Source of the DNA: a virus
Virus record (IMG/VR): IMGVR_UViG_3300046837_000247
Span: 1-53,651 of that record
Length of the DNA stretch: 53,651 bases
Direction: 5' to 3' (one strand)
Position 1 is the first letter of the stretch, and every line of letters begins with the position of its first letter. The position numbers and the translations under genes are program-made. Under the pieces are notes generated by a model. It was not told the DNA's origin. It worked only from the letters and a program-made list of their open reading frames with translations, and did no database searches. Below, one piece after another: positions 1 through 53,651 of this stretch.

Positions 1-102
1 CGGGCATCTGTTCCGATTGCCGCAAGGCGTACTACCGCGCCCTGCGCCGGGCCGGGCGGATCAAGCCGAAGGAGAAAGAGAAGGAGCGGCTACGACGCAA
101 AG
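1..102. repeat. Terminal direct repeat, left copy
   Basis: Bases 1-102 recur at 53550-53651 with one difference: base 25 is A here and T at 53574, which changes Lys to Met in the gene reading across it. A repeat this short at contig ends most likely reflects circular closure of a permuted or circular genome rather than a true packaging terminus. The gene that starts at 53429 reads straight through the junction in frame, which supports closure. Confidence 0.9.
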
Positions 103-596
103 CAGAACGCGAAGCCTCCCCGGAGCGGCACCGCGCGGCCGTGCGCCGTTGGTATGCGAAAATGATGGCCGACCCAGAGAAGCACGCGGCCTACCTGGAA
201 AGCGCCAGGATGGGCCGGCGGCTGCGTCGGGAGCGCGAAGGTGTGCCGCTAGACAGGCAGCGGAAAGCAAAGGCCACTATGTTGCGCGACACGCCGCGCT
301 ACCTGCCCTCTGGGCCGCTGGTGGCGCTGCTGGACCGCATCGTGGCCGACAGGCGTGCTGTAGCGCGCGTCACGGGCGATTACAGCGAAGCCACCCACGA
401 TGTGGTGGCCAAGCAGCTGGGCGTGGAGCCGCGCACCGTGCGGGGCTGGCGTAGCGGCACCTATCCCACCGTGCGCGTGGGCAAGGCCGAACAGGTGCTG
501 CTGCGGGCCGGCGTGTCCTGGCAGGAGGTCTACAGCTACGACGACCACGCCTACATCTTTCAGGCCGAACCGAGGCAACGTGCGGCTGGCGCGTGA
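3..596 (+). CDS. Zinc-finger/HTH protein, 3' part (gene spans the contig junction)
   Basis: This is the continuation of the gene that starts at 53429, in the same frame across the 102-base overlap. An ATG exists at 141, but the open frame extends to the left edge and joins the other end. The whole protein has about 237 residues: an N-terminal pair of Cys knuckles (CSRC and CSDC), a strongly basic Lys/Arg/Glu helix, and a C-terminal helix-turn-helix-like segment (VVAKQLGVEPRTVRGW). The combination suggests a phage DNA-binding regulator. Related actinophage proteins pair a CxxC finger with an HTH. The precise role is unknown. Confidence 0.8.
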   Translation, partial: GICSDCRKAYYRALRRAGRIKPKEKEKERLRRKAEREASPERHRAAVRRWYAKMMADPEKHAAYLESARMGRRLRREREGVPLDRQRKAKATMLRDTPRYLPSGPLVALLDRIVADRRAVARVTGDYSEATHDVVAKQLGVEPRTVRGWRSGTYPTVRVGKAEQVLLRAGVSWQEVYSYDDHAYIFQAEPRQRAAGA

Positions 597-762
597 TGGC
601 CTGGAACTGCAGTGTCGCGACGACGACGGTGGCGTTGTGCTGGCCCGCGGCGAGACCACCCTGCACCTGGACCTAGACGAGCTGCGCTGGCTCATGGTGG
701 CTGTCCCGGCGTCTATAGGCGTGCTATGCTGCGGGAACCCAAACCCGAAGGAGGCGTCGTGA
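580..762 (+). CDS. Small hypothetical protein
   Basis: A 60-residue ORF starting at GTG 580, eight bases after a GAGG. It overlaps the end of the previous gene and the start of the next. Third-position GC is high throughout, so it looks truly coding. It has an acidic-hydrophobic core (LHLDLDELRWLM). Its last 18 codons lie inside the promoter/start repeat at 710-757 and encode IGVLCCGNPNPKEAS. The endonuclease VII gene ends in almost the same peptide, for the same reason. Confidence 0.6.
   Translation: MRLARDGLELQCRDDDGGVVLARGETTLHLDLDELRWLMVAVPASIGVLCCGNPNPKEAS
710..757 (+). promoter_or_regulatory. Start-associated promoter repeat, copy 1
   Basis: Bases 710-746 are identical (37 bp) to 47073-47109. 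The element holds an extended -10 (TGC TATGCT, 722-730), then GCGGGAACCCAAACCC, then the Shine-Dalgarno GAAGGAGG before GTG 759. No good -35 is visible at 17 bp. It sits inside the 3' end of the upstream small gene and probably drives the small-gene operon that begins at 759. Confidence 0.65.
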
Positions 763-1040
763 CTTGGCAACCGAGTCCCGCAGAATTGGACGCAGCAGAG
801 CGCGTGCTGCACGAGTGCTTGGAGGACGCGCGCCGCGAGCCCGATGGCTACTGGCACGCGCTGGCTACCGCCGTGCTCGAGGCCGCGCACGAGGCCGCAC
901 AAGGCCCAGAGTCCGTAGGCCGGGCCATGGGCGTGCTGGCCCAGCCCCTGAACCCCAGCGGCCCGGCGGGCGCCGAGCGCGTCGACCCCGACACGGTTGC
1001 CCGCTACCGCGAGACCTGGACGCCGGGGGTGCCCCGATGA
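759..1040 (+). CDS. Hypothetical protein
   Basis: A 93-residue protein starting at GTG 759, directly after a strong GAAGGAGG site. Mostly helical, Ala/Glu-rich and acidic, with no recognised domain. It is the first gene served by the start-associated repeat at 710-757. Its TGA overlaps the ATG of the next gene, so the two are probably translationally coupled. Confidence 0.7.
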   Translation: MTWQPSPAELDAAERVLHECLEDARREPDGYWHALATAVLEAAHEAAQGPESVGRAMGVLAQPLNPSGPAGAERVDPDTVARYRETWTPGVPR

Positions 1041-1186
1041 TCGCCGCGGTCATAGCCTTGGTGGTGCTGTTCGTGCTGCTGGTGGCGCTAATCGACGCTG
1101 GCGAGCGCCGGCACCTGGAAGCAGACAAGCGCCAGCGTGTACGAGAAGCCACGTGGCAGGCTGGTGATAGGAGGTGGGACAGGTGA
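1037..1186 (+). CDS. Small membrane protein
   Basis: A 49-residue protein: an N-terminal transmembrane helix (IAAVIALVVLFVLLVALI), then a charged Arg/Glu-rich tail. ATG 1037 overlaps the upstream stop (ATGA). It is the first of two adjacent single-pass membrane proteins. The function is unknown; similar tiny membrane proteins in phages affect the host envelope or lysis timing, but nothing specific can be assigned. Confidence 0.65.
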   Translation: MIAAVIALVVLFVLLVALIDAGERRHLEADKRQRVREATWQAGDRRWDR

Positions 1187-1314
1187 ACCAATACAGGCAG
1201 GCGAGGAAGCCCACCAAGGGCGGGGCCTGGGCCATGTTCATCGTGACCCTGTTGACTCTCATCGGGATCGCCGTATGGCTGGTCGAACTACTGGTCAGGG
1301 CGGTGTTCTCGTGA
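1183..1314 (+). CDS. Small membrane protein
   Basis: A 43-residue protein starting at GTG 1183. A basic N-terminus (NQYRQARKPTKGG) is followed by one transmembrane helix (MFIVTLLTLIGIAVWLVELLV), giving a likely N-in topology. It overlaps the genes on both sides by four bases, as is usual in this operon. Confidence 0.6.
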   Translation: MNQYRQARKPTKGGAWAMFIVTLLTLIGIAVWLVELLVRAVFS

Positions 1315-1595
1315 GCGGCAACTATCCCCCCGGCGTGTCCGGCAACGAGCCGCAGATCACCGGCGAATGGCCGTGTGCGGAGTGCGGCGCCACGCTGCCC
1401 GAGGAGGTCACCTGCCCGGAGTGCGGCAAGGAGATGGAATACCTCGAGGGGTTCAAGGACGACCCCGACACGCGCCCGCGCGACGTGTGGAAGTGCAACA
1501 CGCCGACGGGCTGCGAGCACGAGCTGCCGGGCGACACGTGCCCCGGCGGCTGCTGGACGAAGGACGATCAGCGGCTACATGAGGCGGGGCTGTGA
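1311..1595 (+). CDS. Zinc-ribbon protein
   Basis: A 94-residue protein starting at GTG 1311 (GTGA overlap). It has two close CxxC pairs (CAEC, CPEC) forming a zinc ribbon near residues 22-43, and more cysteines later (CNTPTGC, CPGGC). It is acidic. Likely a small zinc-binding protein involved in nucleic-acid or protein contacts. It is one of three consecutive Cys-rich genes. Confidence 0.7.
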   Translation: MSGNYPPGVSGNEPQITGEWPCAECGATLPEEVTCPECGKEMEYLEGFKDDPDTRPRDVWKCNTPTGCEHELPGDTCPGGCWTKDDQRLHEAGL

Positions 1596-1864
1596 CCCGC
1601 AAGCCCGGCGAGACGTGGCGCTGCGAAGCGTGCTCGGCACCGCTCATCGGCGCCGAGACGCTCGAAGGCAACGTCATGCCCGTGGACTTGGAACCGAACG
1701 GGCCGGGCACGATCCTGCTGTTCCGGCAGGCCGGTGAGCACCACACAAGGCGCGGTGTGGTCAGCTGCCGCACGGCGGCCGGCGGGCACTTGGCCTGGCT
1801 GCGCGAGCAGGACTACCCGCTGCGCACCTCGCACTTCGCGACGTGTCCGGAGGCTGCGGCATGA
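1592..1864 (+). CDS. Zinc-finger phage protein (HFATCP type)
   Basis: A 90-residue protein starting at GTG 1592 (GTGA overlap). An N-terminal CEAC knuckle is followed by NVMPVDLEP and a C-terminal TSHFATCP. This arrangement is recognisable from a widespread small actinophage family of unknown function. The Cys and His residues probably bind one zinc. Confidence 0.7.
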   Translation: MTRKPGETWRCEACSAPLIGAETLEGNVMPVDLEPNGPGTILLFRQAGEHHTRRGVVSCRTAAGGHLAWLREQDYPLRTSHFATCPEAAA

Positions 1865-2175
1865 CCATGACGCCCGGCGATGGCAGGTGTTCGGACGGCC
1901 TGTGCACGCGCAAGGTGTCGGCCTCGGTGCACTTCCTGGACGGCCGGCGGCTGCCTTACTGCGACAAGTGCGCCAAGAGGATAGGCGGCCAGCAGGCACG
2001 CATCTACCCTACGTGCACCACGACCGGCAAGACACGCTACAGGGATGCCGAGGCGGCCGAGCACGCGCTGGCCCACCTACTCATACACGGCCCCGCCTGG
2101 CACCTGCCGCGCCGCGCCTACCCGTGCCCCGACTGCGGTGGCTGGCACCTGACCTCGCAGGAGCGCTGGCCATGA
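1861..2175 (+). CDS. Cys-rich zinc-binding protein
   Basis: A 104-residue protein starting at ATG 1861 (ATGA overlap). CDKC in the first third and CPDCGGWHL near the end form a CxxC...CxxC zinc motif; the latter block is typical of small actinophage zinc proteins. The function is unknown. Confidence 0.7.
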   Translation: MTMTPGDGRCSDGLCTRKVSASVHFLDGRRLPYCDKCAKRIGGQQARIYPTCTTTGKTRYRDAEAAEHALAHLLIHGPAWHLPRRAYPCPDCGGWHLTSQERWP

Positions 2176-2510
2176 GCCGGGTGAGCGAGATGTTGTGCGA
2201 GTTCTACTCCGATCGCGGCGTGACATCCGACCTGGCGGCCACCTGCCTGCGCGAGGAGATGCACGAGCTGCGGCAGGTCTTGGGTGGCGCACTGACACGC
2301 ACGGCGCTGGCGCACGAGTTGGCCGACGTCGTGTGGTGCTGCTACGGGATGGCGCAAGCCCAGGCCATAGACCTAGACGTGGCCCTAGATGCCGTGGGTG
2401 CTGCGAACATGGCGAAGCTGAGCGGCCCGCTGCGCGGCGATGGGAAGCAGTTGAAGCCCGAGGGCTGGCAACCGCCCGACATGGCCGAGGCGATCCGTGG
2501 ACACGACTGA
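2172..2510 (+). CDS. MazG-like nucleotide pyrophosphohydrolase
   Basis: A 112-residue all-alpha protein. E28, E29 and E32 in REEMHEL, then E49 and D52 in HELADVV, match the metal-binding EExxE...ExxD pattern of the MazG/all-alpha NTP pyrophosphatase superfamily. Such enzymes hydrolyse (d)NTPs to monophosphates and may clean the nucleotide pool or blunt (p)ppGpp signalling. ATG 2172 overlaps the upstream stop region. The family assignment is good; the substrate is unknown. Confidence 0.72.
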   Translation: MSRVSEMLCEFYSDRGVTSDLAATCLREEMHELRQVLGGALTRTALAHELADVVWCCYGMAQAQAIDLDVALDAVGAANMAKLSGPLRGDGKQLKPEGWQPPDMAEAIRGHD

Positions 2511-2754
2511 GCGGCGCTTCCTGCTGGCGGCCATCAAGCAGGCCCTGGCCTGCGAGGACGTGAAGCTCGAGTGGTACGCCCTGCAGTTCGCGCCGATGGG
2601 CGCGTTGTCGCTGGCGCATTTCGTGAGCTTCGATACGGGGTTCGTCATAGGCCTCAACACCGGCCGGCAGGTGGGGCAGCAGGAAGAGCAGCACCGGGAC
2701 AAGCGCGAGCGGCGCAAACGCGAGAAACGGCACAAGAACAGGAGCCAGCGATGA
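2497..2754 (+). CDS. Hypothetical protein with basic tail
   Basis: An 85-residue protein starting at GTG 2497 and overlapping the MazG-like gene by 14 bases. The first 60 residues are mixed helical/hydrophobic; the last 25 are almost all Lys, Arg, Glu and Gln, suggesting nucleic-acid contact. No family recognised. Confidence 0.6.
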   Translation: MDTTERRFLLAAIKQALACEDVKLEWYALQFAPMGALSLAHFVSFDTGFVIGLNTGRQVGQQEEQHRDKRERRKREKRHKNRSQR

Positions 2755-3086
2755 ACGACGTAGCAGCTAGTGCTAGCAAAGCGGCCAAGGCCGCGGCACG
2801 TATCGAAGCCGCGCGGGCCTGCCAGCCGCGCATCGACCACCTCCAGGCGCTGCGGCGGTCTCTTGCGGGCGGCAACCATGGTACGGCGGCGGCCTATGGC
2901 GCCGACCGGCTGCCACCGCCCACGCTACCCCAGCGGCTGGTGGGCGTGATTGGGCGGGCGCTGGTGGCGCACAGGGCGGCCCAGGCGCCGGCCCCCGATC
3001 TACTAACGCTGGCACAGCGTCGCCGGGCAGCCGCGTCGTACCGCGAATGGGCCGCACAGATGGAGGCAGGTCGCGATGGCCGCTAA
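2751..3086 (+). CDS. Hypothetical helical protein
   Basis: A 111-residue, Ala/Arg-rich protein starting at ATG 2751 (overlapping the upstream TGA). Predicted mostly alpha-helical and basic. No domain recognised. It is co-transcribed with its neighbours. Confidence 0.6.
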   Translation: MNDVAASASKAAKAAARIEAARACQPRIDHLQALRRSLAGGNHGTAAAYGADRLPPPTLPQRLVGVIGRALVAHRAAQAPAPDLLTLAQRRRAAASYREWAAQMEAGRDGR

Positions 3087-3252
3087 GCCCAAGGCACCCA
3101 AGCCGCCAAACCCGCCCAAGGTGCCTACGCCAGAGCAGGTGGCCCGGCGCGAGTGGGTGCGGAAGCGCAACGAGGCCATACAGACGGTGGGACCACGGCC
3201 GGCGGATGGCGTTACGTTCGGCAAGCTGAAGAAGGACAAGCAGGGAGGGTAA
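3076..3252 (+). CDS. Small Lys/Pro-rich protein
   Basis: A 58-residue protein starting at ATG 3076, overlapping the previous gene by 11 bases in another frame. The N-terminal third is KPK/PP-rich, then comes a charged helix (EQVARREWVRKRNEA). Strongly basic. No function can be assigned. Confidence 0.55.
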   Translation: MAAKPKAPKPPNPPKVPTPEQVARREWVRKRNEAIQTVGPRPADGVTFGKLKKDKQGG

Positions 3253-3256
3253 AGCG

Positions 3257-3685
3257 ATGATGAAGCTAGGCGAGCTGCGCTTCGAGCCACGGCGATTCGT
3301 CGTCGGCATCGAGTGGGACCATGAACCCGACGAGCACGGGCATCTGTGGAAGCGCATGGATTTCTGCATCTTCCCGCTGGTCGTGTGGCGTATGTGGTTC
3401 AAGATGACGGTGCCCGGTGCCGGGCTGGCGCGTAGGGCGTTGGGGTTCGAGGTCGCACCGACGGTCTGGACGGGGCGGTGTATGTGCGGATGGGAAACCG
3501 ACGGGGTCAAGGCGTCCTCGGATGAGGTTGTGGAGGCTTATGACGCGCACCTTCTGACGTCCGGTGCGCCGTACCACGGCTGGACGGGACCGTTGTGCGA
3601 CGGCTACCCCGGCCCGGCTAGCTCTTGGATGCGGGAGTTCGGGGCGATGGTCGAAAGGACTCGTGGGGGGCCGTCCGATGGATGA
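3257..3685 (+). CDS. Hypothetical protein
   Basis: A 142-residue protein starting at ATG 3257 or 3260 after GGGAGGG. Tryptophan- and aromatic-rich, with one CMCGW knuckle. From here to about 5.7 kb codon use is looser (more CGA, AGA, ACG, GGG) than in the surrounding genes, hinting that the stretch around the methyltransferase was acquired as a block. Confidence 0.6.
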   Translation: MMKLGELRFEPRRFVVGIEWDHEPDEHGHLWKRMDFCIFPLVVWRMWFKMTVPGAGLARRALGFEVAPTVWTGRCMCGWETDGVKASSDEVVEAYDAHLLTSGAPYHGWTGPLCDGYPGPASSWMREFGAMVERTRGGPSDG

Positions 3686-4400
3686 GATGACGGCAACAGA
3701 GAGAGAGGCGAGGCCGAGGCTGCTGGACCTTTTCTGTGGCGCCGGCGGTGCAGCGGTCGGCTATCACGGTGCGGGCTTCGAGGTTGTGGGTGTGGATATC
3801 GAGCCCCAGCCGAACTACCCGTTCGAGTTCATCCAGGCGGACGCGATGACGTTCGTAGCCGAGGGCCGCATCGACGCGATCCACGCTAGCCCGCCGTGCC
3901 AGGCCCACCTGCGCGGGCTGCGGAGCGTGAACAGGGGCCTTGGCCGCATGGACTCCCATGTCGATCTGATTGAACCTACGAGACAGGCCATCCTTGCCGC
4001 CGGGTTGCCCTACGTGATCGAGAACATCGTAGGCGCACCGTTGAGGAACCCGGTGCGGCTCTGCGGCTCGAGCTTCGGGCTGGCTGTGCAGCGGCACCGT
4101 TTGTTCGAGAGCAACGTGCCGATCATGGTGTCGCCCTGCGCGCACCATCTGCAGCGCGAGCGCCGCTACTGGACGAGCTGGCGACCGGGCGGCGAGAAGG
4201 TGCTGGCGAAGGTCGTGCAGGTCTACGGCAACGCCGGCGACCACAAGACCTGGGGACCCGCCATGGGCATCGACTGGATGACCCCCAACGAGCTTAGGGA
4301 GGCTATCCCCCCCGCCTACACGGAGCACATCGGCTACTTCCTGATGGCCGAGATCCAAGCGCGGTCTGTTGCCTTGGAGGCAGGAGAGCGGGATGGCTGA
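3678..4400 (+). CDS. C5-cytosine DNA methyltransferase
   Basis: A 240-residue enzyme that would transfer a methyl group from S-adenosylmethionine to cytosine C5. Motif I DLFCGAGG lies at residues 17-24, catalytic motif IV SPPCQ has Cys74, and motif VI ENI starts at E115. It is shorter than typical bacterial Dcm enzymes (over 300 residues), with a reduced target-recognition region, as in compact phage versions. ATG 3678 is preferred because it directly precedes motif I and overlaps the upstream end. No cognate restriction nuclease lies nearby, so it is likely an orphan methylase protecting phage DNA from host restriction. Confidence 0.88.
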   Translation: MDEMTATEREARPRLLDLFCGAGGAAVGYHGAGFEVVGVDIEPQPNYPFEFIQADAMTFVAEGRIDAIHASPPCQAHLRGLRSVNRGLGRMDSHVDLIEPTRQAILAAGLPYVIENIVGAPLRNPVRLCGSSFGLAVQRHRLFESNVPIMVSPCAHHLQRERRYWTSWRPGGEKVLAKVVQVYGNAGDHKTWGPAMGIDWMTPNELREAIPPAYTEHIGYFLMAEIQARSVALEAGERDG

Positions 4401-4614
4401 GGTCCAGACGATCACGCGAGCGCCGAAGGGCGGCTGGCTGCTATTGGAGCCGGAGGACTGTCCGCTGCGCGAGCAGCACACGCCATCGCCGGACGGCTAT
4501 CTCGCATGGCATGAGTGGGCCGAGCGAATGGGCAAGACGCATAAGCAGATGCGTTGCGCGGGCTGTCATCGCTGGTCGGTGTGGGTGCCGAAGGTGGAGA
4601 CAGGAGAGCAATGA
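4393..4614 (+). CDS. Small CxxC protein
   Basis: A 73-residue protein starting at ATG 4393 after GGAGAGCGG, overlapping the methyltransferase end. A single CAGCH knuckle lies in the C-terminal third, along with several tryptophans. Possibly one zinc site with upstream Cys/His residues. Function unknown. Confidence 0.6.
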   Translation: MAEVQTITRAPKGGWLLLEPEDCPLREQHTPSPDGYLAWHEWAERMGKTHKQMRCAGCHRWSVWVPKVETGEQ

Positions 4615-5078
4615 GGGTGAGATGCGATGCGCCGACCGCTCGCGGCGCTGGCGGGAAATGCGAACGCGAAGCGGGCCACGACGGGGAGCATGGCGGGCGT
4701 TCAATGGGGGAAGTCATCGAGGATGCTCGTGCGCTTGAGCGTCTTGGCCCGACCCCGACGGATGAGCCAGACAGAGAGGCGATGCAGGCGGCGTGGCTGC
4801 GGTGGGTAGGGTCGGGGCCAGAGTTCTCGACGTCGAACACCAGCCGCGCTCACGATGCGGGACAGACGATGTGGCTAGCCGCCCGCGACTTCTACCGGGC
4901 CGAGTCCCGCGAGCAACGGCTACGAGAGCCGACCGAGGCGACGATCGAGGCGGCGGCGAAAGCCTACATTGACGCTTGCAACAGCGAGCGGTCATCATCG
5001 GGCGCTGGCTCCCTTCGGGATACCCTGCGCGCCGCCCTCCGTGCCGCCGCCCGAGAGACAGAGGACCCCGATGCCTGA
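4611..5078 (+). CDS. Hypothetical protein
   Basis: A 155-residue protein starting at ATG 4611 (ATGA overlap, preceded by GGAGAG). The N-terminus has two Cys and a His (RCDAPTARGAGGKCEREAGH), resembling a small metal site; the remainder is acidic-helical. A segment near residues 114-125 (EATIEAAAKAYID) looks like a short helical repeat used in phage proteins of unknown role. Confidence 0.6.
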   Translation: MRVRCDAPTARGAGGKCEREAGHDGEHGGRSMGEVIEDARALERLGPTPTDEPDREAMQAAWLRWVGSGPEFSTSNTSRAHDAGQTMWLAARDFYRAESREQRLREPTEATIEAAAKAYIDACNSERSSSGAGSLRDTLRAALRAAARETEDPDA

Positions 5079-5322
5079 CTTGTCTGAGCCGCAGAGACGG
5101 ACGTTGAGGGAGATTGAGGCCGGGCGCGTCCAATGGTCGATTAGCGGATTTCGGTTTCGCTCGCTGACGTTCCCGCCTTCGGTGCGATCCGACGTGGTGC
5201 AGCGCCTCGTGGATGCCCGGCTGGCTTGTGTGGGAGCGCAGACGATGGGTGCGGCCGACCTGTATCACGTCGTCCTTACCGACGCTGGCCGTGCCGCTCT
5301 CGCCCGAGAGACAGGGCGATGA
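5071..5322 (+). CDS. Winged-helix-like protein
   Basis: An 83-residue protein starting at ATG 5071. The layout LSEPQRRTLREI ... VVQRLVDARL ... VVLTDAGRAAL is that of a small winged helix: helix, helix, beta-wing, ending in LTDAGR. The gene at 9941 has the same layout. Probably DNA-binding, with target unknown. Confidence 0.6.
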   Translation: MPDLSEPQRRTLREIEAGRVQWSISGFRFRSLTFPPSVRSDVVQRLVDARLACVGAQTMGAADLYHVVLTDAGRAALARETGR

Positions 5323-5513
5323 CCAAACACGAGGCGGTCCACGCCGAGAACTCCTGGATGCTCTACTGCGCGATCACGGAAGTCTCGGAGGCCACGGTCG
5401 GGATGACGCTCGTCTGCCTGCTCGCCCTCGCCTGGCATCATTGCGCCTACGTGTGGCGGGGCTATTCGGCCCGGCCGGGCACGATGCACGGGAGGGCGTG
5501 GGCGCATGGATAG
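5319..5513 (+). CDS. Small membrane protein
   Basis: A 64-residue protein starting at ATG 5319 (ATGA overlap). One predicted transmembrane helix (TVGMTLVCLLALAWHHCAYV) sits in the middle. No homology recognised. Confidence 0.55.
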   Translation: MTKHEAVHAENSWMLYCAITEVSEATVGMTLVCLLALAWHHCAYVWRGYSARPGTMHGRAWAHG

Positions 5514-5601
5514 CGAGACACGATGGCTGGCGGTGTTCGTGGTGTGCGGCCTCGCGTTCGCGGTGGCCTGGGAGATCTGGATTCGGGGGCTGGGATCGTG
5601 A
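5506..5601 (+). CDS. Tiny membrane protein
   Basis: A 31-residue ORF starting at ATG 5506, nested in the overlapping chain. A central transmembrane helix (WLAVFVVCGLAFAVAWEIWI). Very short, but it keeps the overlap pattern of the operon (GTGA into the next ORF). Confidence 0.45.
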   Translation: MDSETRWLAVFVVCGLAFAVAWEIWIRGLGS

Positions 5602-5666
5602 GAGAATGGTTCCGGCGGCTATGGCACTTCCTGACCGACTGGACAGGCGTCTGGGGAGACCGATGA
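5598..5666 (+). CDS. Very small ORF (22 residues)
   Basis: GTG 5598 overlaps the TGA of the previous ORF and encodes 22 residues rich in Trp and Arg. It could be a real tiny peptide or a chance ORF; the only support is the overlap and operon position. Confidence 0.25.
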   Translation: MREWFRRLWHFLTDWTGVWGDR

Positions 5667-5699
5667 CCTGGCGCTGGCTGTTGGCTTAGCGAGGCGCGC

Positions 5700-5712
5700 T
5701 AGCCTGTAGTGC
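5700..5712 (+). promoter_or_regulatory. Leaderless-type -10 before the small terminase gene
   Basis: TAGCCT (5700-5705), then exactly seven bases, then ATG 5713, with no Shine-Dalgarno upstream. The same geometry occurs before 46403 (TAGGCT), 50165 (TACTCT) and the minus-strand start at 22109 (TAGGGT). Transcription starting seven bases after the -10 would give a leaderless mRNA. Confidence 0.5.
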
Positions 5713-6237
5713 ATGGCCACGGCCACGCAGAAGCGCGTATGTAAGCACAGCACCAAGGCTGGCCATCCGTGTAGGGCAACCCCACTCAAGAACAGCGACT
5801 ACTGCCTGGCGCATACCGACGAGGAAACGCGGGCTAGCCACGGCTTTGGCGGTAGCGAGAACGGGTCCAAGGGCGGCCGGCCACGTAAGCCGCGTGTCGT
5901 GGATGTGATCCTGGCGCAGATAGAGGAGCGCGCAGACGCGATCTTTGCCGGCCTGTGGGAGATGACCACGGCCACCAAGTGGGTCTACAGCGGCGGCGAC
6001 AGCCCGGCCATGGAGGTGCCCGACTACACCACACGGCTGGCGGCATACCGCGAACTGCTGGACCGCGGCTATGGCAGGCCCAAGCAGGCCGGCGAGCTGA
6101 CGATCATCACAGAGAGCGAGATAGACCGAGAGATCCGCAGACTGGAGGCGCAGCTTGACCAGCAGAACGGTGGAGCTGGACCCGGCGATCCCGCCGCAGA
6201 AGCTAGAGCGCTACCAGCACCTACGCCGGCAGGTTGA
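5713..6237 (+). CDS. terS: Putative terminase small subunit
   Basis: A 174-residue protein just upstream of, and overlapping, the large terminase gene. The N-terminus has a Cys/His cluster (VCKHSTKAGHPC ... YCLAHT). A Gly-rich linker (GGSENGSKGGRPRK) is followed by helices ending in YRELLDRGYGRPKQ, a pattern seen in actinophage small terminase/DNA-binding proteins. The expected role is pac/cos recognition and handing DNA to the large subunit. The start lacks a Shine-Dalgarno and fits a leaderless start. The call rests mainly on position and general layout. Confidence 0.6.
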   Translation: MATATQKRVCKHSTKAGHPCRATPLKNSDYCLAHTDEETRASHGFGGSENGSKGGRPRKPRVVDVILAQIEERADAIFAGLWEMTTATKWVYSGGDSPAMEVPDYTTRLAAYRELLDRGYGRPKQAGELTIITESEIDREIRRLEAQLDQQNGGAGPGDPAAEARALPAPTPAG

Positions 6238-7492
6238 GGCCAACTGGCAGCCCGCGGGCAGGGCACGGCTAGAGCCGCATCAGATCCCGCCGGCCCAGCC
6301 CTGGCATCTTTGGCTGCTCGAGGGCGGCCGTGGGTGCGGCAAGACGGAGGCGTGCGCGCGGTACTTCGCCAGGTACATGCGGGCCAACGCCGGCCATAGG
6401 GGTCGCATCGTGGCGCCTACCTTCGGCGATGCCGTTGAAGCGTGCATCGAGGGGCCTAGCGGCCTGCTGGCCATGGATCCCGACATACGCTGGCTGCCCA
6501 GCTCGCCGGGTGGTGCCAAGGTCGTGTGGCCCAACGGCAGCGAGGCGTTGGTGTTCGGCACGCCGTTCCCCCGCGATATAGACCGCTTCAAGGCCGGCGG
6601 GAACCGGCACATCGACTGGTGGGAGGAGATGGCGGCCAACACGCAGCTGGCAAAGGCGTGGGACCAGGCGGCACTCGGCTTGCGCCTGGGAGAGCACCCG
6701 CACAGCATCGCGTCGACCACGCCGCGCGGCACGGGCGACTACCGGGCGATCCGCAAGATGCCCGACGTGGTGCGCACGCACGCCACGCTGTTCGACAACC
6801 CGCACAACCCCAGCGAGTGGGTGGAGCGGATGCGGGCGCGCTACGAAGGCACGCGGCTGGGCCGCCAGGAACTTGCCGGCGAACTGCTAGACGATGCCCT
6901 CGGTGCCCTGTGGAGGCGCGAGCTGTTCGACGATCGGGCAGACACGCCGCCCACGCTGGTGCGTGTGGTGGTGGCCATAGACCCGGCGGCTACAAGCGGA
7001 GAGGACGCAGATGACACGGGCATCGTGATAGCCGGCCTGGGAGCAGACGGCCACGGCTACGTGCTGGCCGACCGCACGTGCCACCTACCGCCCGACCAGT
7101 GGGCTAGGCGCGTGCACGCCGCCTACGAGGAGTTCAGCGCCGATCGTGTGGTAGCCGAGGTCAACAACGGCGGCGAGATGGTGGGCGTGGTGCTGAAGAC
7201 GACAGAGACCGGCATGGCCTACAAGTCGATACACGCCAGCCGCGGCAAGGCCATCAGAGCCGAGCCTGTAGCCGCCCTCTATGAACAGGGCAAGGTGCAC
7301 CACGTGGGCGCCTTCCCGCACTTGGAGGACCAGTGCTGCCAGTGGGTGCCGGGCGAGGGAGAGGACAGCCCAGACAGGCTAGACGCGCTCGTTTGGGCTA
7401 TAACTGACCTAATGCTGGCAGGTGGCCCCGGCCAAGTGCTTGTGGCGCAAGGTAGGATTCCTGGTGTGAAAGCTCAGCGGGGTCGGTGGTGA
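6155..7492 (+). CDS. terL: Terminase large subunit
   Basis: A 445-residue packaging motor and nuclease. Walker A GGRGCGKT is at residues 57-64 (K63), and the Walker B-like IDWWEE is at 153-158. The C-terminal RNase H-like nuclease has candidate acidic residues D276 (AIDPA), the AEVNNGG block and D410 (DRLDALVWA). The start is TTG 6155, chosen for GGAGG seven bases upstream; GTG 6170 is the alternative. It overlaps the small terminase gene by 83 bases. It would use ATP hydrolysis to pump DNA into the prohead and cut at termination. Confidence 0.93.
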   Translation: MTSRTVELDPAIPPQKLERYQHLRRQVEANWQPAGRARLEPHQIPPAQPWHLWLLEGGRGCGKTEACARYFARYMRANAGHRGRIVAPTFGDAVEACIEGPSGLLAMDPDIRWLPSSPGGAKVVWPNGSEALVFGTPFPRDIDRFKAGGNRHIDWWEEMAANTQLAKAWDQAALGLRLGEHPHSIASTTPRGTGDYRAIRKMPDVVRTHATLFDNPHNPSEWVERMRARYEGTRLGRQELAGELLDDALGALWRRELFDDRADTPPTLVRVVVAIDPAATSGEDADDTGIVIAGLGADGHGYVLADRTCHLPPDQWARRVHAAYEEFSADRVVAEVNNGGEMVGVVLKTTETGMAYKSIHASRGKAIRAEPVAALYEQGKVHHVGAFPHLEDQCCQWVPGEGEDSPDRLDALVWAITDLMLAGGPGQVLVAQGRIPGVKAQRGRW

Positions 7493-7686
7493 GCGACCAC
7501 CTAGACCAACTGCGCCAGCTGGCCAAAGAGCCGCCCGTAACGCACGGGCTGCCCGACCATCTGCGCAAGCTGCACAGACGGGTCATGGAGCACACGCGGC
7601 AGGAACGCGCCAGACCACAGGCAACCGATGATGAAGGCCGGCGCTGGGGACCAGCGGGCGGTACACGCAAGCACAGGAGCGGATAA
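7489..7686 (+). CDS. Small basic helical protein
   Basis: A 65-residue protein starting at GTG 7489 (GTG 7486 also possible), overlapping the end of terL. Rich in His and Arg, helical, with a Gly/Arg tail (GGTRKHRSG). No family recognised. Confidence 0.55.
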   Translation: MSDHLDQLRQLAKEPPVTHGLPDHLRKLHRRVMEHTRQERARPQATDDEGRRWGPAGGTRKHRSG

Positions 7687-8330
7687 TGTCAGGCACGAAA
7701 GACAACGCAGAGCGGCTGCTGGCGCTCCTAAACGGCCCGCCGTCGGTTAGTGGCCTTGGGAACCTCAGGCAGGCAGAAAACGAAGGCTCGGCCGCACGCA
7801 GCAACGCCGACTGGCTGGGCGTGCCCATCCTCGACGAGGCGATGGTGGCAACGGAAAAAGGCACCACGAGCGCGATCCCGGTGCAGATCGGTGACGTCTT
7901 CTCCAAGATCCTGCTCCCGTTCGGGAAAACGTCCGGCAAAAAAGTGGAAAAGGCGTACTGCGCCCTCTACGCCGGCAAAAAAGACGGCGCGCTGCTCGCG
8001 CAGTCTAAAGAAGCCAACCTCGTGGAAACGGCGAAAAAAGAAACCACGCTGCCGTTCACGCTGGAAAGCGCGGTCACGATCACCAGCGCGATGGCGCCCA
8101 ACGGCTACATCTACGCCCAGTTCGGCTCCGAAACAGAAACCATGCCCACGGGCATCGGCTGGACGCTCTCGGCGGAAGCCCAGGCGTCGTGGGCGGCCGT
8201 GTCGGCTGCCTCGGTGATGGGCCTTGGCGGCAAAGCAAGCAAAGCCCTGAAAGGCAAAGCCGACGCGAAACTAGGCGAATCGGAAGCCTTCGCGGCGGTC
8301 GCGAACGTCATCTGCTTCATCCTGCAATAG
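7686..8330 (+). CDS. Hypothetical protein, possible virion decoration
   Basis: A 214-residue protein starting at ATG 7686 and sharing one base with the previous stop. Predicted mainly beta after a 40-residue polar N-terminus. The middle is Lys-rich with a jelly-roll-like alternation, and the C-terminus is Ala/Gly-rich. It uses AAA and GAA for Lys and Glu, whereas both neighbours prefer AAG and GAG; the tail adhesin genes share this trait. Position between terminase and portal suggests a structural or decoration role, but no family was recognised. Confidence 0.55.
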   Translation: MSGTKDNAERLLALLNGPPSVSGLGNLRQAENEGSAARSNADWLGVPILDEAMVATEKGTTSAIPVQIGDVFSKILLPFGKTSGKKVEKAYCALYAGKKDGALLAQSKEANLVETAKKETTLPFTLESAVTITSAMAPNGYIYAQFGSETETMPTGIGWTLSAEAQASWAAVSAASVMGLGGKASKALKGKADAKLGESEAFAAVANVICFILQ

Positions 8331-8344
8331 CCCCGGCCCCGCGT

Positions 8345-8364
8345 GCCGGCGCGATAAGGCCGGC
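8345..8364 (+). terminator. Weak hairpin after the 7686-8330 gene
   Basis: GCCGGC, eight bases, GCCGGC forms a 6-bp stem in the 48-base gap before GTG 8379. There is no T-tract, so it may only attenuate transcription or protect the RNA. Confidence 0.25.
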
Positions 8365-8378
8365 GGAAGGGAGGGCAG

Positions 8379-8687
8379 GTGCAGGGCGAGCTACTACGAC
8401 GAGACGTGCACCCGGCGGAGGTGCTGTTTCCTGATGGCCGGTTCGTCAAGGACGCGCGTGCGTTCGTGACGAGCCACCGGCTGATCGTGTGGCAGCGCGA
8501 CGGCCCTAGCAAGATGCACGAGATGCTGCTGGCCGAGCCCTTCAGCGTCGAAGCCCGGCGCGGCACGCTGGGCGGCAGCCTCGAGGTGGAGACGTCCGAG
8601 GGCACGGTGCACCTGAGCCGTGGCTACGGCTGCGGCTGCGGGTCGCCGCTGCTGGCCCTGGCGCCGCCGGTTGGGTGGACGGGATGA
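8379..8687 (+). CDS. Conserved actinophage protein (GCGCGSPL type)
   Basis: A 102-residue protein starting at GTG 8379 after GGGAGGG. Predicted as a beta-rich PH-like fold: repeated short strands such as AFVTSHRLIVWQRDG, then a C-terminal GYGCGCGSPLLAL. The GCGCGSPL ending is recognisable in small actinophage proteins of unknown function found near head genes. Confidence 0.65.
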   Translation: MQGELLRRDVHPAEVLFPDGRFVKDARAFVTSHRLIVWQRDGPSKMHEMLLAEPFSVEARRGTLGGSLEVETSEGTVHLSRGYGCGCGSPLLALAPPVGWTG

Positions 8688-8869
8688 GGTGGAGGCACGG
8701 CATATATGCTGTGCTAACGCTGGCGGTCGGCTTCTCTCTCGGTGCGTTTGCCTATACGGGCAGCGCCCTGTGGGCTCTATCGGGCGCCCTGCTTGCGTTG
8801 GCCTCGGCGCTGTACGACGCCGGTGAACCTCAGCCGGGAGATCCGCCCAAGCAGAGGTGGACGGGATGA
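8684..8869 (+). CDS. Small two-helix membrane protein
   Basis: A 61-residue protein starting at ATG 8684 (ATGA overlap; GTG 8675 in frame). Two hydrophobic segments (IYAVLTLAVGFSLGAFAY and ALWALSGALLALASAL) form a likely hairpin membrane protein with a polar tail. Function unknown. Confidence 0.6.
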   Translation: MRWRHGIYAVLTLAVGFSLGAFAYTGSALWALSGALLALASALYDAGEPQPGDPPKQRWTG

Positions 8870-9078
8870 GCGACACGCTGATCATGGCCCTGGCCACGGC
8901 CATCCACCAAGAGGTGCACGGTACGCGGTTCGAGGCCTGCCCCGACTGCGTGCGTGCCGCCGGGCGGGTGCACCGCCACCTGCAGGGCCTGGGCTACCGT
9001 GCCGGCCTGCCCGACGAACTGCCGGGGCTGTGCGAACACGCAGAGCACATCGTCTACCCGCAGCTACTCGGCAGATGA
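8866..9078 (+). CDS. Small Cys/His protein
   Basis: A 70-residue protein starting at ATG 8866 (ATGA overlap). CPDC plus His residues and a later CEHAEH could bind zinc. No family recognised. Confidence 0.6.
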   Translation: MSDTLIMALATAIHQEVHGTRFEACPDCVRAAGRVHRHLQGLGYRAGLPDELPGLCEHAEHIVYPQLLGR

Positions 9079-9082
9079 GGGT

Positions 9083-9253
9083 ATGTCGCGGCGAGCCTTC
9101 ATGCGCGTCCTCGTTGCCGAGGCGCGCAGCTCGCTGCGGCGTGGTAGGCGGCGCATGGGCAAGCGGTGGGATGAGTGGGGCTGGCGCCGCGACGAACGTA
9201 GGCTGCTGCGGGGCTACCGCGGCAGTAACGGCAGGCGGCGGATGAGGAGCTGA
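9083..9253 (+). CDS. Small Arg-rich protein
   Basis: A 56-residue, strongly basic protein starting at ATG 9083 (MSRRAFMRV). About one third of residues are Arg or Lys, so it probably binds DNA or RNA. An overlapping frame from ATG 9075 is less convincing because of its Cys/Gly/Ala bias. Confidence 0.45.
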   Translation: MSRRAFMRVLVAEARSSLRRGRRRMGKRWDEWGWRRDERRLLRGYRGSNGRRRMRS

Positions 9254-9618
9254 TGCTCACCCCGGTCATCCTCACGGCCAGCTTCCGCAAGGCCGACGGC
9301 ACGTATGCCGGCGGCTACCTGATCGCCACGCTCTCAGAGCCGATCGTCAACGGCACCGAGGAGGTCGACACTACGCCGCTGCGGGGCCAGCTAAACGCCG
9401 AAGGCGAACTCGTGAACATGCGCGGCGACCCATTCATCCTGGTGGCGAACGAGGACCCCGGCACGGAACCCGTTGGCACCGCCTACGAGATCACGCTGCA
9501 ACTGGATGGAGAGGCTGTGCGCTCCTTCTGGATCAAAGTGCCTACGCCGCTACCGCCGGGAGAAGGAGAAGAACCCAAGCCGGCCACCATCGACCTAGCG
9601 GAACTGGAGACGCCATGA
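9253..9618 (+). CDS. Putative structural beta-domain protein
   Basis: A 121-residue protein starting at ATG 9253 after GAGGAG, sharing one base with the previous stop. The sequence (VILTASFRKADGTYAGGYLIATLSEPI ...) reads as a single Ig-like or beta-sandwich domain followed by a Pro/Glu linker. Such domains occur in actinophage virion accessory proteins. Assignment tentative. Confidence 0.5.
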   Translation: MLTPVILTASFRKADGTYAGGYLIATLSEPIVNGTEEVDTTPLRGQLNAEGELVNMRGDPFILVANEDPGTEPVGTAYEITLQLDGEAVRSFWIKVPTPLPPGEGEEPKPATIDLAELETP

Positions 9619-9944
9619 CCCACGCCTGGTGGTGGCTCATCGTGGACGCCCTAGCGGTCTACCGGCTCACGGTGCTGGTAACGCGCGACGGCGCGACCGA
9701 GGGCCTGCGCAAGCGGCTGGGCCGGCCGTGGCAGATCAAGGACATGACGGGCGTGATGCTGACGCGCCCCGGCGCAGGGCTGCGCTACTGGCTATGGCAG
9801 ATGTGCCTGTGCTCATGGTGCACCTCGGTATGGGTCGCGCTGGGCGCGGTGCTACTAACGCGCTTCTGGCCCAGCGGCTGGCAGTACCCGGCGCTGGTGC
9901 TGGCCTTGTCAGGTGTGGCCGGGTATCTGGAGGAGCGGCGATGA
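9615..9944 (+). CDS. DUF1360-like membrane protein
   Basis: A 109-residue protein starting at ATG 9615 (ATGA overlap). AVYRLTVLVTRD, then CLCSWCTSVWVAL and a final LALSGVAGYLEE, matches the DUF1360 pattern common in actinophages just upstream of the portal. It has about two membrane segments and a CxWC pair. Function unknown. Confidence 0.68.
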   Translation: MTHAWWWLIVDALAVYRLTVLVTRDGATEGLRKRLGRPWQIKDMTGVMLTRPGAGLRYWLWQMCLCSWCTSVWVALGAVLLTRFWPSGWQYPALVLALSGVAGYLEERR

Positions 9945-10189
9945 CCGACACCGAGCGGCGCATTCTGCAGTATGTGGCACGCACCAGCGAGAGCAAGCCC
10001 TACGCACCCGGCGGCTGGGTCGTCTACGCCGTGCCGGTGCGCACAGACGGCAGCCAGGCGTGGGAGTGGGACGCCTATAAGCCGCTGGTGGAGCGCGGCC
10101 TGCTCAATCGCGGCGAGGACTGGAAGAACATCTACTTGCGACTGACCGACGCCGGCTGGCGCGCACTCAGCAAGACTAAGGTCGGCTGA
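9941..10189 (+). CDS. Winged-helix-like protein
   Basis: An 82-residue protein starting at ATG 9941 (ATGA overlap). The pattern ERRILQYVAR ... YKPLVERGLL ... LRLTDAGWRAL matches a small winged helix like the gene at 5071. Its stop overlaps the portal ATG by one base. Confidence 0.55.
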   Translation: MTDTERRILQYVARTSESKPYAPGGWVVYAVPVRTDGSQAWEWDAYKPLVERGLLNRGEDWKNIYLRLTDAGWRALSKTKVG

Positions 10190-13100
10190 TGGCCCCGTGG
10201 TTCGGCAAACGCCAGAAGCAGCAGGGCATACGTGTCCTGACTGCGGCCGGCAAGCGTATAGACGTAGGCGATCGTCACGAGGCGATGGTCATGCGCGCGT
10301 TGCGCCAGGGCTGGCAGGCCGACGCCTGGAACTACTGGGCCAGCATCGGTGAGATCCACTACGCCGTGAAGTTCTTGGCCAACTGCGCCGCGCGGATGCA
10401 GCTCTACACGGCCGCCTACCCTAACGAAGGGGAGACGGACAAACCGGCGCCGCTGGCCGAGGTGGCTGGCATACCGCCCGAGGTTGCGTCCATAGCCGAG
10501 CAGGCGATGCTCGAGCTAGGGCACGGCAAGCTGGCGCTGGGGCAGATCATGGCGGCGCTCAGCACCAACACGAGCGTGGCCGGCGAGTCGTGGCTGGTGG
10601 GCATACCCGACCCGGTCACAGGCGAGCCGCAGTGGAAGGTGCGCTCGGTCCACGAAATCGTCATCAAGGACGACCGCTGGACGCTGCGGGAGGTGCCGGC
10701 CGACGCACAGGGCATCATCCCGTGGATCACGCTGGACCCGCGCACTACGGTGCTCTCGCGCATCTGGACGCCCTCGCCGCAGTTCAGCAAGCTGGCCGAC
10801 AGCCCGATGCGGGCGATGCTGGACGACTGTGAGAGCCTGCTGATCCTGCGCCGCATGATCCGCGCCGAGGGCCGCTCGCGTCTTGCCACCGCCGGCATCC
10901 TGGTCGTGCCCAACGAGCTGTCGATCAAGGCGCCAACAGACGACAACGCCGACCCACAGGCTGACCCGTTCATGGGGCCGCTGGCTGAAGCGATGATGGA
11001 GCCGATCGCGGATGAGGGCGTGGCGTCGGCCGTGGTGCCCATCGTGGTGCGTGGGCCTGTCGAGGCAGCCAAGGAGCTGCGGCACATAGACATGGCGCGT
11101 AGCTTCGATGCCGAGGCGGGCAAGCTGCGCGAAGAGCTAATCGGCATCATCGCCACGAGCTTCGACCTGCCCAAGGAGGTCATCACGGGCATCGTGGACC
11201 TCAACCATTGGAGTGCGTGGCAGGTAGACGACAACACCTTCCGCCATCACGTAGAGCCGCACGTCATCGAGTGCTGCGACAGCCTCACGGCCGCATACCT
11301 GCGCCCCTACCTCGAAGCCGCTGGTGTAGACGCCACGCTGGCCCGGCGCGTCTGTATTTGGTACGACGCCACCGAGCTGGTCACGCATCCCGATCAGACG
11401 AAGGATGCGCTGGACCTGCACGACCGCCTGGTGATCAGTGACGAGGCCCTGCTGCGCGTGGCCGGGTTCGAGGCCGCCGACAAGCCCGGCAAGCCCGAGT
11501 TGCAGGTGCGGCTGCTCGAGAAGATGCGGACATGGCCACCTAACCTCGTGATGGCCTTCCTCCACGCTTGGGATCCCACGCTGGTGGCGCCGTCCATGAC
11601 CGGCCCGCCCGCGATCCCCGGCATAGGCCCCGGTGGCGTGGAGGCCCCCGAACCACCCCCCGGCACGCCTCCCGCGGCCGGCGCAGCCCCCTCTCCGCCG
11701 GCACAGCCGGGGGGTGGACTCCCTTCGCCGGCCACGGCACCGCCGGGGCACAACGGCACGCCGCCGATGCAACGGCAACTGCCGGCGCCGCCCACGACGG
11801 CCAGCGGCGGGTTGGAGGCCGTCGCTACTGTGCTGGCCGCAGACCCAGAGCGGGCAGAGCAACTGCTGGAGCTGCTGGCCCATGCGCCCATCGCGCACAA
11901 GGCTGACGCGGCTGCGCCCGGCGAAGGCTCCACAGCGCCCGAAGGTGCCAGCGAAGAAGTGCCCACTGAACCCGTGACGCTGACGCCCGAAGAAACGGAA
12001 CAGGCCGAAGCGGCGCTGCGGGAATACGAAACCAAGACGGACGCCGAACGGGAAAAAGAACGAGAAGAAGCCGAAAAGGCAGGCGAACCGGAACCGGGTG
12101 ACGCACCGCCCACGGCACCACCAGGCGGCACGATCCAGGACCTCCACCCGCGCATACAGCGCGAATGGGCACAGCGGGCCACGCGCGGCGCCAAGCAGCG
12201 CCACCACGCCAAGCCTAAGGCCCACAAGGGCGAGAAACGAGGCAAGGGCGGGCGCTTCGAGCCGCTAACGGCCGCCGGCAAGCGCCGCGGCAAGGGCCTG
12301 CGCACGTCACAGCGCCTGGTCGCCATAGACCAGGACCTGCGCGCCCGGCTGCAGGTGGCGGCCAATGCGGCGATGCTGCGGCAGCTAGAACGCGCCGGCC
12401 AGCGCCTGCGCAAGAGCGTGGCGCGCGACGAGCGGGCGCGCGGGAAGATTGCGCACAAGTCGACCTATCTTGTGGCGGCGGCTCTTGGTCCAGCTGGGGT
12501 CGCCGCCACAGGGCTCACACCCACGGACCTGCTGGGCCGCGACTGGAACGGGCTTAAGGCCCAGTTCGAGGAGTGGGTTGCCGCAGCCCAGCAGCAGGCC
12601 GTGCGGCTGGCCCTCGGCCTGGTAGACCCGCCCAAGGAGGTCGTGAAGGCAGCCGAAGCCCGGCTCGAGGAGCAGCGCGCGCTCGCCTGGCGATCGCTGG
12701 CCGCCGAGCTATCGCAGCTGGCCGAACGCCTGCTCTACCACCCGCACCCCGACGACGAAGGGCCGGCCAACCCAAACACGCTGGTGCCGACGGGCGTGCT
12801 GCGCCGTGCGCTGGCCATTGCCGGCGGGGCCAAGCCGCGTGTCCTGACCGCTGCAGGCGAGGGCGAAGTGAATGAAGGCGCCGTGGCAACGATGCCCACG
12901 GAGGGCGTGGACGTGGTGCTGGCCGGCGACGAACCCAGCGAAGGCGGCAGCGTGTCGGTGGGCGTGGGCCAGATCGGCACGGGCGAAGCGGTGGGCGACC
13001 TGATCGAAGCCGGCGGCGGCGGGCAGGAGGGCTGGGAATGGGTGCATGGCCCGGCGCTCAACCCCTTCGAGCCGCACGTGGACCTGGATGGCACGACGTT

Positions 13101-13650
13101 CGTCTCTTTCGACGACGAAGCCCTAGCCAACACGGGCGACTTCCCAGACAACGAGTTCTACATGCCGGGCGACCACGATGGCTGCACGTGCGACTACATG
13201 CCGGTGCTGCTGGCGCCCGACGAAGTGCCAGCAGCCGAAGGGGGACCAAGTTGGGAGGACGCGGTGGCGATGGTGGCACAGGCCAACGAGGGCACGTCCT
13301 ATGGTACGGCCAACGCCGAGGTCCATGCGGCATCAACGACAACCGACCACCCGCAGTTCTTCTACCATCAGAGCAAGGCCAGCAACCGAGAGTCGATCGA
13401 CGCCACAGGGCTTGAGGCCAATCGATCTCTCGGCGGCAAGACGACTCGCATATACCTTGCGGAAGAGCGGCCCGTGTTGGTGGCTCGCAGTGACAGCGCC
13501 CCGAAAGACCTCTACCGAATTGACACCGCTGGCCTGCCCCTGCGACCCGACCCAGAGCTGCCCGGCAAGTGGGCCATAGCTGAACAGGACATTGCTGCTG
13601 CCCGCCTCAATCTCATAGGCACAACACACCCCGACGGTCTGCCGGGGTAA
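10189..13650 (+). CDS. Portal protein fused to MuF and an ART-like domain
   Basis: A 1153-residue fusion. Residues 1 to about 465 are the portal (the dodecameric DNA gateway). Residues 468-530 are a Pro/Gly linker, followed by a Glu-rich stretch using mostly GAA codons. Residues ~700-1005 form a MuF-type minor-capsid region ending in GFD-like EWVHGPALNPFEPH and PGDHDGCTCDYMP (near 990-1000). Residues ~1055-1150 contain FYHQS (H1060), IDATGL, RIYLAEE and LYRIDTAGLPL. This resembles the ADP-ribosyltransferase/KptA-like fold and is inferred by pattern only. Three LTAAG motifs (residues 17-21, 693-697, 886-890) may be prohead-protease sites. The usual portal length is 450-550 residues, so the fusion is exceptional. 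The ART-like end has lower GC and different codons, suggesting recent gain. Confidence 0.88.
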   Translation: MAPWFGKRQKQQGIRVLTAAGKRIDVGDRHEAMVMRALRQGWQADAWNYWASIGEIHYAVKFLANCAARMQLYTAAYPNEGETDKPAPLAEVAGIPPEVASIAEQAMLELGHGKLALGQIMAALSTNTSVAGESWLVGIPDPVTGEPQWKVRSVHEIVIKDDRWTLREVPADAQGIIPWITLDPRTTVLSRIWTPSPQFSKLADSPMRAMLDDCESLLILRRMIRAEGRSRLATAGILVVPNELSIKAPTDDNADPQADPFMGPLAEAMMEPIADEGVASAVVPIVVRGPVEAAKELRHIDMARSFDAEAGKLREELIGIIATSFDLPKEVITGIVDLNHWSAWQVDDNTFRHHVEPHVIECCDSLTAAYLRPYLEAAGVDATLARRVCIWYDATELVTHPDQTKDALDLHDRLVISDEALLRVAGFEAADKPGKPELQVRLLEKMRTWPPNLVMAFLHAWDPTLVAPSMTGPPAIPGIGPGGVEAPEPPPGTPPAAGAAPSPPAQPGGGLPSPATAPPGHNGTPPMQRQLPAPPTTASGGLEAVATVLAADPERAEQLLELLAHAPIAHKADAAAPGEGSTAPEGASEEVPTEPVTLTPEETEQAEAALREYETKTDAEREKEREEAEKAGEPEPGDAPPTAPPGGTIQDLHPRIQREWAQRATRGAKQRHHAKPKAHKGEKRGKGGRFEPLTAAGKRRGKGLRTSQRLVAIDQDLRARLQVAANAAMLRQLERAGQRLRKSVARDERARGKIAHKSTYLVAAALGPAGVAATGLTPTDLLGRDWNGLKAQFEEWVAAAQQQAVRLALGLVDPPKEVVKAAEARLEEQRALAWRSLAAELSQLAERLLYHPHPDDEGPANPNTLVPTGVLRRALAIAGGAKPRVLTAAGEGEVNEGAVATMPTEGVDVVLAGDEPSEGGSVSVGVGQIGTGEAVGDLIEAGGGGQEGWEWVHGPALNPFEPHVDLDGTTFVSFDDEALANTGDFPDNEFYMPGDHDGCTCDYMPVLLAPDEVPAAEGGPSWEDAVAMVAQANEGTSYGTANAEVHAASTTTDHPQFFYHQSKASNRESIDATGLEANRSLGGKTTRIYLAEERPVLVARSDSAPKDLYRIDTAGLPLRPDPELPGKWAIAEQDIAAARLNLIGTTHPDGLPG

Positions 13651-13671
13651 GCCCGTACCATAGGAGGCACC

Positions 13672-15810
13672 ATGAGCCAGAAGACACGCACCGAGCTGAT
13701 CGCCTCCTACGGGTACGGCGACGAGGCGGCCAGCCTGGCCGAGGCGCCCGCGCCGCCCAACCCCGAGCCCGCCGAGGCCGGCGACGAGGGCCAGATCCTT
13801 GCCGCCATCGAAGCCGCCATCGCCGCACAGGAAGCAGACGAGGATGTGGCCACGGACCCAAACGACGCCAAGACCTTGGACCTGTTGAAGCAGGCACTGG
13901 AGGCACACCTAGCGGACGTGGCAGCAGAGGCCCCACAAGCGGCGCCTCCCGCCAAGGCAGCACCGCCCGTGGGCACCCCTAAAGGGCCGGCCAAGCCAGC
14001 GGCGCACGCAGCGGCTGGCGTGTGCACGATGTGCGGCGGCAGCGGCAAGACGAGCGAGGGCAAGGTCTGCGCGATGTGCAACGGCAGCGGCAAGCTAGCC
14101 CTGACGCCCGGCCCGGAGGCGCCGGGGAAAGCCAAGATGCCAACCCAAGCACAGGCCGACAAGAAAGGCCCGGAAAACGGCGACGTCTGCCAGAACCAGG
14201 ACTGCGGGCACACGGCCGCGATGCACGCCAACGAACAGGGCGGCGACAACGTAGGCGCGTGCACGGCGCCGGACTGCAAGTGCCCGAACTTCCAGACGGA
14301 AGAAGAAGCGTCGTCCGGTGAACCCGGCACGCCCAACCTGCAGGCAGCCATGCCCGGCACACCGCCTGGCGCGGCGCCCACCGAGGGCGAGCCCAAGACG
14401 CAGCAGAACGCACCGCCGCCAGTCGAAGGAGGAGAAAACATGGGCGCATCGTTCGTCATTCCCGTGGGCATCATCGAGGGCCAGGAGACGGGCGACGGCA
14501 GGATGATCGCGCCGGGCGCCCTCACGTGGCGCGAGCCGCCGATGCCGCTCATGCTGCTCACGACCAGCCCGCACGACCCCAGCGGCATGTCGCCCAACGA
14601 CCCGGCTGTGATCGCCGGCCGCATCGACAGCCTCGAGCGCGTCGACGGCGAGGGCGGCACGCAGGTGATCTGCGCCAAGGGCTTCTGCCTGCCCAACGAG
14701 GACGGCCAGCAGCTGGCGCAGCTCTGCGAGTCGATGGGCCGGCTGGGCGTTAGCGGCGACGTGGCCGTGGACGCCACCGAGATCACGGGTGTGGAGATGG
14801 ACCCGGATATGCCGGGCCTGCCGCTGAACATGAACGAGCAGATCACCGAGGGCACCATCATGGGCTTCACGGCCTGCCCGTTCCCGGCGTTCGAGGGCGC
14901 CTACATGGTGCTGGGCGACGGCACCGAGGAGGCGCCCGCGGCCATAGCGCAGCGCAGCCCCGAGAAGTCGGCGGAAGCCAAGCAGACGCCGCCCCTGGCC
15001 GCCTCAATCCACTTCATGGCTTACGAGGAGTGCGTGCCCTGCCAGGAGGGCTTCGACATCATCACGGCGGCCGGTGGCCCGGTGCGCCCGCCCGCGGCGT
15101 GGTTCGCAGACCCGGACTTCGTGGTGGGAGACGACCGGCTGGTGGAGATCCTGGACAAGCGCGGCAACGGCGACGCCTACGCCTGCCCGCTCACCGTCAC
15201 CGAGGATGGCCGGGTGTACGGGCACATCGCCCCGTGGGGCGTCTGCCACACCGGCAAGCTCGGCACGTGCGTGACGGCGCCGCACACGACCACCGACTAC
15301 GCCTACTTCCGGCTGGGCGAGATCCAGACGGCCGAGGGCGAGCACATCAAGGTGGGCAAGCTGACGGCCGACGTAGGCCACGCCACCACACAGCCGGGCG
15401 TCATGGGCTTCACGGCTCCCGAGGCGATCGCCCACTACGACAACAGCGCCCTGCAGGTGGCCTACGTAAACATCGGCGAGGACGAGTTCGGCATCTGGGT
15501 GGCCGGCGCCGTGGCGCCCACGGCCACCGAAGAGCAGGTGCAGAAGCTCCGGGCATCGAGCATCAGCGGCGACTGGCGCGGCATCGGCGGCAAGCCTGAG
15601 CTGGTGGCGGCCCTGTGCGTGAACCAGCCGGGCTTCCCGCTGGCCGTCGTGGCGCACGGGCAGCAGGCGCTGGTGGCTGCCGGCGCGTCGGTGATGGCGC
15701 ACCTGAAGGACCCGCGGCCCAGCGCCACGGGCCTGCCTCAGTGGGCCGAGGGTCCGCTGCTCGAGCTGGCCGCGCAGCGTGCGCGCGAGCGCGTGCAAGC
15801 ACTCGGCTAA
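13672..15810 (+). CDS. Prohead (capsid maturation) protease with zinc-finger N-terminus
   Basis: A 712-residue protein starting at ATG 13672 after ATAGGAGG. Residues 1-115 are acidic/Ala-Pro rich. Residues 118-143 hold two DnaJ-type CxxCxGxG knuckles (CTMCGGSGK and CAMCNGSGK). Residues 173-207 hold a second Cys/His cluster (CQNQDCGH ... CKCPNF). Residues 257-450 look like the protease domain. Residues 463-640 (ITAAGGPVRPPAAWF ... GRVYGHIAPWGVCH) match the C-terminal block common in actinophage maturation proteases. ITAAGG at 463-468 and LVAAG at 667-671 may be self-cleavage sites. It acts inside the prohead on the scaffold domain and on itself. An internal start at 14440 may give a short form. 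Confidence 0.82.
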   Translation: MSQKTRTELIASYGYGDEAASLAEAPAPPNPEPAEAGDEGQILAAIEAAIAAQEADEDVATDPNDAKTLDLLKQALEAHLADVAAEAPQAAPPAKAAPPVGTPKGPAKPAAHAAAGVCTMCGGSGKTSEGKVCAMCNGSGKLALTPGPEAPGKAKMPTQAQADKKGPENGDVCQNQDCGHTAAMHANEQGGDNVGACTAPDCKCPNFQTEEEASSGEPGTPNLQAAMPGTPPGAAPTEGEPKTQQNAPPPVEGGENMGASFVIPVGIIEGQETGDGRMIAPGALTWREPPMPLMLLTTSPHDPSGMSPNDPAVIAGRIDSLERVDGEGGTQVICAKGFCLPNEDGQQLAQLCESMGRLGVSGDVAVDATEITGVEMDPDMPGLPLNMNEQITEGTIMGFTACPFPAFEGAYMVLGDGTEEAPAAIAQRSPEKSAEAKQTPPLAASIHFMAYEECVPCQEGFDIITAAGGPVRPPAAWFADPDFVVGDDRLVEILDKRGNGDAYACPLTVTEDGRVYGHIAPWGVCHTGKLGTCVTAPHTTTDYAYFRLGEIQTAEGEHIKVGKLTADVGHATTQPGVMGFTAPEAIAHYDNSALQVAYVNIGEDEFGIWVAGAVAPTATEEQVQKLRASSISGDWRGIGGKPELVAALCVNQPGFPLAVVAHGQQALVAAGASVMAHLKDPRPSATGLPQWAEGPLLELAAQRARERVQALG
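14425..14442 (+). promoter_or_regulatory. Internal ribosome-binding site and ATG in the protease gene
   Basis: GAAGGAGGA (14425-14433) is followed six bases later by an in-frame ATG at 14440 (codon 257). The site is as good as any real start in this genome. Initiation here would yield a 456-residue protease lacking the acidic and zinc-finger part. Confidence 0.5.
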
Positions 15811-16025
15811 ACGCCCTCGCACAAAGTCTCGGCGGATCGCTGTCAAGCGAACATTTATGTTGGCTTGCTAGTGCGGTTTTCGGCTGCGGGGTTTCCGCAA
15901 AGGCCCTGCAAAGGCACAAAGTCCAGAATCGGCGTTTAGTAGAATTCGTGTACGGCGCGGAAGAAGTTACCCGCCGTGCGGACCTTGACAACTGCATAGC
16001 CCGAGCGCTGAAAGGAGGGCCAGCC
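15811..16025 (+). other. Intergenic segment, AT-richer, possible promoter
   Basis: A 215-base gap between the protease and metallohydrolase genes with visibly lower GC between about 15840 and 15960. TAGAAT at 15940-15945 could be a -10, but no clear -35 lies 17 bases upstream. The frame of the downstream gene stays open through the gap without a good start. A promoter for the 16026 gene or a relic of a lost gene are both possible. Confidence 0.35.
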
Positions 16026-16589
16026 ATGGCCCGTGACAGCCAGCGGTCGAAGGTGTACGCAGCGGAGCGTGCCGCGTTCCCGCAGCGCAACGAAAACCTG
16101 ACCACCGCAGAGGCGCAGGCGATAATCGACAAGTGGTCGTCCAGCGCCTACCTACGCAAGCGCTACCCACGTGCTGCGTACCCACTGGAAGTACGCGATG
16201 GCCGCGGTCGCAGGAACGCCGCCTACCTGGGGCACTACAGCCCGAGCGAAAACGGCTACCTAAGCCACGGCCGCTACGCCATTGCGATACCGAAGTGGGG
16301 GCGCTCCAAGTGGGTGCTAGCCCACGAGTTCGCGCATCACCTCGTCGGCATGAGGGATGGTGCGTGGCACGACTGGAAGTTCGTCGAGGCATATCTGTAC
16401 GTCGTGCGGGTGTTCCTCGGCAAGGGCACTGAAGAGACGCTCAAGGCCGAGATGAAGGCCCGGCGCGTGAAGTGGCGCAAGCCAGTGAAGCGCCAGATGA
16501 CGGACGAGCAACGGCAGGCTGCCCGCGAGCGAATGCTCGCGATGCACGCCACCGGAGCACTCAGCAAGAAGAACGGCCCCGACGCCTAA
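16026..16589 (+). CDS. Putative zinc metallohydrolase (TIGR04338-like)
   Basis: A 187-residue protein starting at ATG 16026 after AAGGAGGG. The opening RDSQRSKVYAAERAAF, the central IAIPKWGRSKWVLAHEFAHHLVG with HExxH (H100, E101, H104), and a further downstream His/Asp region match the actinobacterial TIGR04338 putative metallohydrolase family. Zinc would be bound by the two HExxH histidines. The C-terminus is basic with ERMLAMHATG. It sits alone between the protease and capsid genes, so a host-interaction role is as likely as capsid maturation. Confidence 0.72.
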   Translation: MARDSQRSKVYAAERAAFPQRNENLTTAEAQAIIDKWSSSAYLRKRYPRAAYPLEVRDGRGRRNAAYLGHYSPSENGYLSHGRYAIAIPKWGRSKWVLAHEFAHHLVGMRDGAWHDWKFVEAYLYVVRVFLGKGTEETLKAEMKARRVKWRKPVKRQMTDEQRQAARERMLAMHATGALSKKNGPDA

Positions 16590-16605
16590 ACGCCGAGGCC
16601 GCAAC

Positions 16606-16857
16606 CTACCCTACACACACGCAGAATGATAGCCGCTCGGGCTGTGCAGTTGTTTGGTCTGCGCTACGGCGCCCGGCGTCGGGACGCACCGCCGCCCGGC
16701 GGTCTGTGCCCAGCCGGCGCTCGACCTCGGCCAGCGCCACCAGCCACTCGCCGGTCGCCCGGTGGGCCAGCTCCTCGGTTGGATTGGTCTCTAGCGGTCT
16801 CATGGCGGGCATCCCGCGCAGAACCTCGAGCGCATCACCGGCGATGATCTCAGCCAC
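16606..16857 (-). CDS. Hypothetical protein, possible truncated DNA methylase remnant
   Basis: An 83-residue minus-strand ORF starting at GTG 16857, overlapping the stop of the upstream minus gene. The first 18 residues (AEIIAGDALEVLRGMPA) look like the start of phage DNA methylases, which normally continue to a TSPPY motif. Here the sequence instead goes to an unrelated helical, Arg-rich region, with MRPLETNPTEELAH as a possible separate start. It may be a deletion remnant fused to another gene. Function unknown. Confidence 0.45.
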   Translation of the reverse strand: MAEIIAGDALEVLRGMPAMRPLETNPTEELAHRATGEWLVALAEVERRLGTDRRAAVRPDAGRRSADQTTAQPERLSFCVCVG

Positions 16858-17029
16858 GGGTAGCCTCTGGCCACACCACGCCATCGGTCTCGGCTGCGGC
16901 CTTGATGGCCTCCCGCATGCAGGCGTCCTTGGCCTTCTCTGCGTCGCCGAAGTGATCGACCCACACCTCGGCGTTGTAGGCTCGCCAGGCGTCGCGTATG
17001 GCTGCGGGGCTGGGGCTGGGGCTAGGCAT
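16850..17029 (-). CDS. Small hypothetical protein
   Basis: A 59-residue minus-strand protein starting at ATG 17029 after GAAGGAGG. Its leader reads ACCCGAACCCGAAGGAGG, a minus-strand copy of the start-associated repeat. Helical with a Ser-Pro repeat at the N-terminus and alternating acidic/basic residues. Co-transcribed with the next minus gene, which it overlaps by 8 bases. Confidence 0.55.
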   Translation of the reverse strand: MPSPSPSPAAIRDAWRAYNAEVWVDHFGDAEKAKDACMREAIKAAAETDGVVWPEATRG

Positions 17030-17185
17030 CGTGGCCTCCTTCGGGTTCGGGTCTGCACATCTTAGCGCCACCCGTGCTACGCTTGCGACATCGGCGCCAT
17101 AGGCGCAACGCCCCGCACAGTAGGCCATCGGCCCCGCGGAGCTTAGGTTCTACATACCTTTCGAGCACCGAAGGAGCCGATCACG
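17030..17185. promoter_or_regulatory. Divergent promoter region before the capsid gene
   Basis: This 156-base gap separates the minus-strand pair from the major capsid gene. Reading minus, CTAAGATG, then GACCCGAACCCGAAGGAGG, leads to ATG 17029. Reading plus, TAGGTT (17144-17149) and TACATA (17151-17156) are -10 candidates before the site GAAGGAG and ATG 17186. Good -35 boxes are not evident. A late, strong capsid promoter is plausible here. Confidence 0.5.
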
Positions 17186-18937
17186 ATGGATGCGATTCGC
17201 GAGCTGCTAGGACGGCTCAACGCGCTTACCGCGGAGGAGCTTGCGGACCTCCGTCAGAAAATCACAGAGGAGTTCAACGGCCTCGAGCCGGCCGACGGCG
17301 AGCAGGTAACGCCCGAGATCGCGCAGGCCATGACCGAGCTACGCGAAGCCGCCGACCAGGTCCTGGCCGAGAGCGGCGCACGCGACGAGGCGCAGGCGGC
17401 GGCCGAACAGGCAGCCGAAGCGGCACGCGAGGGCGTGCGCGCGCTGGCGCCGCCCGAGGAGCCCGAGGCCGAAGCCGAGCCAGAAGAGGCAGAGCCCGAG
17501 CCCGAGGCAGAGCCGACGGGCGAGACCGAGGCAGAGGCCCCACAGCCCGAGCCCGTGGCCGCCAGCGGCCAGCGCCTCGCCAGGATGGCGCAGCGCCAGG
17601 CCAAGGCCGCGCCCAGCCCCGAGGTATCCGTGCCCGACACCAAGCGTGGCACGCTGGTAGCAGCTGGCTCGCTGTCAAGCTCGCTCCCACAGGGCAGCGA
17701 GATCCACACGCGCGGCGAGCTGGCCGAGGCGTTCTGCGACACGCTGCAGCGCCTCTCCCGGCAGGGGCCGGCTAAAGGCAACGTCCTAGTTGCCTCCTCG
17801 ACGTTCGAGTACCCCGAGGAGCGGCGCCTGACCGAGGACCCGTTCCGCAACACCGAGATGGTGCTGCGCGAGTGCGGGCCGGCGGCCAAAGGCATCGACC
17901 CGGCGACGGGCGCAGAGGCCCTCGTGGCGACCGGCGGTATCTGCCTCCCGGTGAACGTCGACTACGCCGTGCCCACGTGGGCGACGGCGGAGCGGCCGGT
18001 GCGCGATGCGCTGCCGGCGTTCCAGGCGACCCGCGGCGGCATCCGCTTCGTCATCCCGCCGGACATCAGCACGTGGGAAGCCGCGACAGGGATCTGGACC
18101 GAGGCGACGGACGCCTCGCCGGGCGTCGAAGTGAAGCCCGTTGTGGCCCTGACGTGCGGGACCGAGGAACTCGTCTACGTCGAGGCCATCTCGACCCGGC
18201 TGGGCTTCGGCAACATGCAGAGCCGGTTCGCTCCCGAGCAGGTGGCGGCCAACACGGACGTGGCCATTGCGGCTGCGGCACGGGTGGCCGAGAACAACCT
18301 GCTCAACCTGATCGCAGAAACGTGCGTGAAAGGCGTCACGGCCGGCACGGCCTCGCAACTGGGCACGGTGCGGGAACTCCTATCCTCGGTGCTGCCGTTG
18401 CTCTGCAGCCAGCAGAAGCAGCTGCACAGGCTCTCCGACGACCAGGCGTTCTCGTTCATCCTGCCCCGCTGGCTCCGTAACGAGATCAAAGCGGACCTGG
18501 CCCGCGAGGCGGCGCACGTCTACGCACCGGGCCGCGATGCGCTGTGCGTATCGGACGCCGACGTGGACGCGCTGTTCGCGCCCTACAACGTGCGGCCGAT
18601 CTGGCACTTCGACGGGCAGACGGCGGCGGTGGAAGGCGGCGTGAGCCAGATCTTCGTCGCCCCGGCCAAAGCGGCCATCAAGCCGTTCCCGACCAAAGTG
18701 GTGGGCTACTTCTTCGTCGAGGGGGCCATCCAGTTCCTCGACGCGGGACGGCTCGACCTCGGCGTGGTGCGCGACAGCACCCTGGACGCCACGAACGACT
18801 ACGAGACGTTCGTGGAGACCTTCGAGGGCATCGCGAAACGCAGCTACGCCAACGGCGCGCTCCAGACGGTGATGACCTTCGAGTCGACCGGCACGGCTGC
18901 GGCGCCCCTGGACATGAAAGGCAAACCGCCCGCCTGA
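17186..18937 (+). CDS. Major capsid protein (HK97-type) with fused scaffold domain
   Basis: 583 residues, start ATG 17186 after GAAGGAG. Residues 1-155 form a delta/scaffold domain: helical N-terminus, then a Glu-Pro-Ala rich acidic stretch. LVAAG at 157-161 is the likely maturation cut, leaving about 422 residues of HK97-fold shell protein. The shell part has TFEYPEERRLTEDPFRN, the RFVIPPDISTWEAATG core and FILPRWLRNEIKADLA helices, typical of actinophage capsids. Protease upstream and connectors downstream support the call. Confidence 0.9.
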   Translation: MDAIRELLGRLNALTAEELADLRQKITEEFNGLEPADGEQVTPEIAQAMTELREAADQVLAESGARDEAQAAAEQAAEAAREGVRALAPPEEPEAEAEPEEAEPEPEAEPTGETEAEAPQPEPVAASGQRLARMAQRQAKAAPSPEVSVPDTKRGTLVAAGSLSSSLPQGSEIHTRGELAEAFCDTLQRLSRQGPAKGNVLVASSTFEYPEERRLTEDPFRNTEMVLRECGPAAKGIDPATGAEALVATGGICLPVNVDYAVPTWATAERPVRDALPAFQATRGGIRFVIPPDISTWEAATGIWTEATDASPGVEVKPVVALTCGTEELVYVEAISTRLGFGNMQSRFAPEQVAANTDVAIAAAARVAENNLLNLIAETCVKGVTAGTASQLGTVRELLSSVLPLLCSQQKQLHRLSDDQAFSFILPRWLRNEIKADLAREAAHVYAPGRDALCVSDADVDALFAPYNVRPIWHFDGQTAAVEGGVSQIFVAPAKAAIKPFPTKVVGYFFVEGAIQFLDAGRLDLGVVRDSTLDATNDYETFVETFEGIAKRSYANGALQTVMTFESTGTAAAPLDMKGKPPA

Positions 18938-18980
18938 TCGGATACAGGCAAACGGGTAACGGCAAAGGAGGGAGATCGGT

Positions 18981-20330
18981 ATGGCAGCGAACATGGCGAT
19001 ACCTGTACCGACCATCCCTCCACAGCCGCCGCAGCTCAGCCTGCTCAACAGTGCCGTCAGGCCCGACGATGCGACGGACCCGACGATCGGCACGGACCTG
19101 GAGCTTGTCTCCGGGGACCAGCAGGCTCTGCTGCGGGAACAGGTGCCGGACCTCTACGCGGAGCTACAGCGGCGGCAGGGCGAGGCGTGGGTAAGGGGCA
19201 TTACGTATGCACCCGAGTCCCACGCCGCCGCCGCTGTGCGCGACCCGTGCGACCTGACGTCGGTGGACCTGCCGGCGCTGCCGGCGCCGACCATCGAAAA
19301 AGCGGTGATCAAAGCAGGCGGCGCCCTAGCCGAAGAAGAATTCGAATACGTTGTAACCGCGATCAACGCCAACGGCGAGACTACGGCATCGGCCGTAGTA
19401 GCAGCCACGCCGGCCGGTGCCTCCAAATCCGTCACGCTGACGGTTTACAAGATCGGCTCGGCGGGCGTCAAATACCGCTTCTACCGCTGCAAAGCCGGCG
19501 TGAAAAAACCGCTGCGGATCAAAACGAAAGCGGTCACGGCCGTGAACCCGTACACGCCCGCGGGCGAAGGCACGACGTTCACGTGGACGGACATTGGCGA
19601 AGCAGAAGAAGCCGGCAAAGAAGCGCCCGCGGAAAACAAATCGGCGGGGCCGGGCGGCTACACCAACCTGGGTCTCATCACGGCGGTGCCCTACCTGATC
19701 CGCGTGACCGACCAGTGCTCGACGTTCGCCTTCGAGGCGCGCGACTTCAAGGGCCGCGCGCTGCGGCTGCTGGAGAACGCGCAGCACCAGGCGATCGAGA
19801 AGGAGTTCTGGACGGGCGCGCAGGCGATCAAATCGACATGGCCCAACCACTATCTGGCCCAGGAAACGGGCCTGACCGAGCTGGAAGCCGGGAAAAAAGT
19901 GAGCCCTACGCGCGGGCTGCAGCTGCTACAGGATGCCCTCGACACCGGCTTCGGCGGCCAGGGCATGATCCACGTGCAGAAGCAGACGGCCACCAACCTC
20001 ACAAAGGTGCGCCGGGTGGGCAGCATGATGCTCGACATGTTCGACAACATCGTGGTGCCAGGCGCGGGCTACCCCGGCACAGGCCCCGACAAAGGCGAAG
20101 GCGGCGGCGGCAAAGCACCGGGCGCCGGCTGCGCCTACATGTTCGCCTCAACGCTCGTGATGGTGCGGGCCGAGAAAGAGGGCACGGTGTTCCCCGACAC
20201 CTTTGCCGAGGCCGTCGACTGGGGGCAGGGTGGGTTCCCCAACACGATCCGCTTCTACGCCGAGAAGTTCGCCGTGGCGTACCTGGACAACAGCGCGCGC
20301 TACTGCGTGGAAGTGAAACTCGAAGAATGA
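18981..20330 (+). CDS. Capsid-associated protein with Ig/FN3-like insertion
   Basis: 449 residues, start ATG 18981 after AAAGGAGGG. The flanks (RVTDQCSTFAFEARDFKGRA, SPTRGLQLLQDAL, IVVPGAGYPGTGP, VFPDTFAEAVDWGQ) resemble the protein that follows the major capsid gene in many actinophages. Residues ~102-215 are an inserted FN3/Ig-like domain (EYVVTAINANGETTAS ... YRFYRC) with AAA/GAA codons, whereas the flanks use AAG/GAG. Probably a minor shell or surface protein displaying the Ig domain outside the head. Confidence 0.72.
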   Translation: MAANMAIPVPTIPPQPPQLSLLNSAVRPDDATDPTIGTDLELVSGDQQALLREQVPDLYAELQRRQGEAWVRGITYAPESHAAAAVRDPCDLTSVDLPALPAPTIEKAVIKAGGALAEEEFEYVVTAINANGETTASAVVAATPAGASKSVTLTVYKIGSAGVKYRFYRCKAGVKKPLRIKTKAVTAVNPYTPAGEGTTFTWTDIGEAEEAGKEAPAENKSAGPGGYTNLGLITAVPYLIRVTDQCSTFAFEARDFKGRALRLLENAQHQAIEKEFWTGAQAIKSTWPNHYLAQETGLTELEAGKKVSPTRGLQLLQDALDTGFGGQGMIHVQKQTATNLTKVRRVGSMMLDMFDNIVVPGAGYPGTGPDKGEGGGGKAPGAGCAYMFASTLVMVRAEKEGTVFPDTFAEAVDWGQGGFPNTIRFYAEKFAVAYLDNSARYCVEVKLEE

Positions 20331-20355
20331 GCAACCGAGACAAGGAGCCTGACCG

Positions 20356-21606
20356 ATGACCGTAGTCACACCAGGCGCGAGCGTCTTCGTCAAGGCATTC
20401 CGCGTCAGCCAGTTGACCGAAGAAGGCACCATCGCCCCCGGCGCCGTGACCGTCACGACCAAAGACGGCATGAAACTGAACATCGCGCCCTCGATGCACA
20501 CGGGCGCCGACATCGCCATCGAGAACGCTGCCGGTGACCTGGCCACGCTGGCCAAGCACGGCGACATGATCAAGTTCTACACCGTGCAGCTGGAGCTGGC
20601 GAAGCCCGACCCGCAGATTGAGCAGATGTGCTGCGGTGGCACGCTGCTGGGATCGAGCGCGGCGGCGCTGGGCGAACCGGGCGCCCCCGCCGTGGTTTCG
20701 CAGAAAACGGAAGGCACGATCCTCGAAGGTTTCGTCGGCTACCGCACGGCGCAATACAACGTCTACGGCGAGAGCAAAGCCACCGTTGAAGTGCTGGGCG
20801 CGAAAACGAACGCCTCCAACACCAACACGGCCATCGTGACGCCCACGGGCGCAGCGGCTACGGCCATCGGCTACCGCATCTACGGCCGCAGTCCCGCCGC
20901 CGGCCAGTTCCTCGGCAACGTGCCGAACATCGCCAAACCGAAACTGAAAAAAGCGGTGGCGATCAAAGGGCTGAAAAAAGGCACGCCGCTGGTGATCGAA
21001 GTGGAAACGGTGACGGTAGGGATCCCCGGCGGCACCTACCTCGTGACCGAGGCGGCAGCAGAAGGCAAGGCCGTCGTCAAGGTGGTGGGCTACGTGCCCA
21101 TCGGCGCATCCTCGGCCACCGTCGAAATCGTGAACGAAACGGAAAACGCCGCTGAATTCAAAATCGGCGAATTCAAAGCGGTGTTCTGGGACACGGGCAG
21201 CATCGTGCCCAACGGCAACGTCTCGGAAACGGACACCACGGGCGGCGCGGGCGAAAACCTGGGCGTGAGCGCCCCGTTGCTTGGCCCCGTAGGCCAGCCC
21301 AACGGCGTGAGCATCGAGGCGTGGAGCTACAACTACGTGGAAGGCGCCGTGAGCCAGACGCTGCCCTACTGGTGGTGGGTGCTGCCGAGGGTGCGGCACA
21401 TGCACATCGCCGCACGCGACCTCAACAACGCCAACACGGCCACGCTCATGGAAGGCATCGGCGTGGGCAACACGGGCTGGGGCACGGGGCCAAGCGGCGA
21501 ATGGCCGGCCAGCACCTTCTCTGCCGCGAGGGCCTGGCAGCGGCTACGGTGCGGCGCCGAGGTCGTGCCGGAACCGTCCTACTCGCCGCAGTACGCGACG
21601 GTCTAG
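20356..21606 (+). CDS. Minor capsid/structural protein with Ig-like insertion
   Basis: 416 residues, start ATG 20356 after AAGGAG. N-terminal ~110 residues and C-terminal ~140 residues (LPYWWWVLPRVRHMHIAARDLNNANTA) look like one structural protein. Residues ~115-275 carry Ig-like sequence (IGYRIYGRSPAAGQFLGNV) related in pattern to the insertion in the previous gene, again with AAA/GAA codons. Paired with 18981 as capsid-shell accessory proteins. Confidence 0.65.
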   Translation: MTVVTPGASVFVKAFRVSQLTEEGTIAPGAVTVTTKDGMKLNIAPSMHTGADIAIENAAGDLATLAKHGDMIKFYTVQLELAKPDPQIEQMCCGGTLLGSSAAALGEPGAPAVVSQKTEGTILEGFVGYRTAQYNVYGESKATVEVLGAKTNASNTNTAIVTPTGAAATAIGYRIYGRSPAAGQFLGNVPNIAKPKLKKAVAIKGLKKGTPLVIEVETVTVGIPGGTYLVTEAAAEGKAVVKVVGYVPIGASSATVEIVNETENAAEFKIGEFKAVFWDTGSIVPNGNVSETDTTGGAGENLGVSAPLLGPVGQPNGVSIEAWSYNYVEGAVSQTLPYWWWVLPRVRHMHIAARDLNNANTATLMEGIGVGNTGWGTGPSGEWPASTFSAARAWQRLRCGAEVVPEPSYSPQYATV

Positions 21607-21617
21607 ACGTAGCCGTG

Positions 21618-22109
21618 CTAGCTAGCTTGCTTGCGGGCGTCGCGCCTCCGGGCGTAGCGCCCGCGCTCAAGTTCAGCACGGCGAGCCTTGCGTCGCTGCA
21701 ATTCCTCGGGCGTTGCTGGGGTCGCGTTTTCGCGGCGTGTCTGCTCGCGCGCGAGGGCACGCGCACGCTGTGGACCCGAGGACAGGTTGCGCGCCAGGTT
21801 GGCGGCGCGTTCCTTTGGGGTTTGCGGAGCCGGTCGTGGGCCGTAGATGCGCTCGCTGTTTTCAAGCGTCTTGATCTTGTGGCAGTTCGCGCACAGCAGT
21901 TGATACTCGCTTGGGTTGGCTGCAATCAGGTCGTAATAGCGTCGGGTGCCGTGTTTGATGCCAGCACGGCGCTCGGCGTGGCCGCCGCCGTTGACATGGT
22001 CAATCTCAAGCACTCGCGGGTCACCATTTCCGCAGCGCACGCAACACCCGCCCATTTCGCGGAACGCGTCAGCTCTACGGTTTATGTTCATCTGGCGTCG
22101 GTCGCTCAC
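21618..22109 (-). CDS. HNH endonuclease, free-standing, opposite strand
   Basis: 163 residues from GTG 22109. CVRCG ... LEIDHVNGGGHAERR ... YQLLCANCHKIKT is a clear HNH site with two CxxC zinc knuckles; EIDHVN supplies the first His and the CANCHKIKT block the last. The C-terminal third is an Arg/Glu/Ala-rich helical DNA-binding tail. It lies between two plus-strand head genes and is transcribed against them, typical of a mobile homing endonuclease. GTG is favoured over ATG 22091 because TAGGGT lies exactly seven bases upstream (leaderless). Confidence 0.82.
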   Translation of the reverse strand: MSDRRQMNINRRADAFREMGGCCVRCGNGDPRVLEIDHVNGGGHAERRAGIKHGTRRYYDLIAANPSEYQLLCANCHKIKTLENSERIYGPRPAPQTPKERAANLARNLSSGPQRARALAREQTRRENATPATPEELQRRKARRAELERGRYARRRDARKQAS

Positions 22110-22122
22110 GTGTCCCACCCTA
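22110..22122 (-). promoter_or_regulatory. Leaderless-type -10 for the HNH gene
   Basis: On the minus strand TAGGGT (22122-22117) is followed by seven bases and GTG 22109, with no Shine-Dalgarno. It has the same spacing as the plus-strand starts at 5713, 46403 and 50165. It lets the HNH gene be expressed independently of the late plus-strand operon. Confidence 0.5.
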
Positions 22123-22149
22123 ACACCACGGCGGGGAGGGAGTAACCCC

Positions 22150-23031
22150 GTGGCACGTACAGGGCCATGCACACCTTGGACATCGGGCCAGGACGTGGAA
22201 GAACTGCAGTGGGTCAAGGAAGCCGCCGACGCGCTCACGAAAAAGCAGGCGCTAACCGACGGCCAGCTGGAGGCCATCTGCGCCTCCTCTGCCATGGAGG
22301 CCAGCGAGGCGCTCTACGAGCAGAGCGGGCGCCTGTTCACGGGCGAGTGCGGGCCGGCCACGATCCGGCCCGTAAGCCGCCCCACGGACATAGACATGCG
22401 CTCCCTGGGCGCCACGCTATCACCCGTCGGCTGGTACTCGAGCAGCGGCTTTAGCTCGGCCTACGGCAGCTTCGTCCCCGGCGTGCTAACGCACTACGGC
22501 CGCAGCGACCCGCCGGAAATCCAGATCCCGTGGCCGGTGCGCGCGATCGTGCAGGTGCAGATCGACGGCATCGTGATCCCAGACGAAGAGTACGAGTTGC
22601 GCGACGCCAAGACGCTGGTGCGGATACGGCCCACGGCCAGCTACGTGCCCACCGCCCGCTACGGCTGGCCCACGAGCCAGCGCATGGACCTGCCCGACAC
22701 GCAGCCGGGCACGTTCAGCATCACGTTCCTGTTCGGGCAGGACCCGCCGGCCTTGGGCACGGCCGCGGCGCTCACGCTGGCGCAGTACATAGCCCTGCCA
22801 AAGCTGGGCGATCGCAAGCACATGCCCCAGCGCGTCACCTCAATGCAGAGACAGGGCATCAGCGCCCAGGTGGTGGACGTGATCGACCTGCTGCGCAAAG
22901 GCGCCGGCACGGGCATCTACGAGGTCGACCTGTTCCTGAAGAGCGTCAACCCCGGCATGGCCGACAGGCAGGGCATGGTGTGGTCGCCGGACATGGGCAG
23001 GCCGCGGCGCCAGGCGCAGGCGGCGCCCTAA
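22150..23031 (+). CDS. Head-tail connector (adaptor) protein
   Basis: 293 residues from GTG 22150 after GGGAGGGAG. The pattern of an N-terminal helical segment (EAADALTKKQALTDGQLEAICASSAMEASEALYEQSGRLF) followed by TIRPVSRP and a beta-rich middle with a C-terminal helix is that of actinophage head-to-tail adaptors. Position after the capsid set and before tail genes fits. Confidence 0.65.
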   Translation: MARTGPCTPWTSGQDVEELQWVKEAADALTKKQALTDGQLEAICASSAMEASEALYEQSGRLFTGECGPATIRPVSRPTDIDMRSLGATLSPVGWYSSSGFSSAYGSFVPGVLTHYGRSDPPEIQIPWPVRAIVQVQIDGIVIPDEEYELRDAKTLVRIRPTASYVPTARYGWPTSQRMDLPDTQPGTFSITFLFGQDPPALGTAAALTLAQYIALPKLGDRKHMPQRVTSMQRQGISAQVVDVIDLLRKGAGTGIYEVDLFLKSVNPGMADRQGMVWSPDMGRPRRQAQAAP

Positions 23032-23084
23032 CCGTGAGCGGCCACAGAACCGCCACGACAGCCCCGTTGGGGCGGTGAGCCGGC

Positions 23085-23561
23085 GTGACGGTAGGGGAGG
23101 TGGCCACCAAGGCGCTGGCGGCGTTTGCGGACGCGCTCGAGGAGCAGGGCGTGACGTTGCCGGATCGCCGCTATATGGCGCCAGGCTCGATCATCCCGTG
23201 GGACGGCGAACAGCTCGTCGTGACGCTGCAGAGCGTGGGTCAGGGCAAACCCGGCGCCCCACAGGCGCAACGTTACCTGCCGGGCTCTGAGAACTTCTAC
23301 GCGCAGTTCGCCGTGGCGATCGTGCGCGTCGTGCCGGCGCTAAGCGACGGCCCCGAAGGCATCCCAGACGAAGGTGAACTCAACGACGCCGGGGTGGTGG
23401 CCATGACCGACGCGCTGGCGCTGGTGCGCGCGGCCGTGACGGTACACGCGGCCTCGGTCGCCACGGGCCTGGGCATGGACTTCGTCGTAGGGCCGTGCAC
23501 GACGGTCGGGCCAGAGGGCGGGCTGGCGGGGCACCGGCTGCTGTTCGAGGTGTCGCTATAG
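23085..23561 (+). CDS. Head-tail joining / tail terminator-like protein
   Basis: 158 residues from GTG 23085 with only a weak GGGGCGG upstream. An alpha-beta layout with VGEVATKALAAFADALEEQ, a beta-sheet core and a C-terminal GGLAGHRLLFEVSL strand suggests a neck or tail terminator. A small GCCCC/GGGGC hairpin lies just upstream (23060-23072). Assignment by position and fold impression. Confidence 0.5.
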   Translation: MTVGEVATKALAAFADALEEQGVTLPDRRYMAPGSIIPWDGEQLVVTLQSVGQGKPGAPQAQRYLPGSENFYAQFAVAIVRVVPALSDGPEGIPDEGELNDAGVVAMTDALALVRAAVTVHAASVATGLGMDFVVGPCTTVGPEGGLAGHRLLFEVSL

Positions 23562-23983
23562 CCATCAGGCTCGTCACCGACGGCGCGAAGCTCCAGGCGC
23601 TGCTGAAGGGACCGGGCGGCCCCGTGTTCCGGCACCTATCAGAGCGCGCCACGGTCGTGCAGATGGCCGCGCGGGCCAAAGCGCCCCGGCGCACCGGCTG
23701 CCTGCAGGAGAGCATCGTCAAGCGCGTGGAGTTCGGCGTGCCCTCGGGCTTCATCATCAGGATCGTCTGCGACACCACGCCGTGCAGCCCTACGCGGACG
23801 AGCTACAGCCTGTTCGTTCACGAGGGCACGCAGCCGCACGCGATCTACGGCAACCCGACGCTCAGTTTTTGGTGGGACGCAGGCCCCAACGGGCCGGGCC
23901 AATACTTCTTCAGCAGCGTGCAGCACCCCGGCACGCGCCCGCAGCCGTTTCTGCGGGACGCGCTACCGCTGGCCGCGGGCTAG
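23558..23983 (+). CDS. HK97 gp10-like minor tail/neck protein, non-standard start
   Basis: About 141 residues. IRLVTDGAKLQALLKGPGGPV ... VQMAARAKAPRRTGCLQESI ... SLFVHEGTQPHAIYG ... HPGTRPQPFLRDAL is the familiar gp10/neck pattern. No ATG, GTG or TTG lies where the family normally starts. ATA 23558 overlaps the upstream TAG (ATAG) and ATC 23564 follows. GTG 23495 would force a 66-base overlap and an odd N-terminus. It may be coupled translation from a rare start, or a base error. Confidence 0.72.
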   Translation: MAIRLVTDGAKLQALLKGPGGPVFRHLSERATVVQMAARAKAPRRTGCLQESIVKRVEFGVPSGFIIRIVCDTTPCSPTRTSYSLFVHEGTQPHAIYGNPTLSFWWDAGPNGPGQYFFSSVQHPGTRPQPFLRDALPLAAG

Positions 23984-24024
23984 CGCCAGCCCTGTGCGCC
24001 GAGGGAACTATAGCACACCAATAG

Positions 24025-24285
24025 CTAGGATGCAAGCGACCAGTGCTCGGGATTGACGCATTCCCGGTCACCGCAAGCGTTCACGAGCTTGCGGCCTTTG
24101 GGCACCGGCCCGACCAGTGCTTCATAGGAGAACCTGTGGGCCATGCGGCTGCCCTCGCCCCGGTGCGGGAAGTAGGCGTAGCCGCTCTGCGTGCGTCCCG
24201 CCCACTCCCAGCAGCGGCCGAGGCCGCAGCGATCGTTGCCGGCGTAGCGCACCCGGCCCAAGAAGCGCTCCATGGTCGTGGGCAT
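24025..24285 (-). CDS. Small HNH endonuclease, opposite strand
   Basis: 86 residues from ATG 24285. CWEWAGRTQSGYAYF, AHRFSYEALVGPVPKG and CGDRECVNPEHW match the compact actinophage HNH family. The usual first histidine (HxCDNRxCVNPxH) is Asn here (NACGDRECVNPEH), so catalysis is doubtful. There is no Shine-Dalgarno; TAGGCA about 20 bases upstream may be the -10. It separates neck genes from the tail chaperones, on the opposite strand. Confidence 0.78.
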   Translation of the reverse strand: MPTTMERFLGRVRYAGNDRCGLGRCWEWAGRTQSGYAYFPHRGEGSRMAHRFSYEALVGPVPKGRKLVNACGDRECVNPEHWSLAS

Positions 24286-24325
24286 GGCCAAATGTTGCCA
24301 CACCTGCCTAGCCAGCGGGGAGCCA

Positions 24326-24370
24326 CCCGCGCATACTGCCCTCACAACCCAACGCAGGAGGCGAGGCACC
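24326..24370 (+). promoter_or_regulatory. Putative promoter and leader for the tail genes
   Basis: CATACT is followed by GCCCTCACAACCCAACGCAGGAGG and ATG 24371. The order (-10, ACAACCCAAC-like segment, Shine-Dalgarno) resembles the start-associated repeats at 710, 47073 and 52624. No -35 stands out. The gap exists because the HNH gene interrupts the operon. Confidence 0.4.
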
Positions 24371-24808
24371 ATGGACATCAACATCGCACCGGGCGAGACG
24401 CTAGAGGAGGCACAGGCCGCCGAGCCGATCCCGTTCAAGGTGGTGGGGCACCAGCGCGACGACAAGGGCAAGGTCAAGGTCGTGGAGTACGGCTACGAGT
24501 GCAACTCGACCTACCCGTTCGGCGCGTTCACAGACTTTCTGGAGGCGGTGGGGTCGGGCCGCGGCGGCGCACAGCTGCTCGAGTTCGTCCTGGACTGCCT
24601 GGCCAACGACGAGGAACGCGAGCGCTTCCGGGCGATGCTGGACGCCACGCGGCACGGGCTGAGCCTCAACCCCGACCTGCTGGACCTGCTCTCCAACAGC
24701 CTGATCGCCGCCTACACAAACCGCCCTACGAGACGGCCTTCCGCCTCGGCTGGTGGGCCATCGCGCGGCGCGCGGAGATCAGCGGCCGGGGCCAACGGGA
24801 GGGCATAG
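24371..24808 (+). CDS. Tail assembly chaperone gpG-like
   Basis: 145 residues from ATG 24371 after CAGGAGG. Layout: acidic N-terminus, FKVVGHQRDDKGK, YPFGAFTDFLEA, LLEFVLDCLANDEER, then SNSLIAAYTNRPTRRPS and a Ser/Gly/Arg tail. This is the gpG pattern immediately before a tape measure. It would bind the tape measure during tail assembly. Confidence 0.75.
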   Translation: MDINIAPGETLEEAQAAEPIPFKVVGHQRDDKGKVKVVEYGYECNSTYPFGAFTDFLEAVGSGRGGAQLLEFVLDCLANDEERERFRAMLDATRHGLSLNPDLLDLLSNSLIAAYTNRPTRRPSASAGGPSRGARRSAAGANGRA

Positions 24809-25068
24809 CCGACCTGCGCCGTAGGCCGGCCAGCCTAGCCCTCGATGTGGTCTACACCTACATGCTCGATGAAGTGCCCGTCGAAGCCCGGCAGGCATAC
24901 CGCGAGTCGCTGGAACACGAGCTGCCAGCGCCGCTCACACCAGCGGAGCGCGAGGAGTACGAGGAGCAGGAGTGGGGGCTGCGGCCGGCGCAGGTGCGCG
25001 AGGCAGAACGGTCGGAGGAGATGCTGGCGCAGTGGGAGCGGCTGCCCCAGGCGGCAGAGGGGGTGTAG
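24371..25068 (+). CDS. Tail assembly chaperone gpGT-like fusion (by -1 frameshift)
   Basis: The downstream frame is open to 25068 and encodes KPPYETAFRLGWWAIARR ... EEYEEQEWGLRPAQVREAERSEE, a typical T domain, with no start codon of its own. Joining gpG to it needs a -1 shift, most likely near 24715-24730 where gpG reads YTNRP. No classical X XXY YYZ heptamer is present; CGC CCT to CCG CCC is the best single slip. Inferred from gene order and frame. Confidence 0.55.
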
Positions 25069-25071
25069 CCC

Positions 25072-28000
25072 GTGACCGACGTCGTAGGCGCAGCAGAGAT
25101 CATCATCACGCCGGTCACGGCTGGCTTCGAGGAGGCGCTGCACGCACAGACGGCCACGCCGCTGGGCAACTTCGGCAAGCGGGCGGAGAAGGCCGGCGAG
25201 GAGGGCGGGCAGAAGCTGAGCAAGGGCTTCAGCTCGGGCACCAGCGGCATAGGCCGCACGCTCAACAACCTGGGCGTGCCGTTCGCCAACTTCGGCGGGC
25301 ACCTTACGACCACGGCCGACAAGATGGCCAAGGTCGATCAGAGCGGTTCGCACCTGGGCGCCACCATGGCCACGCTGGGAGGTCACGTCCTGCTGGGCGT
25401 GGGCGTGGCCATGGCCGGGGTAGCGGCGGCGGGCGTCGACCTGGCGGTGAAGCAGGAAAAGGTCACGGCGGCCATAGCCAACAGCGAGGGCATCAGCGTC
25501 AAGGCCGCCAACAGCATCAGCAACGCCTTCCTGGCCACCGCCGGCACCACCATCTTCAGCGGCAAAGCTATCGGTGAAGCCTACGCCAAAGTCGCCGGCG
25601 AGCTAGGCGCTGTGGTGGGGCACGCCCTGAGTGCCGGCGAAGCCACCAAGGTCATGGCGGCATCCATGGACCTAGCCGAGGCGTCGGGCATCGAGCTAGG
25701 CGCCGCCACCGACTCGCTGGGCAAGATCATGCTGGCGTACCACCTGAACGCCGGGCAGGCGGCAGGCGCCTCAGACGTGCTGTTCAACGCCTCCAAACAG
25801 ACCGGCACGTCGGTGGAGCAGTTGGCCAGCCAGTTGCAGCGTATGCGGGGCCGCCTGGGCGACCTGGCGCCCTCGCTGGCCGAATCGGGCGGGCTCATGG
25901 AGCTACTGGCCAAGCACGGCATCACCGGGCGTATGTCGCTCATGGCCCTGAACGGGGCCTTCAACACCCTGCTATCGGGCGGCACCAAGACGCAGGAAAT
26001 GATGAAACAGCTCGGCATTCACGTGTTTGACTCGAGCGGTAAGTTCGTCGGCCTGACCAGCGTCATCGCGCAACTGCAGCCGAAGCTAGTCGGCCTGAAC
26101 CAGCAGAGCCAACTGCAGGCCACGCGCGCGCTGTTCGGCGCCAGCGCCAATAAGCAACTCCTCGACATCATCCTGCAAGGCCCGCACGCCTACCAGGCCA
26201 GCACGGCAGCGGTGCAGAGGCACGGCGCCGCGGCCGACGCAGCCAAGAAGCAGTCGGAAACCCTTGGCGGGCAGATGAAAATACTGCGCGCCACGGTAGA
26301 AGATCTGGCAACCAAGATCGGGCAGGCGCTAATCCCGATCATCACCAAACTGGCCAAAGGCCTCAGCGAAGGCATCGACTGGCTGAAAAAGCACGAAGCC
26401 GCCGCCAAGGTCCTAGCCGGCGTCATAGCCACGGTGCTGGGCGCGGCCATCGGCTCGTTTGTGGCCGTCAAGGTGGCAGCGTTCATCGGTGGCACGAAAA
26501 ACATGATCGCGGCGATGGTGTCTATGGGCAAGAAAATGCTCGAGACGGCCGGGATCATGGGCACAGCCGACGCAGCCATTGCCGCCGACGCTGAGGCCAC
26601 AGCGGTGTCCGTCGATGCCTCGCTGATGGGCACCGGCATAGGTGTGGCCGTGGTGGCGCTGGGCATAGCCGCCTACGAGCTTTCCCAGCATTGGGAAGCG
26701 GCTATGAAAGGCATGGAAGAAGCCACCGTTGCAGCCGCCAATTTCATCATCGGGATCCTGAACAGCCTGATCGACGTCTTCAACGAAACCATCGGCGAAA
26801 TCACTGGCGACATCGGCAAAATCCAGGAAATGAGCGTCGAAGCCAGTGGCTTCACTCACAAGCAGGAAGAAGAAAACGAAGCCGAAGGCACACCCCGCGA
26901 AGTCGGTGGCAGCAAGTCGGCCACGCAGGGCGGCATCATGGCGTTCTTCGAATCCAAGGGCCTGACCCGTGCGCAGGCCGCCGGCATCGTCGGGAACATC
27001 GAACAGGAGTCGTCCACCAACCCCAACGCGCCCGGCGGAGGGCTGTTCCAGGGCATCGGCTCGCGCTCGGGGTTGGGGTCGGGCAGTGTCAAACAGCAGA
27101 TCGAAGCAGCGTGGAAGGAACTGTCGTCCAACCCCGAATACGGGCTAGCGCAACTCAAGAAAGCCAAGTCGCCCGAGGAAGCGGCGCGCATCTTCTCGCA
27201 GCACTTCGAGAAACCGGGCCAGCCGGAAGTGCAGAACCGCGAAAAATACGCCCGCGAAGCCCTCAAGCAGCACCCCGCCGAAGCCAAGCACACGTCCGCG
27301 ATGGAACACCACAGCAAGGCCCTAGAAGGCGCCGGCCACCTACAGGAAGCCGCCGCCAAGACGCAGCACAAAGCGGCGACGGTGCACCACTCCGCGGCCA
27401 AGAAGGTCAGCGAGTCGCCCAAGGAAATCGTCAAGTGGGCCGAACAGATGGTCGGGCACTTCAAGGAGTCCACCGGCTCCAACCGCGGTCCGGAGCTGGA
27501 CAAGCTGCAGGGTGAATTCCACACGCGCGCCGCTGCGTGGTGCGCAGAGTTCGCTACCACGGCAGCCATGATGGGCGGCGCCAACAAAGCCGTGCGCACC
27601 GCCAGCGTGAAAACGATCCGCGAATGGGCCGAGGCGGGCTCGCACGGCTATGAAAAAGGCGTCAAGAAGACGCCCAAGGCCGGCGACCTGATGATGTTCG
27701 GTGACTCGCACGTGGGCTTCGTCCAGTCCGTGCACGGCAGCACCGTGCAGACGATCGAGGGCAACGTGGGCGGCAGCGGCGGCGTGGCGCACGAGACACG
27801 CAAAGTAGGCGAAGGCGACTTCGCCCGGCCGGCGTACAAGAAGCTCGAAACGGGCGCCGTCGAACTGCAGCGGGTGAGCAAGCAGTTCGAAACGGCGCAG
27901 AAGGAGTGGGTAGCCAAAGTCTCGGCCGACACCAAACAGGGCCAGGACCAGCTCAACAAGATCACGGGCGCGATCCAGTCGGGCGGCGTAAAGGAACTCA

Positions 28001-28734
28001 CGGCCGTGGTGGGCGGCAAGCACGACACGTGGCTGAACAAACTCGTGGCCAAGCTGCACTCGGACCACACCGCCGGCCTAGACAAGATGGTCACCAAACT
28101 GGTCGACGCCCACAAGAAAGCACTGGAAGCGCTCAAGGTGGCGCTGGTCAAGGCCGCCGAAAAAGCCACGGCGGAAAAACTCTCCTACGAAGACAAGATC
28201 CACACCGACCAGGCCGAGCGCCAGGCCACGCTGATCGCCAACCAGGCCAAGACGACGCTCGACAGGGCCGCCATGGTGGGCAAGCAGGGCGCAGACCTCT
28301 TCGCCGCGCAGGCGCAGGTCGCGCTAGACGAATGGAAGGAACGCGATGACGTGGCGATCAGCCTGGCCAAACAGGCGGTGGACGAAACGGAAGGCCACGG
28401 CGAACGGGCAGAGGCCGAAGCCAAGCAGCGCCTCGTCAATACAGAGAACACGGCCAAAGTGAACGAGACCAGCCAGCAGGCGGCCGTCGAGATGGCCAAC
28501 AACGCGGCGCAGGAAGCCAAGAGCGCCGAAGAGCGGGACAAGACGGAAAAAGAACGGCTCAAGGTGGAAGAAGAACGGCTGGCGCAGGAAAAGAAGACCA
28601 CGGCCGAAGGCGCCACGCAGGCGCCGGTCAACTTCACCATCACGATCCCAGACGGGACCAAAATGAGTGCTGGCGAACTGCTGCAGGAGATCAGCTGGCA
28701 CATCCACACGGGCACGCTGCCGGTGGCCAAATGA
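25072..28734 (+). CDS. Tape measure protein with tail lysozyme and CHAP-like domains
   Basis: 1220 residues from GTG 25072. It sets tail length and travels down the tail. Hydrophobic segments lie near residues 103-122, 443-472 and 520-540. Residues ~615-740 match a phage tail lysozyme domain (GIMAFFESKGLTRAQAAGIVGNIEQES; E644). Residues ~780-925 form a CHAP/NlpC-like amidase (AAWCAEFA with C824, DSHVGFVQ with H880, then EGN). The remaining C-terminus is Lys/Glu/Ala coiled coil. The two wall-cutting domains in one tape measure would open a thick peptidoglycan layer at infection. Confidence 0.9.
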   Translation: MTDVVGAAEIIITPVTAGFEEALHAQTATPLGNFGKRAEKAGEEGGQKLSKGFSSGTSGIGRTLNNLGVPFANFGGHLTTTADKMAKVDQSGSHLGATMATLGGHVLLGVGVAMAGVAAAGVDLAVKQEKVTAAIANSEGISVKAANSISNAFLATAGTTIFSGKAIGEAYAKVAGELGAVVGHALSAGEATKVMAASMDLAEASGIELGAATDSLGKIMLAYHLNAGQAAGASDVLFNASKQTGTSVEQLASQLQRMRGRLGDLAPSLAESGGLMELLAKHGITGRMSLMALNGAFNTLLSGGTKTQEMMKQLGIHVFDSSGKFVGLTSVIAQLQPKLVGLNQQSQLQATRALFGASANKQLLDIILQGPHAYQASTAAVQRHGAAADAAKKQSETLGGQMKILRATVEDLATKIGQALIPIITKLAKGLSEGIDWLKKHEAAAKVLAGVIATVLGAAIGSFVAVKVAAFIGGTKNMIAAMVSMGKKMLETAGIMGTADAAIAADAEATAVSVDASLMGTGIGVAVVALGIAAYELSQHWEAAMKGMEEATVAAANFIIGILNSLIDVFNETIGEITGDIGKIQEMSVEASGFTHKQEEENEAEGTPREVGGSKSATQGGIMAFFESKGLTRAQAAGIVGNIEQESSTNPNAPGGGLFQGIGSRSGLGSGSVKQQIEAAWKELSSNPEYGLAQLKKAKSPEEAARIFSQHFEKPGQPEVQNREKYAREALKQHPAEAKHTSAMEHHSKALEGAGHLQEAAAKTQHKAATVHHSAAKKVSESPKEIVKWAEQMVGHFKESTGSNRGPELDKLQGEFHTRAAAWCAEFATTAAMMGGANKAVRTASVKTIREWAEAGSHGYEKGVKKTPKAGDLMMFGDSHVGFVQSVHGSTVQTIEGNVGGSGGVAHETRKVGEGDFARPAYKKLETGAVELQRVSKQFETAQKEWVAKVSADTKQGQDQLNKITGAIQSGGVKELTAVVGGKHDTWLNKLVAKLHSDHTAGLDKMVTKLVDAHKKALEALKVALVKAAEKATAEKLSYEDKIHTDQAERQATLIANQAKTTLDRAAMVGKQGADLFAAQAQVALDEWKERDDVAISLAKQAVDETEGHGERAEAEAKQRLVNTENTAKVNETSQQAAVEMANNAAQEAKSAEERDKTEKERLKVEEERLAQEKKTTAEGATQAPVNFTITIPDGTKMSAGELLQEISWHIHTGTLPVAK

Positions 28735-29651
28735 GCTTCCCCGCCCCCTCCGTCCAGCTACCCAACCTCACGCCGTGGCAACTGGCCTACGGCGACTTCT
28801 CCTTCGGCGGCGTCGTGCAGGGCAGCACCTTCCAGCTACAGGAAATCGCGGAAGGCCTCGACCCGCCCGACTACGTGACCGGCGATGTGCAGCGCGCGTT
28901 GGACCAGGGCGAATACCTGGGCCTAGACCTCTCTCCCGGCCGCAACATCGTGGTCAAGCAGGTGATTGCGGCCACCACGGCCAAAGCCCTAGACGTGGCG
29001 CGGCAGGAACTAGGCGCTGTGCTGGGGCCTCGAGGCAACGTAGAGGAACCGCTGTTCCTACAACTGCCCAACGGCCTCTTTGCCAGCATGGCCCGGCCAC
29101 GGAAACACAAGTGCCCGGTGGGCACGGAGACCGTCTTCGGTTACGCCACGATCGCCACTACGGCCTTCCATGCCACGGACCCGCGCTGGTACGCGGTGCC
29201 GGTGAACAGCAGCACGGTGGGCCTGCCGGAAGTGGCCGGCGGCATCAAATTCCCCATCAAATTCCCGATCGTCTTTGCGGCGGCCGGCGGCGGCAACATC
29301 GTGACCGTCGAAAACCTGGGCGGCTTCGAGACGCGCCCGCTGCTCGTGGTGACCGGCCCGTGCACCAACCCGCGCATCACCTGCCGCTCGCAGCCAGGTG
29401 CCCCCGGCATAGGCTTCGAACTGGTGCTCAACGCGAGCGACACGCTGACCATAGACCTCGACTGGCAGAGTGCCGTGCTGCGCACAGCCGGCACCGTGCA
29501 GGGCAGCAGCAGGCGCAGCTCGGAGCAGCCGGGGAATGACTGGTTCAACTGCCCGCCGGGCAACACGGAGCTGGCGTTCACGAGTGAAGACAAAGTCAAA
29601 GAAGCGGGCACCCTAACCGTGCAGTGGGCGTCGGCGTACATGGGCCTATGA
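28731..29651 (+). CDS. Distal tail (Dit-like) protein
   Basis: 306 residues from ATG 28731 (ATGA overlap). The first gene after the tape measure, with the N-terminal LAYGDFSFGG ... VVKQVIAATTAKALDVARQEL pattern and a beta-rich C-terminal half (TRPLLVVTGPCTNPRIT, LTIDLDWQSAVLR) seen in distal tail proteins. It forms the ring joining tail tube and tip. Confidence 0.72.
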   Translation: MSFPAPSVQLPNLTPWQLAYGDFSFGGVVQGSTFQLQEIAEGLDPPDYVTGDVQRALDQGEYLGLDLSPGRNIVVKQVIAATTAKALDVARQELGAVLGPRGNVEEPLFLQLPNGLFASMARPRKHKCPVGTETVFGYATIATTAFHATDPRWYAVPVNSSTVGLPEVAGGIKFPIKFPIVFAAAGGGNIVTVENLGGFETRPLLVVTGPCTNPRITCRSQPGAPGIGFELVLNASDTLTIDLDWQSAVLRTAGTVQGSSRRSSEQPGNDWFNCPPGNTELAFTSEDKVKEAGTLTVQWASAYMGL

Positions 29652-29671
29652 GGCCCCGGAAGGAGTAGGTC

Positions 29672-30142
29672 ATGGCCGCTGGTGGATCAACAGTGTTTGA
29701 GAAGGAAATCGCCGAATACCTGTTCAATGGCAAAGCGATCAAAGCGATCGCGGCGGAAAAACTCTATCTTGGCTTCTGCGAAAAAGAATCCAAGAAAAAC
29801 GCCGACTTTGCCACGATGAAAGAACTGAAGGGTACGACGGGGTACAAAGAACGCATCGAAGTCAAAACAGTTCTGGCTGTTACCGAACAGGAAGGTGTGC
29901 TTGGGGAAGCAGGCAAAGGCGCCCTGTTGCAGAACGCGGCAATCGTCAAAGTCTTCATCGCGGTCCCCGGCGTTGTCACGAACCCGAAAGTGAAATTTGC
30001 GTATATCGCCAGAGCAGCGGCTGCCACGTTTGAAACAGGCGAACTGTTGCAGATGATCCCGGTGGCGCCGGAAGTGACGATCCTCGAAACGACGACGGAA
30101 TTCAGCTTCGCTGCCAAAGAACTCACGTTTGAAGTGCTCTGA
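29672..30142 (+). CDS. Tail-tip accessory protein
   Basis: 156 residues from ATG 29672 after GAAGGAG. FEKEIAEYLFNGKAIKAIAAEKLYLGFCEKE and the following beta strands resemble the phage fibre domain starting LYLgLc. AAA/GAA codons dominate, and this begins a block of such genes to 36.6 kb. Probably part of the tip or a fibre attachment. Confidence 0.55.
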   Translation: MAAGGSTVFEKEIAEYLFNGKAIKAIAAEKLYLGFCEKESKKNADFATMKELKGTTGYKERIEVKTVLAVTEQEGVLGEAGKGALLQNAAIVKVFIAVPGVVTNPKVKFAYIARAAAATFETGELLQMIPVAPEVTILETTTEFSFAAKELTFEVL

Positions 30143-30357
30143 TGGCTACCCCGATGGCAGAACTCGCTGCGGCCTGCGACGAATTGCAGAACCTACAGCC
30201 GACGAACAACAAGCTGGGGCAGGCTATTCGGTTCATCGAACTCGGGGAGCAGCTCGGCTTGTTCGATGCGGTCACGCATGAAGTGAACCAGCAGGCGACT
30301 GCCAAACTCGCAAAAAGCGTACAGGGGTTGGTAGCTACCCTTACCGCTAACCCGTAA
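30142..30357 (+). CDS. Small helical protein between tail genes
   Basis: 71 residues from ATG 30142, sharing one base with the previous stop. Fully helical (LAAACDELQNL, AIRFIELGEQLGLF), possibly a coiled-coil or chaperone for the neighbouring fibre proteins. No family recognised. Confidence 0.55.
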   Translation: MATPMAELAAACDELQNLQPTNNKLGQAIRFIELGEQLGLFDAVTHEVNQQATAKLAKSVQGLVATLTANP

Positions 30358-30363
30358 CCCGTC

Positions 30364-31464
30364 ATGCCGCGCCTCGTCGGCAACGAAACCGCCGAAGCAA
30401 CACTTGTCATAGAGAGTAAAGAACGCCCGTTTGCCTGTAAGTTCAAAGCGGCGGCGACGGGCACAATCGAAGAACTCAAGGTCACCGTCAAATGCGAAAC
30501 GGCGGAAACCGACTGTGACATAGGGATCTACAGCGAAGGGGCCGGTGTCCCCGGGGTCCTGAAAGCCCATAAAAAAACCGGCAAAATCAAAATCGGGGAA
30601 GAACTCACCCTAACGGCCACAGGGTTCTCGGTTGCTGTGACGGCCGGCACGACGTACTGGCTTGCAGTCGTCCCGACGCTCGGGACGTTCAAACTCAAGT
30701 ATAAAAAAGAAGCCGGCAAAGAAGATATCAAGAAAGGCACCACCGGCACGAAAGCCCCCGAACTGGGGGAAGCGACGACATGGGAAGTATTCGCCGAATC
30801 GACGTTGATGACGATTTGGGCGCTCGGCACGGAAACGGGCGGCCAACTCGAAGGCAAAGCCAAAGGGACGATACTCCTTGGCGGGACGTCGAAAGGTGTC
30901 GCCGCCAACGTCGTCAAAGGCATAGCGACTGGGCCGCTGCTGCTGGGGGGCACGGGCAAAGGCGTCGCAGCGAACGTCGTCAAAGGCGTAGGTACTGGTT
31001 CCCTGCTGCTGACGGGCAAAGCGAAAGGCGCGACAGCCGAAGCCCTGAAAGGCAAAGCGGCCGGCGCGATCCTGCTCACGGGCACCGCGAAAGGCACCAT
31101 CTCGGGGGGGGCGCCGGTCGTCGGCAAAGCCACCGGCACTCTGACGCTCACGGGTTCGGCGAAAGGTACTGCGTCCAACCGCGTCGTCGGCAAAGCCACG
31201 GGCGCGCTGACGCTGACAGGCACCGCCAAAGGCACCCTGAGAGCCGTTGTCACAGGCAAAGCCTCGGGCGCCCTGCTGCTCGCCGGCTCGAGCAAAGGCA
31301 TCGCCTCCAACCGCGTCGGCGGCAAAGCCACGGGTGCCCTGCTCCTCGTCGGCCATGCGCGCACACATGAAACCGGCCCGAAGCTGCTGCTGTTCGCCAA
31401 CGGCGCATCGCAGACAGTCACCCCAGCGGGCGGTGGCAGCTCGCTGGCACTCGCCTACCCCTAA
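30364..31464 (+). CDS. Tail fibre with jelly-roll head and 22-residue repeats
   Basis: 366 residues from ATG 30364. Residues ~1-160 form a beta-sandwich (IGIYSEGAGVPG ... TAGTTYWLAVVP) like that in the 33113 gene. Residues 164-341 contain eight tandem units of about 22 residues, consensus G-K-A-T-G-x-L-x-L-x-G-x-A-K-G. This probably folds as a beta solenoid or a flexible beta stalk. The C-terminus is short and Gly-rich. A virion surface location is inferred from its place in the tail cluster. Confidence 0.65.
   Translation: MPRLVGNETAEATLVIESKERPFACKFKAAATGTIEELKVTVKCETAETDCDIGIYSEGAGVPGVLKAHKKTGKIKIGEELTLTATGFSVAVTAGTTYWLAVVPTLGTFKLKYKKEAGKEDIKKGTTGTKAPELGEATTWEVFAESTLMTIWALGTETGGQLEGKAKGTILLGGTSKGVAANVVKGIATGPLLLGGTGKGVAANVVKGVGTGSLLLTGKAKGATAEALKGKAAGAILLTGTAKGTISGGAPVVGKATGTLTLTGSAKGTASNRVVGKATGALTLTGTAKGTLRAVVTGKASGALLLAGSSKGIASNRVGGKATGALLLVGHARTHETGPKLLLFANGASQTVTPAGGGSSLALAYP
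30853..31386 (+). repeat. Tandem 66-bp repeats encoding 22-residue units
   Basis: Eight units begin at about 30853, 30919, 30985, 31051, 31123, 31189, 31255 and 31321. Unit 4 is 24 codons, the rest 22. Units 1-2 share GVAANVVK and units 5 and 7 share ASNRV, showing recent duplication. Copy number may vary between related phages. Confidence 0.8.
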
Positions 31465-31484
31465 GTGATTGGAGAACAAACGCC

Positions 31485-31886
31485 ATGGCCGACTACAAAG
31501 TGCTGAACGATGGGCTGGACTGGCTGCTGACAAACTCGCTCGCCGGCACGCCCGTGAAATACGCGCTGTCGACGTTCACGGCAGACGAAATCGTCGCGAC
31601 CGACAAACTCATCGCAGCCAAAATGCCGGGCGAGATCACAGGCACCCTCTACGAACAGCAGGCTGAAGCGGAAGCAAACGAGCCGGTGGCCACGCAGATC
31701 GTCTCCGACCAGCACGAATGGAAAACGGGGGCTGCGGTGAACTGGCCAGCAGCCGTGAAGTCGTGTGGCCTGATTGCAGGCGGCGTGCTGATCGCGGTGC
31801 GCAACCTGCAGACGAACGGTGTGGCGCGGGACATGTCGGGCGCCAACACGACCGAGAAGTTCACGTTCACGTTGGACCTGAGCTGA
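31485..31886 (+). CDS. Small tail-tip domain protein
   Basis: 133 residues from ATG 31485 after GGAG. LNDGLDWLLTNSLAG ... EITGTLYEQQAEAEANEP ... VARDMSGANTTEKFTFTLDLS. The N-terminal part of the next protein has the same pattern (WNTGSATNWEDAGSVVLVKG ... YRYTARLRLG), suggesting duplicated beta-rich tail domains. Role unknown. Confidence 0.55.
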   Translation: MADYKVLNDGLDWLLTNSLAGTPVKYALSTFTADEIVATDKLIAAKMPGEITGTLYEQQAEAEANEPVATQIVSDQHEWKTGAAVNWPAAVKSCGLIAGGVLIAVRNLQTNGVARDMSGANTTEKFTFTLDLS

Positions 31887-31889
31887 CCG

Positions 31890-33116
31890 ATGGAGGCTCT
31901 CCTTTTCGACGGGGGTGCGCGCTTGCTGCTCAAGGGTGGCCTGGTCGGCGGCGTTGAATTCGCGCTGTCGTTGAAGCCCGTAGAGGGAGAAGGGGCTCAC
32001 GAACGGGCCGATACCATCGCGGACATTGCCGAGGTATCCGGCACTGGCTACACGCGCCAGGCCTCGGAAGCCCCCCTGTCGTTCGGTGACGTATTCACAT
32101 TTCCCCAGGTTGAATGGAATACCGGCAGCGCGACAAACTGGGAAGACGCTGGGTCTGTGGTGCTGGTCAAGGGAATCACGGCGATCGCCGCGTTCGGGAT
32201 CAAGCGCGGCTCGGAATACCCTGAACGGCACCTGCCGGCGCACTCGGTGTATCGCTACACGGCGCGGCTACGGCTGGGGCCGGAAGTGCCGCCGCCCGAA
32301 GAAGGCAAAGAAGGGGAACCACAGCTGACATGGATTCCCTACGGGCCTGGCGCGGACAACTCGGAAGACGAAGTGGTAACGGTAGTCTACCCGGCATCGA
32401 AACCGGGGCGTCCGGTGGTAGTGATGGTGCATGGTGGGAGCTGGTCGTCGGGCAATGCGAAACCGGGCGAAGCGCCGGCCAACGATTCGGCCAACAAAAT
32501 GCTCCAGAGCACCTACAACTTCTGCGTCATCGACATCAACTACCCGCTCATCAAAGGGCCGACGGGCACGAATCCGGGGGCGCCGAAGCAAACCGCCGCG
32601 TTGCCGCGTGCGTTTCAGTGGGTCGTCGATCATTGCGCGGACTACAACGGCGACCCGGCGAAGGTCTGCGCGGTCGGCACGTCGGCGGGTGGCCACGTTG
32701 CGATGTGGGGTGCGATCACCGCGAACAAAGCGCATTCCGGACGAGTGAAGGGTGTGGGCACGCTGAGCGGGCCGGTGGCGCTCGTGACGCTTGAACAGAT
32801 CGTGCTCGGCGAACTACCGGGCGGGCCATCGTTGTCGGCGGCGGGCGAGGTTGGGCACGCCTACCCGGCGCGGACTTTCAGCGAAGCCTACGACCCGGCG
32901 TCGCACGTCGAGTCCACGTGCCCGAACATGCTCTGCTTTCACTCGCACGAGAAACTGGTGCCCTTCGCCTTGGCTGAAACGCTGCGGGCGGCGATGGTCG
33001 CAGCGGGGTATGGGTCGCGTATAACCATCGTGCAGAAGGAAGGGACTGGGCACGGCGCGGCGCTAATGGGCGCCTGCAAGGTCGAACTCGCGGCGTTTGT
33101 CGAAGCGGTGACGTGA
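31890..33116 (+). CDS. Virion esterase: tail domain fused to alpha/beta-hydrolase
   Basis: 408 residues from ATG 31890. Residues 1-130 are a tail attachment domain like the 31485 protein. Residues ~165-405 are an HSL/BD-FAE-type alpha/beta hydrolase: oxyanion HGGSW starting at H181, nucleophile elbow GTSAGG with S265, acid at E354 (HSHEKLVP, where Asp is usual), and H388 (GTGHGAA). It would remove acyl groups from surface polysaccharide or lipid. The loop before E354 is one residue shorter than the common HGxxDxxVP. Located among fibre genes, so it is likely in the virion. Confidence 0.8.
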   Translation: MEALLFDGGARLLLKGGLVGGVEFALSLKPVEGEGAHERADTIADIAEVSGTGYTRQASEAPLSFGDVFTFPQVEWNTGSATNWEDAGSVVLVKGITAIAAFGIKRGSEYPERHLPAHSVYRYTARLRLGPEVPPPEEGKEGEPQLTWIPYGPGADNSEDEVVTVVYPASKPGRPVVVMVHGGSWSSGNAKPGEAPANDSANKMLQSTYNFCVIDINYPLIKGPTGTNPGAPKQTAALPRAFQWVVDHCADYNGDPAKVCAVGTSAGGHVAMWGAITANKAHSGRVKGVGTLSGPVALVTLEQIVLGELPGGPSLSAAGEVGHAYPARTFSEAYDPASHVESTCPNMLCFHSHEKLVPFALAETLRAAMVAAGYGSRITIVQKEGTGHGAALMGACKVELAAFVEAVT

Positions 33117-33919
33117 TGGACCTGCTCGCGGGCAATGCCACTCCGAAAACGAAAGCACAGTCGATCAGCTCGACGAAACTACAGGTGTTCCAGTTCACCG
33201 CGCTTGAATCGGGCACGATCGAAGAAATACAGATCAGATCATCGGCTGCGTCTGGCTCGTCTACGAGTCAATGGGTCGCGGTCTACGCCGACACGGGCGC
33301 TAACGCTCCGGTCACGGGTGCCGCGCCGCTGGGCAAGGGCAAACACGATACCAAACCCGGCAACAGCGAATGGTGGAAAGTGACGGGCCTGTCCATAGCG
33401 GTCCTCACTGGGACGAAGTATTGGGTCGCGGTGAATCCGCAGGTTGCCGCCACGAGCGTCACGATACGCGAGGAAGCCGGCCTCACTTTCCAGAATAAAA
33501 AACCGGCGACGTTCGCCGAACCGGGCGCGGTCGAAGAATGGGGAACGGTAGCCGTCTCGGGGCCGGTGGACTTTCAGGCGCTCGGCACGAAAGCCGCCAT
33601 CGTCGCGGTGTCGTGCCTGGGCAATGAGGAAGAGCAGGTGGAGGACACCGCTACCCTTGTCATCCTGCCGGAAGCGCTCGGCCTAGACGAATACCAGCAC
33701 GAGGACGCGGGCACGGCCGTCATCGCCACCACCGCGGACGGCTCTGATACCTACGTCGTGGCTGGCGTTATCGAATACGGCGACGATGGGGTTGTTGTGA
33801 TCTACGCGGCAGCTCTGGGAACCGACGTGCACCATGTGGGCGAAGCTGGCCCGCTACTGCCGCTGTTCGTCGGCGGCGGTAGCTCTGTTGTCACTCTATC
33901 TGGAGGCGCCGTGCAATGA
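33113..33919 (+). CDS. Tail protein with jelly-roll domain
   Basis: 268 residues from GTG 33113 or ATG 33116, overlapping the esterase. Residues 15-130 form a beta-sandwich (LQVFQFTALESGTIEEIQIR ... WVAVYADTGA ... TGTKYWVAVNPQ) like the N-terminal head of the 30364 fibre. The C-terminal 90 residues are acidic and repetitive (YVVAGVIEYGDDGVVVIYAA). Possibly a carbohydrate-binding tip component. Confidence 0.6.
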   Translation: MMDLLAGNATPKTKAQSISSTKLQVFQFTALESGTIEEIQIRSSAASGSSTSQWVAVYADTGANAPVTGAAPLGKGKHDTKPGNSEWWKVTGLSIAVLTGTKYWVAVNPQVAATSVTIREEAGLTFQNKKPATFAEPGAVEEWGTVAVSGPVDFQALGTKAAIVAVSCLGNEEEQVEDTATLVILPEALGLDEYQHEDAGTAVIATTADGSDTYVVAGVIEYGDDGVVVIYAAALGTDVHHVGEAGPLLPLFVGGGSSVVTLSGGAVQ

Positions 33920-34260
33920 TTTCATCATGGCCAGTTGAAAACGAAACACGGCTGCGGTTCTTCTTCGCCGTCCGCGAGCTAACCGACGATGAGTTCGAGC
34001 GCTTCATGGAGGGCAACGGGCTTCCCAGCGGCGTGGGCCGCGACCCAGGCGGCACAGTCAACTGCGTGTACCAGCCGCCGCGCGGCCAAGAGCACACGGT
34101 CGTGGCGGTCAGGGATGGCGTGGGCGAATACCACCTCGTCGTGGTGCCCACGGCCTCGCAGGCCGGTATGTGGCGGTGGCGCGGGCAGGGCCTAAACGCC
34201 GAAGGAGAACCCCAGGTCTCGACACAAGACTTCCTCTTCAACGCTACGAGGTCCTTCTGA
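33916..34260 (+). CDS. Small Ig-like tail/structural protein
   Basis: 114 residues from ATG 33916 after GGAGGCG. RDPGGTVNCVYQPP ... VAVRDGVGEYHLVVVPTASQAGMWRWRGQG is the phage Ig-like pattern in which a polymer or fibre is linked. It overlaps the next gene by one base. Probably part of the tail tip. Confidence 0.55.
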   Translation: MISSWPVENETRLRFFFAVRELTDDEFERFMEGNGLPSGVGRDPGGTVNCVYQPPRGQEHTVVAVRDGVGEYHLVVVPTASQAGMWRWRGQGLNAEGEPQVSTQDFLFNATRSF

Positions 34261-36608
34261 TGGCCACCTACGCCGTACAAACCTGGACGGACGAAGTGAC
34301 GTGGGCCAACGCGGCCGACATGCAGCACATGGAGGCCGGCATAGCCCTGATCAACACGCAGGGCCTCCCGGCCGGCGGCACGGCGGGCCAGGTGCTGGCC
34401 AAGTCCAGCGGCACCGACTACGCCGTCGCGTGGAAAGCGGTACTCGGCTCCGAAGTGGTCGAAACGGCCAACATCAAGAACCTGAACGTGACCACCGGCA
34501 AGATCGCCGTGGGTGCCGTGACCGAAGAAAAGCTCACCATCGGCGCCGAAGGCAAGCTGATCCCCACCGCTGGCTTCAAAACCGGCTACATCCTGACGGC
34601 CGGGGCGACCGCGGCCGAATGGAAAGCCAACACGGGCGGCACGGGCATCACCGCAGCCGAAGCCGAAGTCATCGCCTCCAACATAGCTCAGCGCGAAAAC
34701 GTGAGCGCTCGAGTGGTGCTAACGGCCAAAGTGACGCTGAAAGGCATCCCGGCCAGCGCCGAAACAGACGGGGTGACGCTCCTCGAAGGCGACATCGTCC
34801 TGGCCTCCAAACAGACCGGCACCGAAGCGGAAAACGGCCTATGGGAAGTCAAGAAAGGGACCACGGCCTGGGCACGTCCGGCCTCCTACGCCACGGGCGC
34901 TCTGAAGCACGGCATCTTCGTCCCGATCCTCCAGGGCACGACGCACGGTGGCTCGACGTGGGTGCAGACGAATACGACGTTCATCAAAGTGGACACCGAA
35001 GCGTCGTCGTGGGCGGAAAACAGCGCCGGCACAGGCGTGATCGGCAACCCCCAGGAATTCAACAAAGAAGAAGCGAAAACGGGCGTGTCGGGCGCCACCA
35101 ATCTCGACCTCAGTAAAGCCAGCGTGTTCCGCATCGAACTGACCGGCGCCGCCGTGTTCACGCTGACCAACCTGCCCACCACCTACCCGATGGAAATCAC
35201 CCTGCTGATCAAGCAGGACGCCACGGGCGGGCGCACGTGGAGCTTCGCCAACGCTGCCCCGGCGCTGGAATGGATCGGCCCCGAACCAACGTTCGAAACG
35301 GCAGCCGGGTCACGTGCGGTGATGCAGCTGGCGGTGCTCAGCAAAGGCACGGAAATACTCGGCTGGGCCAAGGCTGGCGGCAGCGTGCCGGCCATCAAAG
35401 CACCGCCGCCGACGGGGATGATCGTGGGCGTCAACTGGATGCAGGACGAATCGGAATCCACGATGATCGGCACGCAGGCTACGTGCTACACCGCTGGTGT
35501 CCGCTCCGAACGCATCAACCTGCGCCGCGACAGCCTCAGCAAAGCTCAGGCGGCGGGCTTCACCAACAACTGTTGCACCATCGGCGACTGGACAAGCGCG
35601 GAATCAAACCTGAGCCCCGCGCAGATGTTGGAAGCCCCGAACAAAGCGGCGTGGCTCACCAAAGCCGCGGCTGAATTCCTGGAAGGTGCCGAAAAAGGCG
35701 AACTGATCTTCGAGGTTATCAACGAGACCTACGAAAAGAAAGGCTACGGCACGGGCGAAGGGGCTGGGACCGAAGCAGAAAAATACGAAAAATGCGCCAA
35801 AAACAACGCCAAACTGTTCATCGCCCTGGTCGAAGAACTGAAGGCCAAATACAGCGGGAAAGGCTGGTGGCCTAACGTCAAATTCCTGATCACCACGTCG
35901 GGCAGGACGATCGCCGAATGGCTGACGCCCACACTCGCCGAACTAAACACGGCGGAAAAGAAAGCGTTCGTCAGCGGGTGGGCCTGCCACCCCTACGGTG
36001 GCAGCAACACGACCGGCAAACTTGAAGGCGAAGGCGGGAGCTGCAAGTGGAGCCGGATGGAACAGTACCGTACCGAACTCGTGGCGGTGGGCTTCCCCAA
36101 CACCGACATCTGGGCGACGGAGTGGGGCATCGAATGCAACGGGCCGTGGCTCACGCTGGACAAAGAAAAAGCCGGGGCGACGGCGCTACGGAAAGTCGGC
36201 GAAGAAGGGACGTGCGAAACCGAATTCGCGGCGCTCATCCTGGAACGCCTGGAACGCCTGAAGGTGCTGACAGCCAAGGGCTCGTGGTACTACAGCGCCC
36301 ACGACAACACTGGCAAAGCTGCTGCGATCACGGCCGTCAAAGTGAACAAGGGCGCCTGGAAATCCGAAACGTTCGCGATCGGCGACGCGGTCCAGTCGGT
36401 CAAAATCAATGACGCGGAATGGTATGTGTGCATCAAAGCGGGCTCGGCTGTTGAACCCAGCAAAACCGGGTGGGAAACGTGGTGGGAACCCATCACCCAG
36501 GATCGCTGGGGCCTGCTGAAGCCCGAAGCGACCGCGACCGCGTACATAGGGAAACGCTCGCACGACAAAGCACGCACGGCGCTGGCGACCGTGGCGACGT
36601 TCAAATAA
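34260..36608 (+). CDS. Tail fibre with glycoside-hydrolase (GH-A-like) domain
   Basis: 782 residues from ATG 34260. Residues 1-~380 are fibre: an N-terminal helical tail-binding piece, then beta-rich segments (SKQTGTEAENGLWEVKKG, PMEITLLIKQDATGGRTW). Residues ~390-680 fit a TIM-barrel hydrolase of the GH-A clan: FEVINETYE with N488-E489 as the acid/base pair, GWACHPYGG, and ATEWG with E621 as nucleophile. The C-terminal ~100 residues may be a lid or binding module. It is a candidate depolymerase that cuts host surface glycan during adsorption. Family membership is inferred from motifs. Confidence 0.72.
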   Translation: MATYAVQTWTDEVTWANAADMQHMEAGIALINTQGLPAGGTAGQVLAKSSGTDYAVAWKAVLGSEVVETANIKNLNVTTGKIAVGAVTEEKLTIGAEGKLIPTAGFKTGYILTAGATAAEWKANTGGTGITAAEAEVIASNIAQRENVSARVVLTAKVTLKGIPASAETDGVTLLEGDIVLASKQTGTEAENGLWEVKKGTTAWARPASYATGALKHGIFVPILQGTTHGGSTWVQTNTTFIKVDTEASSWAENSAGTGVIGNPQEFNKEEAKTGVSGATNLDLSKASVFRIELTGAAVFTLTNLPTTYPMEITLLIKQDATGGRTWSFANAAPALEWIGPEPTFETAAGSRAVMQLAVLSKGTEILGWAKAGGSVPAIKAPPPTGMIVGVNWMQDESESTMIGTQATCYTAGVRSERINLRRDSLSKAQAAGFTNNCCTIGDWTSAESNLSPAQMLEAPNKAAWLTKAAAEFLEGAEKGELIFEVINETYEKKGYGTGEGAGTEAEKYEKCAKNNAKLFIALVEELKAKYSGKGWWPNVKFLITTSGRTIAEWLTPTLAELNTAEKKAFVSGWACHPYGGSNTTGKLEGEGGSCKWSRMEQYRTELVAVGFPNTDIWATEWGIECNGPWLTLDKEKAGATALRKVGEEGTCETEFAALILERLERLKVLTAKGSWYYSAHDNTGKAAAITAVKVNKGAWKSETFAIGDAVQSVKINDAEWYVCIKAGSAVEPSKTGWETWWEPITQDRWGLLKPEATATAYIGKRSHDKARTALATVATFK

Positions 36609-36618
36609 GGGAGGCAGC

Positions 36619-36810
36619 ATGGAGAGAGAGTTCAAGCTCGTGAAGGTGCAGCTACAGATACACGGCACGCGGGAGGAGGACGGTGCCACGGTGGCCGAGC
36701 TGGTTTCCCACCCGATCGCCGTCTACGCCGCGCAGTGGCCCACCTACGCGCGGGATGGGTTCCCCAAACACCTGGCCGAACTAGAAGAGCAGCTGGCCGC
36801 AGAGGGCTAG
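36619..36810 (+). CDS. Small hypothetical protein
   Basis: 63 residues from ATG 36619 after AAGGGAGG. Mixed alpha-beta: LVKVQLQIHGTREEDG then FPKHLAELEEQLA. It abuts the next gene without a gap. May be a chaperone or assembly factor for the neighbouring tail protein. Confidence 0.5.
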   Translation: MEREFKLVKVQLQIHGTREEDGATVAELVSHPIAVYAAQWPTYARDGFPKHLAELEEQLAAEG

Positions 36811-38193
36811 ATGCCGCGCATACCCGCCCGCATCCCGTTTCTCGTAGGTGGCGAACCCGCCATCCCCGGCGGCGAAGAAGAAGTCGCGGGCGGCGGGTCG
36901 GCAGCCGAAGTGGCGGCGGGCCTTCCACCCCAGCCGCCCGGCGGTAACCCGTTCACCTACCTGGCCAGAGACCTGCTCACCTGGGAGCCCTTGGACTCGC
37001 TGCCCTACCAGGGCGTCTCCTTCGGCCGGGTGCTGGACACGCCCGGCTCGTGGCAGGGCAGCCTGCCGCTATCGGGCATGTACGACGCGCCCAGCCAGAC
37101 CTACCTGTTCGACTGGAAAGACGCCACGCGGCCCTCGCGCACGGCGCTGTTCGTGGACATGAACGGCACGCTGGTGTGGGGCGGGATCATCTGGAACGCC
37201 GACTACGAATCCGACGACGCCACGCACAGCCTGAAGGTCAAGGCTGCGGAGTTCGGCAGCTACTTCCAGCGCCGGCTGCAGGCCGAGGACTACGGCACGA
37301 TCTGGGCGGCCGGTGAAGACCCCATGAAAGTCGCCAAGCGGGTCACAGAAGATGCCATCGGTCGCGAACGGTGGGAAGACTGGCCGGCGGAAACGGTGCC
37401 TGGGCCGGGCTACCTGACGGGCGCGAAAATCCCGCTGGTGCTGAACCCCGTGGGCGGCTCGGGCGCCAAAGTGGAAGCAAGCTACAGCGGCACCAGCCTG
37501 CAGACCATAGACAGCATCGTGAGCACGCTGGCGCAGATGGGCTACGGCACGGGCTTCGACGTCAGTTACGACGTGGCCTACCTGCCGGGCACCAAGACGC
37601 CCGCCGTGACGATCAACCTGTGGTGGCCGCTCAAGGGCCGCAACGCCGCGGAAACGAGCATCGTGATTCTGGGCCGAGACACGGCCAAGTGGGGCTACCC
37701 GGAGGATGGCACGCAGCAGGGCACCGAAGTGGTTGAGACGGGCGGGACGGGCACCACACCGGCCTTTGGGCAGGCCCAGCCCACCGGCTACCCGCTGCTG
37801 CAGCGCGTGCAGGCCCGTAGCCAGGTGACCTCGGAGGAACTGCTCGAGGAGGTGGCCATAGGAGACCTGGCGCTCTACCAGTACCCCTCGGTGACGCCCA
37901 GCATCGTCTTGCCCGTGCCGCTGCCGGGCACGCCGGCCGCCGAACGCAGCACCCTGGCGCTGGGCGAATTCGACGTGGGCGATCGCCTGCTGTTCAGGAT
38001 CGACCCTGTGACGGCCAACGGGTTCGGCGTGTCCGGCGAGAACACCGACCCGCGGTTCCCCGAGGGCATGGAGCACGAATGGCGTCTCAACCAGTGGACG
38101 TGCACACCTAAAGATCACGGCCTCAGCACCGTGCAACTCGACCTCGGCGTGGCGCCGCTGCTCAGCACAGCGCCACCAGCGCCCCCCCACTGA
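36811..38193 (+). CDS. Minor tail protein, ReqiPepy6 Gp37-like
   Basis: 460 residues from ATG 36811. After a 45-residue Gly/Pro linker, YLARDLLTWEPLDSLPYQGVSFGRVLDTPGSWQGSLPLS and VDMNGTLVWGGIIWNADYESD match the Gp37-like baseplate/tip protein of actinophages. It would form the tip hub carrying the fibres. Confidence 0.78.
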   Translation: MPRIPARIPFLVGGEPAIPGGEEEVAGGGSAAEVAAGLPPQPPGGNPFTYLARDLLTWEPLDSLPYQGVSFGRVLDTPGSWQGSLPLSGMYDAPSQTYLFDWKDATRPSRTALFVDMNGTLVWGGIIWNADYESDDATHSLKVKAAEFGSYFQRRLQAEDYGTIWAAGEDPMKVAKRVTEDAIGRERWEDWPAETVPGPGYLTGAKIPLVLNPVGGSGAKVEASYSGTSLQTIDSIVSTLAQMGYGTGFDVSYDVAYLPGTKTPAVTINLWWPLKGRNAAETSIVILGRDTAKWGYPEDGTQQGTEVVETGGTGTTPAFGQAQPTGYPLLQRVQARSQVTSEELLEEVAIGDLALYQYPSVTPSIVLPVPLPGTPAAERSTLALGEFDVGDRLLFRIDPVTANGFGVSGENTDPRFPEGMEHEWRLNQWTCTPKDHGLSTVQLDLGVAPLLSTAPPAPPH

Positions 38194-38612
38194 TGCCCGC
38201 CCCAGCTCCCAGCGCACGCGACGCCGGCCTAGCGGGTCTCATCGAACTACAGAGCCGCGTCGCGGCCATCGAGACGTTGCTTCGCGGGCGCCCGCCGTGG
38301 GTGGAACCGGCGTTGCTCAATGCTTGGAAAAACGCGGCAGGCAGCGAGCCGGCCGCATACACCAAGGACCTGCTGGGGTTCGTCCACCTGCGCGGCAGGG
38401 TGCAGTCTGGGGCATCGGGGAAAACGATCTTCGAACTCCCCGAAGGCTTCCGGCCGGGCAAGCTGAGCGACTACCCTGCCGGCGCCCTGAACGGCGAAAC
38501 AGCCCTGGCCGCCACGATCATCGTAAGCGAAGCAGGGATCGTCAACGGCTACTACGCAGCGGGGATGACGGACTTCGGCCTGGGCGGCGTTAGCTTCTTT
38601 GCGGAAAACTAG
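38193..38612 (+). CDS. Small tail-fibre protein
   Basis: 139 residues from ATG 38193, sharing one base with the previous stop. An N-terminal coiled coil (LIELQSRVAAIETLL) for trimerisation is followed by WVEPALLNAWKN, GFVHLRGRVQSG and IFELPEGFRPGK. These are the typical head of phage fibre C-terminal domains. Confidence 0.65.
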   Translation: MPAPAPSARDAGLAGLIELQSRVAAIETLLRGRPPWVEPALLNAWKNAAGSEPAAYTKDLLGFVHLRGRVQSGASGKTIFELPEGFRPGKLSDYPAGALNGETALAATIIVSEAGIVNGYYAAGMTDFGLGGVSFFAEN

Positions 38613-38624
38613 AATGGAGACACC

Positions 38625-39524
38625 ATGACGCTAGCCATACCGTGGGCGCTGGATGGCCCCTCAACAGACGCACAGGTGGCCCGCCTAGCCATGGGCTCGC
38701 TAATCAGCGCAGCGGGTGGCGTAGTCACGGCGGGAGCCATGGAAGTGAAACAGAAGGGCACGCCGGACATGCACGTGCTCATCGCGGGTGGCACGGTGGC
38801 AGAAGGCGGTGCGTGGGTGCCGGGCACGGTCACGACCACCCAAGGCCCGTTCTTCGCCTACAACAACGCGAACGTTGAACTAGCCATCGTGGCCGCGGGC
38901 GCCACCAACCCGCGAGTGGACACGATCATCGTCCGCGTCTACGACGACGCCACCGACAGCACGGGCAAATCGGAATCGAAATTCGAATCCCTCAAAGGTG
39001 CCGAAGAACCGGGCTGTACGCTGGAAAACCTGAAAGGCGTGGCGGCCGTGCCCAAATCCAGCCTCGTGCTGGGCTACGTGTTGGTCGAAGCAAAAGTGAC
39101 GAGCATCGTCACGGCCAAGATTCTGAACGTGGCGCGGCCCAGCGGAACAGGCGCTGGAGCATGGACTGCCATGGAATCCTTTGGGGCCAAATCAGAAGCT
39201 CTTAGTGGTGGTGTGACGCCCGGCGCGCGTATAGAGGGAGCGCGAATATTTCTAAGAGGAGTTATCGCCCCCCAAGTTGGGCAAACCCTCAAAAAGAACG
39301 ATGTTCTTTGCACCTTGCCAACGGGCCTACGGCCCCTAGAGGGCACTCAACAGCCCGCGGTATGTCGCGAAGGCGGGGGCGAAGGCGCCTCCTACTTGGC
39401 CCCAAGTGCAATTGTCATAGAAACTAACGGTAAAATCAGCTACGCAGGCAACCTAACCATCACACGTTCAGTCCTACCCGTGGGAACCATCTCGCTGGAT
39501 GCCATGAGCTTCAGGCTGTCGTAG
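38625..39524 (+). CDS. Receptor-binding tail protein
   Basis: 299 residues from ATG 38625 after GGAGAC. The N-terminal 190 residues are a baseplate-type domain (PWALDGPSTDAQVARLAM ... VLIAGGTVAEGG ... RVDTIIVRVYDDATDS). The C-terminal ~110 residues contain FLRGVIAPQVGQTLKKNDVLCTLPTGLRP, a fibre-tip domain also patterned in the 38193 protein. DNA for this tip (about 39150-39480) has lower GC, suggesting recent exchange. Confidence 0.62.
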   Translation: MTLAIPWALDGPSTDAQVARLAMGSLISAAGGVVTAGAMEVKQKGTPDMHVLIAGGTVAEGGAWVPGTVTTTQGPFFAYNNANVELAIVAAGATNPRVDTIIVRVYDDATDSTGKSESKFESLKGAEEPGCTLENLKGVAAVPKSSLVLGYVLVEAKVTSIVTAKILNVARPSGTGAGAWTAMESFGAKSEALSGGVTPGARIEGARIFLRGVIAPQVGQTLKKNDVLCTLPTGLRPLEGTQQPAVCREGGGEGASYLAPSAIVIETNGKISYAGNLTITRSVLPVGTISLDAMSFRLS

Positions 39525-39573
39525 GGGCTTGCCGTGATCGCCTACTCGATGTCTAGCCGGGTGTCTTAGTTGC

Positions 39574-39765
39574 ATGGCCCTCACTCGCCTCGACCGCGCA
39601 CTGCGCGTACTAAGCAAGAGCTTCTCTCCCGTGGCCAAATGGGTCGCGCTGATCGGGATCATCGTGGGCCTTACGATTGGCAAACCGGCCATCGCGTATT
39701 CATTCCTGGGCCTGCTTCTGGCCCCGGCCGTCATCGGCAGCAGAGAGCACGAGCCAAGCGAGTGA
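39574..39765 (+). CDS. Small membrane protein
   Basis: 63 residues from ATG 39574. One or two hydrophobic segments (WVALIGIIVGLTIG, AYSFLGLLLAPAVIG). No good Shine-Dalgarno and only a weak -10-like GTGTCT with seven-base spacing. First gene of the lysis/membrane cassette. Confidence 0.55.
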   Translation: MALTRLDRALRVLSKSFSPVAKWVALIGIIVGLTIGKPAIAYSFLGLLLAPAVIGSREHEPSE

Positions 39766-39848
39766 AGACAGCCATCATTACCCTGTTCTTCGTCCTCTGG
39801 ATCGGCGGCACGATCCTGCTGGCCCTCTACCCGCCGCCGATGCCATGA
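39762..39848 (+). CDS. Tiny membrane peptide
   Basis: 28 residues from GTG 39762 (GTGA overlap). Almost entirely one transmembrane helix (AIITLFFVLWIGGTILLALY) followed by PPPMP. Its place between two membrane genes supports it. Confidence 0.45.
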   Translation: MKTAIITLFFVLWIGGTILLALYPPPMP

Positions 39849-40246
39849 GCCCCCGCGAGTGGAAGGCCGTAGCGCTGGCATCGCTGGCCCTGTGGATAGG
39901 GTCGGCCGGCGTGTTCATCTGGCAGGGCACGCTGATCTCCTACAACACGGACAAGGCCAACCGTGCGGCGGCGCTGGCCGTCCGCACAGCCGGGCAGCTG
40001 GCCGGGCACGACCGCGGGGACAAACTAGCCATCTACGCGACCGACTATCGCATCTGCATCCGCCAGATGGAGGTGCGGGCGTCGATCATAATTCACGTCC
40101 GGGCTAGCAACGGCACCCTAGACCGCTTCCTGCCGATCTTCGACTGCACGCCAGACCTAGCCGGCCAAGAGGCGCGCCGGCTCTCTGCCACAGAAGAAGC
40201 GGCCTACATCAAGCACTTCGACCACCATGCGGCGTTGGCGCCGTGA
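39845..40246 (+). CDS. Membrane-anchored protein
   Basis: 133 residues from ATG 39845 (ATGA overlap). One N-terminal transmembrane segment (AVALASLALWIGSAGVFIW) and an ~95-residue soluble part with two cysteines (ICIRQ, FDCT). Genes with this layout sit beside lysis cassettes in actinophages. Function not known. Confidence 0.55.
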   Translation: MSPREWKAVALASLALWIGSAGVFIWQGTLISYNTDKANRAAALAVRTAGQLAGHDRGDKLAIYATDYRICIRQMEVRASIIIHVRASNGTLDRFLPIFDCTPDLAGQEARRLSATEEAAYIKHFDHHAALAP

Positions 40247-40590
40247 TCGCGTTTCTATCCCACGTGCCGTTCACCGAAGCCTGGACCGAAGTCCTGGCGC
40301 TGCTGGGCCTTGTGACGCTGCTGGGCGGCCTGTTCAAGCACCTCGAATGCCATCGCGCCGGCTGCCATCGCTGGGGCCGCTACCCGCACGGGCACTTCAA
40401 ACTGTGCCGGCTGCACCACCCCCAAGTGCCTAACGACGGGAAGGTGCGGGCCGAGCACATAGCCGCCGTGGCCAAGCACGAGGATCGCGTCATGGACCGC
40501 GTGGACAAGGTGGGCAAATCGGTGCGCGATCTACACGACGTGCCGCCGCAGCCACCGCCCTCGAGCCGGTCCGGCAAGGCCGTGGAATAG
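40243..40590 (+). CDS. Membrane protein with Cys/His motif
   Basis: 115 residues from GTG 40243. Transmembrane helix (VLALLGLVTLLGGLF) then CHRAGCHRWGR ... LCRLHHP, a likely metal site, and a charged Pro-rich tail. A similar TM plus Cys/His layout is common next to holins in actinophages. May assist lysis. Confidence 0.55.
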   Translation: MIAFLSHVPFTEAWTEVLALLGLVTLLGGLFKHLECHRAGCHRWGRYPHGHFKLCRLHHPQVPNDGKVRAEHIAAVAKHEDRVMDRVDKVGKSVRDLHDVPPQPPPSSRSGKAVE

Positions 40591-40600
40591 GCGGTAGCCT

Positions 40601-41470
40601 ATGAGAAGGATGCGCGCAGCCCTCGTAGTGCTGTTGGGCGCCGCCCTCTTGGCTGGCTGTGGGGGCGGCAAGGCGACGCCGCAGCCCAAGCCAGCCTGCC
40701 CGCCTGGGCAGGTTGCGATCCCCAGCCACGGCTGCCTGCCCGTCCAGGTGCCCGGTCCCGGTGGCTCTGGCGTCAGGCCCGAAGGTGCGCCAGCGGTGCC
40801 ACGCGGCGCGGTGCCACGCACGGTAGCCGGGCTGGCTGTCTCGACGCGCGGGGTGCTGTTCGTCGCCGGCTTCGAGGGCTTCTCGAGCTGCCCGTATTGG
40901 GATCCCTACGGGCGTGTCTCCACCCGCGGCTACGGCGAAACCGACTTCGGCGACACGTTCGGCGGCCGGTGCATCAGCAGGTCCTTCGGGCTGGCCAATC
41001 TACGCAACCTGCTCAACCGCAACTACCTCTACCCCATCCGGCAGATAGGCGGCAGCTACAACCAGTGCATGGTCGACGCCATGGGCTCCGCGTCCTACAA
41101 CCTAGGGCCAGGTATCATCTTCTCGCTCGCCGGCAGCTTCCGGGCGCACAACGCCTACCCGCTGCTGGGGTATGTCCATGCCGGTGGGGTCACGCTGCCG
41201 GGCCTAGTGCGGCGCAGGCACGCCGAGGTGGCGCTGTTCTACAGCCACGGCTGCACACCGCCGGCACCCGAGAGCAGGGCGCACAAGCGGCTGCGGTTAT
41301 ACGCGGCCTACAGGCGCCGCTCGACGCTGCGGTATGCGCTGGCCCACTACGGCTGCCGGCAGCGCGTCAAGCACCGCCAGCGGGTAGGCCCTACCTGCCG
41401 TCGGTGGTTCGCCGAAGGACGGGCACGCAACCACGAAATCGCGCAACTGCACCGAGAAGGGATCACGTGA
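40601..41470 (+). CDS. GH24-type lysozyme with lipoprotein signal
   Basis: 289 residues from ATG 40601 (ATG 40610 is possible). The N-terminus (AALVVLLGAALLAGC) has a lipobox LAGC with the cysteine at residue 20, then a Pro-rich linker to ~80. GFEGFSSCPYWDPYGRVSTRGYGET (catalytic E92) and NLGPGI match T4-type/GH24 lysozyme, which hydrolyses peptidoglycan glycan strands. The basic, Cys-containing C-terminus may bind the wall. A lipid-anchored, Sec-exported lysozyme would not need a classical holin for export. Confidence 0.78.
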   Translation: MRRMRAALVVLLGAALLAGCGGGKATPQPKPACPPGQVAIPSHGCLPVQVPGPGGSGVRPEGAPAVPRGAVPRTVAGLAVSTRGVLFVAGFEGFSSCPYWDPYGRVSTRGYGETDFGDTFGGRCISRSFGLANLRNLLNRNYLYPIRQIGGSYNQCMVDAMGSASYNLGPGIIFSLAGSFRAHNAYPLLGYVHAGGVTLPGLVRRRHAEVALFYSHGCTPPAPESRAHKRLRLYAAYRRRSTLRYALAHYGCRQRVKHRQRVGPTCRRWFAEGRARNHEIAQLHREGIT

Positions 41471-41967
41471 GCGCAACCGCACTACAGCACGCTGAATGGG
41501 CGCACAATGCGGCCGACCACCTCGCAGGGCAGCTCGAGCCCTACGTCTTGGGTGGAGGCCACGGTGTGGCCGCTGTCGCGGGCTACCTGCCGCCGACACG
41601 TGGCATCGAACCGGCACGCAACCCCGTGGCCGGCTTTGACTGCTCGGGGTGGGTCAGTTCGATCCTGTGGCACGCTGGTCTGCTCGGGCACGCCGAGGCA
41701 ATCGCCACGCAGGGCTTCGAGGCCTGGGGGCTGCCCGGCATAGGCGAGCATGTAACCGTTTGGGTCCACGACGACCCGACCCCCAACGAAGGACTGCACC
41801 ACTGCTTCGCGCACCTCTACGTGGCCGGACGCCCGCACGTCTGGACGGCCGCTACGCACACCGGCACGATCTGCGGGTGGCAAGACCAGTGGGGCGATTG
41901 GATCACGGCGGGATACACGCCGCGGCGCCCCGACCCGGCAAGGTTCACAGGGAGGCAGTTCGCATGA
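41467..41967 (+). CDS. NlpC/P60-like peptidase
   Basis: 166 residues from GTG 41467 (GTGA overlap). GFDCSGWVSSI holds the catalytic Cys59; LHHCFAHLYVAG supplies His. This is the NlpC/P60-like pattern of gamma-D-Glu cross-link peptidases. It overlaps the lysozyme and next gene, so two different wall-cutting enzymes are made together. Confidence 0.7.
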   Translation: MSATALQHAEWAHNAADHLAGQLEPYVLGGGHGVAAVAGYLPPTRGIEPARNPVAGFDCSGWVSSILWHAGLLGHAEAIATQGFEAWGLPGIGEHVTVWVHDDPTPNEGLHHCFAHLYVAGRPHVWTAATHTGTICGWQDQWGDWITAGYTPRRPDPARFTGRQFA

Positions 41968-43277
41968 GCACCGTAGACCTCAGCACCGAACAGTGGGCGC
42001 GCGTGATTGCCGCTGTGACCGGCGGGCCGGACCTAAGCCCGACCGTCGCCACCGATGCGGCAATCCTTGCAGTCCTGCAGTCGACACAGCCGCCACCTCC
42101 ACCGCCACCACCCCCGCCGGCCTCCCAGCTGACGTTCGGGCTGGACGGCAAAGGCGGCGCCGTAGTCTCCTCGGCACCTGCCGGCACCGTGACCATCGAG
42201 CCTGCGTGGAGCAGGACGACGAAACCCGAAGCGGGCGACACGATCTACTCGCAGGCGGCCGAATGGGTGCCGCCAACGGCAACGATCCTGCCGAAGCCCG
42301 GCTACCCAGTCATTGGCGGCCGGGCGCGCGACGCGGCCGGCAAAGTGATCGGCTCGCCGACGTGGGCGCCACGGCTGCTAGTCGGCGAACCGGCGCCCCC
42401 GCCGCCGCCACCTCCGCCGCCACCTCCGCCGCCACCCTCTTCGCTGGTAGTGGCTGCGGACACCTACCAGCTAGCGCCGACATCCGAAAAGAACGGGATC
42501 AAGGCCGGCCCCGATATCGCCGCCTGCGTGACGGCTGTGCGGATGTGCGGCACCTCGCGGGGCTCGACGGCGGGGCTACCCAACTCAGCCCTGACGGCCT
42601 GGCAGAAACAGGGCTGCGGTGTCATCATCACCGACTTCAACGGCGGCATGACGGTCGCGAGCATCCCGGTGGGCACCTGGACGGGGCGGTTTGTGGAACG
42701 TCAGCTGGCGGGCCCGCTCGCGATCGAGGAGGGCAACGAGCTGTACGAACCGCCGTGGGGTCCGAATCAGACAGCACAGGCCGCGATCGACGCCTACTTC
42801 GCCCGTCTGGAAGCGACGCGTGTGGCGATGGACAAAGCCTACGGCCGTGGCAACTATGCACCGCTGCTGGCCTGCTGCCAGGGCAGCGAGAAAATGGGCT
42901 GGACGAACGCGCTCGCCGCGAAAGGGCTCAAAGACGTGGTTGACGGCGCGGTCGTCCACTGCTACCCCAAAGAATCCCAGACCGAAACGACCGGCGCCAG
43001 CCTGAGCTTCGAGCGGGCAGGGGAAGTCCACAACGCGACGGGCCTGCCGATCTGGATCACGGAGTTCTGTCCGCCCAGCCCCGGCAAGTTCACGCTCGCC
43101 AACCAAGCCAGCGATACAGCGGCGTTCGTCGAAAAATGCCGCGCCACGAGCTGGATCCACGGCTGCTCCTACTTCGCCTACGAGGAACGCAAAGAGGGCA
43201 CCTACGGCTTCGGGCTGGTCGACGAAAGCTGGAAACACAAGCCGGTCTACGCGGCCCTACAGGCTGCGGCGAAATAG
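41964..43277 (+). CDS. Second GH-A-like glycosidase with polyproline linkers
   Basis: 437 residues from ATG 41964. Residues 1-35 are a small helical domain. A run of prolines near 37-52 and a second near 145-160 flank an ~90-residue beta domain. Residues ~170-435 form the catalytic barrel: EEGNELYEP with N258-E259, VVHCYPK, and WITEFCP with E367. The motif order matches clan GH-A. Unlike the 34260 enzyme it lies in the lysis cassette, so it may act on cell-surface polysaccharide during release or be virion-borne. Confidence 0.68.
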   Translation: MSTVDLSTEQWARVIAAVTGGPDLSPTVATDAAILAVLQSTQPPPPPPPPPPASQLTFGLDGKGGAVVSSAPAGTVTIEPAWSRTTKPEAGDTIYSQAAEWVPPTATILPKPGYPVIGGRARDAAGKVIGSPTWAPRLLVGEPAPPPPPPPPPPPPPPSSLVVAADTYQLAPTSEKNGIKAGPDIAACVTAVRMCGTSRGSTAGLPNSALTAWQKQGCGVIITDFNGGMTVASIPVGTWTGRFVERQLAGPLAIEEGNELYEPPWGPNQTAQAAIDAYFARLEATRVAMDKAYGRGNYAPLLACCQGSEKMGWTNALAAKGLKDVVDGAVVHCYPKESQTETTGASLSFERAGEVHNATGLPIWITEFCPPSPGKFTLANQASDTAAFVEKCRATSWIHGCSYFAYEERKEGTYGFGLVDESWKHKPVYAALQAAAK

Positions 43278-43286
43278 GAGGAACCA

Positions 43287-43508
43287 ATGCAGACATCGGT
43301 ACAAATCGGGATCACAACCGTCATCGGCTGGCTGACAGCCGGGCTGGCGGCAATCCCTGTGGTCATCACGATCCTTGAAGAAGGCAACGCGGCGGTCGCG
43401 ATCAATGGGCCGACGAAATGGGCGGCGATCCTGTCAGTCGTGTCGTTCGCGATCACGCAGATAGGCCGCTACTTCCAGGCGCACGCGCAGATCAAGTCCA
43501 GCAAGTGA
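43287..43508 (+). CDS. Putative holin
   Basis: 73 residues from ATG 43287 after AGGAGG. Two transmembrane segments (TTVIGWLTAGLAAIPVVI and WAAILSVVSFAITQIG) with a short charged loop and a basic C-terminal tail, in the middle of wall-enzyme genes. The best candidate for the hole-former of the cassette. No motif proves it. Confidence 0.6.
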   Translation: MQTSVQIGITTVIGWLTAGLAAIPVVITILEEGNAAVAINGPTKWAAILSVVSFAITQIGRYFQAHAQIKSSK

Positions 43509-44377
43509 GCCGCTCCTACGGGCGCACGCCCAAGACACCCGACCCCCGCGACTTCCTGCTCGGGGACCACCTAGCGGGCATCGACCCCGTGCAGGCCGTT
43601 GCGGGCGCAACCTTCGGCCACGGCAACACCTACGCCAACTGGCGCATGAACGGCAACGGGCCGGTGCAGCCGGGCGAAGCGCTACCGGCCAAGTGGAAGG
43701 CCGCCAAGGAAGGCGCAGGCGACTGCGTGTATGCCGCCTGGGTCAACGAGGTGAAGGAGGCACTGACGGACGCCGGCATGGACCCAGCTGCGGCCGAGGC
43801 CAAGGTAGGCAACGCCGAGACGGCGATCCGCGCCTACATGAGCACCGGCTACAACCCCTCGACGGGCGCCCACGACGACGGAGCTGAAGTGCGCGACCGC
43901 CTGAAGCGTGCGCAGAAGACCGGGCTGACCCTGGCCGACAAAACCGTGCACAAGATCGGCATGTATGTGGCGGTCGACTACACAAACCTCGACCACCTGC
44001 TGTTCGCACTCAAGTATTTCGAGGGGCTGCCCATCGGCTGCGCGGTCCTGAACGCCAACGAGGAAGCCTTCGGGGAGGCGGAAGGCAAGCTCGACCCGGA
44101 AGGCCACCCGCTGGCGGCCGTGTGGGACGACGAACCGAACGGCGAGGTCGTGGCCCTGCATTGCATCCCGCTCGTGGGCCGGCCGGACAGCACGCACATC
44201 GCCGCGCTCACGTGGGGGCGGCGCGTGTTCCTGACGCCGGCCTACATGGCCAAGCGTGTCGAAGAGGTCTGGGCGTACCTGAGCGCAGACCGCATCAGCG
44301 CCGTGACGGGCAAGAGCTACGAGGGTGCTAGCGAAGCGGTGCTGGCCGAATACATCCAGAAGGTAGTGGCGATGTGA
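43505..44377 (+). CDS. Papain/C39-like cysteine peptidase
   Basis: 290 residues from GTG 43505 (GTGA overlap). NWRMNGNGPVQPG, GAGDCVYAAWVNEV with Cys74, then a C-terminal DSTHIAALTWG (H231) reproduce the Cys...His order of an actinophage family in which DC[TV]xAA and GGHAxxxVxWG are the core. There is no signal peptide, so release would need the holin or the tail. It may cut peptide or host protein. Confidence 0.65.
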   Translation: MSRSYGRTPKTPDPRDFLLGDHLAGIDPVQAVAGATFGHGNTYANWRMNGNGPVQPGEALPAKWKAAKEGAGDCVYAAWVNEVKEALTDAGMDPAAAEAKVGNAETAIRAYMSTGYNPSTGAHDDGAEVRDRLKRAQKTGLTLADKTVHKIGMYVAVDYTNLDHLLFALKYFEGLPIGCAVLNANEEAFGEAEGKLDPEGHPLAAVWDDEPNGEVVALHCIPLVGRPDSTHIAALTWGRRVFLTPAYMAKRVEEVWAYLSADRISAVTGKSYEGASEAVLAEYIQKVVAM

Positions 44378-45471
44378 AGGCCTACGGATGCGGCTTCGAC
44401 GGGCACTACGAGCTAGGGCAGGGCTGGCCGCGCAAAGCCATGGAAGGCCAGGCGAAGCTCAAATGGACGCTAATCCCGAACCTCGGCTCCGATAACGCCT
44501 GGTGCCACACGCTGTCGTTCTCATCGCTGTTCCTGAAGCAAGGAGCCGTGACGCTGACCGACGCCCGCCCTAACACCGTCTATGCGCTCGGGACAACGCT
44601 GGCCGGACATCTGCTGCTGGGCTGGAAAGACCAGTCGGCGGTATGGTTCCCGTCCAGAACGCTGCTCCCGCCATGCGCGCAGATCGCCGGCACCTGCAAC
44701 CATCCCGTGCATCTGACACTCGACGGGCGGATCGTCACCGGCGGCCCGAACGCCGAAGGGACGTTAGCCAACGGCGAAAGAGGCACCCGTGAAGAACCGA
44801 AAGCAGTTTCCGTGCCGGTGTTCCCCGACCTGTCCGCCTTCGCCGGCAAACGGGTAATCGCAGTCGACGGGGGCTACGGCCACTGCGGCTGCCTTTTCGA
44901 TGACGGGACCACCGCCGGCTGGGGGGAGAACGCCTCATCCCAGGTCGGGGACGGCACGCTGACCGACCGGCTGGTGGTCACGCAGACGATCGCCACGGAA
45001 GTCGTCGCCTTTGCGTGCCTGTGGAACGCAAAGCTCTACCTGAAAGCTGACGGGCGGGTTTCGATGGTCGGCAACAACAATCAGAACCAGTCTGCCGGCG
45101 CCGCCCCTGCAATCGCCCATTCGATCAAGCAGCCGTTACTGATCCCTGGCCTTGAAGGGATCATCGCTGTCGCCGGGGCAGGCGGACGTGCTCTAGCCGT
45201 CGACGTGAACGGCGACCTGTTCATGTGGGGTGCCGACGAACCCGGTCCGCCGCGGAAGGTGCTCGATCAGGTGTCTGCGATCAGCGCCGGCTGCTACCAG
45301 TGGGCCACAACATGCCTCGCCGTCCGCGACGGGGAAGTCTGGGCACAAGGCCGCGCGAACTATGGGCAGATTGGAGATGGCACGCGCGACGATAAAGAGG
45401 CGTTCGTGCCTACAGGCTTCGGGGCGTCTGTCATCAGCGCCGGGGAAACGCATAGCCTGGCGCTGGCCTAG
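44374..45471 (+). CDS. RCC1/BLIP-II-like beta-propeller protein
   Basis: 365 residues from GTG 44374. Repeated blades: CGFDGHYELGQG, VTGGPNAEGTLANGERGT, GWGENASSQVGDGTLTD, VGNNNQNQSAG, MWGADEPGP and QGRANYGQIGDGTRDD. This is the RCC1 pattern, about six to seven blades, which also occurs in the Streptomyces beta-lactamase inhibitor BLIP-II. No signal peptide. It may recognise the host surface, or bind a host enzyme. It lies at the end of the peptidase/holin cluster. Confidence 0.72.
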   Translation: MKAYGCGFDGHYELGQGWPRKAMEGQAKLKWTLIPNLGSDNAWCHTLSFSSLFLKQGAVTLTDARPNTVYALGTTLAGHLLLGWKDQSAVWFPSRTLLPPCAQIAGTCNHPVHLTLDGRIVTGGPNAEGTLANGERGTREEPKAVSVPVFPDLSAFAGKRVIAVDGGYGHCGCLFDDGTTAGWGENASSQVGDGTLTDRLVVTQTIATEVVAFACLWNAKLYLKADGRVSMVGNNNQNQSAGAAPAIAHSIKQPLLIPGLEGIIAVAGAGGRALAVDVNGDLFMWGADEPGPPRKVLDQVSAISAGCYQWATTCLAVRDGEVWAQGRANYGQIGDGTRDDKEAFVPTGFGASVISAGETHSLALA

Positions 45472-45598
45472 CCGCTACACTCCCTCGCCAGCACCGCAGG
45501 ACCGCCCCGTAACGGGCGCAGCACGCTGGCCTAACGCCCGCGTGATCCTCGCCACAGGCCCCAACCTGATGGTGTTCCCCAGCGAAGGAGGAGAGCCC

Positions 45599-46066
45599 AT
45601 CAGACGGCTACTCGCCCTAGTTGTAGTTGCCCTGTCCATTCCTACCGCAGCGCTCGCAATGCCCGCCCACAGCAGTGTCTACCACGCCCACAGCCGGGGT
45701 TGCCTGACCCGCGCGTGCGATGGGCGCGTAGACCACTGGCTGCGCCGATGGCGGGAAGCACACCGCCCCAAGGTCACCGGCCCCGAATACGTGGGCATGG
45801 CTACCTACTACCAAACCGAAGGCTGCGACGCGAGCGGCGGCGGCGGCACGACCGCCATGGGCACGGCGCCCCACTTCGGCGAGGTCGCCAACAGCGTGCT
45901 GCCGCTAGGCACCCGCATCTGGGTGGAGCCGGCGATCAAAGGGCGCCACGAATTCCGCGTCGAGGACCGCTTCGGCGGGCAGCAGGAAGCCGGACGCCTA
46001 GACGTGTGGATCCACTGCGGCGAAGAAATCCCCAACCCGACAGAGCGGTTCCACGTGATCGGCTAG
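45599..46066 (+). CDS. Secreted 3D-domain (double-psi beta-barrel) protein, ATC start
   Basis: 155 residues. IRRLLALVVVALSIPTAALA is a signal peptide (cleavage after ALA). GMATYYQTEGC, VLPLGTRIWVEP, FRVEDRFGG and GRLDVWIH give the 3D/RlpA-like barrel that usually cuts or binds glycan strands. The ideal site GAAGGAGGAG is 6 bases before ATC 45599. ATG 45569, in frame, would place ten odd residues ahead of the signal peptide. The ATC start or a base error should be checked. Confidence 0.7.
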   Translation: MRRLLALVVVALSIPTAALAMPAHSSVYHAHSRGCLTRACDGRVDHWLRRWREAHRPKVTGPEYVGMATYYQTEGCDASGGGGTTAMGTAPHFGEVANSVLPLGTRIWVEPAIKGRHEFRVEDRFGGQQEAGRLDVWIHCGEEIPNPTERFHVIG

Positions 46067-46352
46067 GCCGGGACGAACGGGCACCGAGGGAGGCGCCCAA
46101 AGCATGGTGGCGGGCTGGCTAGGCGGCTGGCTCGCCACCTCCTAAGAGCAGAGAAGCGCATCGTCGCGCCGCAAGCCTTCTCGGCAGCACGCCCCTTCGG
46201 TCCCAACCACCCTGACGCGCCGCACGTCTCCTGAGGCCTGGCGAGGCTGACGACTGCGGGGCGTGAGCGCCGGGCGGCGCTAGGCCCGTGCTATGCGGTA
46301 CGCTTTCGCTGGCTGCCACATACAGCCTCGGAGCATACACGCTCCCCCCAGC

Positions 46353-46390
46353 AAGCGCCCCGGCCCAGCGGTCCGGGGCGCTTGTGCTTT
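46353..46390 (+). terminator. Strong hairpin terminator at end of late module
   Basis: AAGCGCCCCGG (46353-46363) pairs perfectly with CCGGGGCGCTT (46373-46383) over an 11-bp stem, nine-base loop, then GTGCTTT. The T-tract is short. It closes the long plus-strand tail/lysis transcript before the regulator genes. Confidence 0.75.
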
Positions 46391-46402
46391 AGGCTGTAGG
46401 CC
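46390..46402 (+). promoter_or_regulatory. Leaderless-type -10
   Basis: TAGGCT (46390-46395) is seven bases before ATG 46403 with no Shine-Dalgarno. It begins inside the end of the terminator. Layout TAGGCT-GTAGGCC-ATGG parallels TAGCCT-GTAGTGC-ATGG before 5713. Confidence 0.5.
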
Positions 46403-46654
46403 ATGGAGGTCCCAGATCTGGCCGCACAGCAGCAGCAACTGCCGCCCAAGCAGATAGGCTTCCCGCCGCCGCCAGTCATGCATCTCGAGGTCGCCCCGGC
46501 CGGGCCGGGCCACGTGATGCTGAAGATGCTGGACCGCCAGCGCAACGAGCTGTATGCGATCCCGATGACGACCGGCTACGCCCGCGAACTTGGCAACGAA
46601 CTAATCGCGCCCAACGTCGTGCCAGCGAACGGGAACGGAACACCACCCGCATAG
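46403..46654 (+). CDS. Small Gln/Pro-rich protein
   Basis: 83 residues from ATG 46403. N-terminal AAQQQQLPP and PPPPV stretches, then HVMLKMLDRQRNELYAIPM. No domain recognised. Likely starts leaderless, as the first gene after the terminator. Confidence 0.55.
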   Translation: MEVPDLAAQQQQLPPKQIGFPPPPVMHLEVAPAGPGHVMLKMLDRQRNELYAIPMTTGYARELGNELIAPNVVPANGNGTPPA

Positions 46655-46655
46655 T

Positions 46656-46701
46656 CGTGCTATATTCGTCGGGTAGCCCAAACCCGACGAAAGGAAACAC
46701 G
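46656..46701 (+). promoter_or_regulatory. Start-associated promoter repeat, copy 2 (diverged)
   Basis: Extended -10 TGC TATATT (46658-46666), then GTAGCCCAAACCCGACGAAAGG and ATG 46702. Keeps the AGCCCAAACCC segment common to the family. The -35 is unclear. Confidence 0.55.
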
Positions 46702-46977
46702 ATGGTAACCAAGGCACCAACGAAGGAAGCGCTTCGCCGCGACCGCGTTCTACTGGCCTTGCGCAAGCAGCCCGACCAGACTTGGCAGCAGTTGGCGGGG
46801 CCACTGGCCGACATGAAAGAAGACAGGCGTGTCGTCTGGGTATGGGAGGCAGAGAGGGATGGCTGGATCCGTAAGTCGGGCGGCGTGAAAAACGGCAGGG
46901 GTCGGCCGTCTAACACCTACCGCCTGACGCCCAAGGGCAGCAAGCGCGCCAGCGCGCTGGCCAAACGCGCGGCGTAG
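46702..46977 (+). CDS. Winged-helix regulator
   Basis: 91 residues from ATG 46702 after GAAAGG. RDRVLLALRKQPDQTWQQLAGPLADMKEDRRVVWVWEAERDGWI forms a helix-turn-helix, followed by a basic wing GRGRPSNTYRLTPKG and a Lys/Arg tail. Probable DNA-binding transcription regulator at the start of the early module. Confidence 0.7.
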   Translation: MVTKAPTKEALRRDRVLLALRKQPDQTWQQLAGPLADMKEDRRVVWVWEAERDGWIRKSGGVKNGRGRPSNTYRLTPKGSKRASALAKRAA

Positions 46978-47040
46978 GCTATCCTGCGTGCAGCGGTCGC
47001 TCGGCGATCTGCTCACGCGGGTTTGGGTGACACGCGTGCT

Positions 47041-47069
47041 CGTGGCCTCGGCTAATCCCCGGGGCCACG
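47041..47069 (+). terminator. Hairpin between regulator and RecT gene
   Basis: CGTGGCC (47041-47047) and GGCCACG (47063-47069) pair, extended by CGG/CCG. No T-tract follows. It lies just before the promoter repeat at 47073, so it may end the upstream transcript or be an operator. Confidence 0.4.
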
Positions 47070-47072
47070 GGT

Positions 47073-47126
47073 CGTCTATAGGCGTGCTATGCTGCGGGAA
47101 CCCAAACCCCGACTAGGGAGGCACCC
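47073..47126 (+). promoter_or_regulatory. Start-associated promoter repeat, copy 3 (RecT operon)
   Basis: Identical to 710-746 over 37 bases. Extended -10 TGC TATGCT (47085-47093), GCGGGAACCCAAACCCC, then AGGGAGG before ATG 47127. Drives recombination genes. Confidence 0.7.
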
Positions 47127-47915
47127 ATGACAGACGAGCCTAGCCACCAGCTTGTGCGCGTGGCCGCAGCTACCGACATACCATCGGCGCAGGACATCAA
47201 CCTGCTGGGCACGGTGGCCGAGAACCTGGCCAAGTCGGGCATGTTCCCAGACGCCCGCACCGCCTCGCAGGCGTTCGCCAAGATCATGCTGGGCCGCAGC
47301 CTGGGCCTTGGCCCCATGCAGGCCATGACCGGCATCCACATCGTGGAGGGCAAACCGCAGCTGGCGGCCACCACGCTGGCTGGCTTTGTGCGCCAGCACC
47401 CGGACTACGACTACCAGGTGGCGCAGCACGACGACAAGACGTGCGAGATCTTCTTCTACGGTGCAGACAGCCGCGAGCTAGGCACCTCGAGCTTCACGCT
47501 GGATGAAGCTAAGCAGGCAGGCCTAGTAAAGCCGAAGTCAGCCTGGGAGAAATACCCCAAGAACATGCTCTTCGCCCGCGCCATGAGCAACGGCGTGCGC
47601 TGGTACTGCCCCGACCTCTTCGGTGGCGTGCCGGTCTACACCGAGGCCGACGAGTTCGAGGTGCGCCCGGCGCTAACGCAGGGCCGCGGCGACGGCGAGC
47701 CGGTGGGCATCGAGCTGCCAGCGGCTGTGGAGGCGATCATTGCGCGCGCAACCGAGTTGGGCCACCAGGGCCTAGCCGACCGTGCGGCAGCAGAGATGGC
47801 CATCGGCGGCATGCCCGTCAAGATGGTGGCCGTGTGGGTGGCTACCGCCGAGGCCGAGCTGGACGCGATCGAGCAGGCGGCCGTCGACGCCGAGGTTGAG
47901 GAGCCCGCCAAATGA
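47127..47915 (+). CDS. recT: RecT-family ssDNA annealing protein
   Basis: 262 residues from ATG 47127 after AGGGAGG. SQAFAKIMLGRSLGLGPMQAMTGIHIVEGKPQLAATTLAGFVRQHP, then SFTLDEAKQAGLVKP, AWEKYPKNMLFARAMSNGVRWYCPDLF, matches phage RecT-like recombinases. It binds ssDNA and anneals complementary strands. The C-terminus is acidic and Ala-rich. With the exonuclease at 48112 it forms a RecE/T-like pair. Confidence 0.85.
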   Translation: MTDEPSHQLVRVAAATDIPSAQDINLLGTVAENLAKSGMFPDARTASQAFAKIMLGRSLGLGPMQAMTGIHIVEGKPQLAATTLAGFVRQHPDYDYQVAQHDDKTCEIFFYGADSRELGTSSFTLDEAKQAGLVKPKSAWEKYPKNMLFARAMSNGVRWYCPDLFGGVPVYTEADEFEVRPALTQGRGDGEPVGIELPAAVEAIIARATELGHQGLADRAAAEMAIGGMPVKMVAVWVATAEAELDAIEQAAVDAEVEEPAK

Positions 47916-48115
47916 CTATGCGTGGTGCGCGACGCCACGCAGCGCAGGCGGCGTCTCATGTAGGACAAGCGCGCGACCATCGGCGGCAGCTGGCCCGGCT
48001 GTTGCGTGCTGCCCGCACACAGATCCCAGACGATGCTGCGTGGCGGCAGTGGCTAAAGGAGAACACGAGCCTGACACCGCAGCAGGCAGACGGCTATATC
48101 AGGAGGGGCAAATGA
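47912..48115 (+). CDS. Small basic protein between RecT and nuclease
   Basis: 67 residues from ATG 47912 (or 47918). Arg/His/Ala-rich N-terminus, then DAAWRQWLKENTSLTPQQADGYIRRG, a short HTH-like helix seen in phage DUF3102-type proteins. May modulate recombination. Confidence 0.5.
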   Translation: MTMRGARRHAAQAASHVGQARDHRRQLARLLRAARTQIPDDAAWRQWLKENTSLTPQQADGYIRRGK

Positions 48116-49185
48116 AGATACCCGACGCCTTTCGCCAGTCGCTGGTTGGCACCTTTGACGACTGCGCCCTGGCCACGCGCTTCGAGTTGGAAGGCCACCG
48201 CGAGTGGTCAAGCAAGGCGCAGGCGCGCGGCACGATCTTCCACAGTATTGCCGAGGAGATCTTGCGCACCCTGCACCGTCAGGGCGAGAACGCGATCAGC
48301 ACGCAGGAGGCCATAGAGGTCGCCTACGAGGTGATGGCCCAGCGCGACGTGCCGGCAGGCGATGTGGTGGTGCTGGACGCCGACGAGCGGGCCATGCTGA
48401 TCCGCACGGTGCTGATGTTCGCTGGCCTCACGTGGGACGACCTGCACATCGTGGGGCTGGAGAAGCGTCTGACGGTGCCGATCAAGTGCGAGGACGGCAA
48501 GACGCGCACGTTCACCGGCAAGCTGGACCTCCTGGCGGCAGACCCGCCGGGGGGAGCCATCGTTGTGGATTTCAAGACTGGCTGGGGGTCGCCCAAGGAC
48601 AGCCGCGGCCCCGAGGAGCCGGTCGGCAAGCAGTACCTCAGCGAGCGCGGGCACTTCCAGCTGGACGCCTACGGGCTGCTGGTGATGGGCACATACCCCA
48701 GCATCGACCACGTGACGTTGCGGGAGTTCCACGTGATGACGGACGCCGTGCGTGAAGCCACGCTGACCCGCGACGAGTTGGAGCACGTGACGCGCGAGCT
48801 GGGCGTACAGATGGAGCTGCTGGAACGGGCCATGACCGAAGGCGCCAAGTCGAAGCTGTGGAAGCCCACGCCCGGTAAGCATTGCCAATGGTGCTGTCGG
48901 CCCAGCGGCTGTCCTATTGCGGCGGCAGAACGCGGCGAGGGGGCCGTGGAGACGCCCGAGATGGCTGCAGAATGGGCTGAGGGTCTAGTGGCTGCTTCGG
49001 CCAGTCGAGACAACTATCGCAAGGCACTAAAGGCATACGTAGACGAGACTGGCGCCATTGTGCCTGCAGGGCGCAATCTGGCTGTCGGCTGGCGCGTGGA
49101 CGACAAGAACGGACGGCGTGCCTTCGGCATATATCCACGGGCTACGCTTGAAGACCAGCGGAAGATCGGAGCCGCAACCCCATGA
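48112..49185 (+). CDS. Cas4/RecB-like PD-(D/E)XK nuclease
   Basis: 357 residues from ATG 48112 after AGGAGGGG. GKLDLL with D139, VVDFKTG with D153 and K155 are the catalytic D...DxK. Cys18 (DDCA) and Cys258/261/262/267 (CQWCCRPSGC) form the Cas4/AddB-type four-Cys iron-sulphur site. A 5'-3' ssDNA exonuclease acting with RecT is the natural role. Confidence 0.85.
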   Translation: MKIPDAFRQSLVGTFDDCALATRFELEGHREWSSKAQARGTIFHSIAEEILRTLHRQGENAISTQEAIEVAYEVMAQRDVPAGDVVVLDADERAMLIRTVLMFAGLTWDDLHIVGLEKRLTVPIKCEDGKTRTFTGKLDLLAADPPGGAIVVDFKTGWGSPKDSRGPEEPVGKQYLSERGHFQLDAYGLLVMGTYPSIDHVTLREFHVMTDAVREATLTRDELEHVTRELGVQMELLERAMTEGAKSKLWKPTPGKHCQWCCRPSGCPIAAAERGEGAVETPEMAAEWAEGLVAASASRDNYRKALKAYVDETGAIVPAGRNLAVGWRVDDKNGRRAFGIYPRATLEDQRKIGAATP

Positions 49186-49670
49186 AAGCCATCGATATCG
49201 GCGAGACTTACGGGCGCCTCACGGTGCTGGCGTCTGCCGGCACAAGCCCCGAAGGTAGGGCACTTTACGACTGCCGATGTGAGTGCGGAACGCGACGCGT
49301 AGTCCTAGGTAGAAACTTGGGCAAGACGGTCTCGTGCGGATGCCTGCAGCGAGAGAAGGCTGCAGCACGGATGCGCGGTCTGGCTAGGCACGGGCATTGC
49401 AATCCGGCCAGCCCGACCTACACGACGTGGAACGGGATGCATATGCGGTGCCGCGATCCGCGCACCAACGGCTACCACAACTACGGCGGGCGCGGCATTC
49501 GCGTTTGCGACCGCTGGCGCGACTTCGCCAACTTCTTAGCGGACATGGGCGAGCGCCCAGCGGGCCTGACGCTAGATCGGATTGACCCAGACAGAGATTA
49601 CGAACCGGGCAACTGCCGCTGGGCAACACGCTCAGAACAGCGGCGCAATCAACGAAAGAAGGCAGCATGA
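49182..49670 (+). CDS. HNH/AP2-type DNA-binding protein
   Basis: 162 residues from ATG 49182 (ATGA overlap). GETYGRLTVLASAG, CRCECGTRRVVLGRNL, SCGCLQREKAAARM, then YGGRGIRVCDRW, LTLDRIDPDRDYEPGNCRWAT. This order is typical of a phage homing endonuclease-like family. The last block gives a histidine-free variant NCRWAT. It probably arrived as a mobile gene. Confidence 0.72.
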   Translation: MKAIDIGETYGRLTVLASAGTSPEGRALYDCRCECGTRRVVLGRNLGKTVSCGCLQREKAAARMRGLARHGHCNPASPTYTTWNGMHMRCRDPRTNGYHNYGGRGIRVCDRWRDFANFLADMGERPAGLTLDRIDPDRDYEPGNCRWATRSEQRRNQRKKAA

Positions 49671-49951
49671 CCGACGGAGCAACACAGCCACCCCTGCAGG
49701 CAGCACCCGACCCGGCGCCGGCACAGCGCAAGCGGAACCCGGTCTACGCCGTGTTCTTCAAAAGCGCGACCGGCGGCTGGACCTGCATGAGCACGAACCG
49801 CGCGGCGGGCAGCCGCAAGGAGGCCGTGTTGGCCGAGTGCAAGGCCAACAACGAACCGGACCTCGAGGGCGAGTTCATGGTGATCCCGGCCGACGCCATC
49901 AAGCACATCAAGCGCACCGTGAAAAAGCAGACCGTCGATGAGTTCAACTAA
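49667..49951 (+). CDS. Hypothetical protein
   Basis: 94 residues from ATG 49667 (ATGA overlap). Pro/Ala N-terminus, then AVFFKSATGGWTCMSTNRAAGSRKEAVLAECK and a beta-alpha C-terminal part. No family recognised; likely a small DNA-metabolism accessory. Confidence 0.6.
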   Translation: MTDGATQPPLQAAPDPAPAQRKRNPVYAVFFKSATGGWTCMSTNRAAGSRKEAVLAECKANNEPDLEGEFMVIPADAIKHIKRTVKKQTVDEFN

Positions 49952-50160
49952 GCCCACCACATTCGGCAATGGCCGGCCGGCGGCACAGCGCACACCGCGC
50001 AAGTCGCTGAAGGATCGGCTGGCCGAGGGACCAGGCGCTGGTGAACGAGACGCACGTGCGGCTGCGCAGGGAATTCCGGCGCCGCGACAAACGGCGCAAC
50101 CCCGACGGCTGGCGCCTGCCACCGGACAAGGAGTGCGGCGATCGTAGGGGCTACTCTTGA
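49938..50160 (+). pseudogene. Small gene with frame switch near 50027
   Basis: ATG 49938 encodes TTFGNGRPAAQ ... KSLKDRLAE with high third-position GC up to about 50024. After that this frame loses coding signal (ends 50147) while the +1 frame is clearly coding (NETHVRLRREFRRRDKRRNPDGWRLPPDKECGDRRGYS, ending 50160). Removing one G from GAGGGACC at 50024-50030 restores one continuous ORF. GTG 50041 is an alternate start. Either a base error, a recent mutation, or recoding. Confidence 0.55.
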
Positions 50161-50164
50161 GGGT
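50152..50164 (+). promoter_or_regulatory. Leaderless-type -10
   Basis: TACTCT (50152-50157), seven bases, ATG 50165, no Shine-Dalgarno. Fourth example of the genome's leaderless pattern. It overlaps the end of the previous gene. Confidence 0.45.
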
Positions 50165-50598
50165 ATGTCCGATGGCACCGGACGAGCGGCAAGAGAGGAA
50201 GGTCGGGCCGGCTGGGAGGTCGTTGTCCACCAGCGCGACGCGGCCCGGCGGGAACGCGATGAGGCGAGGCGCGAGTGCGTAGACCTGCGCGGCCAGCTGG
50301 ACGCCCTGCAGCTCCGTATGGCTACGCCTGGCATCACATCGTCTACCAGCAGACCGTCCGGCGGCACGGCGGCAACCTAGACGACCCGCGCAACCTGGTG
50401 CTGGTGCGCAACGACGCGCACGAGCACCACCACAAACGGTCGCGGGTCATCCTGCTGGCAGCCCTGCCCGACGCCGCCTACGAGTACGCTGCCGAGCTGC
50501 TGGGGCGGGGCAAGGCATACAACTACCTGCGCCGGCACTACGCGGTCGGGCCGCCACCCCAGCGTAGAGAGGACCCTCGGCTTGCAGCTTTGCTATAG
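50165..50598 (+). pseudogene. HNH-like gene with frame switch near 50320
   Basis: ATG 50165 reads a charged coiled-coil (RRERDEARRECVDLRGQLDALQLR) in frame until about 50322. The HNH-like part, in the -1 frame (YGYAWHHIVYQQTVRRHGGNLDDPRNLVLVRNDAHEHHHKR ... AYEYAAELLGRGKAYNYLRRHYA), runs to 50598. One added base at CTCCG/TAT joins them as LRYGYAWHH. Third-position GC confirms the switch; GTG 50275 is a weak alternate start. Confidence 0.55.
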
Positions 50599-50639
50599 CC
50601 GCGCTATAATGGGGTTCACCCAAACCCAAGGAGCGAACA
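50582..50639 (+). promoter_or_regulatory. Near-consensus promoter with start-associated leader
   Basis: TTGCAG (50582-50587), 17 bases, TATAAT (50605-50610), then TTCACCCAAACCCAAGGAG and ATG 50640. This is the only copy of the repeat family with a clear -35 and a consensus -10. Confidence 0.7.
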
Positions 50640-51067
50640 ATGGCAACGCCGTATCTAGACCCCAAGACGAAGCACCCGCATCCCGGCTGGGTTGATCCGG
50701 AAGCCGATCTCGTGGGCTTGAAAACTTGCAGGCGCACTTCGAATCGCTGACCGATTGGGCGATGTTGGATGGCTGCTGGCCGGCCAACGTTCACCCCGGC
50801 GACATAGACGGTTTCATAGAGCGTCGCGGCATCAGTCTGTTCTTGGAGCATAAGAAACCGGGCGCGAAACTAGGCCGCGGGCAGATGATCGCCTACGAGA
50901 GCCTCGCTCGGCAGGGCAACACGACGCTGGCGTGTTGGGGCGACCGCCTGAACGTGGAAGCCCTGCAGATCATTGGCCCCAGCGGCACGCGGCCTATCGT
51001 CGAGGCCTCGCTAGAGGAGATGCGGCGACTGTGTGCGGGATGGTGGCGGCAGGCCAGCCGCAGATAG
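50640..51067 (+). pseudogene. VRR-NUC-like gene with frame switch near 50720
   Basis: ATG 50640 encodes ATPYLDPKTKHPHPGWVDPEADLVGL, then continues as an unlikely CRRTSNR. The -1 frame (ORF from TTG 50726) gives LQAHFESLTDWAMLDGCWPANVHPGDIDGFIERRGISLFLEHKKPGAKLGRGQMIAY, ending 51067. Adding one base before AAAAC at ~50720 gives VGLENLQAHF. FLEHKKPGA is a restriction/VRR-nuclease-like core (E...K). Confidence 0.55.
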
Positions 51068-51072
51068 AACGA

Positions 51073-51166
51073 CTACGGCCCGACACACGAGGATCGCCGG
51101 GCCGTAGTATGCTGTGCCGCTGAGAGTTATGCGCGGGGCAAGCGTAGCAAATGTCGCGCCCCGCGC
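51073..51166 (+). promoter_or_regulatory. Hairpin, promoter and structured leader
   Basis: CTACGGCCCG (51073-51082) and CGGGCCGTAG (51098-51107) form a perfect 10-bp hairpin ending directly at TATGCT (51108-51113), a possible -10. Downstream GCGCGGGGC (51131-51139) pairs with GCCCCGCGC (51158-51166). The Shine-Dalgarno GAAGGAGGG follows before ATG 51197. The first hairpin may terminate the upstream gene; the second may regulate the leader. Confidence 0.5.
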
Positions 51167-51196
51167 GGTCTGCAGGTCACCGCGAAGGAGGGCACC

Positions 51197-51292
51197 ATGA
51201 CCGAGCTGCAAACCCCCCAGAGGCTAGGGCGCTGGGCTATGCCACGAGAACGCACGGCACCCACGCGGGAGGCTACTGCAGCATCCGGGTAG
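51197..51292 (+). CDS. Small leader peptide-like ORF
   Basis: 31 residues from ATG 51197 after GAAGGAGGG. Arg/Thr/Ala-rich (MPRERTAPTREATAASG). The following gene starts seven bases after its stop. Could be a coupled leader peptide. Confidence 0.4.
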   Translation: MTELQTPQRLGRWAMPRERTAPTREATAASG

Positions 51293-51298
51293 GCGGCT

Positions 51299-51841
51299 AT
51301 GGCCGCCCCGGCGCAGCACCTAGCGCCCATCCCAGACAGGCAGACGGGCGAGTTGCAGCCAGCGACGCCCGAGGGCCTGGCGCAGGAGAACCAAGCCCTG
51401 CGCGACGAACTGGCTGGCGCCATGCGCTCCCTAAGAGCCGAGTCGCGGCGCCTGGAGGAGCTAAAGCGAGACCACCAGGCAGAAGCAGAAGAACACAAGC
51501 TCTGGCCACAGGCCACCAACCTGTTCGCGCACTGGCAGAAAGCGTGCAGGCACCCCGGCGCCGACTGGAAATGGGAGCGGTTCGAGTTGGTGGTGCCGTA
51601 CCTGAAACGGCGCAAGTACGGATTGGAGCTGTGCCTGCGCGCCATCGCGGGCGCGGCCTTTGACCCGTTCGTCACCAAGGCGAAAAACGGCAACCCGATA
51701 CGTCACGACGGCTGGGATCTGATCTTCCGCAACTCCGAAAAGTTCGAGTCGTTCTGCAACCGTGCTCCGGTGCCGTGGGAGTGCCCGGACCTGGCGCCGT
51801 TCATGCGGCCTGGCCCGGTGCTGGTGGTGGTGGGCGGGTGA
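51299..51841 (+). CDS. Hypothetical, coiled-coil plus helical domain
   Basis: 180 residues from ATG 51299. N-terminal PDRQTGELQPATPEGLAQENQALRDELAGAMRSLRAESRRLEELKRDHQAEAE is a coiled coil. HKLWPQATNLFAHWQKACRHP and the rest form an actinophage domain of unknown role, located in the early block. Candidate replication-associated or DNA-binding protein, tentative. Confidence 0.6.
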   Translation: MAAPAQHLAPIPDRQTGELQPATPEGLAQENQALRDELAGAMRSLRAESRRLEELKRDHQAEAEEHKLWPQATNLFAHWQKACRHPGADWKWERFELVVPYLKRRKYGLELCLRAIAGAAFDPFVTKAKNGNPIRHDGWDLIFRNSEKFESFCNRAPVPWECPDLAPFMRPGPVLVVVGG

Positions 51842-52284
51842 GCAAGTTGCAGGTGGTGCCGATGACACTGAGGGAGGCGAACGCTTACGTCGAACGCAAC
51901 CATCGTCACAGCGTTCCCGTGCGCGGCATGAAGTTTGCAATCGGGGCGGCTCTAGGCGAGGCTGTGGTGGGCGTTGCTCTCGTCGGTCGTCCCGTGGCGC
52001 GCGTAGCAGACGACGGCTGGACGGCCGAGGTTCTGCGCGTCTGTACAAATGGCACGCCCAACGCACCTTCAATGCTGTATCGCGCCTGCTGGCGGGCCTG
52101 CCGCGCGATGGGCTATCGGAAGCTCATCACATACACGCTCAAGACAGAGCCGGGCACGAGCCTGCGCGCGGCGGGATGGACCGTTGTCGGGGAGGTTGCG
52201 AAGCGTAGTTGGCATACACCGTCGCGCCCGCGCGTAGATAGAGACGAGCGACAGGAGCGTTTCCGCTGGGAGATCGTGGCGTGA
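51838..52284 (+). CDS. XF1762-like protein (putative acetyltransferase fold)
   Basis: 148 residues from GTG 51838 (GTGA overlap). QVVPMTLREANAYVERNHRH, FAIGAALGEAVVGVALVGRPVARV, EVLRVCTNGTPNAPSMLYRACWRACRAMGYRKLITYTL, TSLRAAGW match the XF1762 family. The fold is GNAT-like; substrates are not known. Confidence 0.75.
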   Translation: MSKLQVVPMTLREANAYVERNHRHSVPVRGMKFAIGAALGEAVVGVALVGRPVARVADDGWTAEVLRVCTNGTPNAPSMLYRACWRACRAMGYRKLITYTLKTEPGTSLRAAGWTVVGEVAKRSWHTPSRPRVDRDERQERFRWEIVA

Positions 52285-52670
52285 GGTATTGGACATGTCG
52301 GCGGCAGGCCAAGGGCGTCGTGTGCGGCGCGCGCAACCCGGCGGTCAAGCAGCGATGCACCGGCTGCGGCAAGCCTCGGCCGAAGCGCCAGGCCCCGGCC
52401 CACAAGGCCGCGCTCGACCTGCCATACGAGACCTACGTCAAACTGAACGGCGGCGACCACTGCTACCTCTGCGAACGCCAGCCCAGCGCCGGCCGCCGGC
52501 TAGACCGTGACCACGACCACCGCACGGGCCAGCCGCGGGGTCTCTTGTGCCACCGCTGCAACCGGGCTCTGCCCAGCTGGACGACGCCGCAGTGGCATCG
52601 GCACGCGGCGGCCTACCTGGAAATAGGCGTGCTATGCTCTGTGCTACCCAAGCCCAAGGAGGCCGCGTGA
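52281..52670 (+). CDS. Recombination endonuclease VII-like resolvase
   Basis: 129 residues from GTG 52281 (GTGA overlap). CTGCGKPRPKR zinc motif, then HCYLCERQ ... LDRDHDHRTGQPRGLLCHRCNRAL, the endonuclease VII core with DHDH and two CxxC pairs. Cleaves Holliday and branched DNA before packaging. Its last residues IGVLC...PKPKEAA are encoded by the promoter repeat for the next gene. Confidence 0.86.
   Translation: MRYWTCRRQAKGVVCGARNPAVKQRCTGCGKPRPKRQAPAHKAALDLPYETYVKLNGGDHCYLCERQPSAGRRLDRDHDHRTGQPRGLLCHRCNRALPSWTTPQWHRHAAAYLEIGVLCSVLPKPKEAA
52624..52666 (+). promoter_or_regulatory. Start-associated promoter repeat, copy 5
   Basis: ATAGGCGTGCTATGCT (52623-52638) as in copies 710 and 47073, then CTGTGCTACCCAAGCCCAAGGAGG and GTG 52667. 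Embedded in the 3' end of the endonuclease VII gene. Confidence 0.62.
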
Positions 52671-52867
52671 AGGTCCCGCAGATAGTCGGCAAGCCCGAGG
52701 CTGCGGCCATCCTGGGCATCCACCCGAACAACATGAAGCAGGACGGCAAGTGGGGCTATGGCCTGCCGCCGTCGCTACAGGACCGCGGGCTGGCCGAATG
52801 CGCCACGACGCCCCTTTGGCTTCGCAGCGAGGTAGAGGCGGCTGCACGCAGCAGGAAGAAGCCGTGA
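52667..52867 (+). CDS. Excise/AlpA-like HTH protein
   Basis: 66 residues from GTG 52667 after AAGGAGG. IVGKPEAAAILGIHPNNMKQDGKWGYGLP ... PLWLRSEVEAAARSR is a compact MerR/AlpA-like helix-turn-helix. Probable regulator; no integrase is present to suggest excision. Confidence 0.62.
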   Translation: MKVPQIVGKPEAAAILGIHPNNMKQDGKWGYGLPPSLQDRGLAECATTPLWLRSEVEAAARSRKKP

Positions 52868-53013
52868 TGCGGATGCGGATGCGGGCGGGTTGGCTACAGG
52901 ACGGCCACTTCTGGCTTACGCGAGGCAGGTGGTTCTGGCGCTACACGTACTGCTACAACTGCGGGTTGCCGTACCGCGATGGCCTTTCTAAGTGCTCTAG
53001 GCGAGGCCGATGA
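52867..53013 (+). CDS. Small aromatic/Cys protein
   Basis: 48 residues from ATG 52867 (GTG 52864 in frame). Trp/Arg-rich with CYNCGLPYRDGLSKC, possibly a zinc site. Function unknown. Confidence 0.5.
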   Translation: MRMRMRAGWLQDGHFWLTRGRWFWRYTYCYNCGLPYRDGLSKCSRRGR

Positions 53014-53014
53014 C

Positions 53015-53290
53015 GTGGCTGAGGAACCTCTGTCGGGCTATGGTGACCGCCCTGTGGTTGGCGGCCCGCTCGATGGCCACAACGCCACTGCGACCGCTGA
53101 GTGCTTCGCCTACCTCGATGCCTCCGGTGACGCCTGGGACCTGGACGGCCCCGGCCGTGCCCTCTACCAGCGCCGAGGCACCCTCTGGGAGTTCGCCGGC
53201 CATGGCCAATACCTGTGCGTGGGATGCCGAGCGATGGTGGCTTCCCGAGCGGGCAGCACTTGTCCGCTGTGCGGAGCTGGACAGCCGTGA
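53015..53290 (+). CDS. Small zinc-ribbon protein
   Basis: 91 residues from GTG 53015, eight bases after GCGAGG. Acidic N-terminus (GGPLDGHNATATAECFAY) and a C-terminal CVGCRAMV ... CPLCGAG ribbon. An ATG 52979 lies upstream in frame but within the previous gene. Function unknown. Confidence 0.55.
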   Translation: MAEEPLSGYGDRPVVGGPLDGHNATATAECFAYLDASGDAWDLDGPGRALYQRRGTLWEFAGHGQYLCVGCRAMVASRAGSTCPLCGAGQP

Positions 53291-53306
53291 ACGGGCTGCG
53301 CAGTTC

Positions 53307-53429
53307 GTGGACGGCGTGAAGTTTGCGCTGATCGCCGAGTCCAACGAGGTCGACGACGACGAGGTCTACGCAGCCCTGACGATACTGCTGGCCGACGTGT
53401 TGGAAGCCCAGGACAGGCTGGCCGCCTAA
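53307..53429 (+). CDS. Tiny acidic protein
   Basis: 40 residues from GTG 53307. VKFALIAESNEVDDDEVYAALTILLADVLEAQDRLAA is acidic and helical. Its stop TAA (53427-53429) overlaps the ATG of the junction gene by one base. Confidence 0.4.
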   Translation: MDGVKFALIAESNEVDDDEVYAALTILLADVLEAQDRLAA

Positions 53430-53651
53430 TGGGCGGGGTGCACCTACGTAATCGCACCTGGGAGTGTGAGGAGACAGGGATGGTGGTGCGGCGGTGCTCG
53501 CGCTGCGAGCAGGTCAAGGTGCTGCAGGAGTTCGGAGACCAAAGCAGGCCGGGCATCTGTTCCGATTGCCGCATGGCGTACTACCGCGCCCTGCGCCGGG
53601 CCGGGCGGATCAAGCCGAAGGAGAAAGAGAAGGAGCGGCTACGACGCAAAG
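53429..53651 (+). CDS. Zinc-finger/HTH protein, 5' part (continues at base 3)
   Basis: Starts at ATG 53429, overlapping the previous TAA by one base. It encodes VRRCSRCEQVKVLQEFGDQ and ICSDCR, a four-Cys zinc finger, then a Lys/Arg/Glu helix. In the repeat 53550-53651 the residue after CSDCR is Met here but Lys at the left copy. The C-terminal HTH lies at 3-596. Confidence 0.8.
   Translation, partial: MGGVHLRNRTWECEETGMVVRRCSRCEQVKVLQEFGDQSRPGICSDCRMAYYRALRRAGRIKPKEKEKERLRRK
53550..53651. repeat. Terminal direct repeat, right copy
   Basis: Matches bases 1-102 except T at 53574 (A at 25). See left copy. The difference may mark two sequence variants in the sample or an assembly-end error. Confidence 0.9.

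Follow-up and report, generated by a model that had tools for sequence, protein, structure and literature searches.

A two-block repeat, probably a promoter with its leader, ahead of gene starts in a viral genome

We analysed a virus record of 53,651 bases (G+C 66%), all of which we will call the window. The record has a terminal repeat of 102 bases at both ends, so it looks circularly complete, with the right end (52.6 kb) joining the left (0.7 kb). The matches of its head-tail adaptor and capsid proteins are nearly all to actinobacteriophages (of Gordonia, Mycobacterium, Microbacterium, or Streptomyces, at about 30–35% identity), and no isolated phage matched the first 20 kb at the DNA level. 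Judged from its sequence, this is a virus of actinobacteria. We also noticed a protein with RCC1-like repeats (44374–45471; Pfam WD40_RLD, E = 3e-45), which is unusual for such a position in a phage genome; a Mom-like DNA modification protein (51775–52284; phrog_1384, E = 5e-35) close to an endonuclease VII (52320); a DNA methyltransferase at 3564; and a gene (30364–31464) with imperfect 66-base tandem repeats (GGCAAAGCC..., at 30848–31341).

Five sites on the plus strand (715, 46651, 47078, 50595, and 52623) have a common pattern: ATAG-N-CG-Y-GCTAT-NN-T, then 7–10 unconserved bases, then (A)CCCRARCCC, and then a Shine-Dalgarno site. A sixth site, on the minus strand before 17029, has all of the second block and part of the first. 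Five of the six elements lie in the early arm, which runs from 46.6 kb round to 0.7 kb. Element 1 (715–758, plus strand) consists of ATAGGCGTGCTATGCT at 715–730, with the -10 hexamer TATGCT at 725–730; a predicted +1 at A737; CCCAAACCC at 738–746; and AAGGAGG. It leads into a GTG start at 759, for a protein of 93 amino acids with no assigned function. Element 2 (46651–46701, plus) has ATAGTCGTGCTATATT at 46651–46666 and CCCAAACCC at 46677–46685. The gene behind it, at 46702 (plus), encodes a probable winged-helix protein of 91 amino acids (its Pfam match to PadR is weak, E = 0.025). Element 3 (47078–47126, plus) has ATAGGCGTGCTATGCT at 47078–47093, a predicted +1 at A47100, and CCCAAACCC at 47101–47109, and is followed at 47127 (plus) by a gene for a RecT-like annealing protein (phrog_561, E = 2e-23).

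Element 4 (50595–50639, plus) has ATAGCCGCGCTATAAT at 50595–50610, a predicted +1 at A50618, CCCAAACCC at 50619–50627, and an ATG at 50640. Its first block overlaps a perfect palindrome (TATAGC-CGC-GCTATA), and it is the only copy with a -35-like hexamer (TTGCAG, separated by 17 nt from the TATAAT). The gene that follows (50640–51067) is broken near an AAAA run (at about 50723): the frame that opens at 50640 stops at about 50750, and the reading goes on to 51067 in a second frame that overlaps it. The break may be either an assembly error or a frameshift. Element 5 (52623–52666, plus) has ATAGGCGTGCTATGCT at 52623–52638, a predicted +1 at A52646, and CCCAAGCCC at 52647–52655, and precedes a 66-amino-acid protein (52667, plus) that is HTH-like by inspection. 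Element 6 (17074–17030, minus) has only a partial first block, GCGCTAAGAT, with the -10 at 17064–17059, a predicted +1 at A17052, CCCGAACCC at 17051–17043, and AAGGAGG. It shares CCCGAACCC, GCTANNNT, and the Shine-Dalgarno site with other copies and lacks the ATAG. Its gene (17029–16850, minus; 59 amino acids, no assigned function) is an inverse insert between the portal and capsid genes. Small HTH-like genes number at least three in the early region, and two of these follow an element. (Single-sequence folds of two HTH candidates were poor, with pLDDT of 48 and 54, and unusable.)

The first block, ATAGGCGTGCTATGCT, occurs without mismatches at 715, 47078, and 52623, with 3 mismatches at 46651, and with 4 at 50595. 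With up to 3 mismatches, it occurs 4 times in the window, versus 0.29 expected, and none of 100 shuffles reached 4. Exact copies of the leader block CCCAAACCC begin on the plus strand at 738, 46677, 47101, and 50619, and the minus strand has one at 47019 (5 copies on both strands of the window versus 0.46 expected; no shuffle reached 5), and there are variants at 52647 (plus; CCCAAGCCC) and 17051 (minus; CCCGAACCC). A regular expression for the complete architecture (-10, spacing, leader, Shine-Dalgarno site, start codon, and open frame) matches the window at exactly these six sites, with 0.0 matches expected. With a two-block weight matrix, the joint scores of the five plus-strand sites are 43–48 and that of the minus-strand site is 28.8, and nothing else scores above 13.2. 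Leaving out one site at a time, every site was recovered and ranked with or just after the others. We aligned one copy of the identical pair at 710 and 47073 with the other window copies and with a copy from a relative (G028, described below). Column conservation in this alignment reveals two blocks with sharp edges, the first reading ATAG-N-CG-Y-GCTAT-NN-T and the second A-CCC-R-A-R-CCC-N-A-N-G; the flanks and the 7–10-base spacer are unconserved.

A first-pass annotation of the window had described such a repeat family before gene starts. This holds for the genes at 759, 47127, and 52667, for the diverged forms at 46656 and 50582, and for the minus-strand copy before 17029, which is backed by a full syntenic copy in G028. 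It does not hold for another proposed copy at 24326, which has CCCAAC and a Shine-Dalgarno site and no match to the first block, and which is outside the 22 best joint scores; the region upstream of its G028 orthologue lacks the element as well. The reported identity of 710–746 and 47073–47109 over 37 bases is exact. The leader block at 52623 was taken to be the same as elsewhere, and there the annotation needs correcting, as this copy carries CCCAAGCCC and not CCCAAACCC.

Searches with the element gave no matches in Rfam and nothing meaningful by BLAST against isolated phages. A 15-mer from the first block had five exact matches among other viral contigs, all lacking the leader block, and the element's pattern had five matches in bacterial genomes, all from unrelated bacteria and with no start resembling that of the element. 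We judged both sets to be chance.

In Mycobacterium smegmatis, the preferred SigA signal is TANNNT at -13 to -6, with no -35 motif (PMC6448022). By sequence, TANNNT with an A 7–9 nt downstream fits at all six window sites. Across 20 sites from six phages, an A lies 7–8 nt after the -10 hexamer, just before the C-rich block, in 19 cases (the exception is 46651, at 9 nt), but this set was assembled partly via the motif, so the count is not fully independent. A consensus promoter scan of 45400–53651 found no sigma-70 sites, because the scan requires a good -35. The leaders are poor in G and T ahead of the Shine-Dalgarno site. The annotation had pointed to the segment between the -10 and the ribosome site, and rightly so; more exactly, the predicted +1 is where the block starts.

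The annotation had also suggested a motif search in related genomes. The element is not absent from all of them: there is a full copy in G028 and a variant in G043, so a promoter and leader ahead of gene starts, as proposed, is supported by conservation of position in two relatives. G028 (IMGVR_UViG_3300050018_000010) has a portal protein that is 77% identical to the window's and a capsid protein that is 64% identical. Its copy reads ATAGCCGTGCTATGCT-GGCTCTA-CCCGAACCC-GAGGAG-ATG and is in an inverse insert between portal and capsid, which is syntenic with 17029, and the gene behind it has no visible similarity to the 17029 gene. In G043 (IMGVR_UViG_3300037139_000049; RecT 53% identical), the variant is TGCTAACCT, 7–8 nt, WCCCAAC, and GGAG, and it occurs before RecT, at 48791, and at 50807. 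The 50807 copy is preceded by a homologue of the window's gene 279–596 and by a small ORF that by eye looks homologous to 580–762, so it is syntenic with the copy at 710. (The gene behind 50807 has the sequence WIDPEAGLEG, which resembles the N-terminal WVDPEADLVG of the gene behind element 4.) A third genome, G006, is 99.93% identical over 3532–46102; this region covers only the 17029 copy, which G006 carries. The complete architecture is absent from relatives that mainly have structural genes in common with the window (G029, G031, G034, G037, G044, and G046), and the terminase-based relatives, which mostly share only the terminase, have no elements.

Some relatives have start-associated families of their own. 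In G034, ATCCCAACCGAAAGGA lies directly before an ATG in four copies (3442, 4145, and 4384 on the plus strand and 11984 on the minus strand), with no evident -10 just upstream, so the leader motif can exist apart from a promoter. In G026 (IMGVR_UViG_3300037070_006409), TANNNT, 7–13 nt, CACCCGAACCC, and a Shine-Dalgarno site form a family of five copies (33935 on the minus strand, 40697, 50369, 59106, and 72779). G023 (IMGVR_UViG_3300014501_000012) has five GTATACTAGTA promoters, four with a CA-rich leader and then CCAAGGAGG. Separately, a palindrome, CGCTACAGGTGTAGCG, is repeated upstream of starts in G023, and a capsid-related phage of lower G+C, G033, has start-associated repeats CGCCCCTACACCTGAAACGGAG and CCCTGAGCCAAGTGAA at about 46254–48915 (minus strand).

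We propose that the element is a duplicated promoter-leader cassette, with a host sigma-A-type promoter, a +1 at the A, a short leader, and a candidate operator. This is the best explanation that we have, and we put its probability at about 0.7. Host RNA polymerase with a sigma-A-type factor would recognise TANNNT, mostly inside the extended TGC-TATNNT, and transcription would begin at the A 7–8 nt past it (9 nt at 46651). The 5' end of the mRNA would then be ACCCRAACCC (AGCCCAAACCC at 46651), in a short, G/U-poor leader of about 20–27 nt that carries the tag ACCCAAACCC and is followed at once by a strong Shine-Dalgarno site. The small early genes or operons would each be provided with a start of their own, as would the one gene inversely inserted among the head genes, and the cassette may have been copied and relocated with or without its gene. 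The sequences themselves show the two conserved blocks, where they are placed, and that relatives keep them; we infer the transcription start, the use of sigma-A, the repressor, and the function of the leader, which may be an open translation start site and/or promoter escape. The ATAG-N5-CTAT dyad, which lies over the -10, is most likely an operator, and the protein that reads it would probably be one of the small helix-turn-helix proteins of the phage.

We also considered that the repeats might be merely coding sequence, conserved as the C-terminal ends of upstream genes that overlap them (...GVLCCGNPNPKEAS or ...IGVLCSVLPKPKEAA). The block is indeed in the same frame as the upstream ORF at 715, at 52623, in G028, and at 50807 of G043. 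But at 46651 and 50595 the stop codon of the upstream gene is inside the ATAG, in another frame; 47078 is intergenic, in a 149-nt gap; and the neighbour upstream of 17029 is on the opposite strand. With four sites outside that frame, we rejected this idea as very improbable. It is just as hard to believe that the copies are functionless debris, alike only because segments were copied within the genome. The 37-nt identity between 710 and 47073 does resemble a recent copy, but the other copies retain the two blocks while their spacers and flanks have diverged, and the syntenic copies in phages with 53–77% protein identity largely contradict it.

The other alternatives concern what the leader block does. 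It could work at translation initiation, much like the start-associated sequences (SAS) described below, as an unpaired CA-rich stretch that aids loading of the 30S subunit. The predicted +1 is always 20–27 nt ahead of the start codon, at all six window elements and in the G028 copy; the block is unpaired in most of the predicted leaders; and G023, G025, G026, and G034 have independent CA-rich start-associated families. However, the predicted accessibility of the Shine-Dalgarno sites behind the elements is no better than for other genes in the window, and a leader that is simply unstructured would not call for so exact a repeat. We take a role in translation seriously, at somewhat less than even odds. 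That excess of conservation would instead fit a DNA operator, CCCRARCCC, bound by a phage protein just past the +1 and conserved as DNA rather than RNA, and the HTH-like genes of the early region could supply such a protein. But CCC follows the -10 at anything from 7 to 10 bp, so that the two sites would face different sides of the helix in different copies, and the four ATCCCAACCGAAAGGA copies in G034 have no visible -10 just upstream. We consider this operator rather unlikely, and within the promoter-leader cassette the dyad over the -10 is a better candidate than CCCAAACCC.

More speculatively, the leader tag ACCCAAACCC might be a switch at the RNA level: messages that start at the cassette would be open, and readthrough messages would fold the tag away. 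The predicted start at 46651 is spanned by a perfect inverted repeat of 10 bp (TTCGTCGGGT/ACCCGACGAA, plus strand), and none of 500 shuffles had one. At 47078, an antisense copy of the leader lies about 80 nt upstream (47018–47027, plus; GGGTTTGGGT; the chance of this is 0.00075). The window has no other exact copy of the leader block in antisense. This one would pair with 47100–47109 in readthrough RNA, and the fold of that RNA has a z-score of -4.06. These 5' arms are ahead of the predicted starts, so only RNA initiated upstream could fold over the leader. In readthrough messages, the tag could be folded away by the 10-bp hairpin at 46651 and, for RecT, by the GGGUUUGGGU arm at 47018–47027. 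In four of the leaders, 9 nt or more are complementary to the antisense arm, which might also act in trans on other early messages. We saw no hairpin or antisense arm at the other element sites, and the mean accessibility of the Shine-Dalgarno sites is only modestly lower in readthrough RNA, at 0.35 against 0.49. This pattern is a lead found after the fact, and we think that such a switch is improbable. It would be similar to the occluded ribosome sites of T4 genes e, soc, and 49, where a helix forms over the initiation region only in RNA initiated upstream (PMC3014915), as the 5' arms of the predicted hairpins at 46651 and 47078 also precede the predicted starts. But the hairpins here are predictions, the host and phage are unrelated, and the promoter would be an ordinary one instead of a phage late promoter.

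Start-associated repeats in actinobacteriophages were described in 2011. In cluster K, the SAS and extended SAS (ESAS) are repeated asymmetric sequences that accompany the starts of numerous genes without homology to each other; most share one orientation, and relatives keep them (PMC3203893). Our element is similar in that it lies upstream of several start codons with one main orientation (5 of 6 on the plus strand). However, the cluster K SAS has the sequence GGGATAGGAGCCC and directly precedes the start, with 17-bp imperfect inverted repeats added in the ESAS, whereas the block of our element coincides with the predicted +1, 20–26 nt ahead of the start codon and behind a clear -10. By inspection, the elements have no ESAS-type inverted repeats, only the dyad with its 4-bp arms. 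In Microbacterium phages of clusters EC, EF, EG, and EI, SAS/ESAS-like and other short repeats also lie upstream of starts, but these motifs differ in sequence, and that of cluster EF, GGGAAAGGACCCC, extends over the ribosome site (PMC7302621). With up to 2 departures, GGGATAGGAGCCC has one chance-level match in the window, not at an element, and GGGAAAGGACCCC has none (up to 2 mismatches), so the annotation was right that the likeness to cluster K is in concept and not in sequence. Gordonia phage Vardy (cluster DJ) has a 50-bp intergenic motif in five copies, with a -10 box and reaching near gene starts, for which a role in regulating expression was proposed; compared here by its description in the text, it is reported with TATAAT and with no separable leader block (PMC9671010). 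So the kind of element is already known, as the start-associated repeats of actinobacteriophages, while its sequence and its placement at a predicted transcription start are new. The element divides cleanly in two, one block for the promoter and one for the leader. As the relatives include both blocks (G028), a variant (G043), and a leader-only family (G034), the two roles are separately testable, and the short promoter and leader could be a usable expression part for high-GC actinobacteria.
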